DNA from: Caldifarciminota bacterium
GTDB taxonomy: Bacteria; Hydrothermota; Hydrothermia; WGAB01
DNA length: 52,662 bases
Assembly: GCA_015490555.1 (NCBI GenBank)
Contig: WFXO01000089.1
Location: 1 to 52,662, forward strand
Direction of reading: 5' to 3'
Below the pieces are notes generated by a model. That model saw nothing but the letters and a program-made list of their open reading frames with translations. It did not search any database and had not been told where the DNA came from. The translations under genes were made by a program, and so were the position numbers. Shown one piece after another: positions 1-52,662 of the stretch. How positions within the stretch are numbered: the stretch's first letter is position 1; every line of letters begins with the position of its first letter.

Positions 1-140
1 GCGGCGTTTCCTGGAAAGACCGGTTGTATCCCTTACCGCTCCGCTTGAAATAGCAAACCCACTCAAAACTGCTTGTTTTCAAGGATTTTCGGGGTTTTTC
101 CTTGACCAGTCCTCGGGAAACCCTTAAACTCCAAATTCCT

Positions 141-1007
141 ATGCGAAAAATCCAGATTGGCCTCTTACAGATCGAAACCCGGCTCGGAGATGTCCAGGGG
201 AACACCGAGAAGATCCTGTCGTTCCTCCACCGTGCCGCGGAGGCTGGGGTTGACCTCGCCGTCACTCCCGAACTCGCCACCCTGGGCTTTGGTTCCGGAG
301 ACATCTATCTCGATAAAGTTGCCGAGAATCTGGAGGCCCTGGACCGGATCCGGGCCGCAACGGAGGACCTCAAACCCTGGGTCATCGTGGGCTTCGTCGA
401 AAAGAACCCACTGGGCTTCTTCCACAACGCGGCTGCACTCATAGGCCAGGGCAAAATTCACGGCATCTACCGAAAAGTCCAGTTGGTCAATTACCGCCTG
501 TTCGACGAGAAACGATACTTCTCCCCCGGCTACCAGTTGCCGGTCTTTGAGACCCCGTTCGCGCGGCTGGGCATCTTGATCTGCGAGGACCTCTGGTTCC
601 CGGAACCTGCGAGAGCCATGACCTTCCGGGGGGCAGAACTACTGGTCGTCCTCTCCGCTTCGCCCTATTCCCTCCATAAAGTCGAGATCTGGGAGGATTA
701 CCTCCGCGTCCGGGTTTACGACAACCTGTTGCCCGTGGTCTTCGTGAACCAGGCCGGGGTCCAGGACGGGGTGACCTACTGGGGCGGGAGCATGGCCTTC
801 TCGGCCCGGGGCGACCTCGTCTATCGGGCACCCCTCCTGGATGAGGATCTGGCGGTCGTGACCCTGGACTTGGAAGAGTCCTCCTTGCTCCGGCGCCGGG
901 ATATCCGTGTCCGGGAAGTCCGACGTGAAATCCTGGAAGACCTGCTCAAGGCCTATGACGACATGAACCGGAGGAACCATGAACCGCATTCATCTGGAAC
1001 TGCCTGA
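141..1007 (+). CDS. Nitrilase-family glutaminase subunit of NAD synthetase
   Basis: Carbon-nitrogen hydrolase of 288 residues, expected to release ammonia from glutamine for the NAD synthetase encoded just downstream. The nitrilase triad is visible: Glu44 in TPELATLG, Lys112 in YRKVQLVNY and Cys148 in ILICEDLWFP. The ATG at 141 is preferred because the longer reading from a TTG at 102 adds 13 residues ahead of the family start (MRKIQIGLLQ). Its 3' end overlaps the next gene by 29 bases, so the two are surely co-translated. In most bacteria this domain is fused to the N-terminus of glutamine-dependent NadE; here it is a separate chain. The glutaminase role is inferred from position and family; another amidase substrate is possible. 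Confidence 0.85.
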   Translation: MRKIQIGLLQIETRLGDVQGNTEKILSFLHRAAEAGVDLAVTPELATLGFGSGDIYLDKVAENLEALDRIRAATEDLKPWVIVGFVEKNPLGFFHNAAALIGQGKIHGIYRKVQLVNYRLFDEKRYFSPGYQLPVFETPFARLGILICEDLWFPEPARAMTFRGAELLVVLSASPYSLHKVEIWEDYLRVRVYDNLLPVVFVNQAGVQDGVTYWGGSMAFSARGDLVYRAPLLDEDLAVVTLDLEESSLLRRRDIRVREVRREILEDLLKAYDDMNRRNHEPHSSGTA

Positions 1008-1833
1008 GGACGAACTGGATCTCATCGCGGAGATCATTGTCCGCTCGATCCGGACCCGTATCGAGAAGGTGGGGGCCCAGGGCGGACTCGTGGCGTTGTC
1101 CGGCGGGATCGACTCCTCCCTGGTCACCCTCCTCTCCAAACGGGCTTTAGGGGATCGGCTCCAGGTCCTGATCATGCCTGAGGAAGGCGTCTCCCCTGAG
1201 TCCGACAAACGCGATGCCCTCCGCCTCGTCAAAGAACACCAGATCCGCTACCGCCTCATCGAGATTAACGACCTGGTGGCCGCCTTCGAACGGTACCTCC
1301 CGGACGGCTCCTTCACGGAATTCCAGAAGAGGTATGCGATGGCGAACGTCAAACCCCGGATCCGAATGATCCTCAATTACCTGTATGCAAACCTCGAAGG
1401 CCTGCTGGTCATCGGCACCTCCAATAAGACTGAGTTGCTCCTGGGCTACGGAACGAAATACGGCGACCTTGGGGCAGATATCTATCCCATCGGTGACCTC
1501 TATAAGACGCAGGTCTGGCAATTGGCCGAACACCTGGGGCTCCCCGCGGACATGGTTCGAAAGAAGCCCTCTGCTGGACTCTGGAAGGGCCAGACCGATG
1601 AGCAGGAACTCGGCCACACGTACGCCGAGATCGACCGGGTGCTCTATTGCCTGGTGGACCTGGAACTCTCGGTCCGAGAAACGGTCCGGATCCTGGGCAT
1701 CTCCGAAGAGGCCGTGCTGGATATCTATCGCCGGGTCTTGAAGAATGAACACAAGCGCCGGCCGCCGACCATTACACGCATTTCCAACATGTGTCTCGAC
1801 AAAGATTGGCGTTACCCGGTAGAGCGATACTAA
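979..1833 (+). CDS. nadE: NAD(+) synthetase, synthetase subunit
   Basis: Adenylates deamido-NAD and amidates it to NAD, the last step of NAD synthesis. The 284-residue protein has the ATP pyrophosphatase P-loop SGGIDSS at residues 41-47, the GTSNKTELLLGY segment and the GDLGADIYPIGDLYKTQV segment typical of NadE. The ATG is preceded by a good ribosome site (cggagg). It lacks its own glutaminase domain but follows a nitrilase-type glutaminase gene with a 29-base overlap, so the pair probably forms a two-subunit glutamine-dependent enzyme. Confidence 0.93.
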   Translation: MNRIHLELPEDELDLIAEIIVRSIRTRIEKVGAQGGLVALSGGIDSSLVTLLSKRALGDRLQVLIMPEEGVSPESDKRDALRLVKEHQIRYRLIEINDLVAAFERYLPDGSFTEFQKRYAMANVKPRIRMILNYLYANLEGLLVIGTSNKTELLLGYGTKYGDLGADIYPIGDLYKTQVWQLAEHLGLPADMVRKKPSAGLWKGQTDEQELGHTYAEIDRVLYCLVDLELSVRETVRILGISEEAVLDIYRRVLKNEHKRRPPTITRISNMCLDKDWRYPVERY

Positions 1834-1864
1834 GACCTGCGGAAGTCACTAAGGGAAGAGTCCT

Positions 1865-2815
1865 TTGAAACTCCGAGACCTTCGTCACACCCCGTTTTTC
1901 CGAATCCTGGGCTTTGTCCTGGTGGCCCTGCTTTTTGGCTATGTCTTCTGGAAGATCCTGGCCAATCTCGACGCCCTCCGGGCTTATCCCTGGCACCTGG
2001 TGCCGGGCTTTCTCGTTCTGGGTGTCCTCGTCCTATCCGCAACCAATTTTACCGCTTCGTTGGTCTGGCTCCGGATCCTTTCTGCGAGCGGTGAGCGGAT
2101 CGCGTGGTCCCGTGCGATCACGGCCTGGATCCTTTCCCGACTGGGCCGATACGTGCCCGGCAAAGTCTGGATGTTTGTCGGTTTGGTCGCTCTGGTCCCG
2201 GAGGCCCGGCGCGGCGTCGTCCTCTCCACCGTGGGCATCCACACGGTGCTGGACCTCCTGGCCGGTGTGACCCTGGCGGTCATGACCTTCCCGGCGCTGG
2301 CCCTGGGCTTCCGGGAAACGGTCCACCTCCCCCCGGGCTGGTTCCTCGGGGGCCTGATCTTCGTGGTCGCCCTTGCCCTCAATCCCCGGTTTATCCAGTG
2401 GCTTTTACGGAAAACCAGTGACCGGGACATCGAGATCGAATGGGGTTACCCTCAACTCGTACTCTGGTTCCTGATGCTGCTGGGTCTGTGGCTCCTCCGA
2501 ATCCTGGGGCACCTGCTCTTCATCCGGGGCTTTGGCATCACCGTAGACTACTTGGCCCTGGCCGCGGCCTTCTCGGCTTCCTGGCTCCTCGGTATGATCT
2601 CTCCCTTTGCCCCCAGTGGGTTAGGGGTCCGGGAAGGCCTTCTGACCTACCTCTTGCAGGGGGTCACGGCGCCGGGCCTGGCCCCGATCATCGCCATCTT
2701 GACCCGCCTGAACTCCACGATCATGGATCTGGTCCTCGGCCTTCCCGCCTGGCTGATGCGGAGTGTCTTGAAGATGCCCTCCAAGGACGAGACTTCCTCG
2801 CAACCGAGTGAGTGA
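1865..2815 (+). CDS. Flippase-like membrane protein (LPG synthase TM domain family)
   Basis: Integral membrane protein of 316 residues with about eight hydrophobic segments. The family hallmarks are visible: an early NFTASLVWLRIL segment, RLGRYVPGKVW near residue 95 and SPFAPSGLGVREGLL near residue 255. These fit the lysylphosphatidylglycerol-synthase transmembrane family (UPF0104), whose members flip or synthesise polar lipids and glycolipids. The start is TTG behind an aagggaagag ribosome site. It lies 31 bases after nadE and may be co-transcribed. There is no soluble synthase domain, so the substrate cannot be told. Confidence 0.75.
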   Translation: MKLRDLRHTPFFRILGFVLVALLFGYVFWKILANLDALRAYPWHLVPGFLVLGVLVLSATNFTASLVWLRILSASGERIAWSRAITAWILSRLGRYVPGKVWMFVGLVALVPEARRGVVLSTVGIHTVLDLLAGVTLAVMTFPALALGFRETVHLPPGWFLGGLIFVVALALNPRFIQWLLRKTSDRDIEIEWGYPQLVLWFLMLLGLWLLRILGHLLFIRGFGITVDYLALAAAFSASWLLGMISPFAPSGLGVREGLLTYLLQGVTAPGLAPIIAILTRLNSTIMDLVLGLPAWLMRSVLKMPSKDETSSQPSE

Positions 2816-2851
2816 GTGGAGTCTCTGGGGAGCCCCCGGTGGACCTGCCCT

Positions 2852-4831
2852 TTACGTCCCCCGCTTTTCAGGCCACAGTTGTTCCAAGATCGTGAGTCCG
2901 ATGGATGCGGCATGGAAATTGATCCGCTCCAAATCACTGATCAAATCCAGGTGGATGGTAGACGTGAGAATCGTCTCCTTGGTCCCTTTGGCCAGTCGGT
3001 CCAGATGCATCATGTGGAACTCCCGTTCCAGGGTATTGACGATATCCTTGCGGAGTGCGGCCTGCCTGGCATGGCCCCGTTCAAAGGTCGTTAGTGCGGC
3101 CAGCGCATGCTCCATGGTCAATAGCACCTCTTGATGGAACTGCTGGATTTCATGTTTCCCCTCTTCAGAAAACTCCAGGCCGTCTTTATACATCCGCTCG
3201 GCATACCGCATGATCGACTTGGAGATGACGTCCCCGATATGCTCGAGTTCGTCGACCGTAAATAACAGGGCTTTGATCCGTGCAATCAGGTCCTGCGTTA
3301 ACTCCTCTTCCATGAGCCGGGTCAAGAAAGGGGTGATTTCCTCTTCAAAACGGTCCACATTGTCGTCTTCTGCGACGATCCGGTAGATCTGGGCGGGGTT
3401 GCGATGCAAAAATGGCTGGATGCATTCCCGTAGCATCCAATAGACGCGGTCGCCCATCTGAATCACCCGACGGTGGGTGAACGAGAGTGCGAGATCGGGA
3501 TCGGCCAGGAGTTCCGGGACCAACCGCTCACCCGGGACCTCTTCTCGGCGGGGGAGGATGAGGTTCGACAGTCGCTCCAGAACCGGCAAAAACGGGAAGA
3601 AGGCAACCGCCACCACCAGGTTGAAAAAGGTGTGGAAGTTCGCCACCTCTCGAGCAAGGTCATGGGACAGGAGGTTCATCAGGCGACTCACAGGATGGAG
3701 GAGAACCAGGAAAACAAGGACACCCACAAGTTTTGTCAACACATTCATCAGGGCCAGCCGCTTGGCGACGCGTTCCGCGGTCAGGGAAGCCAGGAGGGCG
3801 GTCATCGAGGTTCCGAGATTGGCCCCCAGGACCATAACGAAGGCGTCCAGGGGCTGGACCAACTGAGAAAAGGCCAGGGAGAGTACCACCCCGATCGTCG
3901 CTGCACTGGAGTGGACGAGCGCGGTGAAGAAGAAGGAGAGGAAAAGCAGGGCCGGGATGTTGCCCTGAAGGGAGTGGAGCCCGGACTGGAACCAGGGATA
4001 GAGGGACATCGAGGACGCGCCGGTCGCCATGAGTTTGATCCCCAAAAAGATCAGGCCGAAGCCGAACAGCACCCGGCCAAAGTTCCGGACATTCCCTTTG
4101 ACCCGTTCCAGGAGGTAGCCGAAGAGGAGCAAAATCAAAGCCAAATCAAAGACACGTAACGCAATGATCTGAACCGTCAGGGTCGTCCCTACCCCGGCGC
4201 CCAGCGCCGCTGCGATCGCGCTCTGCAGACTGATCAGGCCGGCGGTAACAAAAGAGATCAACATCACGGTGGTGGCCGTCGAAGATTGGAGCATGACCGT
4301 GGCGAGGAAGCCGGCCCCGAGCCCCAGGAGAGGATTCCGGGTCAGGTTGAACAGGTAGCGCCGGATCCGCCCACCTGAAAGCCGCATCATCCCTTTGCCC
4401 GATCGGTCTAAGCCGAAGAAAAAGATGGCAAAGCCCCCCAGGATCTGGAACAGCAGAATGTAGAACCAATTCCGGGGCACCACATGGAAGGTGTATTGCA
4501 AAAGAGAGTCGTGGGTGCGGAAGACCACGTGTCCCTCGCCGGTCTGCAGGAAGGCGGGGGGACGATAGCGAACAATCCCCTGATCGTCTGCCCTGAGGGT
4601 GACATGGATCAGGGTATCTCGAAACGTGGTAAGGACCTCCACCGTCGTGCCGGCGGCCGGCTGGCCATCCGCCCAGACCTGGACAAGGAGCGGCTGAGCG
4701 ACCGGTTTTCCTACCTCGGTAATCTGTCCGTTGCCGGACAGGTCTTCCCCGGTCACCCGGTCTCGATAGGGTGTAAGGGTCACGCTTGAGAGCGTGAGCC
4801 AGAGGGTCAATGTGGCAGCCAGCGTCGTCAT
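2852..4831 (-). CDS. Na/Pi cotransporter family protein with PhoU-like tail
   Basis: Sodium-dependent phosphate transporter of 659 residues. After a signal-like segment comes an extracytoplasmic stretch of about 100 residues that looks like a beta-rich Ig-type domain. Two Na/Pi-cotransporter repeats follow, with the inverted signature motifs QSSTATT and HSSAAT, then a C-terminal helical PhoU-like domain of about 220 residues. The ATG at 4831 is chosen over a TTG at 4855 because it follows a ggag ribosome site and begins the signal peptide. It converges on the flippase-like gene. The Ig-like N-terminal extension is unusual; most family members start directly with the membrane repeats. Confidence 0.88.
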   Translation of the reverse strand: MTTLAATLTLWLTLSSVTLTPYRDRVTGEDLSGNGQITEVGKPVAQPLLVQVWADGQPAAGTTVEVLTTFRDTLIHVTLRADDQGIVRYRPPAFLQTGEGHVVFRTHDSLLQYTFHVVPRNWFYILLFQILGGFAIFFFGLDRSGKGMMRLSGGRIRRYLFNLTRNPLLGLGAGFLATVMLQSSTATTVMLISFVTAGLISLQSAIAAALGAGVGTTLTVQIIALRVFDLALILLLFGYLLERVKGNVRNFGRVLFGFGLIFLGIKLMATGASSMSLYPWFQSGLHSLQGNIPALLFLSFFFTALVHSSAATIGVVLSLAFSQLVQPLDAFVMVLGANLGTSMTALLASLTAERVAKRLALMNVLTKLVGVLVFLVLLHPVSRLMNLLSHDLAREVANFHTFFNLVVAVAFFPFLPVLERLSNLILPRREEVPGERLVPELLADPDLALSFTHRRVIQMGDRVYWMLRECIQPFLHRNPAQIYRIVAEDDNVDRFEEEITPFLTRLMEEELTQDLIARIKALLFTVDELEHIGDVISKSIMRYAERMYKDGLEFSEEGKHEIQQFHQEVLLTMEHALAALTTFERGHARQAALRKDIVNTLEREFHMMHLDRLAKGTKETILTSTIHLDLISDLERINFHAASIGLTILEQLWPEKRGT

Positions 4832-4870
4832 CTTCGGTCTCCACCCATCGCTCAAAGGTCTGTGAGCCGT

Positions 4871-4876
4871 ATTCTA
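4871..4876 (-). promoter_or_regulatory. Possible -10 hexamer (TAGAAT) for the Na/Pi transporter
   Basis: TAGAAT reads on the minus strand about 40 bases before the chosen ATG. No convincing -35 is seen at 17 bases, so this is a weak call. Confidence 0.3.
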
Positions 4877-4942
4877 AACGGCACCCGCCCCCTTTTCCAG
4901 ACTCCTCAGTTCACCCCCTTCCCCTTAAATCAAACGAAAGCC

Positions 4943-5251
4943 TCAGACGAAGTGAGGTAGCACTGGGGCTGGCCGAGATCTTAACCTCATCAGCCTCCTG
5001 GAACCCGATAACAGCCGATCAATTGTTGCTCGGGAAATCCGTAACCGTCGATCCCTCGTCTGATCACTTTCTGCAGGCCTCCGGGCTCGAATCCTCATCT
5101 TCCGTCGGGCATGCCTCAAAAGCCAGGACGCATACGAACGGTTGTATCCTGTCAGGTTCACAAACTCATCCAGGATCATCGTCTTCTCCTTCTTGGACCT
5201 TGCCGTCCGGTACCTCCTGGCATATATTTGGGTCAGTTTCTTTCGGGTCAT
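4943..5251 (-). pseudogene. Deleted remnant of an integrase-core (DDE) insertion-sequence transposase
   Basis: About 102 residues are readable. The N-terminal part (MTRKKLTQIYARRYR, then LDEFVNLTGYNRSYASWLLR) matches the helix-turn-helix head of a family of large integrase-core IS transposases. It is followed almost directly by ISRATIDRLL, a motif that from memory of the family lies roughly 70 residues further on in intact copies. The piece between and the entire DDE catalytic core are missing. This is an internally deleted, non-functional relic. It lies at the upstream edge of the DndC-HerA-NurA cassette, and marks the locus as a site of past insertion. Confidence 0.72.
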
Positions 5252-5275
5252 CAGATCTAACTCCTTTCTCATCAT

Positions 5276-5876
5276 GCACCTCCCCGTGTAGAGTTCTGCC
5301 GTGGAGGTTTTTACACCCTTTCGTATAGATTTTTCAATGAGCCAACGATCCCGATTCCGGTTAGATTTTTGATGAGAAAATCCGTTACTACACCCTCCCA
5401 TCTGTGGGGCTTTATCATAAAATCAACATGGCTTGGGGGAAGAAAGCTACAATCGGTTTAAAGCACCTTCATCAGGCTGATGCCACGTGCAAAAACAATC
5501 CACACAAAAGAGTTATCTCCGCCCATAAGGTGTGGGGGCAGCGGGCGGTTCAATATGAATTCAGCGACTATTATCTGGACACGCAACCTCACTGGGTGGA
5601 TAAGGGGGAGTGTACCTCCTTCGAGCGTACCACTGGCAACGCCGATCTGTACGTTGTGCACCGGCAAGAGCCAGTTCATCACAGATTCTCCCTTCCCCCG
5701 CCCCAGGAAGTCCAATTCTACAAGCACGAGGCGGGTGGGAGCAACCACCTCTTACTCGGAAGTCCCCGGGTGTTAATGAACTCCCTATCGGCGAAGAAAA
5801 GGGTAGTGGGTAAGGCCTGTCTATACAAACTTCCCTTACCCACGAGCAGATCAAATTTTGTACTCAAGGGGGTGGA
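5276..5876 (+). other. 600-base stretch without a recognisable gene
   Basis: Between the transposase relic and the DndC-like gene several reading frames are open on both strands, none with a recognisable domain or convincing ribosome site. One frame (5404-5880) ends in a stop that overlaps the DndC ATG, which could be chance. The stretch probably holds IS debris plus the promoter of the cassette; a TATACA at 5822-5827 is the only -10-like hexamer near the gene and has no good -35. Confidence 0.5.
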
Positions 5877-7013
5877 ATGACACAGTTACTTGAGTTGATT
5901 CACAACATAGCTGTGAGCAGGCCTGTAGGGGAACTCCGTAGAGACGATGGTAATCGTCTCCAGTTACGCATGGATGAATCAGTACGAGTTTTAGCTTCAG
6001 TCGTTGAGCGCGGATTTGATCATTGGATTTTGACTTTCTCGGGAGGCAAGGATTCTACAACCACCGTAATCTTAGCGTTAGAGACGTTATTACAGGAAGG
6101 GCTACCCGTCAACCGTGTCGATATAGTGTACTCAGACACTTTGATAGAAATTCCCGTTATCCAGCGTTACGCTGTGGAGTTCTTGAAATTCCTTGCCGAC
6201 TTCGAGCGTCTTCAACCGCTACCTCTTTACTTTCATGTCGTTCGCCCAGCATTGGAAGATAGGTTTTGGGTTTGCTTGTTGGGGAAAGGGTATCCGCCGC
6301 CACACCAACGGTTTCGTTGGTGCACCAAACGTCTCAAAATCAAGCCAGTGGAAGATGCCCTGAAAGCTTATACTCAGCCAAACCGGACAGTAATTTTGAC
6401 CGGAGTTCGTTTTGGCGAATCCTTGGATCGAGATCGACGTTTGAGCTATTCTTGCCGAAGAGGAGGAGAATGTGGCCAGGGGGCTTGGTTCCAATACAGT
6501 GCTCGTCTTCAAGCGGCTTATATGGCTCCTATTGCGTATTGGCGGGAGTGCGATGTATGGGACTTTATAAATTATATTGCCCCTGGATGGGGATACCCTA
6601 CCCATGTTCTTGAGCGGGAGGTTTACAACGGCCGCGAGACACGCTTTGGGTGCTGGATGTGTACGGTGGTGCGCCAGGACAAAGCCATGGAGAAAATTAC
6701 ATCCCGGCCAGAATGGGCTCATCTTCGGCCCTTGTTGGAATTCCGCAAACGCGTCCTTCACCAGGTTTCTCTGTACAATGCACGCTATCCTCGCCCCAAT
6801 GGGAAACCCGGTCGACTCTCTTTGGAAACTAGAAAACAAATTCTTTCCGAACTCCTTCAACTCCAAGAGGATCTAGATATGGTCTTGATTGACCAAGAGG
6901 AAATCGAATGTATTAAAGCGTTGTGGTCGGATCCAAAATATTTGAAGTACAAGGAGGAAAATAATGATTCGATGGAAGGACCCATCGAAACGTCTCAAAA
7001 ACGAGGATATTGA
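5877..7013 (+). CDS. dndC-like: DndC-like PAPS-reductase-fold sulfurtransferase
   Basis: Protein of 378 residues of the PAPS reductase/ATP pyrophosphatase fold, closest in motifs to DndC, the Fe-S sulfurtransferase of DNA phosphorothioation. The P-loop SGGKDS is at residues 55-60, VYSDT at 84-88, RWCTKRLKIKP at 147-157, ILTGVRFGES around 173-182, and the DndC signature RFGCWMCTVV at 256-265, followed by NGKPGRLSLETRKQIL. Cysteines 149, 193, 199, 259 and 262 are candidate iron-sulfur ligands. The ATG follows a short purine-rich site (gggggtgg). The 3' end overlaps the HerA-type ATPase by 50 bases and NurA follows, so the three genes form one unit. No DndA, DndD, DndE or restriction (DndFGH, SspE) gene is nearby. 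The gene is more AT-rich than the flanking housekeeping genes, suggesting transfer. Whether it sulfurates DNA is inference. Confidence 0.85.
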   Translation: MTQLLELIHNIAVSRPVGELRRDDGNRLQLRMDESVRVLASVVERGFDHWILTFSGGKDSTTTVILALETLLQEGLPVNRVDIVYSDTLIEIPVIQRYAVEFLKFLADFERLQPLPLYFHVVRPALEDRFWVCLLGKGYPPPHQRFRWCTKRLKIKPVEDALKAYTQPNRTVILTGVRFGESLDRDRRLSYSCRRGGECGQGAWFQYSARLQAAYMAPIAYWRECDVWDFINYIAPGWGYPTHVLEREVYNGRETRFGCWMCTVVRQDKAMEKITSRPEWAHLRPLLEFRKRVLHQVSLYNARYPRPNGKPGRLSLETRKQILSELLQLQEDLDMVLIDQEEIECIKALWSDPKYLKYKEENNDSMEGPIETSQKRGY

Positions 7014-9081
7014 AGAACTAATCAAGGAGTTCGATCGGTGGCTTAAGCGGGAGAAAAAGATCAGTAATTATCCTAATGCCCGTTACGATCGAGAAAAGCG
7101 CAAAAGGGAACTGGGAAACATTATTAATGTCAACAAGAAATATCCCACTCTGACACGCATTTCTCAAGAGTTAGCAATTCGGTTACAAAATGCGAGTGAT
7201 GTCGATCTAGAGATCCTGCAGGATATCCAAGAGTACTTTGAACAAAGCCTGGGCATCCGTGTCTCGCTTCCAGAAGAGGTCATCTCGGCGGAAAAGGAAG
7301 AAAAGAAACCCGCTGCTGGAGTCGAGACAGGAGCTGAAGAAGAGCGCCAAGAAAGAGAAATCCGGTGGATTGGGCGAGTTGCTCCAACATTGCGCAGCCC
7401 CATCACGCCAAGTGAATTCACATTTTGGGTGAAGAACGAGGAAGAGATACACATCGAGGTGGGCACCATCGTAACTGCCCACGGTCGAGGTGTTCGGGTA
7501 ACGGGTCTAGTCACTGACCTTCAAGCTTCTAGTGATGTCCGGGAGGTTTTGGATAGCTTTTATGCTCACGCTTTCGGCCGGCCGGATGTCGAAATGCCGA
7601 CCCAAATCCCTGTGGTCGTAAGCGCAAGGGCCGAAGTGGTGCGTCGTAGTGACGGCCGGATGGAGCCCATCCGGGGGACCTGGCCGGTGACCTTTGCAAG
7701 TGCGAAGGAGATCCGAGAAGCTTACGGGGCACAAATCGCACCAGAGGACGAAATCCTTGCTGGGTTCACTTACGACGGTCAAAAAGATCCGGTCCCTATC
7801 GGGCTCCATTCTCGGTACGTGGTTGGCTATGAGGCGGCGCATGTCAATATCTCCGGAGCCTCAGGAGTAGCCACAAAGACCAGTTATGCGTTGTTCCTCC
7901 TGTATGCGCTTTTGGCCCACAGCGAACAATATAAAAGAAATATCGCTGCCATCGCGTTCAACGTTAAAGAAGCTGACCTGATGTTCATCGATGGACTCCC
8001 CACTTGGGAGGAGTTACGTCAGTTGGAAAATCATCCTCGCTGGGGTCCATCGGTCCGACTCTGGCGCCAGGCCCGAGATGATTACGGTCTGGACCCAATT
8101 CGCTGGGCTCAAGAAAGACGGTTCCGCTTCTTTGCCCCGATGCACTTCCGTCCGGAGGGCGGGGTCCTCAGCCAGCGCAGAGACAACGTGGAAGCCTTCA
8201 GCTACGGACTACAATCACTAATCGACGCGGGCGTTGGGGCCTTATACGCTCTCTTCGATCCCAACGACCTGGATGAGAAGTCCCTGGCGCTGATCGCCTC
8301 CATGGCGGATTTAGCTAAACACAAGGGGTATACGTTTGAAAAGCTTATCCAGGAAGTTAAAAGGGCAATGGGGAACTCGCGTACAAGCAGGGGAGAATGG
8401 TTCCAGCTCGAAGATGGTGTCCAACATCACAAGGCCACTGCCAACAAGATCTTGAACCGCCTACAGCATGCCTTGGAGAACCAGCTGAAAGGAGTCGTCT
8501 TGAGGGCGGAGAATACCGATCGTCCTATCTCTCTGAAAGAACTACGACCGGGGCAACTTTGGGTAGTGGACATCACCCAGCTCAGCGACAAAGGGCAAAG
8601 GCTGATCTTTCAAACGGTCGTGCGCACAGTGTTCCGGCTGCTGGAGGAACGGAAGGCAGCGAAGATTACGGGACGTTGGGAAGACCAAGAGCTTGAGCAG
8701 TTCCCCGAGCACGTCGTAATCTTTGTCGATGAGCTTAACAAGTTCGTCCCCGCAGGACGGGAATTTTCCGTTTTAAAGGGAGACATCGTTGAGATCGCGG
8801 CGAGGGGGCGCAGCGTAGGGCTCTCCCTCATCGGGGCACAACAGCTCGCTTCCAAAGTAGATGAGGAAGTGCTGGCCAACACTTCCACGTTTGCCGTGGG
8901 TCGAAGCCACCCCGTAGAGATCCGTAAACCTCCTTACGGTTGGCTGGCCGAAGGGCTCAAGCAGAAAGCAACTCTCCTGGACAAGGGCTGGATGCTGCTG
9001 TGGCATACTCTGCACAATCGTCCGGTTTTAGTGCACTTTCCCATCCCTCTTCATCGCTTGAAGAAGGAGATTGAAGCCTAA
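6964..9081 (+). CDS. herA-like: HerA-type AAA/FtsK-like DNA translocase ATPase
   Basis: ATPase of 705 residues. Residues 1-130 are charged and helical; 130-290 look like a HAS-barrel region as in HerA. The Walker A is atypical, GASGVATKTS at 298-307, with Thr304 where the invariant glycine before the lysine is expected. The Walker B is VIFVDELNKF with Asp589-Glu590, and ARGRSVGLSLIGAQQ at 613-627 carries the HerA arginine and sensor glutamine. The start is fixed by a perfect aaggagg site inside the end of the DndC-like gene (50-base overlap). HerA proteins form hexameric rings that pump DNA, usually with the NurA nuclease, and a NurA-like gene follows 15 bases downstream. Function in this cassette is inferred. 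Confidence 0.85.
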   Translation: MIRWKDPSKRLKNEDIEELIKEFDRWLKREKKISNYPNARYDREKRKRELGNIINVNKKYPTLTRISQELAIRLQNASDVDLEILQDIQEYFEQSLGIRVSLPEEVISAEKEEKKPAAGVETGAEEERQEREIRWIGRVAPTLRSPITPSEFTFWVKNEEEIHIEVGTIVTAHGRGVRVTGLVTDLQASSDVREVLDSFYAHAFGRPDVEMPTQIPVVVSARAEVVRRSDGRMEPIRGTWPVTFASAKEIREAYGAQIAPEDEILAGFTYDGQKDPVPIGLHSRYVVGYEAAHVNISGASGVATKTSYALFLLYALLAHSEQYKRNIAAIAFNVKEADLMFIDGLPTWEELRQLENHPRWGPSVRLWRQARDDYGLDPIRWAQERRFRFFAPMHFRPEGGVLSQRRDNVEAFSYGLQSLIDAGVGALYALFDPNDLDEKSLALIASMADLAKHKGYTFEKLIQEVKRAMGNSRTSRGEWFQLEDGVQHHKATANKILNRLQHALENQLKGVVLRAENTDRPISLKELRPGQLWVVDITQLSDKGQRLIFQTVVRTVFRLLEERKAAKITGRWEDQELEQFPEHVVIFVDELNKFVPAGREFSVLKGDIVEIAARGRSVGLSLIGAQQLASKVDEEVLANTSTFAVGRSHPVEIRKPPYGWLAEGLKQKATLLDKGWMLLWHTLHNRPVLVHFPIPLHRLKKEIEA

Positions 9082-9096
9082 AGGAACTGAGAAGCC

Positions 9097-10398
9097 ATGG
9101 ACGGGCGCGTCCCGCAAGCCCTCGAAGGCTTTTTTAGAGAGCTAAAAACTCGCGGAGTTCCTGCTTCGGGCGTGGAGCTCTCCGAGGAGGAACAAGCGTT
9201 CCCCTTGACCTTTGTTGATGAGCGGGAGTGTACCCCGGTGGAGGACAAGTCCTGGGAACCCATTAAGGTGGAGGCGGAATGTGAAGAAGTCGTTTTCACA
9301 GCGTTTCTCGACGGCGTTCAGCGGACAATCATGCTCCCCTATCGGATTCTGTTGCCCAATGGGGCGCAGGTTCCCCTGCACGTAGCCCACATTGCCGCCG
9401 GCGTCTTTCTCCGAGATGAGAGTGGTCGTCTCTATTTGGAGCCCGACTTCGTTGCCGCCCGCCTACTCCTGCTCGGTCCATTTCAAGGTATTCGCAAGGC
9501 AGGAGGGATATCCTTGGAAGGTGAAGACGTCACATGGGACACGAGCATAAAGACGTTTGCATTTACGGATGAACTAAACGAATGGATCGTGTGCGACACG
9601 ACTTTCCGTGGGACCGAGGAAGACCGTCATGAACGGCGCGAGGGGGCCTTGCTCGGAGATGAGCTATTTAAAGAAGGGCTAATCCGATCACGGGCACAAG
9701 GACGAGTCGCGACCCTTCGGCAGCGACTGGAGTTCGCCGTATTAGCAAAGTTTCGCAAGGAGCACCCCGACGATTTCATTTTAGTGGATGGCCCGCTCTT
9801 CTTCTTGGATAAGTGGCGCAGAAAGGCAGCCAATGTTCTGGGCCCTCTATTGGACGAGCCACGCGAGAGCCTCCTGGAAGATGTGCTGTTGAGGAATGCT
9901 GTTGGACTTATCAAAACTCACCGGTTACGCCCGAAACATCCGGAAAAGGTCGTGCGTATCGGCCCAGGCCAGCGTTCCCCAGTGGTGCGGATCTCCGATG
10001 AGGTAGACATCAAGGGAAGGCGAGGAGAGCTGGATGAGGAAGGAAGCTATGGAGGAGCACACCTCACGTGGTATACGCGACTGCGCTTCCCCGAGGGAGG
10101 CTTTCTCTATGGGCTGCGGGGGTTAATTCGTCTGGACGTCCATCGCATAACCTTCGGAATTGAGCGCGCAGACGCTTTACAACCTGAAACCTTTCACCCC
10201 TACAAGCCAAAAGTGGATGGGATCACGCAAGCGGTATGGCGTGAGCGCTGGCCCGGCATACACAGAAGTGGTGACTCTCGATCAAGCACCCAAATTTATC
10301 CCATTGAACAACTGGAGAAGGCGCTCAAAGCTAGCTTATACCCAAGAAGATTACTTGCCCATTTACTTGACATACCGGTCTCTGCGGCCAATCAATAA
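9097..10398 (+). CDS. nurA-like: NurA-like nuclease, partner of the HerA-type ATPase
   Basis: Protein of 433 residues with a NurA domain pattern. FLDGVQRT gives Asp72; RLEFAVLAK gives Glu212; LVDGPLFF gives Asp231; VGLIKTH (269-275) and RLRFPEGG/GLIRLDV (328-347) follow. Asp72, Glu212 and Asp231 fit the three metal-binding acidic residues of NurA, and the C-terminal YPIEQLEKALKASLYP resembles the end of the family. About 100 extra residues lie between the first and second acidic residues. It starts 15 bases after the HerA-type gene with a weak ribosome site, so is probably coupled. NurA works in HerA-NurA complexes as a 5'-3' exonuclease and single-strand endonuclease; here it is the likely effector or processing nuclease. 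Confidence 0.75.
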   Translation: MDGRVPQALEGFFRELKTRGVPASGVELSEEEQAFPLTFVDERECTPVEDKSWEPIKVEAECEEVVFTAFLDGVQRTIMLPYRILLPNGAQVPLHVAHIAAGVFLRDESGRLYLEPDFVAARLLLLGPFQGIRKAGGISLEGEDVTWDTSIKTFAFTDELNEWIVCDTTFRGTEEDRHERREGALLGDELFKEGLIRSRAQGRVATLRQRLEFAVLAKFRKEHPDDFILVDGPLFFLDKWRRKAANVLGPLLDEPRESLLEDVLLRNAVGLIKTHRLRPKHPEKVVRIGPGQRSPVVRISDEVDIKGRRGELDEEGSYGGAHLTWYTRLRFPEGGFLYGLRGLIRLDVHRITFGIERADALQPETFHPYKPKVDGITQAVWRERWPGIHRSGDSRSSTQIYPIEQLEKALKASLYPRRLLAHLLDIPVSAANQ

Positions 10399-10610
10399 GA
10401 ACGGGAAAACTAAGCTACATAGGAAATCAATTTCTTCATCCAGGTGGTGAATCATCTGGATTGCTGGTGGCTGAGGGCTGTCCCCACCATTTGGCCCCAG
10501 AGTTATTACCTGTAACAACTCTTTGCCCTGCACTACGAACTTGATCGGGTTAAGACCAATGCTTTACACAATTTTTAACCAAAATTCCAAAACATATTCA
10601 TTCCAAAGGT

Positions 10611-10919
10611 ATGGGAAACAAAGGATTGAAAATAGAAAAGAGAGAAAATGGGGAATGGGTCTCCATCTCACTGGAGGAGGCCCATCAAATCATTTCTAAG
10701 GATTATGCCAAGGGGTACAAAAACGTTGAACAATGGATTTATCGAGCACTGGAGGCTGGAGCCACTGTTGGAAGACTTCGGTTGACGGATCATCTGGAAA
10801 GATACCAAAAATTTGTATTAGAACATGGGGAGGGGGAATTCAACAAAATGATGATTGGGCTCTGGTTCTGGCTGAACCGGATCCACCGAAATGACGAGAT
10901 CGAGAAGAAAGGAAACTAA
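10611..10919 (+). CDS. Small hypothetical protein
   Basis: A 102-residue soluble, charged protein with no family I recognise; it looks mainly helical (SLEEAHQIISKDYAKGYKN, NVEQWIYRALEAGA). A short aaagg site precedes the ATG. It lies alone between the NurA-like gene and rmuC, each about 200 bases away, in AT-richer DNA, so it probably belongs to the accessory island. It could be a regulator or an accessory part of the cassette, but nothing in it shows this. Confidence 0.5.
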   Translation: MGNKGLKIEKRENGEWVSISLEEAHQIISKDYAKGYKNVEQWIYRALEAGATVGRLRLTDHLERYQKFVLEHGEGEFNKMMIGLWFWLNRIHRNDEIEKKGN

Positions 10920-11083
10920 AAGAGTGACCCAGCAAAACAGAACCCGAATCCAAACCCCAAACCGATTCCAGGAAATCCCCATTCGGCCCGTCCACCATTG
11001 ATCCACAGCGGACTTCCATTTTAGGTCACCTTGAACACCGTTGCCCGGAATGCCATTGCCGCCCTGTCTCGCTTCCGTGGAAT

Positions 11084-11112
11084 TTCTCAAAATCCTGGCC
11101 CTCCCTTATAAT
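11084..11112 (+). promoter_or_regulatory. Promoter of rmuC with consensus -10, likely leaderless
   Basis: TATAAT at 11107-11112 lies 9 bases before the rmuC ATG, with TTCTCA (4 of 6 consensus) 17 bases upstream at 11084-11089. Transcription would begin at or next to the start codon, and no ribosome site is present. Confidence 0.6.
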
Positions 11113-11121
11113 CGGTAAGTC

Positions 11122-12201
11122 ATGAATGTAGGACTTCTGGTAATTCTATCGCTTGTCATCCTGGCCGTGATCGGTTATTTAGTGGTCCGGGAGGGTCGGG
11201 CCCGTGAACGGGAACGGGCCATCCGGGATGAACTGGACCGGATGGAGTCTAAACTCGCTCAATCCCTGAAGGACACGCGCAGCGAGATCGTGACCCAGTT
11301 TACGGAACTCTCCAAGATGCTCGAACAACAGATCCGGGGACTCCAATCGCAGTTCGAGAACACCGATAAAAAACTCTACACCAAACTCCAAGACACCCAA
11401 AAGGTTGTGCTTCAGGTCTCCAAAAACCTGGGCACGGTGCAGCAGATCACCCGGCAAATGCTGGAAATCAGTAAGGACATCCAATCGCTTCAAGACCTCC
11501 TTCGCCCGCCAAAACTCCGTGGGGAACTCGGCGAACTCTTCCTGGAGAACCTCCTTAAGGAGACCCTGCCCCAGGACCATTATGCCGTTCAATACCGTTT
11601 CCGGGATGGCACGATCGTGGACGCCGCCATTTTCCTCAGTGATCAGCGGATCGTCCCTGTGGATTCAAAATTCCCCATGGAGTCGTTTACACGGATGCAG
11701 GAAGCCCAAACGGACGAAGAGAAAAAACGGTATCGCCGGGAGTTCATTCGGGATGTTCAACGACACATCCAGGCGATCGCGCAGAAATACATCAAACCCA
11801 CCGAGAACACAATGGACTTCGCGATGATGTACATCCCCGCTGAAGCCGTCTATTACGAAGCCATGGTCCGGACCGAAGGGCGGCAAGACCTCTTCAATTT
11901 TGCGCTCAAGCACAAGGTCATCCCCGTTTCTCCCAACACTTTTTATTCCTATCTCGCCACCATCGTGTTGGGGCTCAAAGGGTTCCAGTTGGAGCGGAAG
12001 GCGGAGCAGGTGATTCGGATCCTCGCCGACTTCCAACAGAAATTTGAAAAAGTCAAGGAGGACTTCCGGGTCTTGGGGGGTCATTTAGAGAACGCGCAGA
12101 AGAAGTACGACGAGGCCCGGAAGAAACTTGAGCGGATCGACATGGCCCTTTCTGGGCTGTCTCAGGGAGTTTTGCCACATGGAGAAGAAGCGCATCAGTA
12201 A
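11122..12201 (+). CDS. rmuC: DNA recombination protein RmuC
   Basis: Membrane-anchored RmuC of 359 residues: one N-terminal transmembrane helix (about 3-22), a long coiled coil (about 25-130) and a PD-(D/E)XK-like nuclease fold. The family core GELGELFLENLL and VPVDSKFPMESF is visible, with VDAAIFL between. RmuC limits inversions at short repeats and is thought to act as a nuclease. The 3' end overlaps the adenosyltransferase gene by 23 bases. Translation appears to be leaderless. Confidence 0.9.
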   Translation: MNVGLLVILSLVILAVIGYLVVREGRARERERAIRDELDRMESKLAQSLKDTRSEIVTQFTELSKMLEQQIRGLQSQFENTDKKLYTKLQDTQKVVLQVSKNLGTVQQITRQMLEISKDIQSLQDLLRPPKLRGELGELFLENLLKETLPQDHYAVQYRFRDGTIVDAAIFLSDQRIVPVDSKFPMESFTRMQEAQTDEEKKRYRREFIRDVQRHIQAIAQKYIKPTENTMDFAMMYIPAEAVYYEAMVRTEGRQDLFNFALKHKVIPVSPNTFYSYLATIVLGLKGFQLERKAEQVIRILADFQQKFEKVKEDFRVLGGHLENAQKKYDEARKKLERIDMALSGLSQGVLPHGEEAHQ

Positions 12202-12763
12202 GGTGTATACCGGCGTTGGAGACCAGGGGAAGACCCAACTGGTGGACGGCTCCTGGGTGGAGAAGTCGGACCCACGGATTCATGTTCTGGGGACGATCGA
12301 CGAATTGAATTCCCTGCTGGGGGTGGTCCGCACCCTGAATCTCCCCAAGGATGTCCAGGACGAACTCGAGACCCTTCAAAACCTGCTGTTTGTGCTGGGC
12401 GCGGACATTGGGGCCCCTTCGGACATAGAGGTTCCCCGTATCCAATCCCGGCATGTCCAGTGGCTGGAAGCGCGGATGGACACCTATTTAGAATCGTTGG
12501 GACCCCTAAAGGAGTTCATTCTGCCGGGAGGGAGCCTGGAGGCCAGTCTCCTCTATTTGGCACGGACCATTGCACGCCGTGCGGAGCGGTTTGCCACGCC
12601 CTTGTTGGCAAAACAGGAGATCCGATCCACGGCTTATACCTTTTTGAATCGCCTCTCGGATTATCTTTTCGTGCTGGCCCGGTGGGTAAACCACGAAAAG
12701 GGGTTCCGGGAGCCCTACGTTAAATTCCCGGAGGAGCGTGGCAATGGAACTTCAAGAGATTGA
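12179..12763 (+). CDS. Cob(I)yrinic acid a,c-diamide adenosyltransferase, PduO type
   Basis: ATP:cob(I)alamin adenosyltransferase of 194 residues, making coenzyme B12. The N-terminal ATP-binding motif VYTGVGDQGKT, the internal GTIDELNSLLG segment and the C-terminal helical part (LARTIARRAER, LNRLSDYLFVLARW) are diagnostic for the PduO class. The ATG at 12179 gives the usual family N-terminus; a longer reading from 12128 lies inside rmuC and is rejected. Its last 20 bases overlap the O-methyltransferase gene. No B12-dependent enzyme or riboswitch is seen in the window. Confidence 0.92.
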   Translation: MEKKRISKVYTGVGDQGKTQLVDGSWVEKSDPRIHVLGTIDELNSLLGVVRTLNLPKDVQDELETLQNLLFVLGADIGAPSDIEVPRIQSRHVQWLEARMDTYLESLGPLKEFILPGGSLEASLLYLARTIARRAERFATPLLAKQEIRSTAYTFLNRLSDYLFVLARWVNHEKGFREPYVKFPEERGNGTSRD

Positions 12764-13370
12764 GACCTATCTCCAAACCTGGGTCTCTTATCCCCACCCC
12801 CTACTCAAGGAACTGACAGACCGTGGGAAGGCGATGAATTTCCCGATCATGGGGCCGGTCGTCGGACAGTTTCTCTATCAACTGGCCCGTCTTCGCCGGC
12901 CGAAGGTGGTCTTCGAGTTGGGGTCGGGGTACGGCTACTCAGCCCTCTGGATCGCCCTGGGGATGGAAGAAGGGGAGATCTACCTCACGGATAAAGACCC
13001 CCGTCTCTTAGAGATGGCCCGAGAAAACTTTCAGAAGAGCGGGGTGCGCGTGACAGCCCATTTCCTCCAGGGAGATGCCTTAGAACAGTTTGACCGCTGG
13101 GAGGGCGTCCCGGACTGGGTCGTATTGGATATCGAAAAAGAGCGGTATCCTGAAGCCTACGACCGGATCGTGCCCCGCCTTCCTTCCGGCGGCTTTCTCA
13201 TCGCCGATAACCTCTTCTGGATGGGGAAAGTCTTGAATCCGCGTCAGATCGACCCTGCTACCGAAGGGGTCCGGGCATTCACCCGGAAGATCATGACCGA
13301 CCCAAGGGTGCTCTCTACCATTGTTCCACTCCGGGACGGAGTCTCGATCTCGGTGAAGGTTGGCGCCTAA
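12744..13370 (+). CDS. Class I SAM-dependent O-methyltransferase
   Basis: Methyltransferase of 208 residues resembling the catechol/caffeoyl-CoA O-methyltransferase group. SAM motif I is FELGSGYGYSALW (about 57-69), followed by the acidic loop TDKDPRL, then DWVVLDIEKERYP and GGFLIADNLFWMG, the segment where these enzymes bind a divalent metal. The ATG at 12744 is favoured over a GTG at 12738 because the ggagga site is correctly spaced from it. The substrate cannot be told. It converges on metG with only 5 bases between. Confidence 0.85.
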   Translation: MELQEIETYLQTWVSYPHPLLKELTDRGKAMNFPIMGPVVGQFLYQLARLRRPKVVFELGSGYGYSALWIALGMEEGEIYLTDKDPRLLEMARENFQKSGVRVTAHFLQGDALEQFDRWEGVPDWVVLDIEKERYPEAYDRIVPRLPSGGFLIADNLFWMGKVLNPRQIDPATEGVRAFTRKIMTDPRVLSTIVPLRDGVSISVKVGA

Positions 13371-13375
13371 GTCGA

Positions 13376-15409
13376 TTACGTGACTCGGGAGCCAGGGGGT
13401 GTTTCTTTGTCGGGGTGGAGCAGGATCGGGTAGCCTTCCGGATCGTTGGCCGCAAGGATCATCCCCTCGGATAGGATCCCACGGATTTTCCGGGGCTTGA
13501 GGTTGGCCAGGACCGGGACCTGCTTGCCAACGACATCCTCTGCGCTGTACTTCTCTTTTATCCCGGCAACCAACGTCACGGTTTTGACCCCTAAGTCCAC
13601 GGTCAGTTTGATGAGTTTGTCCGTCCCCTCCACCGGCTCGGCGGCGACAATGGTGCCGATCCGGATGTCCAATTTTGCAAAGTCCTCATAAGAAATCTCG
13701 GGCTTGATCGGTTCCTGGGTCATGGGTTTCTCCTCCTCTTTTTCAGGGGTTTTTTGGGCACGCCCACGGATTAAAGAAATCAACCCCTCCGTTTCTTCGT
13801 CGGTGATTTTTCGGTATAAGACTTCAACGTTTTGGAGACGATCGGACCCCACATCTTGCGGGGATTGGCCCAGGTCCCAGGTGAGGGACGGTAAGCCCAG
13901 GAATCCCCGGATCTTCTCAGCGGAATCTGGCAAGAAGGGGGCCATCAATACGGCCAGGGCTCGGACCATATACACGCACTGCGCCAAGGTCCGTTGGGTC
14001 TTTTTGGGGTCTGTCTTGCGGGTGGCCCAAGGCTCGTTCCGGTCGAAGTAGGTGTTGCCGAAGTCAGAGAGGGCCAGAATCCGTCGGAGGGCCTTACGGA
14101 ATTCAAAGGACTCCATGAAGGTTTCGACATCGCGATAAGCGGCGTCCACCTGGGCCCGGACTTCAGGGTCTACTGCTTCCAGTTTTGGACGTTCGCCCCC
14201 CATGTACCGTTCGATAAAACTCAAGGTCCGATGCACAAAGTTTCCAAAGTTATTGACGAGTTCGGTGTTGACCATGCGTTGAAACTCCCGGGGGTCGAAG
14301 TCTGAGTCTTTGGTCTCCGGCAGGATCATGGCAATGCCGAAGCGGACCACATCCCGGGGGAACCGGCTGGTCATGTCTTCCACCCAGACGGCGTAATTCC
14401 GGGATGTTGAGAACTTGTCGCCCATCAGGTTCAGGAACTCGTTCGCCGGGATCTCTGTCGGCAGAACATAATCGCCGTGGGCCATCAACATGGCCGGCCA
14501 GATCAAAGCGTGGAACACGATGTTGTCTTTGCCGATAAAGTGGACCAGTTTGGTCTCCGGGTCCAGCCAATAATCCCGCCAACGATCGGGTTGGCCGATC
14601 TTCTGGGCCCATTCGATGGTCGCAGAGATATAGCCAATGGGGGCGTCGAACCACACATAGAGGACCTTGCCTTGGGCCTCGGGGAGCGGAACTTTCACGC
14701 CCCATTCCAGGTCACGGGTGATGGGCCGATCCCGTAGCCCTTCTTCAATCCATTGGAGGGCCAAACGGCGGACATTGTCTTTCCAATGGGTCTTGGACGC
14801 GAGCCAGTCGCGCAGGGCATCACTGAAGGCGCTCAGGCGGAAGTAGTAATGGAACGTAGGGCGAAGTTCCGGTGTGGTTCCGCAGATGGCGCATCGGGGC
14901 TCGACCAGTTGAGTCGGTTCCAGCCAGCGGCCGCACTTCTCACATTGGTCTCCCCGAGCCCCAGGATAGCCACAATAGGGGCAGGTTCCCACCACATACC
15001 GATCCGGCAAAAAGCGCTGGCATTTGGGACAGTAAAGTTGTTCCAGGTCTTTGCGGACGATATAGCCCTTTTCGTAAATCCTGAGGAAGAAGTCGCTGGC
15101 CACCTTGTGATGGAGCGGGATGGAGGTTCGGGAGAAGTGGGTGAAGTCGATCCCCAATGCATCAAAGCCGTGTTTGATCACTTCGTGGTAGAAATCCACG
15201 ATCTCTTTGGGGGATTTGCCTTCCTGGTCTGCCCGGATGGTGATGGCGACCCCGTGTTCGTCTGTGCCGCAGATGTGAATCACGTCGCGGCCGCGGAGGC
15301 GCTGGTACCGCGTATAGAGGTCTGCCGGCAGGTAGGCGCCGGCGATATGGCCGAGGTGGGAGGGGCCATTCGCATAGGGTAACGCGCTGGTGACCAGGAT
15401 TTTTGCCAT
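13376..15409 (-). CDS. metG: Methionyl-tRNA synthetase with C-terminal tRNA-binding domain
   Basis: Charges tRNA-Met. The class I HIGH motif is HLGH at residues 18-21. Four CxxC pairs (CPKC, CPYC, CEKC, CAIC, about 125-180) form a double zinc knuckle. The KMSKS loop reads KFSTS near residue 330; I recall a similar S/T variant in Bacteroidota MetRS, so this is a lineage trait rather than damage. A C-terminal EMAPII/Trbp111 OB-fold of about 110 residues (FAKLDIRIGTI onward) is fused. Length 677 fits this long form. A TATAAT 7 bases before the ATG and no ribosome site suggest a leaderless mRNA. Confidence 0.97.
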   Translation of the reverse strand: MAKILVTSALPYANGPSHLGHIAGAYLPADLYTRYQRLRGRDVIHICGTDEHGVAITIRADQEGKSPKEIVDFYHEVIKHGFDALGIDFTHFSRTSIPLHHKVASDFFLRIYEKGYIVRKDLEQLYCPKCQRFLPDRYVVGTCPYCGYPGARGDQCEKCGRWLEPTQLVEPRCAICGTTPELRPTFHYYFRLSAFSDALRDWLASKTHWKDNVRRLALQWIEEGLRDRPITRDLEWGVKVPLPEAQGKVLYVWFDAPIGYISATIEWAQKIGQPDRWRDYWLDPETKLVHFIGKDNIVFHALIWPAMLMAHGDYVLPTEIPANEFLNLMGDKFSTSRNYAVWVEDMTSRFPRDVVRFGIAMILPETKDSDFDPREFQRMVNTELVNNFGNFVHRTLSFIERYMGGERPKLEAVDPEVRAQVDAAYRDVETFMESFEFRKALRRILALSDFGNTYFDRNEPWATRKTDPKKTQRTLAQCVYMVRALAVLMAPFLPDSAEKIRGFLGLPSLTWDLGQSPQDVGSDRLQNVEVLYRKITDEETEGLISLIRGRAQKTPEKEEEKPMTQEPIKPEISYEDFAKLDIRIGTIVAAEPVEGTDKLIKLTVDLGVKTVTLVAGIKEKYSAEDVVGKQVPVLANLKPRKIRGILSEGMILAANDPEGYPILLHPDKETPPGSRVT

Positions 15410-15416
15410 AGCGGTA

Positions 15417-15422
15417 ATTATA
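15417..15422 (-). promoter_or_regulatory. -10 hexamer of metG, likely leaderless
   Basis: TATAAT on the minus strand leaves only 7 bases to the metG ATG at 15409. No clear -35 is found at 16-18 bases. Confidence 0.5.
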
Positions 15423-15469
15423 AAGTGGGCATCCGCAGAGGCTTGGAGGCCGCGGGGACCTTTGGGTCG

Positions 15470-18223
15470 TCAGAGTCGGAGTGTGAGGACCCAGCCGACC
15501 TCACGGGCCTCTTTTGGCCAGAGGGGCACAGCGACTTCCAAAAGGCCGAACTTCTTCGAGATGCCCAGATCATAGGCCGTTTCTGCGCGGTCTCCGTTCC
15601 AGAGCCATCCCGCTTCAGCATAGGCCCGGACCCAGCGCAAGGGGATCTGGATTTGTCCGAAGATGCGGGCGGTCCCGGCGAGTTCGATGGGTGCGGTCCG
15701 GACCCCGTCCCCCCAGGTCCAGTGTCGGTTGGTCACCGAGAAGTCCCCACGGTGTGGAACGGCAAGATCCCAGGGCCAGGGCAGGAAGATCGGTCCTTTC
15801 AGCCGATACAGGGCTTGGCTCGGGGCGGTGCCCCAGATCTTTCGTGCGTCCAGGAGGACATGAACAGGCCAGCGGGTCGTCCAGGTCGCCTGGATCCGCA
15901 GGCCGAGTTTGGCATAGCCCAAATTCTCGGAGGTGGCACCAATCCCACCGAACCAGGTCACGCTCATGCGGCCGAGACGGGATCGGTGGCGGGTGGTATA
16001 CCGGCCGAACCATTCGCCCCACTGACCGAGGGGATAGAGGGCCGGATCAAACGACAGGGTCGAATCATACACATCCCAAAGGATCAAAGAAAGGGCAAAG
16101 GTTTTCGGTCTTGGGTCATACGGGGTTTTTCGCCAGGTATGAGACCAGAAGAGGTTGAGGCTCCGGGCACCGGCCCACTCGCCGAAGGCGATTCCCCAGG
16201 AGGCCCGCAAGCGATCCAGGGGCTCGGTCCATTTTAGGGCTCCAAGGGGGCGTCTGAGGCCCCAGGCATAGCCCATCAGGGCATCGAGTTTATGTCGGAA
16301 TCCCCCTTCGGAGCCCCCCAGCCGAAGCAGGAATCGGGCACCCTCCTTGGGCCAATAAAGCGGGATCGGAGTGATCGTGAGGGTGTAGACTCCAGGCTCC
16401 GGAAAGGCGATCAAGGGGCGAATGGCGAAGCGGCGCGGGCGCGTGTTGTTCCACTCATCCGGCTCCGGGATCACGTCGTCCGGATCCAGGATCACCTGTT
16501 TGACCTGGGTGATCCCCGGGAAAAGGAGGCGGCGCTTGCCCCGTTCCAACCGCTTGGTCACCGGTCCTTCCGGCGTCACGACCCGAACATCGATGGTCAT
16601 CTCGATATCCCCACGGTTTTCCACCTGGACCCGAACGCCCCGGTCAGTTTTCTCCACCTTGTGGATTGCGTAATCAGCAGTCCAGTCGGTATAGAGCCAC
16701 TGTCGGAAGAACCAATCCAGGTCCTGGCCAGAGACTTGTTCGCAGACTTTCTGAAAATCGCGGATATGGGGGTTCCGAAACCGCCAGGTTCGGTAGTATG
16801 TATGGAAGATGGAATCCAGGGTTTCCTGTCCGACGACCAGGCCCAGCATCTCGATCACCCGTTCCCCCTTGCTGTAAACCAGCGTGCCATAGTTGTTCAT
16901 CTTGTATGCGGGTTGCCCAACGATGGGGGCATGCCACGGGCCATTGAGGGTCCGGTACAGTCCCATCTCCCGGAAGAACTTCAAGGGGGACCGGTCTTTG
17001 GGGAGCCACCAGCGGGTCCATCCGAGGAGTTGCTGAATGGAATCCTTGGGGAATCGCCAATCCATGAACCGGCTCTCTGCATAAGACGCGAAGGCCTCAT
17101 CCAGCCAGGCCTCATCCATCTCGTTGTTGCCGAAGATCCCATAAAACCATTGGTGTCCGACCTCGTGGGCAATGACGTCGATGAGGCCCAGTCGTCGAAT
17201 GGCTTTGGGCATCATGAAGCCCCCTCCGCGTCGCCCGCCGGACCCAATGATAACGAGTTGGGGATATTCCATGCCGCCGCCGGCCCGGCCGATGGACCCA
17301 TCCACAATGGTCAATTTCTTGTAAGGGTAGGGACCAAACCATCGGTTGAACTGCTCCAGGATCTTCGGGATATCCTCGCGGATCTTGAGGTATCTCTGGA
17401 GGTGTCTTGCGCGGACCAGGGTCCAGATTTCGGTTTGGTCCACCGTTTGTTTCAAAGGCACGAAGTCAGGACTGAGCACCACGGCGACATCGTGGACCGA
17501 GTCGGCTACAAAGCGGATGGTGAAGGTCGTGGTATCCGGTTTAGCCTTTCTTCGACTTACCGACAGACTCTCGGGGTCGAACGCCATTAAAGAATCCAGA
17601 AAGGCCTGGTATCCTTTGCCTTCCACCAAAGTGCCGGTGAACCCGGCTACCACGTTTTGGGGGAAGGTGAGGGTCACGTCATAGTGTCCAAAGTTCGCAT
17701 AAAACTCTCCCCACACATGGTAGTCAATGGGATGCCAGCCCAAAGAGTCATAGGCAGCCAGTTTTGGGTACCAGTGAACCAGGTTGACGTAGTTCCCTTG
17801 ATGACCGGTTCGGGACCACAATTTGGGGATTTTGGCTTCAAACCTGAGGGAGAATGTCAAGGTCTCTCCAGGCATCACCGGCTCGGCAAGGGGAAGATGG
17901 AGCGTCGTCCCCAAGGAGTCAAACGACCGTTTTTGGCCCTGGAGTTCCAGTTCGGGGATCCGTAGATCTCCCTGATCTTTGGACTTCAGGTGCTCATAAC
18001 TGCCGAACCACTCCTGGCTCTCCCGAAACAACGCACTGCCATCTTTGAAGGCATTGATGTAGAGGAGAAGCCACAGATCCTGGATCGTATCAGGGGTGAG
18101 GTTGACGAAGGTGATGGTTTCCTGGCCCTGGAGGCTCCAGTTTTGAAAATCCACGGTCGCCTGGATTTGATAATTGGCCTGTGCCTGATATAAGGCGATC
18201 ACACTCAAAAGGATTCCCCACAT
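15470..18223 (-). CDS. Secreted M1-family zinc metallopeptidase
   Basis: Large (917 residues) exported aminopeptidase-like enzyme. A short signal peptide (MWGILLSVIALYQAQA) starts the protein. The zinc motif HEVGH is at 353-357 and the third ligand Glu376 in LDEAFASY follows with exact M1 spacing. GGMEYPQL matches the GAMEN-type substrate loop. The last 300 residues are rich in aromatic beta strands and look like an outer-membrane or surface beta domain. It lies 25 bases downstream of a gene for a PDZ protein that looks like an inactive relative, in the same orientation. Likely role is peptide or protein degradation outside the cytoplasm. Confidence 0.87.
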   Translation of the reverse strand: MWGILLSVIALYQAQANYQIQATVDFQNWSLQGQETITFVNLTPDTIQDLWLLLYINAFKDGSALFRESQEWFGSYEHLKSKDQGDLRIPELELQGQKRSFDSLGTTLHLPLAEPVMPGETLTFSLRFEAKIPKLWSRTGHQGNYVNLVHWYPKLAAYDSLGWHPIDYHVWGEFYANFGHYDVTLTFPQNVVAGFTGTLVEGKGYQAFLDSLMAFDPESLSVSRRKAKPDTTTFTIRFVADSVHDVAVVLSPDFVPLKQTVDQTEIWTLVRARHLQRYLKIREDIPKILEQFNRWFGPYPYKKLTIVDGSIGRAGGGMEYPQLVIIGSGGRRGGGFMMPKAIRRLGLIDVIAHEVGHQWFYGIFGNNEMDEAWLDEAFASYAESRFMDWRFPKDSIQQLLGWTRWWLPKDRSPLKFFREMGLYRTLNGPWHAPIVGQPAYKMNNYGTLVYSKGERVIEMLGLVVGQETLDSIFHTYYRTWRFRNPHIRDFQKVCEQVSGQDLDWFFRQWLYTDWTADYAIHKVEKTDRGVRVQVENRGDIEMTIDVRVVTPEGPVTKRLERGKRRLLFPGITQVKQVILDPDDVIPEPDEWNNTRPRRFAIRPLIAFPEPGVYTLTITPIPLYWPKEGARFLLRLGGSEGGFRHKLDALMGYAWGLRRPLGALKWTEPLDRLRASWGIAFGEWAGARSLNLFWSHTWRKTPYDPRPKTFALSLILWDVYDSTLSFDPALYPLGQWGEWFGRYTTRHRSRLGRMSVTWFGGIGATSENLGYAKLGLRIQATWTTRWPVHVLLDARKIWGTAPSQALYRLKGPIFLPWPWDLAVPHRGDFSVTNRHWTWGDGVRTAPIELAGTARIFGQIQIPLRWVRAYAEAGWLWNGDRAETAYDLGISKKFGLLEVAVPLWPKEAREVGWVLTLRL

Positions 18224-18248
18224 TCCTCAGCCTCCTCACCTTGACATT

Positions 18249-19829
18249 TTAGGGAAAAGTCCACCGTTCGGGGGTGATGGTCAATGTTTGGATTTTCCCG
18301 TTGGGGCGGCGGACTTTCACCGTGAACTGTCCGCCGGGTTCCAAGAAAAGCAACGAGCGATAGGCATCGGCTTTTTGGGTCTCGACCGGATAGCCGTTCA
18401 CAGCCACAAGCACATCTCCGGCTCGTAATCCGGCCTCCCAGACTACAGACCCCGAATCTACGGAGTCGACTTCAAAGTCGCTGTAAAAGAACATCCGTTC
18501 CAGCGGTGGGAAAAAGCCCAGGGGCTTCCATCGTTTCCATCGGCTTAATGTGTGTTCGAAGGGGGTTGCCATGGCTTTTTGAGCCTGGCGAAGGACCACT
18601 GGATCTTGCGTTTTCTTTGCAATCGCAGTGACAAACTCCTCAATGTCCGGGAGTTGGGTGGGGTTCTTTTTGCGCCATTCTCGGATCCCCTGAACCAATG
18701 TCGGCCGTCCGTAAAGGGAGTCGATTTCATACAGGATCCACGCAAAGGTATTCTGGGCGCCGTGATAGATCTTTCGGAACAGAGCCGGGCCTTCCAGGGT
18801 CAAGTAGTCGTAGGGGACAAGCCAGGCAGAATCTCCAAGAACCTGATGGACATAGGGGATGACCCCGATCATAGGGCCGAAGTGGGACCAATCATCGGCG
18901 CCCAGGGTCCACGGTAAATAGCCTTTATCGGGGTCCTTACACAGGGGTTGAAGAGAAAGACGCGCCATTTCATGTGCGTAGCCCAAGATGGGTTTGGAAT
19001 CCTCGGGGTTCAGAAGGAATCTCTTGTCCCGGACTTTATGCCAAAAGGTATTGTAGGCATTGGAATAAAGTGCCCAGCGACGGTGGCTGACCCATGCTTG
19101 ATAGACGTAGGCATACACCGTATCGGGCAAGGAGAGACCCAAGGCCTCATAGGCATCGTAAATCGTTGCGAGGAGTCGAGCCACTTTCCGGGCTTCGCCG
19201 ATCTTCAAGAGATCCGCATCATAAAAAAGGGCAATTGGCCCCTCCACTAAATTCTCCAGGGGTAAGGGATCGTGGGGAATCCACTGGAGGGAATCCACGA
19301 CCATCCGGTTCCCCTCGGCGTGCCAGAGACCGATGGCGGTCGCATCGTCGGTATAAAAGATGCCATCGCGGGCGCGTGCCAGACTGAAACTATAGGCGGA
19401 CGGATGGCCCGGATAGGGAAACAGGGTCGCTGTGGACAGGGCCCGAACGTTCCGGGCGATGTAGACCTCAACCGCTTTCCCTTGGTAGGGAAACTTCGCT
19501 GCGAAGACCCAGTCCTCAGCGACCAACATGGAATCTTGGACCCAAATCGTGTCTCCATGGAATCGAACCGGAAGCCGCTGGAGAAGGGGTTGCCACGGCT
19601 CCACTTCATCCGACACCACATAAATGCCAATCGCCGAATCTGGAACTTCCTCGAGGGATGATAGATCTGCGGAGGAGATCAGCGCGGTCTTTTCTCCAAA
19701 CTGGGTGTACATGTCGTAAAGGTAGTGAACAATGGCCTGAGATTTGGGGGAAGCTATCAGGGTGTAAGCCGACAGCATCCCGGGGAACACCCAACTCACG
19801 AATCCAAGGAAAAATCGAGTGTGACGCAT
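18249..19829 (-). CDS. Exported PDZ protein resembling an inactive gluzincin peptidase
   Basis: Protein of 526 residues with an N-terminal signal segment (MRHTRFFLGFVSWVFPGM). The middle part resembles peptidase-MA/M1-like folds (YDAYEALGLSLPDTV, then GYAHEMARLS), but the zinc motif reads HEMAR at 286-290, so the second histidine is missing. A PDZ domain (VDSGSVVWEAGLRAGDVLVA) forms roughly the last 80 residues. The ATG at 19829 is chosen over an upstream one because it begins the signal peptide. It precedes the active M1 peptidase by 25 bases, so it may be an accessory or substrate-binding partner. The family call is tentative. Confidence 0.65.
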   Translation of the reverse strand: MRHTRFFLGFVSWVFPGMLSAYTLIASPKSQAIVHYLYDMYTQFGEKTALISSADLSSLEEVPDSAIGIYVVSDEVEPWQPLLQRLPVRFHGDTIWVQDSMLVAEDWVFAAKFPYQGKAVEVYIARNVRALSTATLFPYPGHPSAYSFSLARARDGIFYTDDATAIGLWHAEGNRMVVDSLQWIPHDPLPLENLVEGPIALFYDADLLKIGEARKVARLLATIYDAYEALGLSLPDTVYAYVYQAWVSHRRWALYSNAYNTFWHKVRDKRFLLNPEDSKPILGYAHEMARLSLQPLCKDPDKGYLPWTLGADDWSHFGPMIGVIPYVHQVLGDSAWLVPYDYLTLEGPALFRKIYHGAQNTFAWILYEIDSLYGRPTLVQGIREWRKKNPTQLPDIEEFVTAIAKKTQDPVVLRQAQKAMATPFEHTLSRWKRWKPLGFFPPLERMFFYSDFEVDSVDSGSVVWEAGLRAGDVLVAVNGYPVETQKADAYRSLLFLEPGGQFTVKVRRPNGKIQTLTITPERWTFP

Positions 19830-19878
19830 GGGTATTATTTTGCTTGAGAATGGGGGTGGTTGCAAACGGGGAGGGGCC

Positions 19879-22800
19879 TCAGGCCGCCTTTCCCTTTGAA
19901 CCTAATGGGTGGAGGGCCTCGTGGACGATCCGCGCCAGAAGGGTCAACTGAAGGGGCTTCTGGATCCACGGGATTTCCCCTTTGGTCAGGAGTTCCAAAG
20001 CCTGAGGGTCCCGAGGGTAGCCGGTCATAATGATGATCGGCAGGCTGGGATCGCGGGCCTTGAGTTCCTGGATCAAGGCTCGACCATCCATCTCGGGCAT
20101 CAGAAGGTCTGTAATGACAAGTTTGATGTCATCCCGATGGTCCTCATAGATTTGTAAAGCCTCCCTCCCGTTTTTTGCGAGGTGAACTTGATATCCCAGG
20201 TGAGTGAGCATCGACTTGGCAAGGTATCGGACAGCCGCGTCATCCTCGACAACCAGAATCCACTCGCCTTGCCCCTTCGGGAGCGGTGTCCGCTGCTCGA
20301 TTTTCTCAATATCCGCCTTGGTCAAGAGTGCAGGGAAATAGATCGTAAAAGTGGTCCCTTTCCCGACCTCACTCTCGACGAAGATATAGCCATCGTGCTG
20401 TTTGACGATCCCATGAACTTGTGCCAGGCCCAAGCCCGTACCGACGCCCGACTTCTTGGTGGTGAAGAAGGGTTCGAAAATCCTCGGTAGGATCTCTGGG
20501 GGAATCCCGGTCCCGGTATCCGAGAAGGAGATCACAATCCACTTCCCGGGTGGAACTTCGGGATGGGGAGGGGTTTCTTCTTCCGCCACATCTATGCGGG
20601 AGAGGTGAATCCGGATGGTTCCACCATTCGGCATGGCATCCCGGGAGTTCAGGGCGAGGTTTGTCAGGACTTGCTGGAGTTGGGCAGGGTCCCCGTAGAG
20701 CCAGTAGTCCCCAGATTCCCAATCCAGTTCAATTTGGATCGTTTCCGGGAAGGTCCGTTGAAGCCAGCGGACGGACTCTTTCATGAAAGACAAAAGGTCC
20801 AAAGGCTGTTTTTCTGCGACGGATTTCCGGCTGAAGTCCAGGACCTGACGGATCAGGCGGGCGGCCCGTTCGCCTTGCTCTACGACCATCTGCAGGTCAC
20901 GGCGGACATCTTGAGGTAGGTCCTCTCGGAGAGCCAGCAATTCGCCAATTCCAATGACTGTGGTCAAAATGTTGTTGAAGTCGTGGGCAATGCCGGCAGC
21001 CAGTTGCCCAACGGCAGCCAGGCGGTCTTGCTGTCGTGCCCGCTCTTGGATTTCCCGCTCGCGCGTGACGTCTCGAATGAGAAGGACCCACTCTTCTCCG
21101 CGAAGGGAATAAGCGTTGATCTGGAAAATCCGGGGGCTGGGTTTGCGTAAGGTGAGTTCGTGGTAGGGAACTCCAAAGGGTGGAGGTTTTAACAGGATGT
21201 CCAAAGAGACTCCAGCCAGGGTCTCCAGTGGTTTCCCTTTCTCCGCCTTTGGTGCTAAGACCTGCAAGTACTCTTCGGCCAGAGGATTGGCTAAGACAAT
21301 ACGGTGTTCCCGGTCCAAAACCAGGATCCCGGCCCGGACACTGGTGATGATCCGATGGAGACGGCGGGCCTCTTCTTCTGCCCGTTCCATCAGCAAACTT
21401 CGTTGCCAGGCCATCGAAAGGGCCTGGGTGAGTTGGGTCAGGCGTCGGATTTTCGGTACGTGATAGCCTTCTGTGTAGGGCCAACCGAGGAGAAGCATGC
21501 CCAGCCATTCGGTGCCGGCCTGGAGTGGATAGACCGCCGCCGAGTGGACATCGGAAGGGAAAAGGCATTGAAGCGTTTGGGGAACGTTTTGAACATCGGG
21601 GAAGAGCCAAAAACCCGGGCCTGCAGGAGTTCCGAGGGCCTCTACCAGATCAGGCTTGGGAATCGAGCCCTCACAAAGAACTTTCAAGGCAGGATCTGAC
21701 AGATCTACCACCTGGATACGGGTCTCTCCCTTGAACTCCGCGAGGAGCACATGGGAACAGGCACATGTTGCGCGTACGGCATCGGCAATCAACGGAAAAG
21801 CCTCCCGGATCGTGCGAGCGGTGTTGAGATGGGTCAATACACGGGCGAGTCCGGCGGCTTCTTGCTCTAATTCCCATCGTTCGAACGCGCTCCCGATCAT
21901 ATCTGCAGCGGTTTGTAAAGCGTCCTTTTCCACTGGAGACCACGGTTCTTCACGGTGTCGGCCGAAACTGAGGAACCCCCACCAGGCTTGATCTACAAAA
22001 ATCGGGAAGATGAGGAGCCACCGAAGGCGTGTTTGTTGTAGGGCTTTTTTCAAACTCTCAGGGCATTCTTGATAAGACAATAGGAGTGGCTGGCCCGATT
22101 GTAAGGTCTCTCGCCATTCCTCCAATCCATCCTCTTCGTAACAAAGCGGGGAGGGGAATGGTTTTTCCCCCATGGACTGGATCTCTTTGCAAAGCCATTC
22201 GTAGGCTTGCCTGGCACATACTTTGCCATCCGGGGTTCGGAAGTTTTCATAGACACAGAGTCGTTCTACTTCCGCGGCCTGACCCAGATGTTTCAAAAAC
22301 TCTGGGATGCTTTGGTTCACATCCGGTATCCGCAAGAAGGTCTCTGCGCCATATCGCATGGCCTCCAGGATGGTTTCACGACGCAGAAGGGCATGCTCCG
22401 CTTCCTTCTCGCGTGTGACGTCCCGCCCAAAACTAATGGTTCCGACAATCTCCCCTCTGCGATAAAGCGGGGCGGTATGGACGGAGAAGTGGAAGACGCG
22501 GCCGTCAGGGGCAATCACCCGTGTCTCATAAGACTGTGATTTCCCCTCTAAGGTCTCTTGGAAAACCTTCCGAACTTTAGGGAGGTCGTCGGGGTGGATT
22601 AAGGGTTCAAACGACTGACCGATCCATTCCTTTACAGGGTATCCCGTGACCTCTTCGGCACGTTGATTGATGAAGGTGAATTGCCCCTCTCTGTTTAAGG
22701 TCCAGATCATATCGTGGGCCGTATCGACAATGGTGCGGTAAAGTTCCTCCGAATCCCGAAGTTGATCTAAGAGTTTTTGTTTCTCGCGATGCTGCCGGGC

Positions 22801-23820
22801 TTCTTCTTCCACACGGACCTTCAACCTGTAGTTCCGATAAAGCAGGTACGCCCCCAGAAGGAACAGAAAGGCGGTAAAGAAGATCGAGGCCATGACCCGT
22901 CGTAAGTTCTGGCTGGCTATGGCCGAGATGGTAGCCATGGGAATATTGACAACAACACGCCAATCAATGTTCTCCAGAGACACACTGGCATAGGCCGCCA
23001 TCTTCTTCGGTTTATCACGGAGTTGATAGAATACCGTTCCAGCGCTATTTCGGAGCACAGACTCTACATAGTCGAAAGAGACATGACAATCCAAGCAGGT
23101 GGAGTCGCGGTCGTAGATGTTATAGAGTTCCATTTCAGGGTGTTGCGACTGGTATATGAGGGTCCCGTCCTTGGCAATTAACCAGATCCCGAGATCTGTA
23201 GAGGAAACGGTTTTCCCCGCAAACTCGCCTTGAAGTAGGTCATCTAACCCCAGAAGTAATGTGAGGACACCTGCAAAGTTCCCTTGGGAGTCGGCAATTG
23301 GGGTGGCCATTAGAACGTGGAAAGGAATATGCGCCGTATCGGTGGAGTCTTCACGAAATCCCTCTTTGGTCACTGCGGGATTGGGAACAAGGGCTGTGAT
23401 GAACACCTGTCCCCGCTGTGGGTTCTCCTTTGCCCACAAAAAGAAATCACACTGCGCGTACACACGGCCAATCGCAGCCTCTCTTGTGGACGCCACAATT
23501 CGGCCGGTCGTATCGTAAAGTGTAAAGGCCTCAATGCGTGGATCCTCTACCGCGGTAAGCAACTGTTGCAGAAAATCCCGGGGGTGAGCGTACGGCCATC
23601 GGTTCAATTCTGTGGAATTCCCAAGAATTCGTAGAACTTGTGCATAATGGTTGAGATGGGCCTGGAGACGGTTCGCAATCTCCTGAACCAACAAAGACTG
23701 GGTTTGACTATAGCGTTCTACTAAGGCCCGTTCTGAGCGGAAATGTGAATCTAAAGTCAAAATGACAATCAGCAGGAAGAGGAAACTTCCCGAAACCACC
23801 ACTGGCCAGTTTTTCTTCAT
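19879..23820 (-). CDS. Hybrid sensor histidine kinase with a CxxCH-containing periplasmic sensor
   Basis: Membrane hybrid kinase of 1313 residues. Order: TM helix 7-24; periplasmic double-Cache-like sensor about 30-305 containing CLDCH at 242-246, a c-type heme attachment motif; TM helix about 308-328; coiled linker; PAS 355-475; GAF 490-650; second GAF-like 655-810; PAS 815-920; HisKA with phospho-acceptor His946 in [10 protein letters not shown]; HATPase with N-box Asn1058 and glycine boxes DTGTGIP and GVGTGLGL; C-terminal receiver with Asp1238 in [10 protein letters not shown]. There is no DNA-binding output, so it must signal to another protein. It diverges from the ccm operon that would mature such a heme. 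Redox or gas sensing is inferred. Confidence 0.9.
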
Positions 23821-23956
23821 GATGAAGCCCTTACCCGTATCAATGAAAGCCGGAACTTGATCCTATTCCCGTCACAATCATAATCGGAACCCCCTGGATT
23901 CTCAATGAATACAAGCCTTAGGGAAATACTGAAGTATTCGATGGGATTCCTTGAAC

Positions 23957-23985
23957 TTGACAGCACTTCAGGGATTCTTTACTAT
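23957..23985 (+). promoter_or_regulatory. Promoter of the ccm operon
   Basis: TTGACA at 23957-23962 and TACTAT at 23980-23985 are separated by exactly 17 bases. Transcription would start near 23992, giving a leader of about 100 bases before the first ccm gene. It lies in the 269-base gap shared with the divergent histidine kinase. Confidence 0.75.
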
Positions 23986-24089
23986 ATGCGTTAGTAGGGC
24001 ATTGGGCTATACACAAAAGGAGAGAAACTTTAGAATGAGAATCCAACACAGAAAATTCGTACATCACGGCTTTTGGCCGAGGAGGTTTT

Positions 24090-24449
24090 ATGGCACGAAG
24101 TAAAACTTCGCGGAGATCTCCGCAACGATCCTTTGGGGCTTATGCGGTCCTCGGCTTTGTAATTCTTTTATTTGGTGTCCTGGCTTACGGAATCTATTCC
24201 AAAAACCGAGGATCCGCACCTCCCGAGTCCATCCAGTTAACGATCGCTCAGGAACGGATTTATGTCACCGTCGCTCAGGAATATCTGTGCTCATGTGGGG
24301 CCTGTGATCTGGTTCTCAATGATTGTACCTGTCCCACAGCGCTTCAGACCAAGAAGGATCTCCGAAAACGGATCCAAGAAGGGGCCTCGCAAGAAGATTT
24401 AGAATGGTACCTGGAACAGGTCTATAGAGCACGGCGTGTGACATCCTAA
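24090..24449 (+). CDS. CcmH-like membrane-anchored thiol protein, first copy
   Basis: A 119-residue protein with one N-terminal transmembrane helix (about 17-36) and a periplasmic domain with five clustered cysteines (67, 69, 72, 79, 81) in YLCSCGACDLVLNDCTC. The following helical part (KKDLRKRIQEGASQEDLEW) resembles the end of the CcmH redox domain, which keeps apocytochrome cysteines reduced. It is first in the ccm operon behind a strong gaggagg site. Canonical CcmH has a single LRCxxCQN motif, so this is a divergent version; a second one is encoded after ccmF. Confidence 0.72.
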   Translation: MARSKTSRRSPQRSFGAYAVLGFVILLFGVLAYGIYSKNRGSAPPESIQLTIAQERIYVTVAQEYLCSCGACDLVLNDCTCPTALQTKKDLRKRIQEGASQEDLEWYLEQVYRARRVTS

Positions 24450-24462
24450 GGAGGTGAGATCC

Positions 24463-24873
24463 ATGAAAAAGAAAACCCAAATCTGGGTGGGGGCCCTGGT
24501 GATTGTGGCCGCCCTTCTCTTTTTAATGGTGACAAGTTTCACACAGTCTTCCGTCTATTATTACACCCTCGATGAACTGGCAACCCTCGACATTTCTCCT
24601 CAGCAGCGGATCCGTGTGAGTGGACAACTCGTCAAAGAATCCGTGAAATATGACCCTACGAAACCGCTTCTGGAATTTACCATCCAAAATTCCGACAGTA
24701 CTTACCGCTTGAATGTCATTTATCACGATGTCATGCCCGATAACTTTCTCAAGAGTGAAGAAGTCGTAGCCACGGGATATCTCCAGGGTACGCGATTCGA
24801 AGCCGACCAACTCCTGATCAAATGCCCGTCAAAATACGAACCCGAAGAAACGGAAACAGCGGGGGGATCGTAG
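24463..24873 (+). CDS. ccmE: Heme chaperone CcmE, cysteine (CxxxY) type
   Basis: Periplasmic heme chaperone of 136 residues, one N-terminal TM helix (7-25) and an OB-fold domain (RIRVSGQLV, FTIQNSDSTYRLNVIYHDVMPDNF, VVATGYLQG). The heme-attachment site reads KCPSKYEP, with Cys121 and Tyr125, instead of the usual HxxxY histidine. Such CxxxY CcmE proteins are known from Desulfovibrio and archaea. The ATG at 24463 is preferred to a GTG at 24454 that lies within the aaggaggtgag ribosome site. It takes heme from CcmABCD and passes it to CcmF. Confidence 0.92.
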   Translation: MKKKTQIWVGALVIVAALLFLMVTSFTQSSVYYYTLDELATLDISPQQRIRVSGQLVKESVKYDPTKPLLEFTIQNSDSTYRLNVIYHDVMPDNFLKSEEVVATGYLQGTRFEADQLLIKCPSKYEPEETETAGGS

Positions 24874-24874
24874 C

Positions 24875-26866
24875 ATGCCACAACTCGGATCACTTGCAAC
24901 CACCTTAGCATTCCTCACCGCCGTCCTTGCATTCGCCGCTCTGGCATGGGGAGCTTACCGGAAAGATCGGAGTTTGATCCATCTCGGCTACCGGGCTCTG
25001 GACACGGTGTTCTTCTTGGTCCTTTTTGCCTCTGCCCTCCTCCTGTTCCTTTTGGTGAGTCGTGACTTTTCCGTTCGCTACGTCGCTGATTACACCTCCA
25101 GAGACTTGCCGCTTTTATATACCATCTCTGCCTTTTGGGCAGGGCAGGCCGGTTCCCTCCTCTTCTGGGAACTCATCCTCTCGATCTACACCGTCCTCGT
25201 GTTGTGGCTGTATCGTAAACACCCACACCTTCCGGTGATTTCCGCCATCATTGCCGGTGTGCACATCTTTTTCACGCTTCTCCTGACCTTTCTTACGCGG
25301 CCCTTTGATACATTTCCTTTCCCACCCCCCGACGGCGCGGGTCTGAATCCCCTGCTCCAGGATCCGGCAATGGCACTCCATCCGCCAACGTTATACCTGG
25401 GCTATGTCGGTTTCACGATCCCCTTCGCCTTCGCCATGGCTGCCCTGATTCTTCGCAAGGCGGATGCCGAATGGATTCGACGGACTCGAGTTTGGACCAT
25501 TATTTCCTGGCTGTTTCTGACCACAGGGATCGTTTTGGGAGGACAATGGGCGTACATTGAATTGGGCTGGGGGGGCTATTGGGCTTGGGACCCGGTAGAA
25601 AATGCCGCCTTTCTCCCTTGGCTCACGGCCACCGCCTTCCTCCACTCCGTCATGATCCAACAGGCCAAAGGGATGCTTAAGACTTGGAACATCGCTCTCA
25701 TCGCGCTCACCTTCTTCTTCACCATTTTCGGCACCTTCCTCACTCGATCGGGTGTGGTCCAGTCGGTCCATGCCTTCGCGGAATCGAACCTGGGAACCTA
25801 TTTCTTGGTGTTCCTGGGCATCGTGGTGATCTTCTCCGTGTATCTCATCCTCACGCGATCCCATCTGCTCAAGAGTGAGGCCTCTTTTGAGGGCATCCTG
25901 GCGAAAGAGACCAGTTTTTTGGTGAATAACATCCTGTTCCTCGGATTGGCTTTTGCGACCTTCTGGGGGACCATTTTCCCCATCCTTTCTGAAGCCGTAA
26001 CCGGCAATAAGGTGACCGTGGGTCCACCATTCTTTAACCAGGTGAATGCCCCGATCTTCTTAGGGGTGATCATCCTGATGGGCATCTGTCCACTGATTGC
26101 GTGGCGTCGATCTTCACCGGGCAAGTTAGGGAGAAACCTTCTGGTTCCAGGGATTGTCGGGCTCATTTCCTTCGCGGCATTTTTCCTGCAAACCCACCGG
26201 TTTGGCGTGAGTCTGGCATACGCCAGTTCGGTCTTTGTCATTGCGAGCATCCTCTATGACTTTGCCATTGAGGCGAAAGTGCGACGATCGTTTCACCCCG
26301 AAGAACCGGTCCCTCAAGCGATCTGGCACCTAATGCGTGCACGGTCTCGAAAATATGGAGGGTACCTGGTCCATCTGGGCGTTGTCATCATGGCCATCGG
26401 GATCGTCGCCTCCAATGCCTTTAAGCAAGAAACGACGGTAAAACTCGAGCCCGGAGAGCAAGCGGAATTTGCGGGATTTGTCTTGCGATATAAGGGGATC
26501 GAATTTCAACACGAGCCGGGGAAGGTCATCGCTTCCGGCACCTTAGAGGTCCAACCCTCCGACCATGGTTCACCCTCCAGCGTCCCTCTATGGGTCCTCC
26601 GGCCCGCCAAGGTCTTTTATCGTACGGCCGATCAACCACATACCGAAGTGGACATCCGTCGGATCGGCGTGGATGACCTCTACACCATCCTCGCTGGTTA
26701 CCAGACGGGCTCTGACAAAGAAAACTTTGCCACGTTCAAGTTTCTCTACATGCCCGGGGTCAACCTCATCTGGTGGGGATTCTATGTCATCATAATCGGT
26801 GGACTGTTTGCTTTATTCGGGAAAGGGAAACCAAGGAAACGGAAGACACGGAGGGCAACCTCATGA
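24875..26866 (+). CDS. ccmF: Cytochrome c heme lyase subunit CcmF
   Basis: Large polytopic membrane protein of 663 residues. The heme-handling WWD motif WGGYWAWDPVENAAFLPW lies around residues 232-249, FGTFLTRSGVVQSVHAFA near 290-307 and SKYGGYLVHLGVVIM near 490-505, all typical of CcmF. It attaches heme from CcmE to CxxCH apocytochromes. It starts one base after ccmE ends and its stop overlaps the next ATG (ATGA), so the operon is tightly coupled. Confidence 0.96.
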   Translation: MPQLGSLATTLAFLTAVLAFAALAWGAYRKDRSLIHLGYRALDTVFFLVLFASALLLFLLVSRDFSVRYVADYTSRDLPLLYTISAFWAGQAGSLLFWELILSIYTVLVLWLYRKHPHLPVISAIIAGVHIFFTLLLTFLTRPFDTFPFPPPDGAGLNPLLQDPAMALHPPTLYLGYVGFTIPFAFAMAALILRKADAEWIRRTRVWTIISWLFLTTGIVLGGQWAYIELGWGGYWAWDPVENAAFLPWLTATAFLHSVMIQQAKGMLKTWNIALIALTFFFTIFGTFLTRSGVVQSVHAFAESNLGTYFLVFLGIVVIFSVYLILTRSHLLKSEASFEGILAKETSFLVNNILFLGLAFATFWGTIFPILSEAVTGNKVTVGPPFFNQVNAPIFLGVIILMGICPLIAWRRSSPGKLGRNLLVPGIVGLISFAAFFLQTHRFGVSLAYASSVFVIASILYDFAIEAKVRRSFHPEEPVPQAIWHLMRARSRKYGGYLVHLGVVIMAIGIVASNAFKQETTVKLEPGEQAEFAGFVLRYKGIEFQHEPGKVIASGTLEVQPSDHGSPSSVPLWVLRPAKVFYRTADQPHTEVDIRRIGVDDLYTILAGYQTGSDKENFATFKFLYMPGVNLIWWGFYVIIIGGLFALFGKGKPRKRKTRRATS

Positions 26867-27309
26867 AACGCTTTCTGACAAGCAGCCTCTTCCTCTTTGT
26901 CTGGACGACAGTGCTGGCGGGTGCAGCGACCTTGTCGGACATTGAAAAACAATTGATGTGCATGTGTGGGTGTGGCATGGTCCTCTCCTCCTGTCAATGC
27001 GGGACTGCCGAGGAATTCCGGACCGAGATCCTCACAAAACTCGAGCAGGGCGTCCCTCCAGACCAGATTATCCAAGATTTTGTCGCGCGGTATGGCGAAA
27101 CGGTCTTGGCCGCCCCTACCAAGTCCGGGTTCAACCTCACGGCCTGGATCACTCCTTTTGTCGCTCTCATCCTTGGACTCTCGGCCCTCTTCTGGGTTGT
27201 CCGCACCCTGGCACATCGGTACCGACTCCAAACCGTCTCACCGCCCCCCGGCGCTCAGCACCCCGGCTTTCGGAAACAGGTCGATGAACGCCTTAAAGAC
27301 TACCTTTAA
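26863..27309 (+). CDS. CcmH-like protein, second copy
   Basis: A 148-residue protein with signal peptide (MKRFLTSSLFLFVWTTVLAG), a periplasmic thiol domain with cysteines 33, 35, 37, 44 and 46 (LMCMCGCGMVLSSCQC), the helical segment RTEILTKLEQGVPPDQIIQDF, and a TM helix about 90-110. It is CcmH/CycL-like, with the order and C-terminal anchor of the classical protein. The ATG overlaps the ccmF stop by 4 bases; an upstream in-frame start inside ccmF is rejected. Together with the first copy it makes a pair of multi-cysteine CcmH-type proteins. Confidence 0.83.
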   Translation: MKRFLTSSLFLFVWTTVLAGAATLSDIEKQLMCMCGCGMVLSSCQCGTAEEFRTEILTKLEQGVPPDQIIQDFVARYGETVLAAPTKSGFNLTAWITPFVALILGLSALFWVVRTLAHRYRLQTVSPPPGAQHPGFRKQVDERLKDYL

Positions 27310-27321
27310 AGGGAGGCTTGT

Positions 27322-27639
27322 ATGGTTACCTGGATTGGAACCCTTCTGATCCTTGGGGTTGCAGCCTATCTCTTTGTTCCCTATATCCTGGGATGGGACC
27401 GACAGGCAGGGAAAAAATCCACCAAGGAATCTGAAGACCCCCGGGAAGTCCTGTTGAGCAACCTGGCAGACTTGGTGTACGATTACAAATCTGGGAAAAT
27501 CAGCGAAGAGGACTATCAACGCCTCCGTGCAGAACTGGAGGCTCAACTCTACGCTTTAGAACACCCGGAGTCGGAGGCACCCAAGGATGACCGACGCACC
27601 ACCACGGCTGGAGATTCGGAACCTGACCAAGAGGATTAG
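27322..27639 (+). CDS. Short CcmI-like membrane protein
   Basis: A 105-residue protein with one N-terminal TM helix (4-22) and a charged helical region, LVYDYKSGKISEEDYQRLRAEL, like the N-terminal part of CcmI, which presents apocytochrome to the ligation complex. The TPR domain of full CcmI is absent. A good agggagg site precedes the ATG and its end overlaps ccmA by 53 bases. The CcmI identity rests on position and the short motif. Confidence 0.7.
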   Translation: MVTWIGTLLILGVAAYLFVPYILGWDRQAGKKSTKESEDPREVLLSNLADLVYDYKSGKISEEDYQRLRAELEAQLYALEHPESEAPKDDRRTTTAGDSEPDQED

Positions 27640-28315
27640 CGGCAGGAAAATCCTCAAAGGCTTTACATTTTCTTTTGTTGCAGGGACCCGATACCTCCTG
27701 ACCGGTCCCAACGGCTCCGGGAAAACTACCCTCTTAAAACTCCTGGCCGGCCTCATGCGGCCTTCGGACGGAGAGATCCTGTATCAGGACCGCCCACTGG
27801 AGGACTGGGGCAGTGCCTACGGCAAAATGGTCTCTCTCTTAAGCCACGAACTCTACATGTACGAAGACCTCACCGGCCTGGAGAACCTGGAGTTCTTTGC
27901 GCGACTCCACGGCCTCCCGCACCCCAGGAACCGGGCCCTTGAACTGTTAGAACGGGTGGGGCTTAAATTCTTTGCCCATGAACCCGTGAAGTCTTACTCC
28001 CAAGGGATGAAACAACGGCTGGCCGTCGCAAAGGCCATCCTCCACCGACCGAAGATCCTCCTCTTCGACGAGCCGTTCTCCGGCTTAGACCTCCGTGGGA
28101 CCGAACTCCTCCAGGAGACCCTCCAAGAAATCCTACCCCAAGAGGACGGGATCTTCATCCTCGCCACACACAACCCCGATCTCGGATGGCAACTTGCCGA
28201 CCAGTATCTCTACCTGGAACGCGGCTCCCTCCAGGCCTCCGGGGACCGAACCCACTTCATTGAAGCCAAAATTGTGGACCGGCTCCGCCAAAAAATCGAC
28301 GTCGGAGTCTTCTGA
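27587..28315 (+). CDS. ccmA: Heme exporter ATP-binding protein CcmA
   Basis: ABC ATPase of 242 residues: Walker A GPNGSGKTTLLK near 42-53, signature YSQGMKQRL near 138-146, Walker B ILLFDEPFSGLD near 158-169 and the switch His in ATHNPD. With CcmB, C and D it releases heme-loaded CcmE. It begins inside the CcmI-like gene (53-base overlap) and its stop shares a base with the ccmB ATG. Confidence 0.95.
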   Translation: MTDAPPRLEIRNLTKRISGRKILKGFTFSFVAGTRYLLTGPNGSGKTTLLKLLAGLMRPSDGEILYQDRPLEDWGSAYGKMVSLLSHELYMYEDLTGLENLEFFARLHGLPHPRNRALELLERVGLKFFAHEPVKSYSQGMKQRLAVAKAILHRPKILLFDEPFSGLDLRGTELLQETLQEILPQEDGIFILATHNPDLGWQLADQYLYLERGSLQASGDRTHFIEAKIVDRLRQKIDVGVF

Positions 28316-28992
28316 TGTCCTTCTTGCGCGGCATCTGGGAAATCTTTCGGAAGGATTTTCTCTTTGAACTCGAGACCGGAGAAACGCTCAGCCTCCTGTT
28401 GGTCTTTGCTCTTTCGGTCCTCTTTCTGTTTAACTTCTCCTTTGATCTCTCTCGAGCGGAAGTTCAGAAGTTCTTCCCCGGCTTCTTCTGGCTCACCGTC
28501 CTGTTCACCAGTGTCCTGGGCTTTTCCAAAGCCATCGAGATCGAACGGCGTGGCCATGCCATCCAGGGAATCCTTATGACCCCGATCCCCCGCGAATCGA
28601 TTTACCTCGGAAAGGTTTTCAGTTCCTTTGTCTTTTTGCTCCTGGTGGAACTCATCCTGGCCCCTCTCTTTGTGGTTTTCTTCGGCCTCAAAATGACAGG
28701 AGCCCAGTTTCTACAACTGCTGTTCCCCCTGATCCTGGGAACCTTAGGGCTGGCAGCGATCGGCACCTTCATGGCATTGATCTGCCAAGTCTCCCCGAAA
28801 GGATGGCTCCTCTTCTCTCTGGGATACTTTCCTCTGGCCGTCCCCACACTCATCGCCAGCACAAAATTGTTTCAAGGGATCTTTCAAGCAGTTGGGGGGC
28901 CTGCCGCTCCCTGGCTCCGGTTTTTGGGGGTCATTGACACCGTTGAACTGGTAGTCGCCGTGTTGTTGTTCGAGTACCTCATGGAAGAGTAA
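28315..28992 (+). CDS. ccmB: Heme exporter permease CcmB
   Basis: A 225-residue membrane protein with six hydrophobic segments. The N-terminus RKDFLFELETGETLSLLLVFALSV, split here as RKDFLFELE and LLLVFALSV, and the motif ERRGHAIQGILMTPIPRESIY around 78-98 (key residues GILMTP) are family hallmarks. It is the permease partner of CcmA in the CcmABCD complex. Its ATG overlaps the ccmA stop codon. Confidence 0.93.
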   Translation: MSFLRGIWEIFRKDFLFELETGETLSLLLVFALSVLFLFNFSFDLSRAEVQKFFPGFFWLTVLFTSVLGFSKAIEIERRGHAIQGILMTPIPRESIYLGKVFSSFVFLLLVELILAPLFVVFFGLKMTGAQFLQLLFPLILGTLGLAAIGTFMALICQVSPKGWLLFSLGYFPLAVPTLIASTKLFQGIFQAVGGPAAPWLRFLGVIDTVELVVAVLLFEYLMEE

Positions 28993-29014
28993 ACTTATAC
29001 GTTAGGAGCAGAGC

Positions 29015-29719
29015 ATGAAAGAGAACAAACCACTCAACATTAGCACCACTCGAAAAGTCCTATGGGGGCTGGGATTTGCGCTCCTGTTGGTGAGTCTATA
29101 CATGGCGCTCCTCTTCGCCCCTCGGGAACGGACTATGGGGGATGTTCAGCGCATCTTTTATTTCCATATGCCCCTGGCCTGGAACGGCTTCTTGGCATTC
29201 TTTATTACGTTCTTGTATGGGATCCGCTATCTCATCCGGAGAGACCTCCAGGACGATCAGATTGCTGCGTCCTCGGCCGAAGTAGGCCTCTTTTTCATCA
29301 CCCTGGCGTTGATCACGGGCTCTTTGTGGGCTCGGCCTGCTTGGGGCACCTTCTGGGTCTGGGAACCACGATTGACGACTGCGTTTATCCTCTGGCTCAT
29401 GTACGTGTTCTACCTCTTTCTGCGACGCAGCATCGAGGATCGGGATCGAGTCCGGCTTGTCACGTCGGTCTATGGGATCATCGCCTTCGTTAATGTCCCC
29501 CTGGTCTTTATGTCGATCCGATGGTGGCGGACCCAGCATCCGGTTCTCATCAAAATGGGGAAGATCGATATGGCCCCGCAAATGGTCCAAACCCTCATGG
29601 TTTCGCTGGTGACCTTTACCATCCTTTACGTCCTTCTGTTGGTTGAACGGCGGGCAGTAGAACGCTTAGAAGATCGCGTCCGCCAAATGAAAGAACAAAT
29701 CCGGGAGGTTTGGCAATGA
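29015..29719 (+). CDS. ccmC: Heme exporter protein CcmC
   Basis: Membrane protein of 234 residues with six TM helices. The heme-binding tryptophan motif reads WGTFWVWEPRLTTAFILW around 110-127, with WEPR where most CcmC have WDAR, and the flanking histidines (FYFHMPLAWNG and SIRWWRTQHP) are present. It transfers heme to CcmE. A ggagcagagc site precedes the ATG; the stop overlaps the ccmD ATG. Confidence 0.95.
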   Translation: MKENKPLNISTTRKVLWGLGFALLLVSLYMALLFAPRERTMGDVQRIFYFHMPLAWNGFLAFFITFLYGIRYLIRRDLQDDQIAASSAEVGLFFITLALITGSLWARPAWGTFWVWEPRLTTAFILWLMYVFYLFLRRSIEDRDRVRLVTSVYGIIAFVNVPLVFMSIRWWRTQHPVLIKMGKIDMAPQMVQTLMVSLVTFTILYVLLLVERRAVERLEDRVRQMKEQIREVWQ

Positions 29720-29862
29720 CCTATCTCTTTTTGGCATTTCTCGTGATCTGGATCGGGTTCTTTCTCTACAATGCCTACCTTCTTCGTCGATTGAGCCAGT
29801 TAGAGCGACAAATGGAAGCCTTTGAGGCCTACCTGAAATCTAAAGAACAGTCGGGAACCTGA
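29716..29862 (+). CDS. ccmD: Small membrane protein CcmD
   Basis: A 48-residue protein: one TM helix (LFLAFLVIWIGFFLYNAYLL) followed by a short charged helix (RRLSQLERQMEAFEAYLKSK). Size, topology and position directly after ccmC, with an ATGA overlap, identify it as CcmD, which holds CcmE in the CcmABC complex. Confidence 0.88.
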   Translation: MTYLFLAFLVIWIGFFLYNAYLLRRLSQLERQMEAFEAYLKSKEQSGT

Positions 29863-29901
29863 AACATCCTGTGTCTACAAAAACAAAAGGAAAGAGGGTT
29901 T

Positions 29902-30579
29902 ATGATGCACGGGATATTGTTTCTCCCTTGGGGTACAGCGGCCTTTTCTGTAGTATTTGCCGCAGTTCTCTTACAGCATGCGAAACGACGTGAGTGGGCA
30001 CCTCATCTGGTATGGTGGTCATTGGGGGTCATGGTTTACGGTTTAGGTGGGTTTCTCGAAGCGTGGATCGGATCCTTTGGGAATTCCGCGTTTCTCACCA
30101 AGGCCTGGTACATCGTCGGCGCCTTGTGGGGCGGATACCCCCTGGCACAGGGGACGGTGTACTTCCTCCTCCCAAAAAAGACCGCCGATCGTCTCACCCA
30201 AATTTCCCTCCCCCTGGTCATCCTGTTCTCCCTGTTCGTCGCGTTATCTCCGATCCGATCCGAGGCCCTTTTGCCTCATATGCCTACCGGGAAAGTGCTC
30301 CAATGGACCTGGGTTCGGTTCCTGACGCCCTTCGTCAATCTCTACGCAGTAATTTTCCTGGTCGGAGGGGCAGCCTGGAGCGCCTGGCGCGCCTGGAAGA
30401 CCGGCCAAGGGGCACACCGAGCCTGGGGGAACACCTGGATCGCGATCGGGGCCCTCTTACCGGGGATCGGGGGCGGCTTCGCAAAACTCGGACAGGTCCA
30501 GGTTCTTTATCTCCTGGAATTCATTGGCCTTCTTCTCATCGGTCTGGGCTACGTCTTGACACGAAAGGAATCGTCGTAG
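29902..30579 (+). CDS. Polytopic membrane protein of unknown function
   Basis: A 225-residue protein with about seven TM helices and almost no soluble part. It opens with MMHGILFLPWGTAAFSVVF; the aaaggaaagagg ribosome site is good. I do not recognise the family; the layout resembles seven-TM sensor modules. It is 39 bases after ccmD and so probably the last gene of the ccm operon, which hints at a membrane, redox or heme link but does not prove one. It converges on a TPR gene. Confidence 0.65.
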   Translation: MMHGILFLPWGTAAFSVVFAAVLLQHAKRREWAPHLVWWSLGVMVYGLGGFLEAWIGSFGNSAFLTKAWYIVGALWGGYPLAQGTVYFLLPKKTADRLTQISLPLVILFSLFVALSPIRSEALLPHMPTGKVLQWTWVRFLTPFVNLYAVIFLVGGAAWSAWRAWKTGQGAHRAWGNTWIAIGALLPGIGGGFAKLGQVQVLYLLEFIGLLLIGLGYVLTRKESS

Positions 30580-30597
30580 ATCTGCCTCCATGCCCCA

Positions 30598-31623
30598 TCA
30601 CCGCGACTCGCGCCGGGCCCGAAGCCGTAACCGATCCCATTTTTCAACCTTTGCCAGGTCTTTCAAGAGGTCCTTTTTTAGGGACTCTCGCCACTCCCGC
30701 TCCAAGAGGGCCCGCGCGACATCAATCCAATAAAGACTCCGTTCATAACGACGCTGCGCATAATCGATCCGTGCCAGCCAATAGAGGATGATGGCGATGT
30801 TGTAGGGGTACTCGGGTTGATCCTCCAGAGTCGAATACAGGATCTCCTGATAGACCCGAAAGGCTTCGGAATATCGGCCTCCTCGAAACAGAGCAAATCC
30901 CAGGGTCCACCGGAAGGTTCGAGAGGAGGGGAATTCTTCGATGAGTTTCCGTGCAATGCGGGCCCCTTCCCAGGCCTTGCCGCTATATGCCAGAGCCCAG
31001 GCCAGGGCATCCAAGGCCGCATATTTCGAAATAAGCCCATGGGTGGCGGCTTTGCGGATCTTTGCCAGTCCCCGCTTCTTCCGGTTCCCGTCAACACCGG
31101 GCAACCATCGAAGAAACTTTGGCAATTCAGACATGGCGACATCATAAACCCCTAATCCGAGGTAGGCGTCATAGAGGGCGGAGTCCAGTTCCACAGCCTT
31201 GGACAGTTCACGGACGGCGCGAATTCCATCCCGGAGAGCCGAGAGAAACCGCCGTTTTCTCCCCTGGTACAGGGCTCGATAGGAGGCGGCGGCCCCGATG
31301 TAAAAGTGGGCCCAGGCCAACCGCTCCGGATCCTGAGAATACCGCTTAAGCCAGACTTTTGCGCGCTGTTCTGTTTGTTTCGTGAACGAAAAGAACTCCT
31401 TTTCCCGAGTTTCCACCGAGAAATCGAGCATGTAGAGGTCCGTTAAGCCCGCCATGAGGAGGTAGCCCAACGGATCGTCCGGGGCCGTCTGGATGACCCG
31501 TTGGAAATAGGCTTCGGCAGAGTCAAAGGCTTCTACATAGGCAAAGTGCTGGCCCCTGGTCACCAATTGGAGGAGGGCGGAGTCCGGATAGGCAACAAGC
31601 CAAAGGGAGAGCAGCACCATCAT
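30598..31623 (-). CDS. Exported TPR-repeat protein
   Basis: A 341-residue helical protein with a short signal segment (MMVLLSLWLVAYPDSA) and tetratricopeptide-like pairs through most of its length (AYFQRVIQTAPDDPLGYL, ELDSALYDAYLGLGVYD, KYAALDALAWALAYSGKAW, ALFRGGRYSEAFRVYQEI). Such proteins are protein-interaction scaffolds. It is the last gene of the folC-purE-methyltransferase operon, overlapping the previous gene by 4 bases. The specific role is unknown. Confidence 0.72.
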   Translation of the reverse strand: MMVLLSLWLVAYPDSALLQLVTRGQHFAYVEAFDSAEAYFQRVIQTAPDDPLGYLLMAGLTDLYMLDFSVETREKEFFSFTKQTEQRAKVWLKRYSQDPERLAWAHFYIGAAASYRALYQGRKRRFLSALRDGIRAVRELSKAVELDSALYDAYLGLGVYDVAMSELPKFLRWLPGVDGNRKKRGLAKIRKAATHGLISKYAALDALAWALAYSGKAWEGARIARKLIEEFPSSRTFRWTLGFALFRGGRYSEAFRVYQEILYSTLEDQPEYPYNIAIILYWLARIDYAQRRYERSLYWIDVARALLEREWRESLKKDLLKDLAKVEKWDRLRLRARRESR

Positions 31624-32213
31624 TTTCTCAGCACCACCAGGTAACTTCCTTCTCCAGGATGGATGAGAAAGATGTGGACGGAGAAGCCCAGTTCGAGTCC
31701 TGCTTGACGGACCCTTCTGGGGGGATAGAGGGTCAGGATCGAGCCGGAGGCGATCCGGTAGAACCGTCGGTGGAGTCGGGTCAACAGCCGCTCAGAAGTA
31801 AAGGTGAGGAAGGCCCGGCCCTGGGGGGCCAGAAGGTCTCGGACCTTGTTCAGTGTGGGCGTCAGCGGAAGAAGGGGGAGGACATGCATCGCCACCAGGG
31901 CATCGTATGTGCCTTCCATGTCTTCCAGACGGCGGGGAAGGTAACGGACATTGGGCAAAGGGGTTCGTTGAGCGATCTGGATCATGGCTGGGGATGCGTC
32001 GATGGCCGTGATCTGGGTCTCTGGAAGGCGATGTGCGAGTCGTCGGGTCAGGATGCCGGTGCCACAGCCGACCTCCAAGAGGCTTTTCGGGGGTGGCTGA
32101 AGGACCTGAAGAATGGCTTTTATGGCGGCCTTCCGCCACCCAAAAAGGGGAGGGAACAAAAAGGCCAGTTCCCGCAGGTGTGGGTAGGCATAGTACCGGT
32201 CCCGCAGGGTCAT
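31620..32213 (-). CDS. Class I SAM-dependent methyltransferase
   Basis: A 197-residue methyltransferase with motif I LLEVGCGTGILTRRL (about 40-54), the acidic motif II AIDASPAMI and motif III-IV region YDALVAMHVLPLLPLTP. It resembles UbiE/BioC-type enzymes but lacks features that would fix the substrate. It overlaps purE and the TPR gene by 4 bases each. Confidence 0.8.
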   Translation of the reverse strand: MTLRDRYYAYPHLRELAFLFPPLFGWRKAAIKAILQVLQPPPKSLLEVGCGTGILTRRLAHRLPETQITAIDASPAMIQIAQRTPLPNVRYLPRRLEDMEGTYDALVAMHVLPLLPLTPTLNKVRDLLAPQGRAFLTFTSERLLTRLHRRFYRIASGSILTLYPPRRVRQAGLELGFSVHIFLIHPGEGSYLVVLRK

Positions 32214-32665
32214 GACCCACCTTGGGAAAGTCGATCCCAGAGTTCCGGCTCTTGTAAGGCCAGGATCCGCAACGCCAAAAGGACCGCATTGATCATTCCA
32301 TGTTTCCCGATCGCCAGGGTCCCCACCGGGACTCCGCGAGGCATCTGAACGATGGACAACAGGGCATCCAGGCCCCGGAGCGGTCCGGCTTCCACAGGCA
32401 CTCCCAGCACGGGGAGCCGGGTCATTGAAGCCACGACCCCGGGCAGGTGCGCGGCCAGGCCTGCAACCGCGATCACAACCTGGACCCCGCGCTCTTCCAA
32501 GGTCTGGACATAGGCCCTCAGCCTCTCCGGATCACGGTGGGCAGAAAGATACTGGACCTCGTAAGGGACACCCACTCGGTCTAGGATTCCCATACCTTCC
32601 TGGACCAGAGGCTCATCACTTCGACTTCCCGCAATGATCACAATTTTGGGATTAGGATGTTCCAT
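32210..32665 (-). CDS. purE: N5-carboxyaminoimidazole ribonucleotide mutase PurE
   Basis: Purine synthesis enzyme of 151 residues, converting N5-CAIR to CAIR. IIAGSRSDEPLV near 10-21, YLSAHRDPERL near 39-49 with the catalytic histidine, AGLAAHLPGVVAS and VQMPRGVPVGTLAIGK match class I PurE. No purK is in the window. It overlaps folC by 14 bases and the methyltransferase by 4. Confidence 0.95.
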   Translation of the reverse strand: MEHPNPKIVIIAGSRSDEPLVQEGMGILDRVGVPYEVQYLSAHRDPERLRAYVQTLEERGVQVVIAVAGLAAHLPGVVASMTRLPVLGVPVEAGPLRGLDALLSIVQMPRGVPVGTLAIGKHGMINAVLLALRILALQEPELWDRLSQGGS

Positions 32666-33920
32666 GTTGCCAACTCCTTAAGATATCCCCTGCCAGATAC
32701 ACAGACCCAATGACCAGGATGAGATCCTCCGGATCTGCATATTGGAGGGCTGCCCATAACGCCTTCTCAGGGGAGGGGATCACCCGAAACTTCCTCCCCC
32801 CCAACTCTTGATAGAGATCTGCCATTTCCCATGCAGAGAAATGGCGAGGATTGGAAAACTCGGTAAAGAAGACCATCTCGGCCCGAACCACCCATTCCTC
32901 GATCATCGAGGCCACATCTTTGTCTTTTGAAACCCCGAAGACGACGATCAAGTCCTGGTAGTCAAACAATTCGGATACACTCGCAAGGGCGGCGCGCAGG
33001 GAAAAGGGGTTATGGGCACAATCGACAATGACCCACGGCCGTTGTTGGAGGACCTGGAGCCGTCCCGGGATCCTGGCACCGTCAAACCGGACTTCCTCGA
33101 TGCCCAGGTGATGCAATGCCATGGCCGCCAATGCGGCGTTTCGGACCTGGAATCGTCCAGGCATTGGGACCTCGAGATGGAGGACCTCCGAGCCTACCTG
33201 TAAGTCAAAGGTTGAACCCTCGATGTCTAACAGGACATGCTGGATTTGCTCCTCTCGGAGGGGGATCAGTAGGGCATCATTTTGCCGCGTCTTTTCCTGG
33301 ATGACCTGCCAGGCTTCAGGGTCCTGTGGGGCGGAAAAAACGGGGTGCGCGTGGGTAATGACCCCGGCTTTTTCCCGGGCGATCTCGGTGAGGGTGGTAC
33401 CCAAGATGGCCGTGTGGTCATAATCAATCGGGGTCAAGACCGTTGCTTTTTGCTGAACGACGTTCGTGGCATCGAGCCGGCCACCCAGGCCCACCTCAAG
33501 GACGGCATAGTCTACCTGCTCATCGCGGAAGTACAAAAATGCCGATGCCGTCAGGGTTTCAAAGACCGTTCGGATCCCCCGCTCTCCTGAATGCAGGGCT
33601 TTCAACGTCTCGATGTACGCTGCAAATCGGTCTTCGGGAATCCACTCGCCGTTGATCTGGATTCGCTCCCGGTAGGAGATCAGATGGGGCGACAGATATA
33701 GGCCCACCCGGTACCCTGCATTTTGGAGGCCTTGAGCCAGAAAGGTCGCGGTAGACCCTTTCCCTTTGGTTCCCGCGACCAAGATGGAGGGGAAGGTCGT
33801 CTGGGGGTCTCCCAGTTGCTGTAAAAGCGTACGGAAAGAATCTAAGGACCGAACGGCCCCCGGTTTCCGTTCGTAGTCCAGGAGGGAGTTTAAGTATGCC
33901 AGAGCCTCTTGGAATGTCAA
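32652..33920 (-). CDS. folC: Bifunctional folylpolyglutamate/dihydrofolate synthase
   Basis: Adds glutamate to folates (Mur ligase family), 422 residues. The P-loop VAGTKGKGSTATFL, the SPHLISYRERI loop, YAVLEVGLGGRLDATNV and the C-terminal DCAHNPFSLRAALASV segment are all present. The start is set at the TTG at 33920, giving MTFQEALAYLNSLLDYE, the usual family N-terminus. Longer readings to 33974 or 34034 would include a good promoter (33928-33956) inside the coding region. The resulting mRNA would be leaderless. It heads the folC-purE-methyltransferase-TPR operon. Confidence 0.93.
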   Translation of the reverse strand: MTFQEALAYLNSLLDYERKPGAVRSLDSFRTLLQQLGDPQTTFPSILVAGTKGKGSTATFLAQGLQNAGYRVGLYLSPHLISYRERIQINGEWIPEDRFAAYIETLKALHSGERGIRTVFETLTASAFLYFRDEQVDYAVLEVGLGGRLDATNVVQQKATVLTPIDYDHTAILGTTLTEIAREKAGVITHAHPVFSAPQDPEAWQVIQEKTRQNDALLIPLREEQIQHVLLDIEGSTFDLQVGSEVLHLEVPMPGRFQVRNAALAAMALHHLGIEEVRFDGARIPGRLQVLQQRPWVIVDCAHNPFSLRAALASVSELFDYQDLIVVFGVSKDKDVASMIEEWVVRAEMVFFTEFSNPRHFSAWEMADLYQELGGRKFRVIPSPEKALWAALQYADPEDLILVIGSVYLAGDILRSWQHGTS

Positions 33921-33927
33921 CGGGCAA

Positions 33928-33956
33928 ATTATCCAAGACACCCCAGAATCAGTCAA
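33928..33956 (-). promoter_or_regulatory. Promoter of the folC operon, leaderless
   Basis: TTGACT (33956-33951) and GATAAT (33933-33928) on the minus strand are 17 bases apart. Only 7 bases separate the -10 from the TTG start at 33920, so the transcript would begin essentially at the start codon. Confidence 0.7.
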
Positions 33957-34049
33957 TACGGTATGTGGGCTCATCAAAAATCTATCCGAAAGTCTTTCAG
34001 AACCTCTCCGGTCGAAGCCACGAGAGAAGAACAAAAGGGGAAACGACTT

Positions 34050-34400
34050 TAGAATGGAAACTCCCGACGCTCCTCGTCGCTCAACCGGGGTTGATCGAGG
34101 GGGGTGAGGGGATCACAAAGCCACCGGAGGCGACATCGATCGCCCCCGGTGGTTCCATTTTCTGGGAGGGTATCCGTTACGATCAAGCGGATCCGATTGC
34201 CCTCGGTTTTATACGACAGGGAGAGGCCGGGGGTAGGCCCAGAGGGAGGGAAGCAGAGAGAAACTGGAACCCCTGTGGAAGTTTAAATTCCAGGAGGTAG
34301 CCGGAAGTGACATCGAGCAGGTATGCCTGGATCGGGAGAGAAAGGGTATTTCCAGAAGGTTGTGGGTCTCCCGTGGCAAGGAGGGGCTTGGGAAGAAGCA
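34050..34400 (-). pseudogene. Frameshifted fragment of a secreted beta-domain protein
   Basis: Two adjoining minus-strand frames give one continuous domain. The first reads GDPQPSGNTLSLPIQAYLLD then VTSGYLLEFKLPQGFQFLSA; the second reads PGLSLSYKTEGNRIRLIVTD then TLPENG, ending at a TAA at 34050-34052. The alternation of strands resembles a cohesin-like or other extracellular beta-sandwich domain. The frame changes in a C-rich run near 34225-34250, and no start or full-length gene exists. It is probably a decayed copy of a surface protein such as those at 34.6 kb. It lies in the 680-base gap between folC and the next gene, which is otherwise empty. Confidence 0.5.
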
Positions 34401-34558
34401 GTCGTTTGCAACGACTGAAAGGCTATAGACATGAATATTCGTCATCTTCATCTGGAGAATCTATCTGGCGAAGAACGCCGTTGTAATATGAAGCAGCAAA
34501 ATTATCTTCTCTTTATGTCCAATACACATTCCGCTCGTCAAAGGAATATGTAAAAGTT

Positions 34559-34564
34559 TATAAT
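34559..34564 (+). promoter_or_regulatory. -10 hexamer (TATAAT) for the BNR-like secreted protein
   Basis: A consensus TATAAT lies 38 bases before the ATG at 34603, leaving room for the aaggagg ribosome site. The -35 region is weak. Confidence 0.45.
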
Positions 34565-34602
34565 TAGAAAAAGCCATAACGTCCAGATCAAGGAGGATGG
34601 CG

Positions 34603-36234
34603 ATGATCCGATACATAACCATTCTCACTATTCTTGGGATGAGTGCAAGGGGGGATGCCTACAAATATAACAATCTAAGTCGAGATGACATCGCGCAGTT
34701 CCCCTCAAATCAGTTGTTCACCGGTTCTTATTCTTTTGAAATGCCCCCATCCCTAAACATCCGACTCATTGACTCCTCCCGGACTCAGTATACATTCTGG
34801 CGGCAGATACAGGACCCGATATGGTACAGTGAGTCCGGGGATACCATCGTGTTCGCATGGCGGGGTTTTGAGGTTGACCAACCTTATTACATTGCGTGTG
34901 CAGTATCCACGGATGAAGGGAATACATGGTATGTAGAAAGGCGATTAAATGAACAAACCGGGGTCCTTGACGGAGGCGGGATATATGTATCGGCAACACG
35001 ACAGGCAAATAGACCCGTGATTTCATATATTGAATGGCTGACCCCCTTAGATTTGGGACGGGCTGCAAATATTTCGGGAAACTTTGAAGGTAATTCTTCT
35101 GACTGGTTCGGCAATCGTTCTGAAGACTTAGATGCGTTTCATAACATTCCGATCCCGATGCCCAACAGTTCTGTAGTACTCAACCTGCTTGATACCTTTG
35201 ATGGACTCAAGGCTATTACATATAACGCCGCAACAGGGGAGATGGGCGGACCGTACACTGTCGATCCTGATTTCTATATGGTGGGGGCGGACCGTCTTGG
35301 CGATACCATCATGGCATTTGGGTTTAGTAACCTTGATGGCTCGATACTTTATTACTCATTGGATGCATCCAGTGGACAATGGTCCGGACCCTTTGAATTC
35401 AGGGCTCCTGATGTGGATACCCTTCCAAATGGAGAAATTCTTTCAAATCTAAACTGGGCTGATGGGATAATTTTAAATGACGGAACACCCCTGATGGTTG
35501 TAGATCTCGGCGACGAAACTGAAATAGACACAGTTTGGGCAAGCAGGAGTGTATGGGTTCTAAAACCGGATACCGCTATTCGAATATGGGTTGCACCATC
35601 TACAGACCCGGTATACCATGTCGCATACTCTCAACTTTCCATCAACAGAGCATCGGGGATTGTTTATGCCTTCTGGATGCAATTGGATAACTGGCGAGGT
35701 GACACTACCGGCTATGGCTCATGGGATATATGGTATGCCTACTCAACCGATCATGGTTATACCTGGTCAGACCCGATCAACCTCACAAATACCCCAGGTC
35801 TTGACGAGGCGATGTTTCAGGTTGCGAAGAGGGTCGTGAATGGGCGTACATGGGTCGGGTTCCTCAGGCCAACCGGCGGAAGGATAGAAGACCTGTATTA
35901 CCATGTAGTTGCTGATGGTGAAGTTTTCTTTTCCAATGTCTTTCTTGGGTATGTCGAGGGGCTCGGTGTTGAGGAAATGGACCATGAAGTTATTCCCAAC
36001 AGAACGGTGATTCAAAATAACGCTCTGCTCTTTTTCTCTGCTACCACCGGGGTCGTCAATATTGAAATTTTCGACATCACAGGCAGAACGATGCACTCAT
36101 GGAATCATCCGGTAGTCCGAGGGAAAAACCTGATCCGTATCCCTGTGGATCAAATCACCTCGGGTCTTTACTTTGTGAGGATTTCCGTCGGACAGGGAAA
36201 GTCTTCGGTTTTGAAGTTCATCAGAATTAAATAA
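34603..36234 (+). CDS. Secreted BNR/sialidase-like protein with T9SS-type C-terminal sorting domain
   Basis: Exported protein of 543 residues with a short signal peptide (MIRYITILTILGMSARGDA). The body has repeated strands with sialidase-like Asp-box spacing (CAVSTDEGNTWYVE, YAYSTDHGYTWSDPI), suggesting a beta-propeller. The last 80 residues form a por-secretion sorting domain: VVNIEIFDITGRTMHSW, then GLYFVRIS and KFIRIK. The second ATG (34603) is used because it is properly spaced from aaggagg, which the first overlaps. Cargo function is unknown. Both flanks carry decayed pieces of similar genes. Confidence 0.82.
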   Translation: MIRYITILTILGMSARGDAYKYNNLSRDDIAQFPSNQLFTGSYSFEMPPSLNIRLIDSSRTQYTFWRQIQDPIWYSESGDTIVFAWRGFEVDQPYYIACAVSTDEGNTWYVERRLNEQTGVLDGGGIYVSATRQANRPVISYIEWLTPLDLGRAANISGNFEGNSSDWFGNRSEDLDAFHNIPIPMPNSSVVLNLLDTFDGLKAITYNAATGEMGGPYTVDPDFYMVGADRLGDTIMAFGFSNLDGSILYYSLDASSGQWSGPFEFRAPDVDTLPNGEILSNLNWADGIILNDGTPLMVVDLGDETEIDTVWASRSVWVLKPDTAIRIWVAPSTDPVYHVAYSQLSINRASGIVYAFWMQLDNWRGDTTGYGSWDIWYAYSTDHGYTWSDPINLTNTPGLDEAMFQVAKRVVNGRTWVGFLRPTGGRIEDLYYHVVADGEVFFSNVFLGYVEGLGVEEMDHEVIPNRTVIQNNALLFFSATTGVVNIEIFDITGRTMHSWNHPVVRGKNLIRIPVDQITSGLYFVRISVGQGKSSVLKFIRIK

Positions 36235-36328
36235 TCGCCACACAAGACCGGGCAACTTTTCCTACCACATACCGATCCAATCAGTTCCCTCAGCCTGCTG
36301 GAATGTTGGGATAAACGTATTCACGGTG

Positions 36329-36424
36329 TTACCTGGGCACCCTGAACACCTTGAGGAGCCTCCGGTGGCGTTCACTCTCAAGAACCACAAAATACACCCC
36401 TGAACGCCATCGGGGGCTCCCCTT
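36329..36424 (-). pseudogene. Orphan C-terminal sorting-domain fragment
   Basis: A minus-strand frame of about 30 codons ends GVYFVVLESERHRRLLKVF-RVPR before a TAA at 36329-36331. This is the last part of a type IX-secretion sorting domain (SGVYFV..., ...LKVFRV). An in-frame stop lies just upstream and no gene precedes it. It is the relic of a deleted surface-protein gene in the otherwise empty 320-base gap before fmt. Confidence 0.55.
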
Positions 36425-36491
36425 GATTCTTAATTAAGATAACCGTCCCACAAACCCCCCCTTGCATCTTAAGGAAGGCACAAAGAGCGAG

Positions 36492-36514
36492 GCAGGAGCG
36501 ACTTTAGCCGCGAC
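36492..36514. repeat. REP-like imperfect palindrome
   Basis: CAGGAGCGACTTTAGCCGCG has the shape of the short dispersed REP-type elements seen in many bacteria (GGAGCGRCTTYAGYCGCG). The arms gcgact and agccgc pair in 5 of 6 positions. Only one copy was noticed in the window. Confidence 0.35.
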
Positions 36515-36553
36515 CCAATCTCTTTCCCATAGATCTTCTCGTAAGACATCAAG

Positions 36554-37486
36554 TTACGGAACGTCTTCTTTTCGGTTGATGTGTTGAGGTCGGTTCCCGA
36601 CCAGATACTCCTGGACGGTCATGGGGCGCTTGCCTTCTGGGATGAGTTCCAGGATTTCGACGGTCCCCGGGTTCGCCCCAAGATAAAGACGGCGGCCCTC
36701 CACCTTTAAAGCCCACGGCTCTAAGCCGAGATCGGGGCCGAGCCGGGCTCGCAGGAGTTTATGGACTCGACCGTCCAGCCGGACCCGGACCCCGGGCTTG
36801 GGGGAGAGCGCACGGATGTGATTCACGACCTCGGCAGCGGGACGGTCTAAGTCCAACCAGGTCTCATCAGGCCGAATCTTCTTGGCATAAGACCCCTCAC
36901 CGGGTGGCTGAGGCCGGGGCTTCAAGGTCCCCAACCGAAGCCCTTCCGCTGCCCTCAACAACAGAGGTTTCCCACGCTCTACAATCTTGGGCAACAGGTC
37001 ACCCTTTGTTTCTTCGGGGCCGATGGGGAGGCGGTCCTGTAATACGATCCCCCCGGTATCTACTTGTGGGTCCATCACGATGACGGTGAGCCCTAACTCC
37101 TGTTCCCCTGCCATGAGGGCACGTTCAATCGGGGCTGCGCCCCGGTACCTGGGCAGCGCCGAAGGGTGGAGATTCAACGCAGCAATTTGTGGAATCTCTA
37201 AGACCTCGGGAGGAAGGATCTTCCCATAGTCGCACAGCAAAATGAACTCGGGCTCCAGTTGTCGGAGGGCCCGAAGGAATTCTGGGTCTCGAAGTTTGGT
37301 GGGAGTGAAGACCGGGATGCCTTCGGCTTCTGCAAGGACTTTTATCGGGAGAGGCTGGAGTTTTCGGCCTCGCCCCCGAATCCGATCGGGGAGGGTCACC
37401 ACCGCCAGGGGCCGGTCTCCTTGGCGAAGAAACGCCTGAAACAACAGGGTTGCCAGGTCGCCGCTCCCAAAAAACACAAACCTCAT
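36554..37486 (-). CDS. fmt: Methionyl-tRNA formyltransferase
   Basis: Formylates initiator Met-tRNA; 310 residues. The N-terminal Rossmann part (FVFFGSGDLATLLFQ), the catalytic segment LNLHPSALPRYRGAAPI with the Asn-His pair, the catalytic Asp in DPQVDTGG, and a C-terminal OB-like domain (WLDLDRPAAEVVNHIRALSP) are clear. Its ATG overlaps the der stop by 4 bases. It closes the coiled-coil/der/fmt operon. Confidence 0.95.
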   Translation of the reverse strand: MRFVFFGSGDLATLLFQAFLRQGDRPLAVVTLPDRIRGRGRKLQPLPIKVLAEAEGIPVFTPTKLRDPEFLRALRQLEPEFILLCDYGKILPPEVLEIPQIAALNLHPSALPRYRGAAPIERALMAGEQELGLTVIVMDPQVDTGGIVLQDRLPIGPEETKGDLLPKIVERGKPLLLRAAEGLRLGTLKPRPQPPGEGSYAKKIRPDETWLDLDRPAAEVVNHIRALSPKPGVRVRLDGRVHKLLRARLGPDLGLEPWALKVEGRRLYLGANPGTVEILELIPEGKRPMTVQEYLVGNRPQHINRKEDVP

Positions 37487-38808
37487 TTTCTACGCCCCTT
37501 TTTCCGTCCTTTGGGAACAACCCGACTCTCCCAGTGGATCGGGACCCCCCAGAAGCCAAAAGTGTCCCGAAACCGTTTTTCCAGGAATCGGAGGTAGTGT
37601 CCGGGTACTTCACGGTCCCGGGATTCCAGAACCAAGACCGGCGGGGCCCATTGCTTGGCGCGGAGTCGCCGTACGTCTGCTCCCGGGGATTGGATCGCCA
37701 AAACTTCGTCCAGAAATGCATCTAACCGACGCTGGCTGACGCGCTTCTTGTATTCCTGATAGACGCGTGGCAGAATCTCCTTGAGATACTCGATTCCCTC
37801 TCCGGTCACTGCGGAGGTCAAGATCTTCGGGGCAAAGTACACAAAATCCAGTTCGGCCTGGATCTGGGGATACAATTGACGGCGCTCCTTCGAGGGGATC
37901 AAATCGATTTTATTCAGGGCAATGACCAGCCCTTTGCCCTCGTCGATGACCCACCGAAGGATGCGTTTGTCCATCCGTGTGACCGATTCCGTGACGTCCA
38001 GCACGACCAAGGCGATCTGTGCATACCTCAAGGACCGTTCGGTCCGGACCGCCGCAAAGTATTCGATGTCGTCTCTGTATTTCCGCTTCAGCCCTGCGGT
38101 ATCGATGAAAATAAGCGGACCACACTCGATATCCACGGCATCTCGTGTGGTCCCGGGGATGTCCGAAATGATGGTCACTTCTTCGCCCACCAACGCATTG
38201 AGGATCGAAGATTTGCCTACATTGGGACGACCAAGGATGGCCACCGGGATCCGTTCTGTGGGCTCGGTTTCCGGCTGGCCCTTGGGTTTCGGGAAGGCTC
38301 CTTGTTCTTCCAATCGTCGAATAATCGTGTCCAGAAGGTGCGGCACGCCGATCCCGTGTTCTGCGGAGATCAGCAAAGGTTGCCCCAGCCCCAGCGCCAG
38401 GAATTCTTCGGGGTCCTTGTTTTTGACATCTGCTTTGTTCGCGACAAGCAGGACGGGCCGCCCCTTCTTTCGGAGCCACCGCGCAATTTCTTCATCGTAG
38501 GGGGTTAAGCCCGATTTGAGGTCCACCAAAAAAAGCACCAGGTCGGCTTCTTCAACGGCCTTTTCAATATGCTGGGCTACTTTCTCGAAGATGCCGTCCT
38601 CTTCAGGGGGATAGAGCCCACCGGTGTCCAGGAGTTCGAACCGCCGACCTGCCCATTCGACGGGCTTCCGCAGTCGGTCTCGGGTCACGCCCGGGGTTTT
38701 CGATGTGACCGCCAGGGGTTTACGGACCAACCGGTTAAATAGGGTGGATTTGCCGGCATTGACTTTGCCGACAATGACAACCTTGGGAAGGGGGATGGAA
38801 AGGGTCAA
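37483..38808 (-). CDS. der: Ribosome-associated GTPase Der (EngA)
   Basis: Tandem-GTPase of ribosome assembly. From the TTG at 38808 it is 441 residues, the normal Der length; a longer reading from 38868 lies inside the preceding gene. Domain 1 has G1 GKVNAGKS, a variant of the usual GRPNVGKS, G3 DTGGL and G4 NKAD. Domain 2 has G1 GRPNVGKS, G3 DTAGLKRK and G4 NKID. A KH-like domain (FAPKILTSAVTGEGIEYL onward) closes the protein. Confidence 0.95.
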   Translation of the reverse strand: MTLSIPLPKVVIVGKVNAGKSTLFNRLVRKPLAVTSKTPGVTRDRLRKPVEWAGRRFELLDTGGLYPPEEDGIFEKVAQHIEKAVEEADLVLFLVDLKSGLTPYDEEIARWLRKKGRPVLLVANKADVKNKDPEEFLALGLGQPLLISAEHGIGVPHLLDTIIRRLEEQGAFPKPKGQPETEPTERIPVAILGRPNVGKSSILNALVGEEVTIISDIPGTTRDAVDIECGPLIFIDTAGLKRKYRDDIEYFAAVRTERSLRYAQIALVVLDVTESVTRMDKRILRWVIDEGKGLVIALNKIDLIPSKERRQLYPQIQAELDFVYFAPKILTSAVTGEGIEYLKEILPRVYQEYKKRVSQRRLDAFLDEVLAIQSPGADVRRLRAKQWAPPVLVLESRDREVPGHYLRFLEKRFRDTFGFWGVPIHWESRVVPKGRKKGRRK

Positions 38809-38821
38809 GGGTGGGATTCCG

Positions 38822-39142
38822 TTAGCCGCCGCGCTTTTCCTCAGCCAGCCGTTTCTCCAATTCTTCAATGGTGTCCCGCATGTTCTCGATCAAGCCGAGG
38901 AGTTCCTGAACCCGCTCGTCCTCAAAGGGATTCACCTTCTCTTCCATCTGGCTCAACTCGTAGATTCGCGTCCCTAAATCCGTGATATACCGAACCATCT
39001 GACGGCGATACTGCTCAATTTCCAACTTCAGGCGAATCACATGCGCGGTCTCCTTGGACTTCTTTGCGGCCGTCTCCGCGGTCTCCTTCGCCACATTTAA
39101 AATCAACTCTAACGTCGACCGAATATTCTCAAACAGTTCCAT
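38822..39142 (-). CDS. Small coiled-coil protein
   Basis: A 106-residue, almost wholly helical and charged protein (AKETAETAAKKSKETAHVI, LIENMRDTIEELEKRLAEE), typical of coiled coils. I do not recognise it. The second of two adjacent ATGs (39142) is chosen because the gaggagg site sits 5 bases before it. It is first in the operon with der and fmt, 13 bases before der. Confidence 0.72.
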   Translation of the reverse strand: MELFENIRSTLELILNVAKETAETAAKKSKETAHVIRLKLEIEQYRRQMVRYITDLGTRIYELSQMEEKVNPFEDERVQELLGLIENMRDTIEELEKRLAEEKRGG

Positions 39143-39167
39143 CATAACCTCCTCGGACTCAAGTTTT

Positions 39168-39200
39168 ATTATACACTCCGGCCTTTGCCCCCTCTATAAT
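39168..39200. promoter_or_regulatory. Divergent pair of -10 hexamers
   Basis: TATAAT on the minus strand at 39173-39168 serves the coiled-coil/der/fmt operon, with a short leader and ribosome site. TATAAT on the plus strand at 39195-39200 lies 6 bases before the ATG of the Tat-signal gene, a leaderless arrangement. The two promoters are back to back within 62 bases; neither has a strong -35. Confidence 0.55.
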
Positions 39201-39206
39201 AAAGCC

Positions 39207-39425
39207 ATGACCCGCCGGCAGATCCTGAAACTGGGGCTTTTGGGATTCATTGCAGGTTGGACCAAGACCTGGGCCTGGCTCCGATCCGGCATTTCCGGAA
39301 GCCCGAAGAGGGGTGTCCCGGTCTCCTCCTCCGCCAGACGGCCGATGCTGCCCCGATATTTCCTCCACGGGGGCCCAGGGTCTTGTGCCACCCCAGAACC
39401 TCTTCTCCAAGACCTTCTGACGTAG
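39207..39425 (+). CDS. Tiny Tat-signal protein
   Basis: A 72-residue protein starting with a twin-arginine signal (MTRRQILKLGLLGFIAGW, with TRRQILK matching S/T-R-R-x-F/I-L-K). The remainder is short and rich in Pro, Gly, Ser and Arg, without recognisable domain. Its stop touches the next ATG, so it is coupled to the glycosyltransferase. It could be a genuine small exported protein or a decayed Tat substrate reduced to its signal and a tail. Confidence 0.5.
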   Translation: MTRRQILKLGLLGFIAGWTKTWAWLRSGISGSPKRGVPVSSSARRPMLPRYFLHGGPGSCATPEPLLQDLLT

Positions 39426-40424
39426 ATGAAAATCCTTTTGGTCCGCCTCTCCTCCCTTGGAGACCTAGTCTATGTCACCTCGATATTGGAAGCCCTCCAT
39501 CATCACGGCCATGAAATCCATCTCCTGACCGATCAGACCTTTGCGGACCTCTTCCTTGGAGATCCTCGGCTCCGCCGACTCTGGCAGATCGACCGAAAAG
39601 CCCTCCGTCAGACACTTCCTGCGGTTCTTTCATCGCTTCAAGAGGAGGCTTTTGATTTCGCAGTAGACCTTCACAAAAAACCGGTCACCCAGTGGGTGGT
39701 CCGTCGGGCTCAAGCAAAGCGGGTTCTCTCGATCCAGAAACGAAGTTTGCGACGCAGGCTCCGCGTCTGGTTCCGCTGTCCGATGCGGCCCTGGCATATC
39801 GTGGAGTGGTATGCAGAACCCTTGATCCATGCGGGCTTGATGACGGGTCCCCTCCCACAGCCGAGCATCCAAACTCCTCCGCTTTCAGACCTTCCCTTCT
39901 CTCTCCCACCCCACTTCCTCGTCCTGGCTCCAGAAGCGTCTCATCCCGCAAAGGAATGGCCACATTTCCGTGCTCTTGCAGAGACCCTCCATCGGACATG
40001 GTCCACACCTGTGGTCGTGGTCGGGACCCATCCGGACCCCCCGGGTTATCCTGGGATCGACTTGCGCGGGAAGACAAACCTTCGGCAATTGGTGGAAATC
40101 ATCCGGAGATCTGAGGGGGTGATTGCAAACGATTCCGGTCCTGCTCACCTGGCCGCAGCCGCCGGAAAGCCCCTTATCGTCTTCTTTGGCCCTACGGTTC
40201 CGGACATGGGGTTCCGCCCCTGGGGCAATCCCTGGCTGCGGATTTTCGAACGACCTTACGGATGTCGGCCTTGTAGTCTGCACGGGTCCCGCTTTTGCCG
40301 TTTTTCATTTCCCTCTCGATGTCTCGCGGACATCTCTCCCGAGGAGGTTCTCCACGTCCTCCAATCCCTGCGAGCCTTTACAATTAGGGGACCAGACCCT
40401 GAAAGGAGGCAAGAGAAACCATGA
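39426..40424 (+). CDS. Glycosyltransferase family 9 (heptosyltransferase-like)
   Basis: A 332-residue GT-B enzyme of the lipopolysaccharide heptosyltransferase family. The N-terminus KILLVRLSSLGDLVYVTSIL, the middle FLVLAPEASHPAKEWPHF and the donor-site IANDSGPAHLAAAAGKPLIV, followed by FFGPT, are characteristic. It probably builds the lipopolysaccharide core, in line with a diderm envelope; the sugar is not certain. Its stop overlaps the next ATG by 4 bases. Confidence 0.87.
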   Translation: MKILLVRLSSLGDLVYVTSILEALHHHGHEIHLLTDQTFADLFLGDPRLRRLWQIDRKALRQTLPAVLSSLQEEAFDFAVDLHKKPVTQWVVRRAQAKRVLSIQKRSLRRRLRVWFRCPMRPWHIVEWYAEPLIHAGLMTGPLPQPSIQTPPLSDLPFSLPPHFLVLAPEASHPAKEWPHFRALAETLHRTWSTPVVVVGTHPDPPGYPGIDLRGKTNLRQLVEIIRRSEGVIANDSGPAHLAAAAGKPLIVFFGPTVPDMGFRPWGNPWLRIFERPYGCRPCSLHGSRFCRFSFPSRCLADISPEEVLHVLQSLRAFTIRGPDPERRQEKP

Positions 40425-40915
40425 GAAAATCCTTTTGGATTGCAGGTGTGCTTTTGGGATGGCTTTTTGGGGTTGCGACGGCCGCCCAGCCGGTTCGTCC
40501 GAAAGCTCCAGACTTCTCCTTGCCCACGGTGAATGGTGATACCCTGACACTCAGTGATCTGCAAGGCAATGTCGTGATCCTGAATTTCTGGGCAACCTGG
40601 TGTCCCCCCTGTCGGGCAGAGATCCCATCCTTTATCGAACTTCAGGATGAGTTTGGGGATCAAGGGTTGACCATTGTGGGAATCGCTTTAGATAAGCCTG
40701 CGAGCGTGGTTAAGTTTTATCAGGAGTACAAGATGAACTACCCTGTAGTCTTCGGAAATCGAACGGTCGCCGCGGCCTATGGGGGGATCACCGGAATTCC
40801 CACGACCTTTGTGCTGGACCGGAAAGGCCGGATCGTTAAGAAGTACGTGGGGATGCGGTCGAAAGAGGTGTTTCAGGAGGACATCGTCACCCTCCTCAAA
40901 GAACCGGAAGAGTAA
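40421..40915 (+). CDS. TlpA/ResA-like thiol-disulfide oxidoreductase
   Basis: A 164-residue exported thioredoxin-fold protein: signal peptide (1-21), AlkyI-hydroperoxide/TlpA domain with the active site WCPPC (Cys61, Cys64) and the cis-Pro in GITGIPTTFVLD. ResA/CcmG relatives reduce apocytochrome c cysteines, so it could supply the reductant to the Ccm system encoded 11 kb away, which lacks its own CcmG. Its ATG overlaps the glycosyltransferase stop. Confidence 0.9.
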   Translation: MRKSFWIAGVLLGWLFGVATAAQPVRPKAPDFSLPTVNGDTLTLSDLQGNVVILNFWATWCPPCRAEIPSFIELQDEFGDQGLTIVGIALDKPASVVKFYQEYKMNYPVVFGNRTVAAAYGGITGIPTTFVLDRKGRIVKKYVGMRSKEVFQEDIVTLLKEPEE

Positions 40916-40918
40916 GGG

Positions 40919-42061
40919 GTGGTCCGAACCCTCGCACTTTTCGGCGCCACAGGCTCCATTGGCCAGAACACCCTTCAGATTCTGAGAATGTACCGCCACC
41001 AGTTCCGGCTGGTGGCGTTTTCATTTCATCGAAACGTGGACCTGGCCCGGGAGATTGCACGGGAATTCCAGCCCCGGTGGATCGTCTCCACAGGGACCTC
41101 TGACCTCCAGGAACTTGAAGGGATCCCGGTGCTTTACGGCAAGGAGGGGCTCCAAGAGGTGGCTGCCCAGCCGGACGTTGACATCGTGTTGGTTGCGACC
41201 GCCGGGACCATCGGGGTCTTTCCGACCCTCACTGCCTTAGAGCACGGGAAGCGGGTGGCCTTGGCGAACAAAGAGACCCTGGTGGCCTTCGGACCGGCGG
41301 TGAAACCCAAGATGGCGGCGGGGAAATTGATCCCGGTCGACTCGGAACACTCCGCACTCTTTCAGTTGGTCGAAGGCCGAAAAGAAGAGGTTGTGGAGGT
41401 CTATCTGACGGCCTCCGGCGGTCCCTTTCGGACTACGCCCCTGGAGGCCCTGAGGAATGTCACCCCGGAGCAGGCGCTCCGGCACCCCACCTGGCGGATG
41501 GGCAAAAAGATCACCATCGACTCCGCAACCCTGATGAACAAAGGGTTGGAGGTGATCGAAGCCCATTTTCTGTTTGATGTCTCCCCGGATCAAATCCGGG
41601 TGGTCATCCATCCACAGTCGATCGTCCACGCTTTGGTGTACCTGCGGGATTCTTCAGCCCTGGCGCATCTGGGCTATCCCGACATGAAGATCCCGATTCA
41701 GTATGCGCTGACCTATCCGGAACGGTGGCCCACCGAGATCCAACCTCTCAACCTGCCGGAGATCGGACACCTGACCTTTGAGGCGCTGGACATGGAGAAG
41801 TTTCGGCTCCTGGCCCTGGCCTATACAGCCCTCAAAGAGGGGAATACGGCTCCGTGCGTCCTGAACGCGGCCAATGAAGAAGCGGTTTATGCATTTTTGG
41901 AGGGGAAAATTGGGTTTTTGGACATTCCCAAAGTGGTCGAACACGTGCTGGAGGAACGCGTGCGGGAGGGGATCACCGGTGAAGATCTGGACTCGCTGTT
42001 GTTCGCGGACCGCTGGGCTCGAGCGCACGCCCGGTCCGTGATTCAGCGCCTTGCTTCGTAA
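40919..42061 (+). CDS. dxr: 1-deoxy-D-xylulose 5-phosphate reductoisomerase
   Basis: Second step of the MEP isoprenoid pathway; 380 residues. The NADPH site LFGATGSIGQNTL near 7-19, the metal/substrate residues in VDSEHSALFQL, SGGPFR and GKKITIDSATLMNKGLEVIE are all present. Start is GTG, three bases after the TlpA gene. The 3' end overlaps comEC by 11 bases. Confidence 0.96.
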   Translation: MVRTLALFGATGSIGQNTLQILRMYRHQFRLVAFSFHRNVDLAREIAREFQPRWIVSTGTSDLQELEGIPVLYGKEGLQEVAAQPDVDIVLVATAGTIGVFPTLTALEHGKRVALANKETLVAFGPAVKPKMAAGKLIPVDSEHSALFQLVEGRKEEVVEVYLTASGGPFRTTPLEALRNVTPEQALRHPTWRMGKKITIDSATLMNKGLEVIEAHFLFDVSPDQIRVVIHPQSIVHALVYLRDSSALAHLGYPDMKIPIQYALTYPERWPTEIQPLNLPEIGHLTFEALDMEKFRLLALAYTALKEGNTAPCVLNAANEEAVYAFLEGKIGFLDIPKVVEHVLEERVREGITGEDLDSLLFADRWARAHARSVIQRLAS

Positions 42062-43460
42062 GATCCCCGCCCTGCTTGCCTTTGGGGGTCTCCTCCTGGG
42101 AACCCTCCCCTGGCCCTTTTGGGCGTTGCTATTGGTCACCGTCGTGGGGGCCTGGGCACTCTGGCACAAAAATGCCCTCGCATGGCTCCTGATGATTCCC
42201 ATCGGAGCCTTCCACTTCTGGGTGCATGAACTACCGGATCCCAAAGGAATTGCCCAATATGAGGGCTTCCAGGGGACCGTTCGGATTCAGGTTCTGGGAA
42301 CCCATGTCGGGACTGTCAAGGGGCTCCAATGGAACGGGACCTGGCTTCCGGTGAGCGGACGGCTGGGAATTTTGCCGGTGCTCCGCGAGCCCTGGGGGAC
42401 AGAACTGGTGTTGAAAGGGCGGATTGTGAACCCTCCGGATACCGGCAAGATGGACTGGCGGGCTTATCTGAAGGGCCAGGGGGCCCGTGTGATGCTCGTG
42501 CCCACCCAGCGCCTGGAGATCACAAAGCCCACAAATCTCTGGGCACGCTTGCGGCAACATATGGAGACCCGGATCCAAAAGGGAATCCCGGATCCCTCCA
42601 CTCAAGCCCTGGTGCAAGCCCTGCTTCTCGGTGATCGCACACGGCTGGATCCGGAGATCCTGAAGGCATTTCGACGGACCGGGACGTTTCACCTCCTCGC
42701 ACTTTCTGGTCTCCACGTGGGTCTCATCTTCTCGCTCCTCTTACTCTTTTTCCAATTCCTCCGTGTGCCCTATCGGCTCCGCATCCTGGCTTCTCTCTTC
42801 AGCCTGTTGGGATATCTCGTAGTGGTGGGCCCTCGACCCTCTCTGGTCCGCGGCGTCCTCTTTGTTCTTACGTTTGCCTTCGCGTATTTGATGGAGCGTC
42901 CTCGAGTGCCGCTCAACGCCCTGGGGGTTGCAGGGTTGGTATCCCTCTTCTTTTTTCCTTTCTGGCGATGGAGCATCGGCTTTCAATTGTCTTACTGGGC
43001 GACCTTTGGCATCCTTCTGTGGGTTCCTGTGTTGCCCCGATTCCGTCCAAAGATCCTGCACGGTCTTTTTGTGGCGACGGTCGTCTCTGTCGTTGCTCAG
43101 GTTTTCCTGGCCCCTCTCCTCATCCACACCTTCCAGGGAATCTCGCTTGCCGCCCCCTTTATGAACGTCCCGCTCGTGAGCCTGACCTGGCTTCTCCTGG
43201 CGGAAGCGCTCCTGGCCCTCATCTTCTCGATCCTCCCCCTCGGGCTTGCACAACCCTTCTGGGCTCTGACAACAACAGTGGCCCAAAGCATTCTCTGGAT
43301 GGTGCGGAAGGTGAGTGCCTGGCCCTGGGTGTATGTTTCGCTTGGACAACGACCGGAAAGCCAACTGTGGGGGGTCCTTGTGGCCATTGGATTGTGTAGC
43401 ATTGCAGGGGTATGGTGGATTGCCCGAAAACACCCCATCGATCCATGGACCTTCGGCTGA
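42051..43460 (+). CDS. comEC: ComEC/Rec2-type DNA uptake channel without lactamase domain
   Basis: A 469-residue membrane protein with N-terminal helices, an OB-like extracytoplasmic part (FQGTVRIQVLGTHVGTV) and the competence domain (LLLGDRTRLDPEILKAFRRT, HLLALSGLHVGLIF, GPRPSLVRG, IGFQLSYWATFGILLW). ComEC carries single-stranded DNA across the inner membrane during transformation. The C-terminal metallo-beta-lactamase-like domain of longer homologues is missing; the chain ends after the membrane part. The TTG start is inside dxr. It ends the plus-strand operon. Confidence 0.88.
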   Translation: MLRKIPALLAFGGLLLGTLPWPFWALLLVTVVGAWALWHKNALAWLLMIPIGAFHFWVHELPDPKGIAQYEGFQGTVRIQVLGTHVGTVKGLQWNGTWLPVSGRLGILPVLREPWGTELVLKGRIVNPPDTGKMDWRAYLKGQGARVMLVPTQRLEITKPTNLWARLRQHMETRIQKGIPDPSTQALVQALLLGDRTRLDPEILKAFRRTGTFHLLALSGLHVGLIFSLLLLFFQFLRVPYRLRILASLFSLLGYLVVVGPRPSLVRGVLFVLTFAFAYLMERPRVPLNALGVAGLVSLFFFPFWRWSIGFQLSYWATFGILLWVPVLPRFRPKILHGLFVATVVSVVAQVFLAPLLIHTFQGISLAAPFMNVPLVSLTWLLLAEALLALIFSILPLGLAQPFWALTTTVAQSILWMVRKVSAWPWVYVSLGQRPESQLWGVLVAIGLCSIAGVWWIARKHPIDPWTFG

Positions 43461-43585
43461 CTACCGACCCCCCATCGTTCTATTTTGGACAGTAAAGACG
43501 GCTTTTCTATAAGTGGGAGAGGTGGAGGGCCGCGATGGATCGGGAGTCTTCATAAAGAAAGGTTGCGGGTTGCGACGAACACCCT

Positions 43586-43603
43586 TGGCACAATTTTGGC
43601 ACA
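43586..43603 (+). repeat. TGGCACAA-N4-GGCACA repeat, copy 1
   Basis: TGGCACAA, TTTT, GGCACA. A second copy with the same arrangement is at 43840-43857, on the other side of the tRNA-Gly fragment. Possible binding sites for the integrase or a partner. Confidence 0.4.
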
Positions 43604-43676
43604 CTCGGCGAATTTAGACAAACTGGAGTCAGATAAAAGTGAACGTGGAAGTGATTGAGTTTCAGAAGGTTAAGGA

Positions 43677-43724
43677 TGGAGCGGGAGACGGGATTCGAAC
43701 CCGCGACCCCTACCTTGGCAAGGT
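43677..43724 (-). other. 3' half of tRNA-Gly (anticodon GCC): probable integration (att) site
   Basis: On the minus strand the sequence reads as the 3' part of a tRNA-Gly: anticodon stem-loop ACC-TTGCCAA-GGTAG with anticodon GCC, variable loop, a T arm (GCGGG, TTCGAAT, CCCGT), 3' acceptor strand CTCCCGC, discriminator T and encoded CCA. The 5' acceptor strand, D arm and half of the anticodon stem are absent, and no 5' half is found nearby. A tyrosine recombinase gene lies 1.1 kb away. Such 3' tRNA duplicates mark the far end of elements integrated in tRNA genes; by orientation the element lies to the right and the intact tRNA beyond it. Confidence 0.78.
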
Positions 43725-43839
43725 CAACAGGAGATTCTCTCGGTTATACAGGGTTTTCGGAAACACGCATAAAATCACAAAAGAAGTTTTAGTCCAAGAG
43801 TACCAGTTTTCTAAAAATTCCAGAAGTTCTATGAAACAA

Positions 43840-43857
43840 TGGCACAAAAACGGCACA
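43840..43857 (+). repeat. TGGCACAA-N4-GGCACA repeat, copy 2
   Basis: TGGCACAA, AAAC, GGCACA: same layout as the copy at 43586-43603, 116 bases to the right of the tRNA fragment. Confidence 0.4.
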
Positions 43858-43945
43858 GCATTTTGTTTTTCAAAAAAAACGGTTGGCAATCACAATCAAC
43901 AAGCATTCTCTATTTTCTACATTTTCTCAATAGTCCTAATTAAAT

Positions 43946-44050
43946 AATAGAGAGAGAATGATAATAAGAGAATAAGCAGAGAGAGAATAATAGAATAATA
44001 CTGAGAGAGAATAAAGAATAATAAATAATCTCTCTCTCTCAATAATACTT
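43946..44050. repeat. GA-rich tract with three AGAGAGAAT units and an inverted CT run
   Basis: An AT-rich stretch carries AGAGAGAGAAT-type units at about 43949, 43978 and 44001, each followed by AT-rich spacer, then TCTCTCTCTCTC at 44029-44040. The third GA run and the CT run can pair into a hairpin with an AT-rich loop. The gap 43461-44272 contains no gene besides the tRNA fragment. Confidence 0.55.
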
Positions 44051-44122
44051 ATCACTAAGAATAATGCTTATTTATAGGGGACAAAAGAGAAAATTTTCCA
44101 TACCACCACAGAAAGAACCTCA

Positions 44123-44146
44123 TGCCCTTTGGATATCTAAAGGGCA
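44123..44146. repeat. Perfect 8-base inverted repeat
   Basis: TGCCCTTT, 8-base loop, AAAGGGCA. It lies about 130 bases after the end of the integrase operon and could be a transcript-end hairpin, but no T-run follows on either strand. Confidence 0.4.
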
Positions 44147-44272
44147 AACCATCATATCCGCATGCCCTTATGCCCTCATGACCTTTTGAGGGGAAACCCT
44201 CCAGAGATTGCAAAGAATTTTTACAGCCGAGAATGGGGTGACGGTATTTTGAAAAGCGACCTCGGGAGCAGT

Positions 44273-44782
44273 TTAGGCCGAGGATTCCGATTCTAAGTGG
44301 GATCCCTCCTCCATGCCTTCCTCGTCCTCGTCCTCGAAGACCCACACGAACAACTTCGGCTGACCTCGCTTGGGGAACTTCGGAAGTTCCACCATATACT
44401 CAGAGGGGTCGATATATGGATCGAGAATTGCCTCTTTAGGGATGACCAAGGCGTGGCAGTGTTCACAGTAGTATTCCCAGTTTTGATAGGGTTCCTCGAG
44501 GTGATACAACGTATTCCCGCATTTGGGGCAGGAGTGATCCCAGTCTTCTGTGGCTTCGATCTCCTCGATGAGATGTGGGCGGAGTTTTCCGATCGTCCGG
44601 TAGTAAGCCCCAAAGCGTTGCGAAGCGATGAAGCTCGGCAAAGCGGCCAATGTGCCCGTGATGGCAACGATCCAAATAAGCGCAGGATTTACAATGTTGT
44701 TAATAAACATGTACACAAGAATTGCCATGCAGATGAAAGGCAGAAAGGTCGTAATCGTTACTGCTTTCTTCGGCCTTTCCAT
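44273..44782 (-). CDS. Membrane protein with zinc-ribbon motif
   Basis: A 169-residue protein of unknown family. Two N-terminal TM helices (about 10-28 and 32-52) are followed by a cytoplasmic zinc ribbon, CPKCGNTLYHL (about 84) and CEHCHALV (about 105), and an acidic tail. A strong ggaggtg site precedes the ATG. It is the last gene of the integrase operon, 15 bases after the recombinase, so it is likely element cargo. Confidence 0.75.
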   Translation of the reverse strand: MERPKKAVTITTFLPFICMAILVYMFINNIVNPALIWIVAITGTLAALPSFIASQRFGAYYRTIGKLRPHLIEEIEATEDWDHSCPKCGNTLYHLEEPYQNWEYYCEHCHALVIPKEAILDPYIDPSEYMVELPKFPKRGQPKLFVWVFEDEDEEGMEEGSHLESESSA

Positions 44783-44797
44783 CCTACACCTCCAAAA

Positions 44798-45733
44798 TCA
44801 CCACCTTATATATTCTGCGGCATTATTCTCTAAATTGTCCAGTGTCCTGTGGTAGCCCAGGGTTGTCTTTGGGCTCTTGTGCCGTTCATGTGCCATCACA
44901 CGGTCCAGGGGTGCCCCTGCCTGAAGGGCTAAGGTGATCCCGGTATGCCTCAGGGAATGGGCAGAGACCTTCTTGCTGATTAACGCCTGAAAAGCCCGGG
45001 CGCGGACGATGTAGTCAATCATCCGGTCCGTGAGAGCCTTCTCTAAGCCTTCACGACGGTGCATGGGTCGGAAGACGGGATCCTCTGGACCGCTTTCGAT
45101 GCCGTAGGTCATCTCCAGAGCGTTCTTGTAGGCCATGAGCGCCTCGTAGACATCCTGACGGAGGAAGACCCGTTGTTCGGGGCCACCTTTGGCGTTCCGA
45201 ATGACCAGAACACGGAACGGCCCCTCTTCCCGGATGTCTCCCCACTTGAGTCGAGCGATCTCCGAGCGGCGGAGAAGGGCGACAAGGCCTAAGAGGAGGA
45301 TGGCACGGTCCCGCATTCCCCGGATGGTGCCGTCGTTACAGGAGGCGAGAAGCCGTCGGACCTCTTCCCTGCTGAGGCCAAGCGGGGGGTCTGTCTTCAA
45401 CTTGAGGCCTTTGATGAGCCTGGGGTCAAAGGGGTTTTTCGGGACGATCTCCAGGGCTTCCAGGATGCCATAGATCGTGCGCAGGGAGGAGAGCCTGCGA
45501 TTGATCGTTGCGGGCCGAAGGCCACGTTCCTTGAGGTGACTCAAGTAGGCCAGGGCGTCCGAGAGGGTCGCTGTCTCCAGGGGCTTGCCGAGAAATGCCT
45601 TCCAGTCTTCCAGGTCACGACGATATGCCCGGAGGGTATTCTTGGAGTACCGACCCCGGAGGAAGTCCTCGATGCCCTCGGGACTCAGTCGAAGGTGGCC
45701 AACGGGTTTCCTGAGATTCAAAGTCTTGGTCAT
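44798..45733 (-). CDS. Tyrosine recombinase/integrase
   Basis: Site-specific recombinase of 311 residues: an N-terminal SAM-like core-binding domain (YSKNTLRAYRRDLEDWKAFL, 29-48) and a catalytic domain with Arg155 in LLRRSEIARLKWGD, Lys182, His259-x-x-Arg262 in HSLRHT, His285 and nucleophile Tyr294 in KTTLGYHRT. It lacks an extra arm-binding domain, so it is XerC/D-sized. It lies 1.1 kb from a tRNA-Gly 3' fragment, its likely attachment site. Its ATG directly follows the stop of the upstream gene in a four-gene operon. Confidence 0.92.
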   Translation of the reverse strand: MTKTLNLRKPVGHLRLSPEGIEDFLRGRYSKNTLRAYRRDLEDWKAFLGKPLETATLSDALAYLSHLKERGLRPATINRRLSSLRTIYGILEALEIVPKNPFDPRLIKGLKLKTDPPLGLSREEVRRLLASCNDGTIRGMRDRAILLLGLVALLRRSEIARLKWGDIREEGPFRVLVIRNAKGGPEQRVFLRQDVYEALMAYKNALEMTYGIESGPEDPVFRPMHRREGLEKALTDRMIDYIVRARAFQALISKKVSAHSLRHTGITLALQAGAPLDRVMAHERHKSPKTTLGYHRTLDNLENNAAEYIRW

Positions 45734-46375
45734 CTACTCCTCTTCCTCCGTTTCCAAGAAACGGGCCAGGATGCTGTCCGGTGAGGAGAAGGGGATCATG
45801 CTTGGCTTCATGCGGATCTGCGAGGGCTTAAATCCGGGGAGTCTCCAGGGATATTTGGCCAACACGGGGAAGGACCTCGGTCCACCGATTGTTGAGGATC
45901 GAGAACGGCGTTCGATGACCACAAAGCGATCGCCGTATTCCCTTTTGAGTTCATCCAGATGCCGTTTCACGAACTTGAGGACCTTTTGGGCTTCCTTGTC
46001 CATGCCCTTCCAGTAACGTAAATAAAAGATCACGACTTCGAAGAGTTCAAAAGCCTTTCGGATCCGAGTCCGGAGTTTCAAGACGGTAAATTTCGGCTGT
46101 TCGATGCCGTGTTCAAGCGAATAGACCAGGAAGAAGATGGCGTATTTGTTGTCCACCAGGATGTGGGGAGTCACCATGTCGCGGGTTCCTGGGATGTAGA
46201 TCCGGGGGTTGTGGCGGACAGGCACGGGATGAAGATTGATGTGGAGGCGGCGATAGTAGTCATAGACCAGGGTGTCCAGATCCGGTGCGTTCTGGGGGGT
46301 GTAATTCCGGAGGTACCGGATCAGGGTGTTCAGGGGATCTCTTTCGTAGGCTTCTCTCCAGTTGGTTTTGCTCAT
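45734..46375 (-). CDS. Hypothetical protein, partner of a Phd/YefM-like antitoxin
   Basis: A 213-residue soluble basic protein. I do not recognise a family; features are a Tyr/Arg-rich N-terminus (LDTLVYDYYRRLHINLHPV), a central helical part (FVKRHLDELKREYG) and a Pro-rich tail. It overlaps the antitoxin-like gene by 4 bases (ATGA) and runs straight into the integrase. In a toxin-antitoxin layout it would be the toxin, but it is larger than RelE/Doc toxins and has none of their motifs. Confidence 0.68.
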   Translation of the reverse strand: MSKTNWREAYERDPLNTLIRYLRNYTPQNAPDLDTLVYDYYRRLHINLHPVPVRHNPRIYIPGTRDMVTPHILVDNKYAIFFLVYSLEHGIEQPKFTVLKLRTRIRKAFELFEVVIFYLRYWKGMDKEAQKVLKFVKRHLDELKREYGDRFVVIERRSRSSTIGGPRSFPVLAKYPWRLPGFKPSQIRMKPSMIPFSSPDSILARFLETEEEE

Positions 46376-46629
46376 TTGGGATCTCCTTTTTTGCGACGAC
46401 GGATCAATTTGGCAAGCATCTCGAAGTCTGCTTCGCCGAACTCTTCGGTGAGTTCCAGGAGGAAGTGGTGCTTCAGGGTTTTGGCGAGGTCTTCGATGGC
46501 ATCCGGGGGGTTTTGGAGCGGGACCAGGGCCGCGACGACCTCACCACGATGAGTAATGAAGGCCAGGCTTTGGTCCTTGAGCACCTGGGCCAGGAAGCGT
46601 TTTCTGAGGTCCGACACCTTTACAATCAT
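46372..46629 (-). CDS. Phd/YefM-like antitoxin
   Basis: From the ATG at 46629 the protein is 85 residues, the normal size for this family. Its N-terminus MIVKVSDLRKRFLAQVLKD and LAFITHRGEVVAALVPL match the Phd/YefM DNA-binding fold; the C-terminal part is helical and would bind a partner. The start follows an aaaggtgg site; longer readings run back through the promoter. Members of this family repress their own operon, which here includes the integrase. Confidence 0.7.
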   Translation of the reverse strand: MIVKVSDLRKRFLAQVLKDQSLAFITHRGEVVAALVPLQNPPDAIEDLAKTLKHHFLLELTEEFGEADFEMLAKLIRRRKKGDPK

Positions 46630-46651
46630 GTCCACCTTTCCTTTTACAAAA

Positions 46652-46680
46652 TATATACAACGAATATCATCAAAAGTCAA
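46652..46680 (-). promoter_or_regulatory. Promoter of the antitoxin-integrase operon
   Basis: On the minus strand TTGACT (46680-46675) and TATATA (46657-46652) are separated by 17 bases. Transcription would start near 46645, just before the ribosome site of the antitoxin gene. The surroundings are markedly AT-rich. Confidence 0.72.
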
Positions 46681-46750
46681 GACAAAAATATCAATCATTA
46701 GATAACACTTTCTTTCAACCTTTTTGTTGATATTAATGTAGACCATTATC

Positions 46751-46776
46751 TTTCCGATAAGGGTCGTTATCGGAAA
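46751..46776. promoter_or_regulatory. 26-base palindrome, possible operator
   Basis: TTTCCGATAA, 6-base centre GGGTCG, TTATCGGAAA: a perfect 10-base inverted repeat. It lies in the gap between the integrase operon and the divergent surface-protein promoter, about 70 bases upstream of the former's -35. An operator for the antitoxin-like repressor or an element-specific site is possible. Confidence 0.5.
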
Positions 46777-46928
46777 TGAAGAACGGCCCAATTCTTTGAC
46801 CGTCGGGGACGAGAAATGGACCTAAAAAGGAACCCGAAATCGGTCCGATCCACCCCGGCCAAATCCAGGAATATGGGCTCTGTTCACCCTCGAAGCCAAA
46901 GGAACTTCGGCTTTCTTTATGACTTCAC

Positions 46929-46957
46929 TTGACAAAATCAGATCTTGGGGTTATATA
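46929..46957 (+). promoter_or_regulatory. Strong promoter of the surface-protein pair
   Basis: TTGACA at 46929-46934 and TATATA at 46952-46957 are 17 bases apart, the best sigma-70-type match in the window. The predicted start near 46965 leaves a leader of about 285 bases. Confidence 0.75.
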
Positions 46958-47251
46958 TAGGGGTGAAGGAGGGAATTTTGTATTTCGGCCAGTGTTGGGA
47001 CAACGGCGGGAGGCTGACCAAAGCAAGCGGGACGTCTCCAGCCTACCGACAGGAAAGACCCAGCGCCAGGCATTGGGGGAGAGGGGATAGATGTCTTTTT
47101 GCAGAGGCTGGAGGGGTGTCATGGTGATCCCGTATGTCCTGGTGTCCATGGTGTTCTTGTCTTTTATCCGGTTTCCCAAGGGTGAAGCGGGAGGAATGGA
47201 GGCAGGTGCTTTTCGCCACAAAAAGAGACATTGAGGGGAGGTGACGAGAGG
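46958..47251 (+). other. Long untranslated leader of the surface-protein operon
   Basis: No gene is convincing in this 290-base stretch. It holds short inverted segments (ggaggctg with cagcct) and GC-rich runs unlike the AT-rich promoter. I cannot match it to a known riboswitch. Together with the gap upstream of the antitoxin gene it fills 46630-47251. Confidence 0.4.
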
Positions 47252-48892
47252 GTGTTCACCAGAGGCATAGTATTCTTTTGTCTTGTGGGGGTGACGCCGG
47301 GACTGTTTGCCCAGCAGATGGAGAACTTTGAGGTGTTGTGGAATGTGCAATCTTTTCATGGGGATACAGAAGCCTTTGGGATTGCGCTTGCAGGGGGAGA
47401 CCTCAATGGGGATGGATATGTGGACCTGGTCATAGGGTCGTCAACTCATTATGTGGGTAATTACAACGGAGCAGCATATATCTTCTGGGGACCTGAATAT
47501 AGTTCTCTCACCATTATTCACAATCCAACGCAGGTAAATTCTTATTTTGGGCAGTCACTGGATATCGGGGATTTCAATGGAGATAATTTTGCTGATTTAC
47601 TTATTGGTGATGCGTCTTTTAGTCCGGATACATATCCATGGCCCCCTTATTCGGGAAGAGTTTATCTGTATTACGGGGGTCCACAGTTTGATACCATACC
47701 GGACATGATTTTCGGTCCGATCCCTTACGCAGTAGCTTTCGGGCAGAAGGTTGCTAATATTGGGGATGTAAACGGAGATGGATTTCAGGATATAGGGATT
47801 GGATCGCCACTTTGGCCGGGGTATCCCATTCGGGGCAAGGTATATATATATTTTGGGGGGCCTGCGCTGGATACGATTCCCGATGTTCAACTTGTGGGTT
47901 TTCCGGATGAGCAGAACTTCGGGCTGGAGATTGGGGGTGGGGAGGATGTGAATGGAGATGGATACGATGATGTCCTGGTAGCGTCAGATGGTCCAGGTTG
48001 GCCGCCACAGGGACGAATCTTTGTGTTCTTTGGAGGGAATCCCATGGATTCATTATGGGATTTTACAGTGGCGAGTCGATGGGGGAGATTTATGGGGGTG
48101 GATGGTGGAGTGGTAGCCCTCAAGAACTTCACGCACTGGGGGTATGCGGATGTTGCGGCGGCGGCCCATGGGGTGGTGGATACAGGGGTAGTTTTCCGTG
48201 GGGAAGAACGCATCAAGCCCAATCCTGTGGCAAAACTTCTGGAAGAGCAGCAGACAGCCATCGAGGAGTTTGGGTATGACCTGGCAGCATCCAGGTGTCT
48301 AAACTTTTCTGCACTTTCAGCATCGAACAGGTATTTCAATAACAGAGCGGGTGCTGTGTACTTCTATGTTGGAGGACCGTCCTTTGATACCCTCTATGAC
48401 GCGTTATTTACAGGGTCAAACCAGGTAGCAAGATACAGAGGGAACAAAATTTCTCGTGTAGGAAGTATTGATGCGGATCAGATCGACGAACTTCTGGTTG
48501 CGAATCTTGTTTCTTATGATCCCTACTACTTGCCTGCGTATGTCTGGCTGATTCAATACACCGGTACGCTGGTGGAGGAATCGCCAAATCCGCCGTCCCT
48601 CCCCTTGAGGGTTTCTGTATATCCCACGGTCGCAAAAGACTTTGTGAACGTTGTTTTTACCGGTATAAAGCAGGGTCCCGTTGGAATCATTGTATACGAT
48701 GCAACGGGACGGAGGATTTACACGGCGAGGAAGGAAGTGATGAGCCATGAGGGTCAACTCACATGGCACCTGGTAGATAAATGGGGACACCGGGTGCCGG
48801 ACGGCATCTACTTTTTACAGGTTCTGTCCAATCGGAGGAAGGTGGCAATGGAAAGGGTGATGGTCATCAAAAAGCAAGGAGGTGAACCATGA
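47252..48892 (+). CDS. Secreted FG-GAP (integrin-like) protein with T9SS-type sorting domain
   Basis: Exported protein of 546 residues from a GTG start spaced 7 bases from ggaggtga; the signal peptide follows (RGIVFFCLVGVTPGLFA). At least four FG-GAP calcium loops are seen: GDLNGDGYVDLVIGS, GDFNGDNFADLLIGD, GDVNGDGFQDIGIGS and EDVNGDGYDDVLVAS, forming an integrin-alpha-like propeller. The C-terminal 90 residues are a sorting domain (VGIIVYDATGRRIYTA, then GHRVPDGIYFLQVLS). It is a probable cell-surface adhesin or binding protein. The stop overlaps the next gene by 4 bases. Confidence 0.87.
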   Translation: MFTRGIVFFCLVGVTPGLFAQQMENFEVLWNVQSFHGDTEAFGIALAGGDLNGDGYVDLVIGSSTHYVGNYNGAAYIFWGPEYSSLTIIHNPTQVNSYFGQSLDIGDFNGDNFADLLIGDASFSPDTYPWPPYSGRVYLYYGGPQFDTIPDMIFGPIPYAVAFGQKVANIGDVNGDGFQDIGIGSPLWPGYPIRGKVYIYFGGPALDTIPDVQLVGFPDEQNFGLEIGGGEDVNGDGYDDVLVASDGPGWPPQGRIFVFFGGNPMDSLWDFTVASRWGRFMGVDGGVVALKNFTHWGYADVAAAAHGVVDTGVVFRGEERIKPNPVAKLLEEQQTAIEEFGYDLAASRCLNFSALSASNRYFNNRAGAVYFYVGGPSFDTLYDALFTGSNQVARYRGNKISRVGSIDADQIDELLVANLVSYDPYYLPAYVWLIQYTGTLVEESPNPPSLPLRVSVYPTVAKDFVNVVFTGIKQGPVGIIVYDATGRRIYTARKEVMSHEGQLTWHLVDKWGHRVPDGIYFLQVLSNRRKVAMERVMVIKKQGGEP

Positions 48893-51800
48893 AAAGATGT
48901 ACAATACTACTGATATGGGGCATCTTAGCACTGCCCCTCTTCTCGCAAACAGACTACTGGCGGGAGATCCATTTTCGCCAGGGAGGACCAAGGTTGTATG
49001 ATGCCGCCTTCAATGGATACAATCTCCTGATTGCAGTGGGTGAGAACGGCTGGATCTTCCGAAAGAACCTCTCTACCATGACCTTTGATTCCATGCAGGT
49101 TCTCGGTGGGAATTGCAACCTCTACGGCGTAGACTTTGGCTCAGAGCAGGTGGTCTATGTGGTGGGTGAGTATTCCGACCGCTCCGGACTCGTCCTCAAG
49201 TCCACCGATGGAGGGAATACATGGACAGAATTGTATCTGCCACCGGGTCTTTTCGTTGCTCCCACACCCTTTTACGATGTGGACTTCGTAAATGAATTGA
49301 ACGGCTGGATTTCAGGAGCCAACGGCTACGTGCTGAAGACATCTGACGGAGGTTCATCCTGGGAGATTCGGCTGAGTCCTCAACATCCCAATGTTTCGCC
49401 AGGCGACGGATTTCTGGGGCTCTGGGTGAATCCTTCGGATGCCAACGAGGTCTGGGCAGTAGGAGACAACAGTTCCATTGTCGCCCACACGACAGACGGC
49501 GGGAACACCTGGGACATCCAGCATTACTGGAACCCTGCACCCGTTCCCTACGGACAGGACAGCGTTTCCTACAGCGATGTCATAGGAGACCCCTGGAATG
49601 GCAGGATTGTGGGTTCATACGGGACCGTGATAGACCTGAGCGGCAATCTGGATAATGCCTTCCGGGCCTTTAGCGATGACATGTGGTATTATGCTGTGAC
49701 CGATGAATCCGAACCCATCGGCAGTGGTGGACTGATCCCATGGCAGTATTCCAAGCGGTACGACCTCTACGGCTTCGGCGGATATCGTTGGGGACCCGGA
49801 TGGGCAGTAGGTTCCAACGCTGTAATTCTGGAGACGCCGCCTCCTGGGGTTCCCGAGGCGGTAATGATCAGTGGGGTGGAGGTTATTCCGGTAGCGGACA
49901 GTTTTAAGGTGAGGGTGCATCTGGTCAACTATGCCAGTTCCCCCAGGAGTGTGGGTGTCCATATTTACCGTTCGGTGCGAGAGGGGTCAGGGCAGTATTT
50001 ACATCAGACCACTTTATATGCGAACGTAACGGACAGTGCAATTTTAGACTATGAGCAATGGGTTCCGTATCAGGATGAGTATTGGTACAAGGCGGTATGT
50101 AACGACAATGGGGTTGTGAGTACCGGGGTGGATTCTGCCTATGGGCCGCCGGCGGCGCCGCTACCGCCTACGGTCCCGACGGTGGCGAGTTTTTCTGTCA
50201 GTGACAAAGCAGGGGACCACGGATGGCAGACGGTGTTGACCTGGCAGGTGGGTCAGCCTGGGGATTCCGTTTACCTTTACCGACGTGGGAAAGATTATCC
50301 GATGACGACCGCCAGGTGGACCTACATTGGGAAGGGGTATGGTTCCGGGAGTTTTACAGATACCACAGCCATTCCAGGCCAGCAGTACACCTATCGGATC
50401 CGGGAGGTGGGGGCCTGGGTATCGGATGCTGTAGAAGCTATAGGTGCCTCTTATGATGACACGCCGCCAGAGGCAGCACCGACGAACGTAGAGGCACAGA
50501 CGATTGGGGGATATACGGTCATTCGGTGGAATCCGATTGCGGGATCGGCTGAGCCCAATCTGGGTGGATATGATGTCTGTCCTTATGATCCAGCGGAAGG
50601 GATCCGGAGAAACCGTACGATTTTGAATGCATCTCCGGTGTTGAGAACGCTCTATGCGTACCAGGCCCAGCAGACCTATGATGGGATGTGGCAGCAGGGA
50701 GGCGTACGGGCCATCGATCGATCCGGCAATCCGGGGCCATGGAGTGACGATCAGGGGGATCCTTTTCTCTTTTATGTGCCCGGACCGGGGATCGTGGATC
50801 GTGCCCATGCTACAGGCCCCAATGGATCCCATCGATTCCTCCGCGCACAGGATGGGTCTTTTTATCTTGCGTTTACCTCGAAGGATCATGTCTGGTTTAA
50901 AGTTGGGGACGGCTTGTCCTGGACTGACCCACTGGATATTGGGTCCGGTGCATTTCCCGCGATGGGGCTTGGGCCTGACAGCCTCACGGCTTACTTAGTC
51001 TACGTTGAAACCTCCCCCAGCACAGAGAAACTTCTATTGACCTCATTGACCGGGTTGCGTCAGAACGGCTCTCCAACTGCTCTTTTCCAGACCCAGGGCA
51101 CCGTCTACTGGGGGATCAGTGCGCCGGCAATTGTCACCGTAGGAGACACGGGCTTTGTTCTCTTTGAAACGGCGGTGCTTCAGGGGAACGGCATTCGTCA
51201 AACCCCACCCGCACAGATCCATGTTCGGTCTTTTGTCTTATATCTGATCCGATTCCATCTATCCACGGCCCAAATCTCAGCACAGAGCCTGATTGACAGT
51301 ATTGTTGTAGATCGGACGTATACTGATCTTTCCGCCCTTTATGCCGACCTTGGCGGGGTATCGATTGCATACGGTAAAAAAGGACCGTATCTCCTTTGGG
51401 ATACCGACGGAACAGAATTGAGGTTCTACCGTCCAGACTTTCAGGGCGGATGGCGGTCCACTGTTGTAGACTACCCGGATGTCAAGGATCCCTACATTGC
51501 AGTTGAGTCTGAACAGATTTATCGATTCTGGGCAAAAGGGGAAATCCACGAAGAAGTGTACTATAGTTTCGCGTATGAAAATGATGCGGACTTCACAAGC
51601 AAGATCTACAACCTCTCGAACACACCTGACGCGGACTCCAGATCACCGGTGTTCACCCATGGATATGTCTTTTGGTCCGAAGAAGTTCCCTATGGGTCCG
51701 AAGCCGCCTATGACATCGTCTACCTGCCCCTGAGCAATACACCCGATCAGTTCGTCAATTGGAGCCAGGCCGACTGGTCAGATGCGTACGATCCACAGGT

Positions 51801-52641
51801 GATTTATTATGAAACGGGCGGACAATACTATCGAACTGGCCACTATGTAGGGGTATGGACGGAAGTCGATCGTGTGGATGCGGATGGGGAAAGTGGGATG
51901 ATCCGAAGGGAATGGACGACCAATCCGCCCCCTGAACGCATCTATACTCTTGGGGATACCCTGCCTGCCCCGATTACCACAGATCGAACCAGCGCGCAGG
52001 CATACGGCACTCAGAAGGGGCAATCGGCCGATGTCGGGAATGCCCTCTCCTATCAGATCACCGACCTTGATCCCCAGAAGTCCTATACCCTCGGCTTCTA
52101 CATCTACCACGAAGAGTCCACCGATGTCATTGAACGGTTCTATGCGGACGGCCAACCCCTGAAGATCGTGTCCTCCACCCCCGGCACCGAGACCTATGTC
52201 GAGGTCTCGATCCCACTGGATCTCTATCAGAATGACTCCACGATCGTGGTCTCGGTCACCAAAGAGTCGGGGCCGACGGCGATTTTGAACGAGATTTACG
52301 TCTTCGGAACGCCCCTGCCATCCGGCGGTCCGATGGCCTCTGAATCCCATGTTGCTATGCCCAGAGCCTTTGCAATCGAGTGGATCCGACCGTTGCCTCT
52401 GAGGGGCACGGGCCAGGTTCTACTGGCGATCCCCAGAGTGGCGACGGTTTCCCTGGACCTTTATGACATCACGGGGAGACGGGTCCGACGGTTTTACCAC
52501 GGCACATTGGAACCGGGCTATCATACGTTGACCCTGCGTCCTGAGGATGACCGAGGGAACCGACTGGCCTCCGGCGTGTACTTCCTGAGACTGAAGACCC
52601 CAGAAGTCGTCAAGATCCGAAAAGTCGTCTGGATGCCGTAA
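48889..52641 (+). CDS. Giant secreted multidomain protein with T9SS-type sorting domain
   Basis: Exported protein of 1250 residues: signal peptide (1-20, MKRCTILLIWGILALPLFS), an N-terminal Ycf48/BNR-like propeller with Asp-box repeats (VLKSTDGGNTWTE, VLKTSDGGSSWEI, VAHTTDGGNTWDI), two fibronectin-III-like regions about 420-540 and 550-640, a second set of beta strands (640-1000), a jelly-roll-like domain about 1030-1150 and a C-terminal sorting domain (VSLDLYDITGRRVRRFYHG, RLASGVYFLRL). It follows the FG-GAP gene with an ATGA overlap and aaggaggtg site, so the two are made together. Enzymatic function is not shown. Confidence 0.87.
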   Translation: MKRCTILLIWGILALPLFSQTDYWREIHFRQGGPRLYDAAFNGYNLLIAVGENGWIFRKNLSTMTFDSMQVLGGNCNLYGVDFGSEQVVYVVGEYSDRSGLVLKSTDGGNTWTELYLPPGLFVAPTPFYDVDFVNELNGWISGANGYVLKTSDGGSSWEIRLSPQHPNVSPGDGFLGLWVNPSDANEVWAVGDNSSIVAHTTDGGNTWDIQHYWNPAPVPYGQDSVSYSDVIGDPWNGRIVGSYGTVIDLSGNLDNAFRAFSDDMWYYAVTDESEPIGSGGLIPWQYSKRYDLYGFGGYRWGPGWAVGSNAVILETPPPGVPEAVMISGVEVIPVADSFKVRVHLVNYASSPRSVGVHIYRSVREGSGQYLHQTTLYANVTDSAILDYEQWVPYQDEYWYKAVCNDNGVVSTGVDSAYGPPAAPLPPTVPTVASFSVSDKAGDHGWQTVLTWQVGQPGDSVYLYRRGKDYPMTTARWTYIGKGYGSGSFTDTTAIPGQQYTYRIREVGAWVSDAVEAIGASYDDTPPEAAPTNVEAQTIGGYTVIRWNPIAGSAEPNLGGYDVCPYDPAEGIRRNRTILNASPVLRTLYAYQAQQTYDGMWQQGGVRAIDRSGNPGPWSDDQGDPFLFYVPGPGIVDRAHATGPNGSHRFLRAQDGSFYLAFTSKDHVWFKVGDGLSWTDPLDIGSGAFPAMGLGPDSLTAYLVYVETSPSTEKLLLTSLTGLRQNGSPTALFQTQGTVYWGISAPAIVTVGDTGFVLFETAVLQGNGIRQTPPAQIHVRSFVLYLIRFHLSTAQISAQSLIDSIVVDRTYTDLSALYADLGGVSIAYGKKGPYLLWDTDGTELRFYRPDFQGGWRSTVVDYPDVKDPYIAVESEQIYRFWAKGEIHEEVYYSFAYENDADFTSKIYNLSNTPDADSRSPVFTHGYVFWSEEVPYGSEAAYDIVYLPLSNTPDQFVNWSQADWSDAYDPQVIYYETGGQYYRTGHYVGVWTEVDRVDADGESGMIRREWTTNPPPERIYTLGDTLPAPITTDRTSAQAYGTQKGQSADVGNALSYQITDLDPQKSYTLGFYIYHEESTDVIERFYADGQPLKIVSSTPGTETYVEVSIPLDLYQNDSTIVVSVTKESGPTAILNEIYVFGTPLPSGGPMASESHVAMPRAFAIEWIRPLPLRGTGQVLLAIPRVATVSLDLYDITGRRVRRFYHGTLEPGYHTLTLRPEDDRGNRLASGVYFLRLKTPEVVKIRKVVWMP

Positions 52642-52662
52642 ATCCAGATGTTTGGATGCCCC

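Follow-up and report, generated by a model that had tools for sequence, protein, structure and literature searches.

The window analysed here, a stretch of 52,662 nucleotides that makes up one contig (C89) of a 2.16-Mb genome, carries a three-gene cassette encoding a DndC-like sulfurtransferase, a HerA-type ATPase and a NurA-type nuclease. We take the genome as WOR-3 from its nearest named relative, the WOR-3 bacterium UBA5631, which is placed in the same class. The composition of this trio, which the earlier note took for an undescribed system, is largely already known as that of Tdp, a phosphorothioation and phage-defence system of Thermus (PDB 8wet/8wfd/8y1k; An et al. 2025, as cited in PMC13251355 and PMC12345140). 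Judging from sequence comparison, the new part is the combination, in which a TdpC relative is joined to a HerA-NurA pair other than TdpA and TdpB. We consider the cassette to be probably a self/non-self system of Tdp-like type whose effector has been exchanged, and in which TdpC-like self-marking would be coupled to HerA-NurA destruction of unmarked DNA.

Organization and proteins of the cassette

The cassette comprises a tdpC-like gene (5877..7013) for a PP-loop sulfurtransferase of the DndC/PAPS-reductase family (378 aa), a herA-like gene (6964..9081) for a hexameric DNA translocase (705 aa) and a nurA-like gene (9097..10398) for a nuclease (433 aa). All three genes lie on the plus strand in one tight operon, and the catalytic motifs of all three proteins are intact. 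Coordinates, strand, profile matches and operon spacing confirm the single unit that the earlier note had read; its description of the genes as overlapping applies to the first two, which share 50 bp, and not to the last two, which are separated by 15 bp. A ribosome-binding-like sequence was read ahead of the tdpC-like gene (5861..5876, plus strand), and such sequences also precede the HerA start (AAGGAGG) and the NurA start (AAAGGA).

The DndC-like protein matches DndC of PADLOC (E 1.4e-58), Pfam PAPS_reduct (E 2e-9) and TIGR03183, the NCBI equivalog profile for DndC (E 1.5e-53), where its 182.3 bits fall under the required DndC score of 290.4 bits; a PDB sequence search with this protein returned no matches. 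Its motifs, encoded on the plus strand, are the PP-loop SGGKDS (residues 55-60, positions 6039-6056), FRWCTKRLKI (Cys149), SCxxGGECGQG (Cys193 and Cys199) and RFGCWMCTVV (Cys259 and Cys262), and C149, C193, C199, C225, C259 and C262 are invariant in an alignment of five cassette homologues. The SC..GGECGQG motif is common to the window protein and Thermus TdpC, which are 48-52% identical, and phage PAPS reductases have a similar one; in true DndC its place is taken by ECP...SCG. In a maximum-likelihood tree, the window protein pairs with its counterpart from UBA5631, a WOR-3 member of another family of the class (99/99), and this pair is sister to the Thermus TdpC clade with moderate joint support (90/85). 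True DndC (90/97) and the phage PAPS reductases (93/99) form separate clades. Motif and tree thus point to a TdpC relative set apart from true DndC.

The Dnd system (DndABCDE with DndFGH) shares with the cassette a DndC-family enzyme bearing the PP-loop and RFGCWxCTVV, and DndH is also a HerA-type ATPase. The window protein differs in scoring under the DndC cut-off, in lying outside the DndC clade and in having no ECP...SCG cysteines. Of the DndC-based DNA-sulfur module that the earlier note proposed, compact marking combined with HerA-NurA stands as the best reading, and the attribution of the sulfurtransferase to Dnd does not. A search for DndD gave no match in three genomes that included the window's own (G000, G052 and G053), with signals in nine control genomes; a DndE search also gave no match in the genome, but the control genomes were equally without signal. 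The earlier note had itself set against its proposal the possibility that the complete set of Dnd genes lies in another part of the genome; this was rejected because DndD was not found.

The window HerA has D. radiodurans HerA (7f6d) as its best match (E 1e-32) and scores 364 bits against a Deinococcus-type HerA profile built in this analysis; its Pfam HerA match is sub-threshold and its HAS barrel is recognized at E 7e-5. The P-loop GASGVATKTS (residues 298-307, positions 7855-7884), the Walker B stretch VVIFVDELNK (residue 584) and the arginine-finger stretch RGRSVG (from residue 614), all on the plus strand, are as in HerA relatives. Ahead of the HAS barrel, both WOR-3 cassettes encode a HerA N-terminal extension of ~135 residues (6964..7368, plus strand, in the window), whereas the nine other proteins compared, eight HerA and TdpA, have only 5-28 aa there. 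The extension has no significant match in Pfam and contains no known domain.

The window NurA reaches only E 0.016 in Pfam, which is under threshold, and a PDB sequence search with it returned no matches. It scores 65 bits against the Deinococcus-type NurA profile, and a profile of the two cassette NurA proteins aligns with bacterial NurA adjoining HerA genes at a profile-profile probability of 99 (E 2e-18, 277 columns). On the plus strand, it encodes a DG at Asp72, a catalytic-motif residue (9310-9312), a kept Glu212, a DG at Asp231 (9787-9789) and Lys273 (9913-9915). In an alignment of 13 NurA proteins, Asp231 is conserved in 12 and Lys273 in 10. D53 and K201 are required by drNurA (PMC9960219), and by motif we take them as the equivalents of Asp72 and Lys273. 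An AlphaFold model of NurA built from two sequences had a pLDDT of 29 and was discarded. With the Deinococcus/Thermus-type HerA-NurA (PDB 7f6d; PMC9960219), the window pair shares its type by profile and its catalytic motifs; it differs in its operon with a sulfurtransferase, in the HerA extension and in the larger NurA.

By profile comparison, neither protein is of the TdpA or TdpB type. The window HerA did not match the TdpA profile at E 10 and gave an hhalign probability of 4%; the window NurA did not match the TdpB profile, with an hhalign probability of 5% over 22 columns to TdpB (8wet_G). In the reverse direction, TdpA and TdpB gave no match to the Deinococcus-type HerA and NurA profiles. 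Since these two defining parts were looked for and homologues of them, for TdpA beyond membership of the HerA superfamily, were not found, we call the cassette Tdp-like and not Tdp.

The cassette has a G+C content of 0.525, against 0.59 and 0.57 on its two flanks. The earlier note's observation that it is AT-richer than its neighbours is correct, and the difference is modest, as 23% of the 4.5-kb stretches in the window are equally low; a mobile element judged by base composition was rejected on account of this weak signal. The nearby 152-aa ORF that the same note called a transposase relic (4943..5401, minus strand) gave no significant match in family searches; the identification is plausible by eye, and the ORF would be a boundary element at most. 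Directly 3' of NurA, a 102-aa ORF on the plus strand (10611-10919) has no family match and no counterpart in the UBA5631 cassette. A block of RmuC, adenosyltransferase and O-methyltransferase genes lies just downstream of the cassette, and in another genome of the same family (G055) this block is conserved and the cassette is missing.

Recurrence in WOR-3 and Deinococcota

UBA5631 carries the trio in the same order, at 54/59/50% identity. When the first 20 kb of the window were compared with the 22-kb UBA5631 locus, the trio proved to be the only genes in common, which indicates that their linkage is not due to chance; plain chance neighbours were rejected because the trio recurs both in UBA5631 and in Deinococcota. 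Within WOR-3, a close HerA together with an intact NurA was found in two of 147 genomes, the window's own and UBA5631. A single-sequence HerA scan of genome contigs gave one match, the UBA5631 locus, and the NurA profile matched, among 390 genomes of 303 genera, the two cassettes and a remnant in G053 only.

The genome with the remnant represents a sister species in the genus of the UBA5631 genome, and what is left there is the C-terminal part of NurA (last 210 residues, 89.5% identity). On its contig 5 (L033/L034), a BREX operon with BrxP, BrxC, PglZ and BrxL lies between a conserved DUF488/methyltransferase flank and the NurA remnant, and the presence of BrxP assigns it to type 4. Type 4 BREX is itself a phosphorothioation system (PMC12839542). 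It resembles the cassette as a phosphorothioate-type defence with a PAPS-reductase-family enzyme, BrxP, and differs in the four genes just named, none of which the cassette contains. Its location beside the NurA remnant, at the site equivalent to that of the trio in UBA5631, marks this site as a defence locus, where one phosphorothioate-type system has apparently replaced another. Two further WOR-3 genomes (G126 and G143; L035, L036) have a DndC-like gene on the true DndC side, followed by a histidine-kinase/Hsp90-like ATPase (~545 aa) and a third gene product of 335-344 aa without a Pfam match; no DndD is present in the stretch read, and this is a separate recurrent setting for a DndC-like gene.

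A profile made from the two DndC-like sequences detected strong relatives (365-385 bits) in one Deinococcota genus and a neighbouring one. We take the carrier genus to be Thermus from its TdpA/TdpB identities and its prophages. Six Deinococcota genomes have a DndC-like gene followed by a NurA-like and then a HerA gene; in one of the six, G473, an insertion sequence interrupts the NurA gene, and G489 has a decayed copy of the cassette. In G312, the HerA-like protein shows 100% identity to TdpA of PDB 8wet, and the NurA-like protein to TdpB of the same entry, in both cases over the full deposited chains. The link to Tdp was made through the names of PDB entries 8wet, 8wfd and 8y1k, and literature searches for DndC, HerA and NurA together yielded no description of the trio. 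Among the genomes searched, the TdpC/TdpB/TdpA set proper was seen in one Deinococcota family only. The trio composition thus occurs in Deinococcota as well as in WOR-3, a recurrence in a distant phylum of the kind that the earlier note had proposed to look for. In G469 (contig 5, L102), the Tdp cassette lies directly 3' of two genes, one for a type ISP restriction-modification enzyme of 1604 aa and one for a UvrD-like helicase, forming a defence island.

The window cassette and Tdp share three adjacent genes on one strand, a PP-loop DndC-like enzyme, a HerA-superfamily ATPase and a NurA-like nuclease, and neither includes DndD. They differ in gene order (C-HerA-NurA in the window, C-NurA-HerA in Tdp), in the failure of the window HerA and NurA to match the TdpA and TdpB profiles, in the 135-residue HerA extension, which TdpA does not have, and in the WOR-3 host.

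The same type of NurA-HerA pair is also found beside DNA methylases. Contig C10 of the window's genome (L037, 3-8890) carries a second HerA-NurA pair, flanked on one side by an Eco57I-like N6 methylase of 957 aa and on the other by an N6/N4 methylase, and in G312 (L074) an Eco57I-like protein, NurA and HerA are encoded in a row. These islands share with the cassette a DNA-modification enzyme next to NurA-HerA and differ in using an N6/N4 methylase (Eco57I-like) for marking instead of a sulfurtransferase, so that the locus on contig C10 is the methylation-based counterpart of the cassette. Both examples support the notion that HerA-NurA serves as a shredder of general use, combined with one mark or another.

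TdpC-type genes in phages and plasmids

TdpC-type genes occur alone in prophages of the same Deinococcota family, in IMG/VR contigs and in Thermus phage Tsatsa; they are 81-97% identical to the copies in the main Thermus cassettes. At these loci (L016 in Thermus phage Tsatsa, L042-L044 and L108-L110), neither HerA nor NurA accompanies the gene, and both are likewise missing from its surroundings in 24 additional IMG/VR contigs that carry more distant members. The pattern resembles that of phage-borne orphan modification enzymes such as orphan methylases, and retention of TdpC without a nuclease is what one would expect if the mark is protective. TdpC of Thermus phages looks like a means of phage self-marking against Tdp.

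Scans of IMG/VR with HerA and with NurA found none, and NurA was not found in plasmids. The HerA proteins matched in plasmids and phages were all generic, encoded either next to NurA and SbcCD or by a Marinitoga virus. Cyanobacterial and Chloroflexota plasmids (L009, L011, L012) encode a NurA-like protein and HerA followed by SbcD and SbcC/SMC, a four-gene end-processing operon. DndC-like orphans bearing ECGQG, on a Deinococcus plasmid, in a Microcystis phage and on a Pseudomonas plasmid (L017, L018, L020), each adjoin a DNA methylase gene.

Proposed mechanism and alternatives

TdpC reportedly forms the phosphorothioate by way of an adenylated intermediate, and DNA that does not carry it is degraded by TdpAB. 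We hypothesize that in the WOR-3 cassette sulfur would be supplied to the TdpC-like protein by a housekeeping cysteine desulfurase, as the earlier note had suggested; genes of the family (Aminotran_5 proteins) are present in the genome. The TdpC-like protein would adenylate and then thiolate phosphates of the host's own DNA. NurA would sit as a dimer at the exit of the HerA hexamer, and the complex would load on DNA, pump it and digest it; sulfur marks would stop HerA-NurA, and incoming DNA without marks would be destroyed. For the sulfur chemistry, as for protection and degradation of DNA, this model draws on the published Tdp system and on the biochemistry of D. radiodurans HerA-NurA. As the HerA and NurA of the cassette are not TdpA and TdpB, the sensing mechanism of Tdp cannot be carried over; a candidate for the mark sensor is the N-terminal extension of HerA.

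Elsewhere, bacterial HerA-NurA is known to resect DNA ends. A repair module, in which HerA-NurA would resect ends and the DndC-like protein would modify or protect them or have a non-defence redox or sulfur role, accords with the Deinococcus repair type of the window HerA and NurA and with the end resection performed by drHerA-NurA (PMC9960219). We nevertheless regard it as unlikely: a further HerA-NurA pair is encoded on contig C10 of this genome, the occurrence of the cassette is sporadic (two intact copies in 147 WOR-3 genomes), the equal composition in Thermus is Tdp, and the site is occupied by BREX in the sister species.

Still less credence is given to the two alternatives that change the role of the sulfurtransferase. 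That phages carry orphan TdpC-like genes, and that cleavage of phosphorothioated DNA has been described for some enzymes (PMC12707154), would suit an attack on marked DNA, in which HerA-NurA destroys the phosphorothioated DNA of such phages and the cassette enzyme acts as a regulator or decoy; this enzyme is, however, intact with all its cysteines and would mark the host DNA as well, which makes such an attack improbable. We attach the same low probability to an action on nucleotides or RNA, which would make the trio an abortive-infection device and not a restriction-modification system. Among PP-loop sulfurtransferases, TtuA, for instance, thiolates tRNA, and the structure model of the DndC-like protein, of moderate confidence (pLDDT 68), is matched about equally by APS/PAPS reductases and TtuA tRNA sulfurtransferases, but its closest relatives are TdpC proteins of a DNA phosphorothioation system.

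Returning to the Tdp-like system with an exchanged effector, we give about an even chance to a more specific scenario, in which TdpC is a plug-in that was paired at least two times with unrelated HerA-NurA, and mark sensing in WOR-3 arose independently, perhaps via the new HerA N-terminal domain. The cassette would then represent a second, undescribed Tdp subtype.

Tdp is a very compact phosphorothioation defence. If a relative of TdpC works with a different HerA-NurA, the marking enzyme alone would define the system and the shredder would be exchangeable, as with methylases and restriction enzymes, and a comparison of the two forms would reveal which features a DNA-pumping nuclease needs for reading sulfur marks. 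Thermus phages with TdpC alone make phage self-marking simple to test. Together, the presence of the module in WOR-3, its exchanged effector and the phage copies of TdpC turn the reading of sulfur marks into a testable question.

Follow-up and report, generated by a model that had tools for sequence, protein, structure and literature searches.

A hybrid sensor kinase with a conserved c-type heme motif in its double Cache sensor, encoded divergently from a ccm operon

Results

A hybrid kinase beside cytochrome c maturation genes

The window (i.e., the whole stretch of 52,662 nucleotides that we analysed) contains a hybrid sensor histidine kinase gene and, divergent from it, an operon for cytochrome c maturation (Table 1). 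The domain order of the kinase is TM - dCache_1 with CxxCH - TM - PAS - GAF - PAS-like - HisKA (H946) - HATPase_c - receiver (D1238). Its dCache_1 match (PF02743; residues 31-240) scored 65.5 bits, above the curated Pfam cutoff of 45, and is the only one in the host genome; the other Pfam domains were PAS (residues 359-468), GAF (507-645), HisKA (937-999), HATPase_c (1043-1164) and receiver (1188-1297). All features that define a hybrid histidine kinase (i.e., HisKA with its histidine, HATPase_c, and a receiver with the phosphoacceptor aspartate) were thus found in one protein. The N-terminus is Lys-rich (MKKNW) and an Arg/Lys stretch follows the second predicted helix (YRNYRLKVR), so that by the positive-inside rule the loop carrying CLDCH is predicted to face the periplasm. 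A first-pass annotation of the window had described a hybrid kinase with a Cache-like sensor, a CLDCH motif at residues 242-246 in its extracytoplasmic part, and a 269-base gap shared with divergent ccm genes. These descriptions are borne out by the Pfam matches, by the hydropathy helices on either side of the motif together with the positive-inside rule, and by the exact coordinates of the gap. A single-sequence AlphaFold2 prediction had a pLDDT of 36.5, too low to inform on the fold.

Table 1 Features of the kinase locus and of related loci.
Feature	Position	Strand	Remark
PDZ-domain protein	18249..19865	-	13 bases downstream of kinase, same strand
Hybrid sensor histidine kinase, 1313 aa	19879..23820	-	Uninterrupted ORF
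C-terminal receiver, Asp1238	19930..20259	-	Pfam; residue present
HisKA, H-box IAHDFNN, His946	20824..21012	-	Pfam; residue present
Second transmembrane helix, ~residues 306-329	22834..22905	-	Hydropathy
Membrane-proximal Cache module with motif, ~residues 172-300	22921..23307	-	Profile matches: relatives, and solved dCache sensors (proximal modules)
CLDCH, residues 242-246, c-type heme attachment motif	23083..23097	-	Between two predicted membrane helices; same column as CxxCH in L027, L028, L092, L093
M230, candidate sixth (distal) heme ligand	23131..23133	-	Aligned Met; putative ligand role
First transmembrane helix, ~residues 3-27	23740..23814	-	Hydropathy
Divergent gap, 269 bases	23821-24089	.	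Between kinase and first ccm gene
CcmH-like, CSCGAC/CTC, first ccm gene	24090..24449	+	Weak PF03918 match, well below cutoff
CcmE	24454..24873	+	Pfam
CcmF	24875..26866	+	Pfam
CcmH	26773..27309	+	Pfam; true start probably later than listed GTG
Short CcmI-like membrane protein	27322..27639	+	Assigned by appearance only
CcmA (ABC ATPase)	27587..28315	+	ABC_tran match and operon position
CcmB	28315..28992	+	Pfam
CcmC	29015..29719	+	Cytochrom_C_asm match and operon position
CcmD-like short membrane protein	29716..29862	+	Assigned by appearance only
Related heme-c dCache kinases, three sulfate reducers	L090:9067-12776, L094:581-4289, L095:4821-8518		Directly downstream of qmoABC, before sigma-54 response regulator

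The operon brings together CcmA, B, C, E, F and H of System I cytochrome c maturation. Its first gene encodes an unusual small CcmH-like protein, and a second, ordinary CcmH lies in the same operon. The divergent gap holds sigma-70-like sites (consensus matches only) toward ccm (TTGACA-17-TACTAT, 23957-23985) and toward the kinase (TTGAGA-17-TATGAT, 23905-23877), an arrangement that fits two independent promoters. A palindrome in the gap (AATACT-GA-AGTATT, 6-2-6, at 23925) was set aside, as by rough estimate ~0.6 such repeats are expected by chance per 269 bases. Downstream of the kinase come genes for the PDZ protein, an M1 peptidase and methionyl-tRNA synthetase; none of the three is a signalling partner, and the kinase has no adjacent gene for an output regulator. 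The PDZ and M1 peptidase genes (15470-19865) follow the kinase closely, one after the other, and may be co-transcribed with it. Neither an Rfam nor a tRNA scan of the window gave a match.

We found 310 CxxCH-coding sites in the host genome, compared with 93 for a reversed-pattern control, and two multiheme cytochrome gene clusters (L097, C17:43000-58000; L098, C9:18000-25500) with open reading frames carrying up to 14 and 18 CxxCH motifs, respectively. This excess and the dense clusters indicate that c-heme attachment is in heavy use, and an extensive electron-transfer chain, periplasmic or extracellular, is probable in the host. With so many multiheme cytochromes, the Ccm system has many other clients and does not exist mainly for the window sensor.

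The CxxCH motif occupies a conserved position in the proximal Cache module

A scan with the whole kinase returned only kinase-domain relatives, in Chloroflexi, Desulfobacteraceae, Spirochaetes and Paenibacillus, and the organisms matched served as centres for searches with the 285-residue sensor. Among 395 genomes of the phylum of the Desulfobacteraceae centre, the sensor found two clear relatives, L027 (5.6e-14) and L028 (2.2e-9), both matched over the membrane-proximal module. A profile built from these two and the window sensor then gave two further relatives from outside its training set, L092 (1.0e-53) and L093 (5.7e-51). As the latter are orthologues of L027 (70-73% identity), the five CxxCH sequences represent three lineages, the window's own and two others. 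Elsewhere, 147 genomes of the host's own phylum, searched with both the single sequence and the profile, yielded only dCache modules without CxxCH and no close relative, and 201 genomes of the phylum of the Chloroflexi centre yielded no relative at E<=1e-12 (a weak negative, the search having run without a positive control). An exact-peptide scan of genome contigs with the sensor found no relative, a profile search of viral contigs gave no match, and tblastn against plasmids gave none to the full sensor and two weak matches with the L027 module.

All four relatives, each 25-30% identical to the window sensor, carry CxxCH in the identical aligned column; conservation among homologues had been one of the checks proposed in the first-pass annotation, and it came out in favour of the motif. 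The immediate contexts are CLDCHVSFD (window), CFKCHKSFE (L027), CYSCHESFD (L028), CFKCHKNFE (L092) and CFKCHKDFE (L093), and the wider context common to the five modules reads W(L/I)I..(D/E)G.LI...M...NI(Y/F)..CxxCHxxF, while the distal halves of these sensors show no conservation. We aligned 108 distinct proximal modules, i.e., these five and a control set of 103 ordinary dCache_1 modules without CxxCH, so that the motif occurs in 0/103 of the others. With the five-sequence profile the CxxCH modules, all of them its members, scored 174-227 bits; the best module without CxxCH reached 62 bits with the earlier three-sequence profile. When the window protein's own residues were shuffled, CxxCH fell between the helices in 0.015% of 20,000 shuffles (a probability of 0.00015), and conservation among the relatives is the stronger evidence that the motif is real. 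The conserved position points to an undescribed family of heme-based sensors, as far as can be judged from sequence.

The relatives differ in how they match Pfam and in what they are joined to. L028 scored 70.1 bits against dCache_1 (over 3-239/240), and L027, L094 and L095 matched it on the proximal half only, below the cutoff. L028 itself (988-2403, minus strand; L091:4170-5585) is a 472-residue membrane sensor with a heme-c dCache module and a PAS domain and without a kinase or other output domain, so that a kinase does not invariably accompany the heme-c module.

A methionine accompanies the motif

A methionine stands 12 residues ahead of the motif in 5/5 CxxCH modules, compared with 10/103 modules without CxxCH (Fisher p = 3e-5; 0.0015 with the three orthologues counted once), where Phe and Ile prevail at this column. 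The only invariant histidine in the alignment is the motif's own. Given that there is no further invariant histidine and that the methionine is fixed, Met230 is the leading candidate for the other axial ligand and probably serves as such.

Relatives lie beside sulfate-reduction genes

The gene order in L090 and L094 is sat - DUF6955 - aprB - aprA - qmoABC - kinase - sigma-54 response regulator. The contig of L095 starts only at the qmo genes, and from that point its order agrees with theirs. In L090, sat, aprB, aprA and qmoC passed NCBIfam cutoffs, and qmoA and qmoB were assigned by HdrA-type matches and position. Further downstream, L090 and L095 both carry an NrfD/FeS/triheme-c7 set and a multiheme NapC-like gene; the L094 contig ends beyond the regulator. 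The surroundings of L028 (L091) consist of unrelated genes. By family matches and inspection of open reading frames, we recognised no ccm gene in L090 (18.5 kb), L091 (11.4 kb), L094 or L095 (16 kb each). The first-pass annotation had proposed that the kinase could report heme-maturation or redox state and control ccm through a partner, and that homologues be checked for adjacency to ccm. What stands is the divergent gap beside the operon in this genome; a general link is not supported, as the 11-18 kb read around the four relatives show no recognisable ccm, the neighbours being either qmoABC and a sigma-54 regulator or unrelated genes.

Discussion

A heme-c motif in a double Cache sensor

By Pfam the sensor resembles dCache_1 sensors (e.g., PctA, the kinase sensors 3LIB/3LI8, and 6MNI) across most of its length, its proximal module matches solved dCache structures, and among solved structures the profile picked out chiefly proximal modules from dCache chemoreceptors and kinases rather than heme sensors. 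To our knowledge, known dCache_1 members bind small ligands without a covalent cofactor; the window module differs from them in its CxxCH, which is absent from 103/103 sampled proximal modules. A c-type heme in a periplasmic signalling domain, as predicted here, is known from DcrA of Desulfovibrio, which is a chemoreceptor. We found no description of heme in a dCache domain in the open-access literature.

A close analogy is sCache_heme (DUF3365/Tll0287-like, PF11845; e.g., Tll0287, Geobacter GSU0582 and GSU0935), likewise an extracytoplasmic Cache-superfamily domain with one CxxCH. A 2026 preprint presents sCache_heme as the first Cache domain known to hold a covalent cofactor, made by insertion of a cytochrome fragment between beta3 and beta4, where its CxxCH sits, and found in kinases, chemoreceptors and other outputs (PMC12889525). 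The first-pass annotation had likened the window sensor to heme-c PAS/Cache sensors of Geobacter type; membership of that family is not supported. No PF11845 match was listed for P0001 (E<=0.01) or for L027 and L028 (E<=1), and none was found for the window sensor or the L094 and L095 kinases at E<=10 (a range in which HMMER filters drop most matches above ~0.1). Moreover, sCache_heme is a single Cache, whereas the window sensor is a double Cache by Pfam, and its motif precedes two strands, GxxYY and KxxYYA, and so lies earlier in the module than that of sCache_heme, reading as between beta2 and beta3 (strand numbers being taken from sequence, not structure). The segment measures 58-60 residues in CxxCH modules, compared with 50-72 (median 66) in modules without heme. 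Given the other position and the lack of added length, the motif seems to have arisen within an existing loop, elsewhere than in sCache_heme. We thus consider it likely that these sensors form a separate dCache_heme lineage, i.e., a second origin of heme-c sensing in the Cache superfamily, by substitution in the proximal module and not by insertion of a cytochrome fragment.

What the sensor may report

The best-supported reading is that a heme covalently bound to the proximal Cache module would, through its redox state or a gas ligand, change the module and with it the kinase. Specifically, one c-type heme would be attached at C242/C245 of the periplasm-facing module, near the second helix, with H246 as one axial ligand and M230 probably the other. 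A change in heme redox state, or NO displacing the methionine, would alter the Cache module, and the second membrane helix would relay this to the kinase. In three relatives, the sigma-54 response regulator encoded next door would probably serve as the output, whereas the window kinase, with no such neighbour, may pass phosphate to its own receiver and on to a further partner. The job of the system would most likely be to adjust respiratory or cytochrome-related genes according to the state of electron transfer in the periplasm. We regard this account as a whole, of a membrane hybrid kinase acting as a periplasmic redox (or NO) sensor for such genes, as reasonably probable.

The heme-c module could instead detect nitric oxide, the kinase answering nitrosative stress. 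The sole signalling-fused heme-c Cache that was characterised biochemically in the preprint is reported to bind NO tightly without a stable O2 complex and to behave as an NO sensor (PMC12889525). That precedent, however, belongs to a different family with a different motif position; the fixed methionine suggests a six-coordinate His/Met heme, more like that of a redox cytochrome; and the relatives adjoin sulfate-reduction electron-transfer genes. Because of this methionine and these neighbourhoods we favour redox sensing and consider a dedicated NO sensor unlikely, though it is the main rival.

Rather less likely is a switch without heme, in which the cysteine pair would act as a redox-active disulfide or, together with H246, as a metal site. 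CxxC pairs do occur in extracytoplasmic redox switches, and heme attachment in the window sensor is something that we infer. Yet the histidine is as fixed as both cysteines in 5/5 sequences, the residues are spaced exactly as in the cytochrome-c attachment signature, and the host has a large c-type cytochrome maturation system.

Proximity to ccm suggests another possibility, namely that the kinase reports its own heme attachment, and with it the status of the Ccm system, and exerts feedback on ccm by way of the divergent promoter. The gap with promoter-like sites both ways and the fact that the sensor is itself a predicted Ccm client are in keeping with such feedback. Against this, ccm lies near 0/4 relatives in the stretches read, the host genome encodes many other Ccm clients, no output regulator is adjacent, and the promoter-like sites are no more than consensus matches. 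That the window kinase controls ccm is possible from adjacency across one divergent gap in one genome; feedback of this kind appears very unlikely, and we find it decidedly doubtful that a second-origin dCache heme-c domain goes together with a kinase that senses whether its heme is attached, or its own redox state, and regulates the divergent ccm genes accordingly. Finally, although the distal module largely resembles an ordinary dCache_1, a chance motif in an ordinary ligand-binding sensor is extremely improbable given the shuffle test, and conservation in one column across such distant relatives largely refutes a chance origin.

Kinase-regulator pairs as in L027, L092 and L093 are likewise known from NtrB/AtoS-type kinases with sigma-54 response regulators; unlike these, the window kinase, as a hybrid, carries its own C-terminal receiver and lacks a regulator next to it. 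A limited literature search found no description of a kinase/sigma-54 regulator circuit adjacent to qmoABC, and the pair is a possible undescribed regulator of sulfate respiration. If real, it would constitute a testable redox-control circuit for this process.
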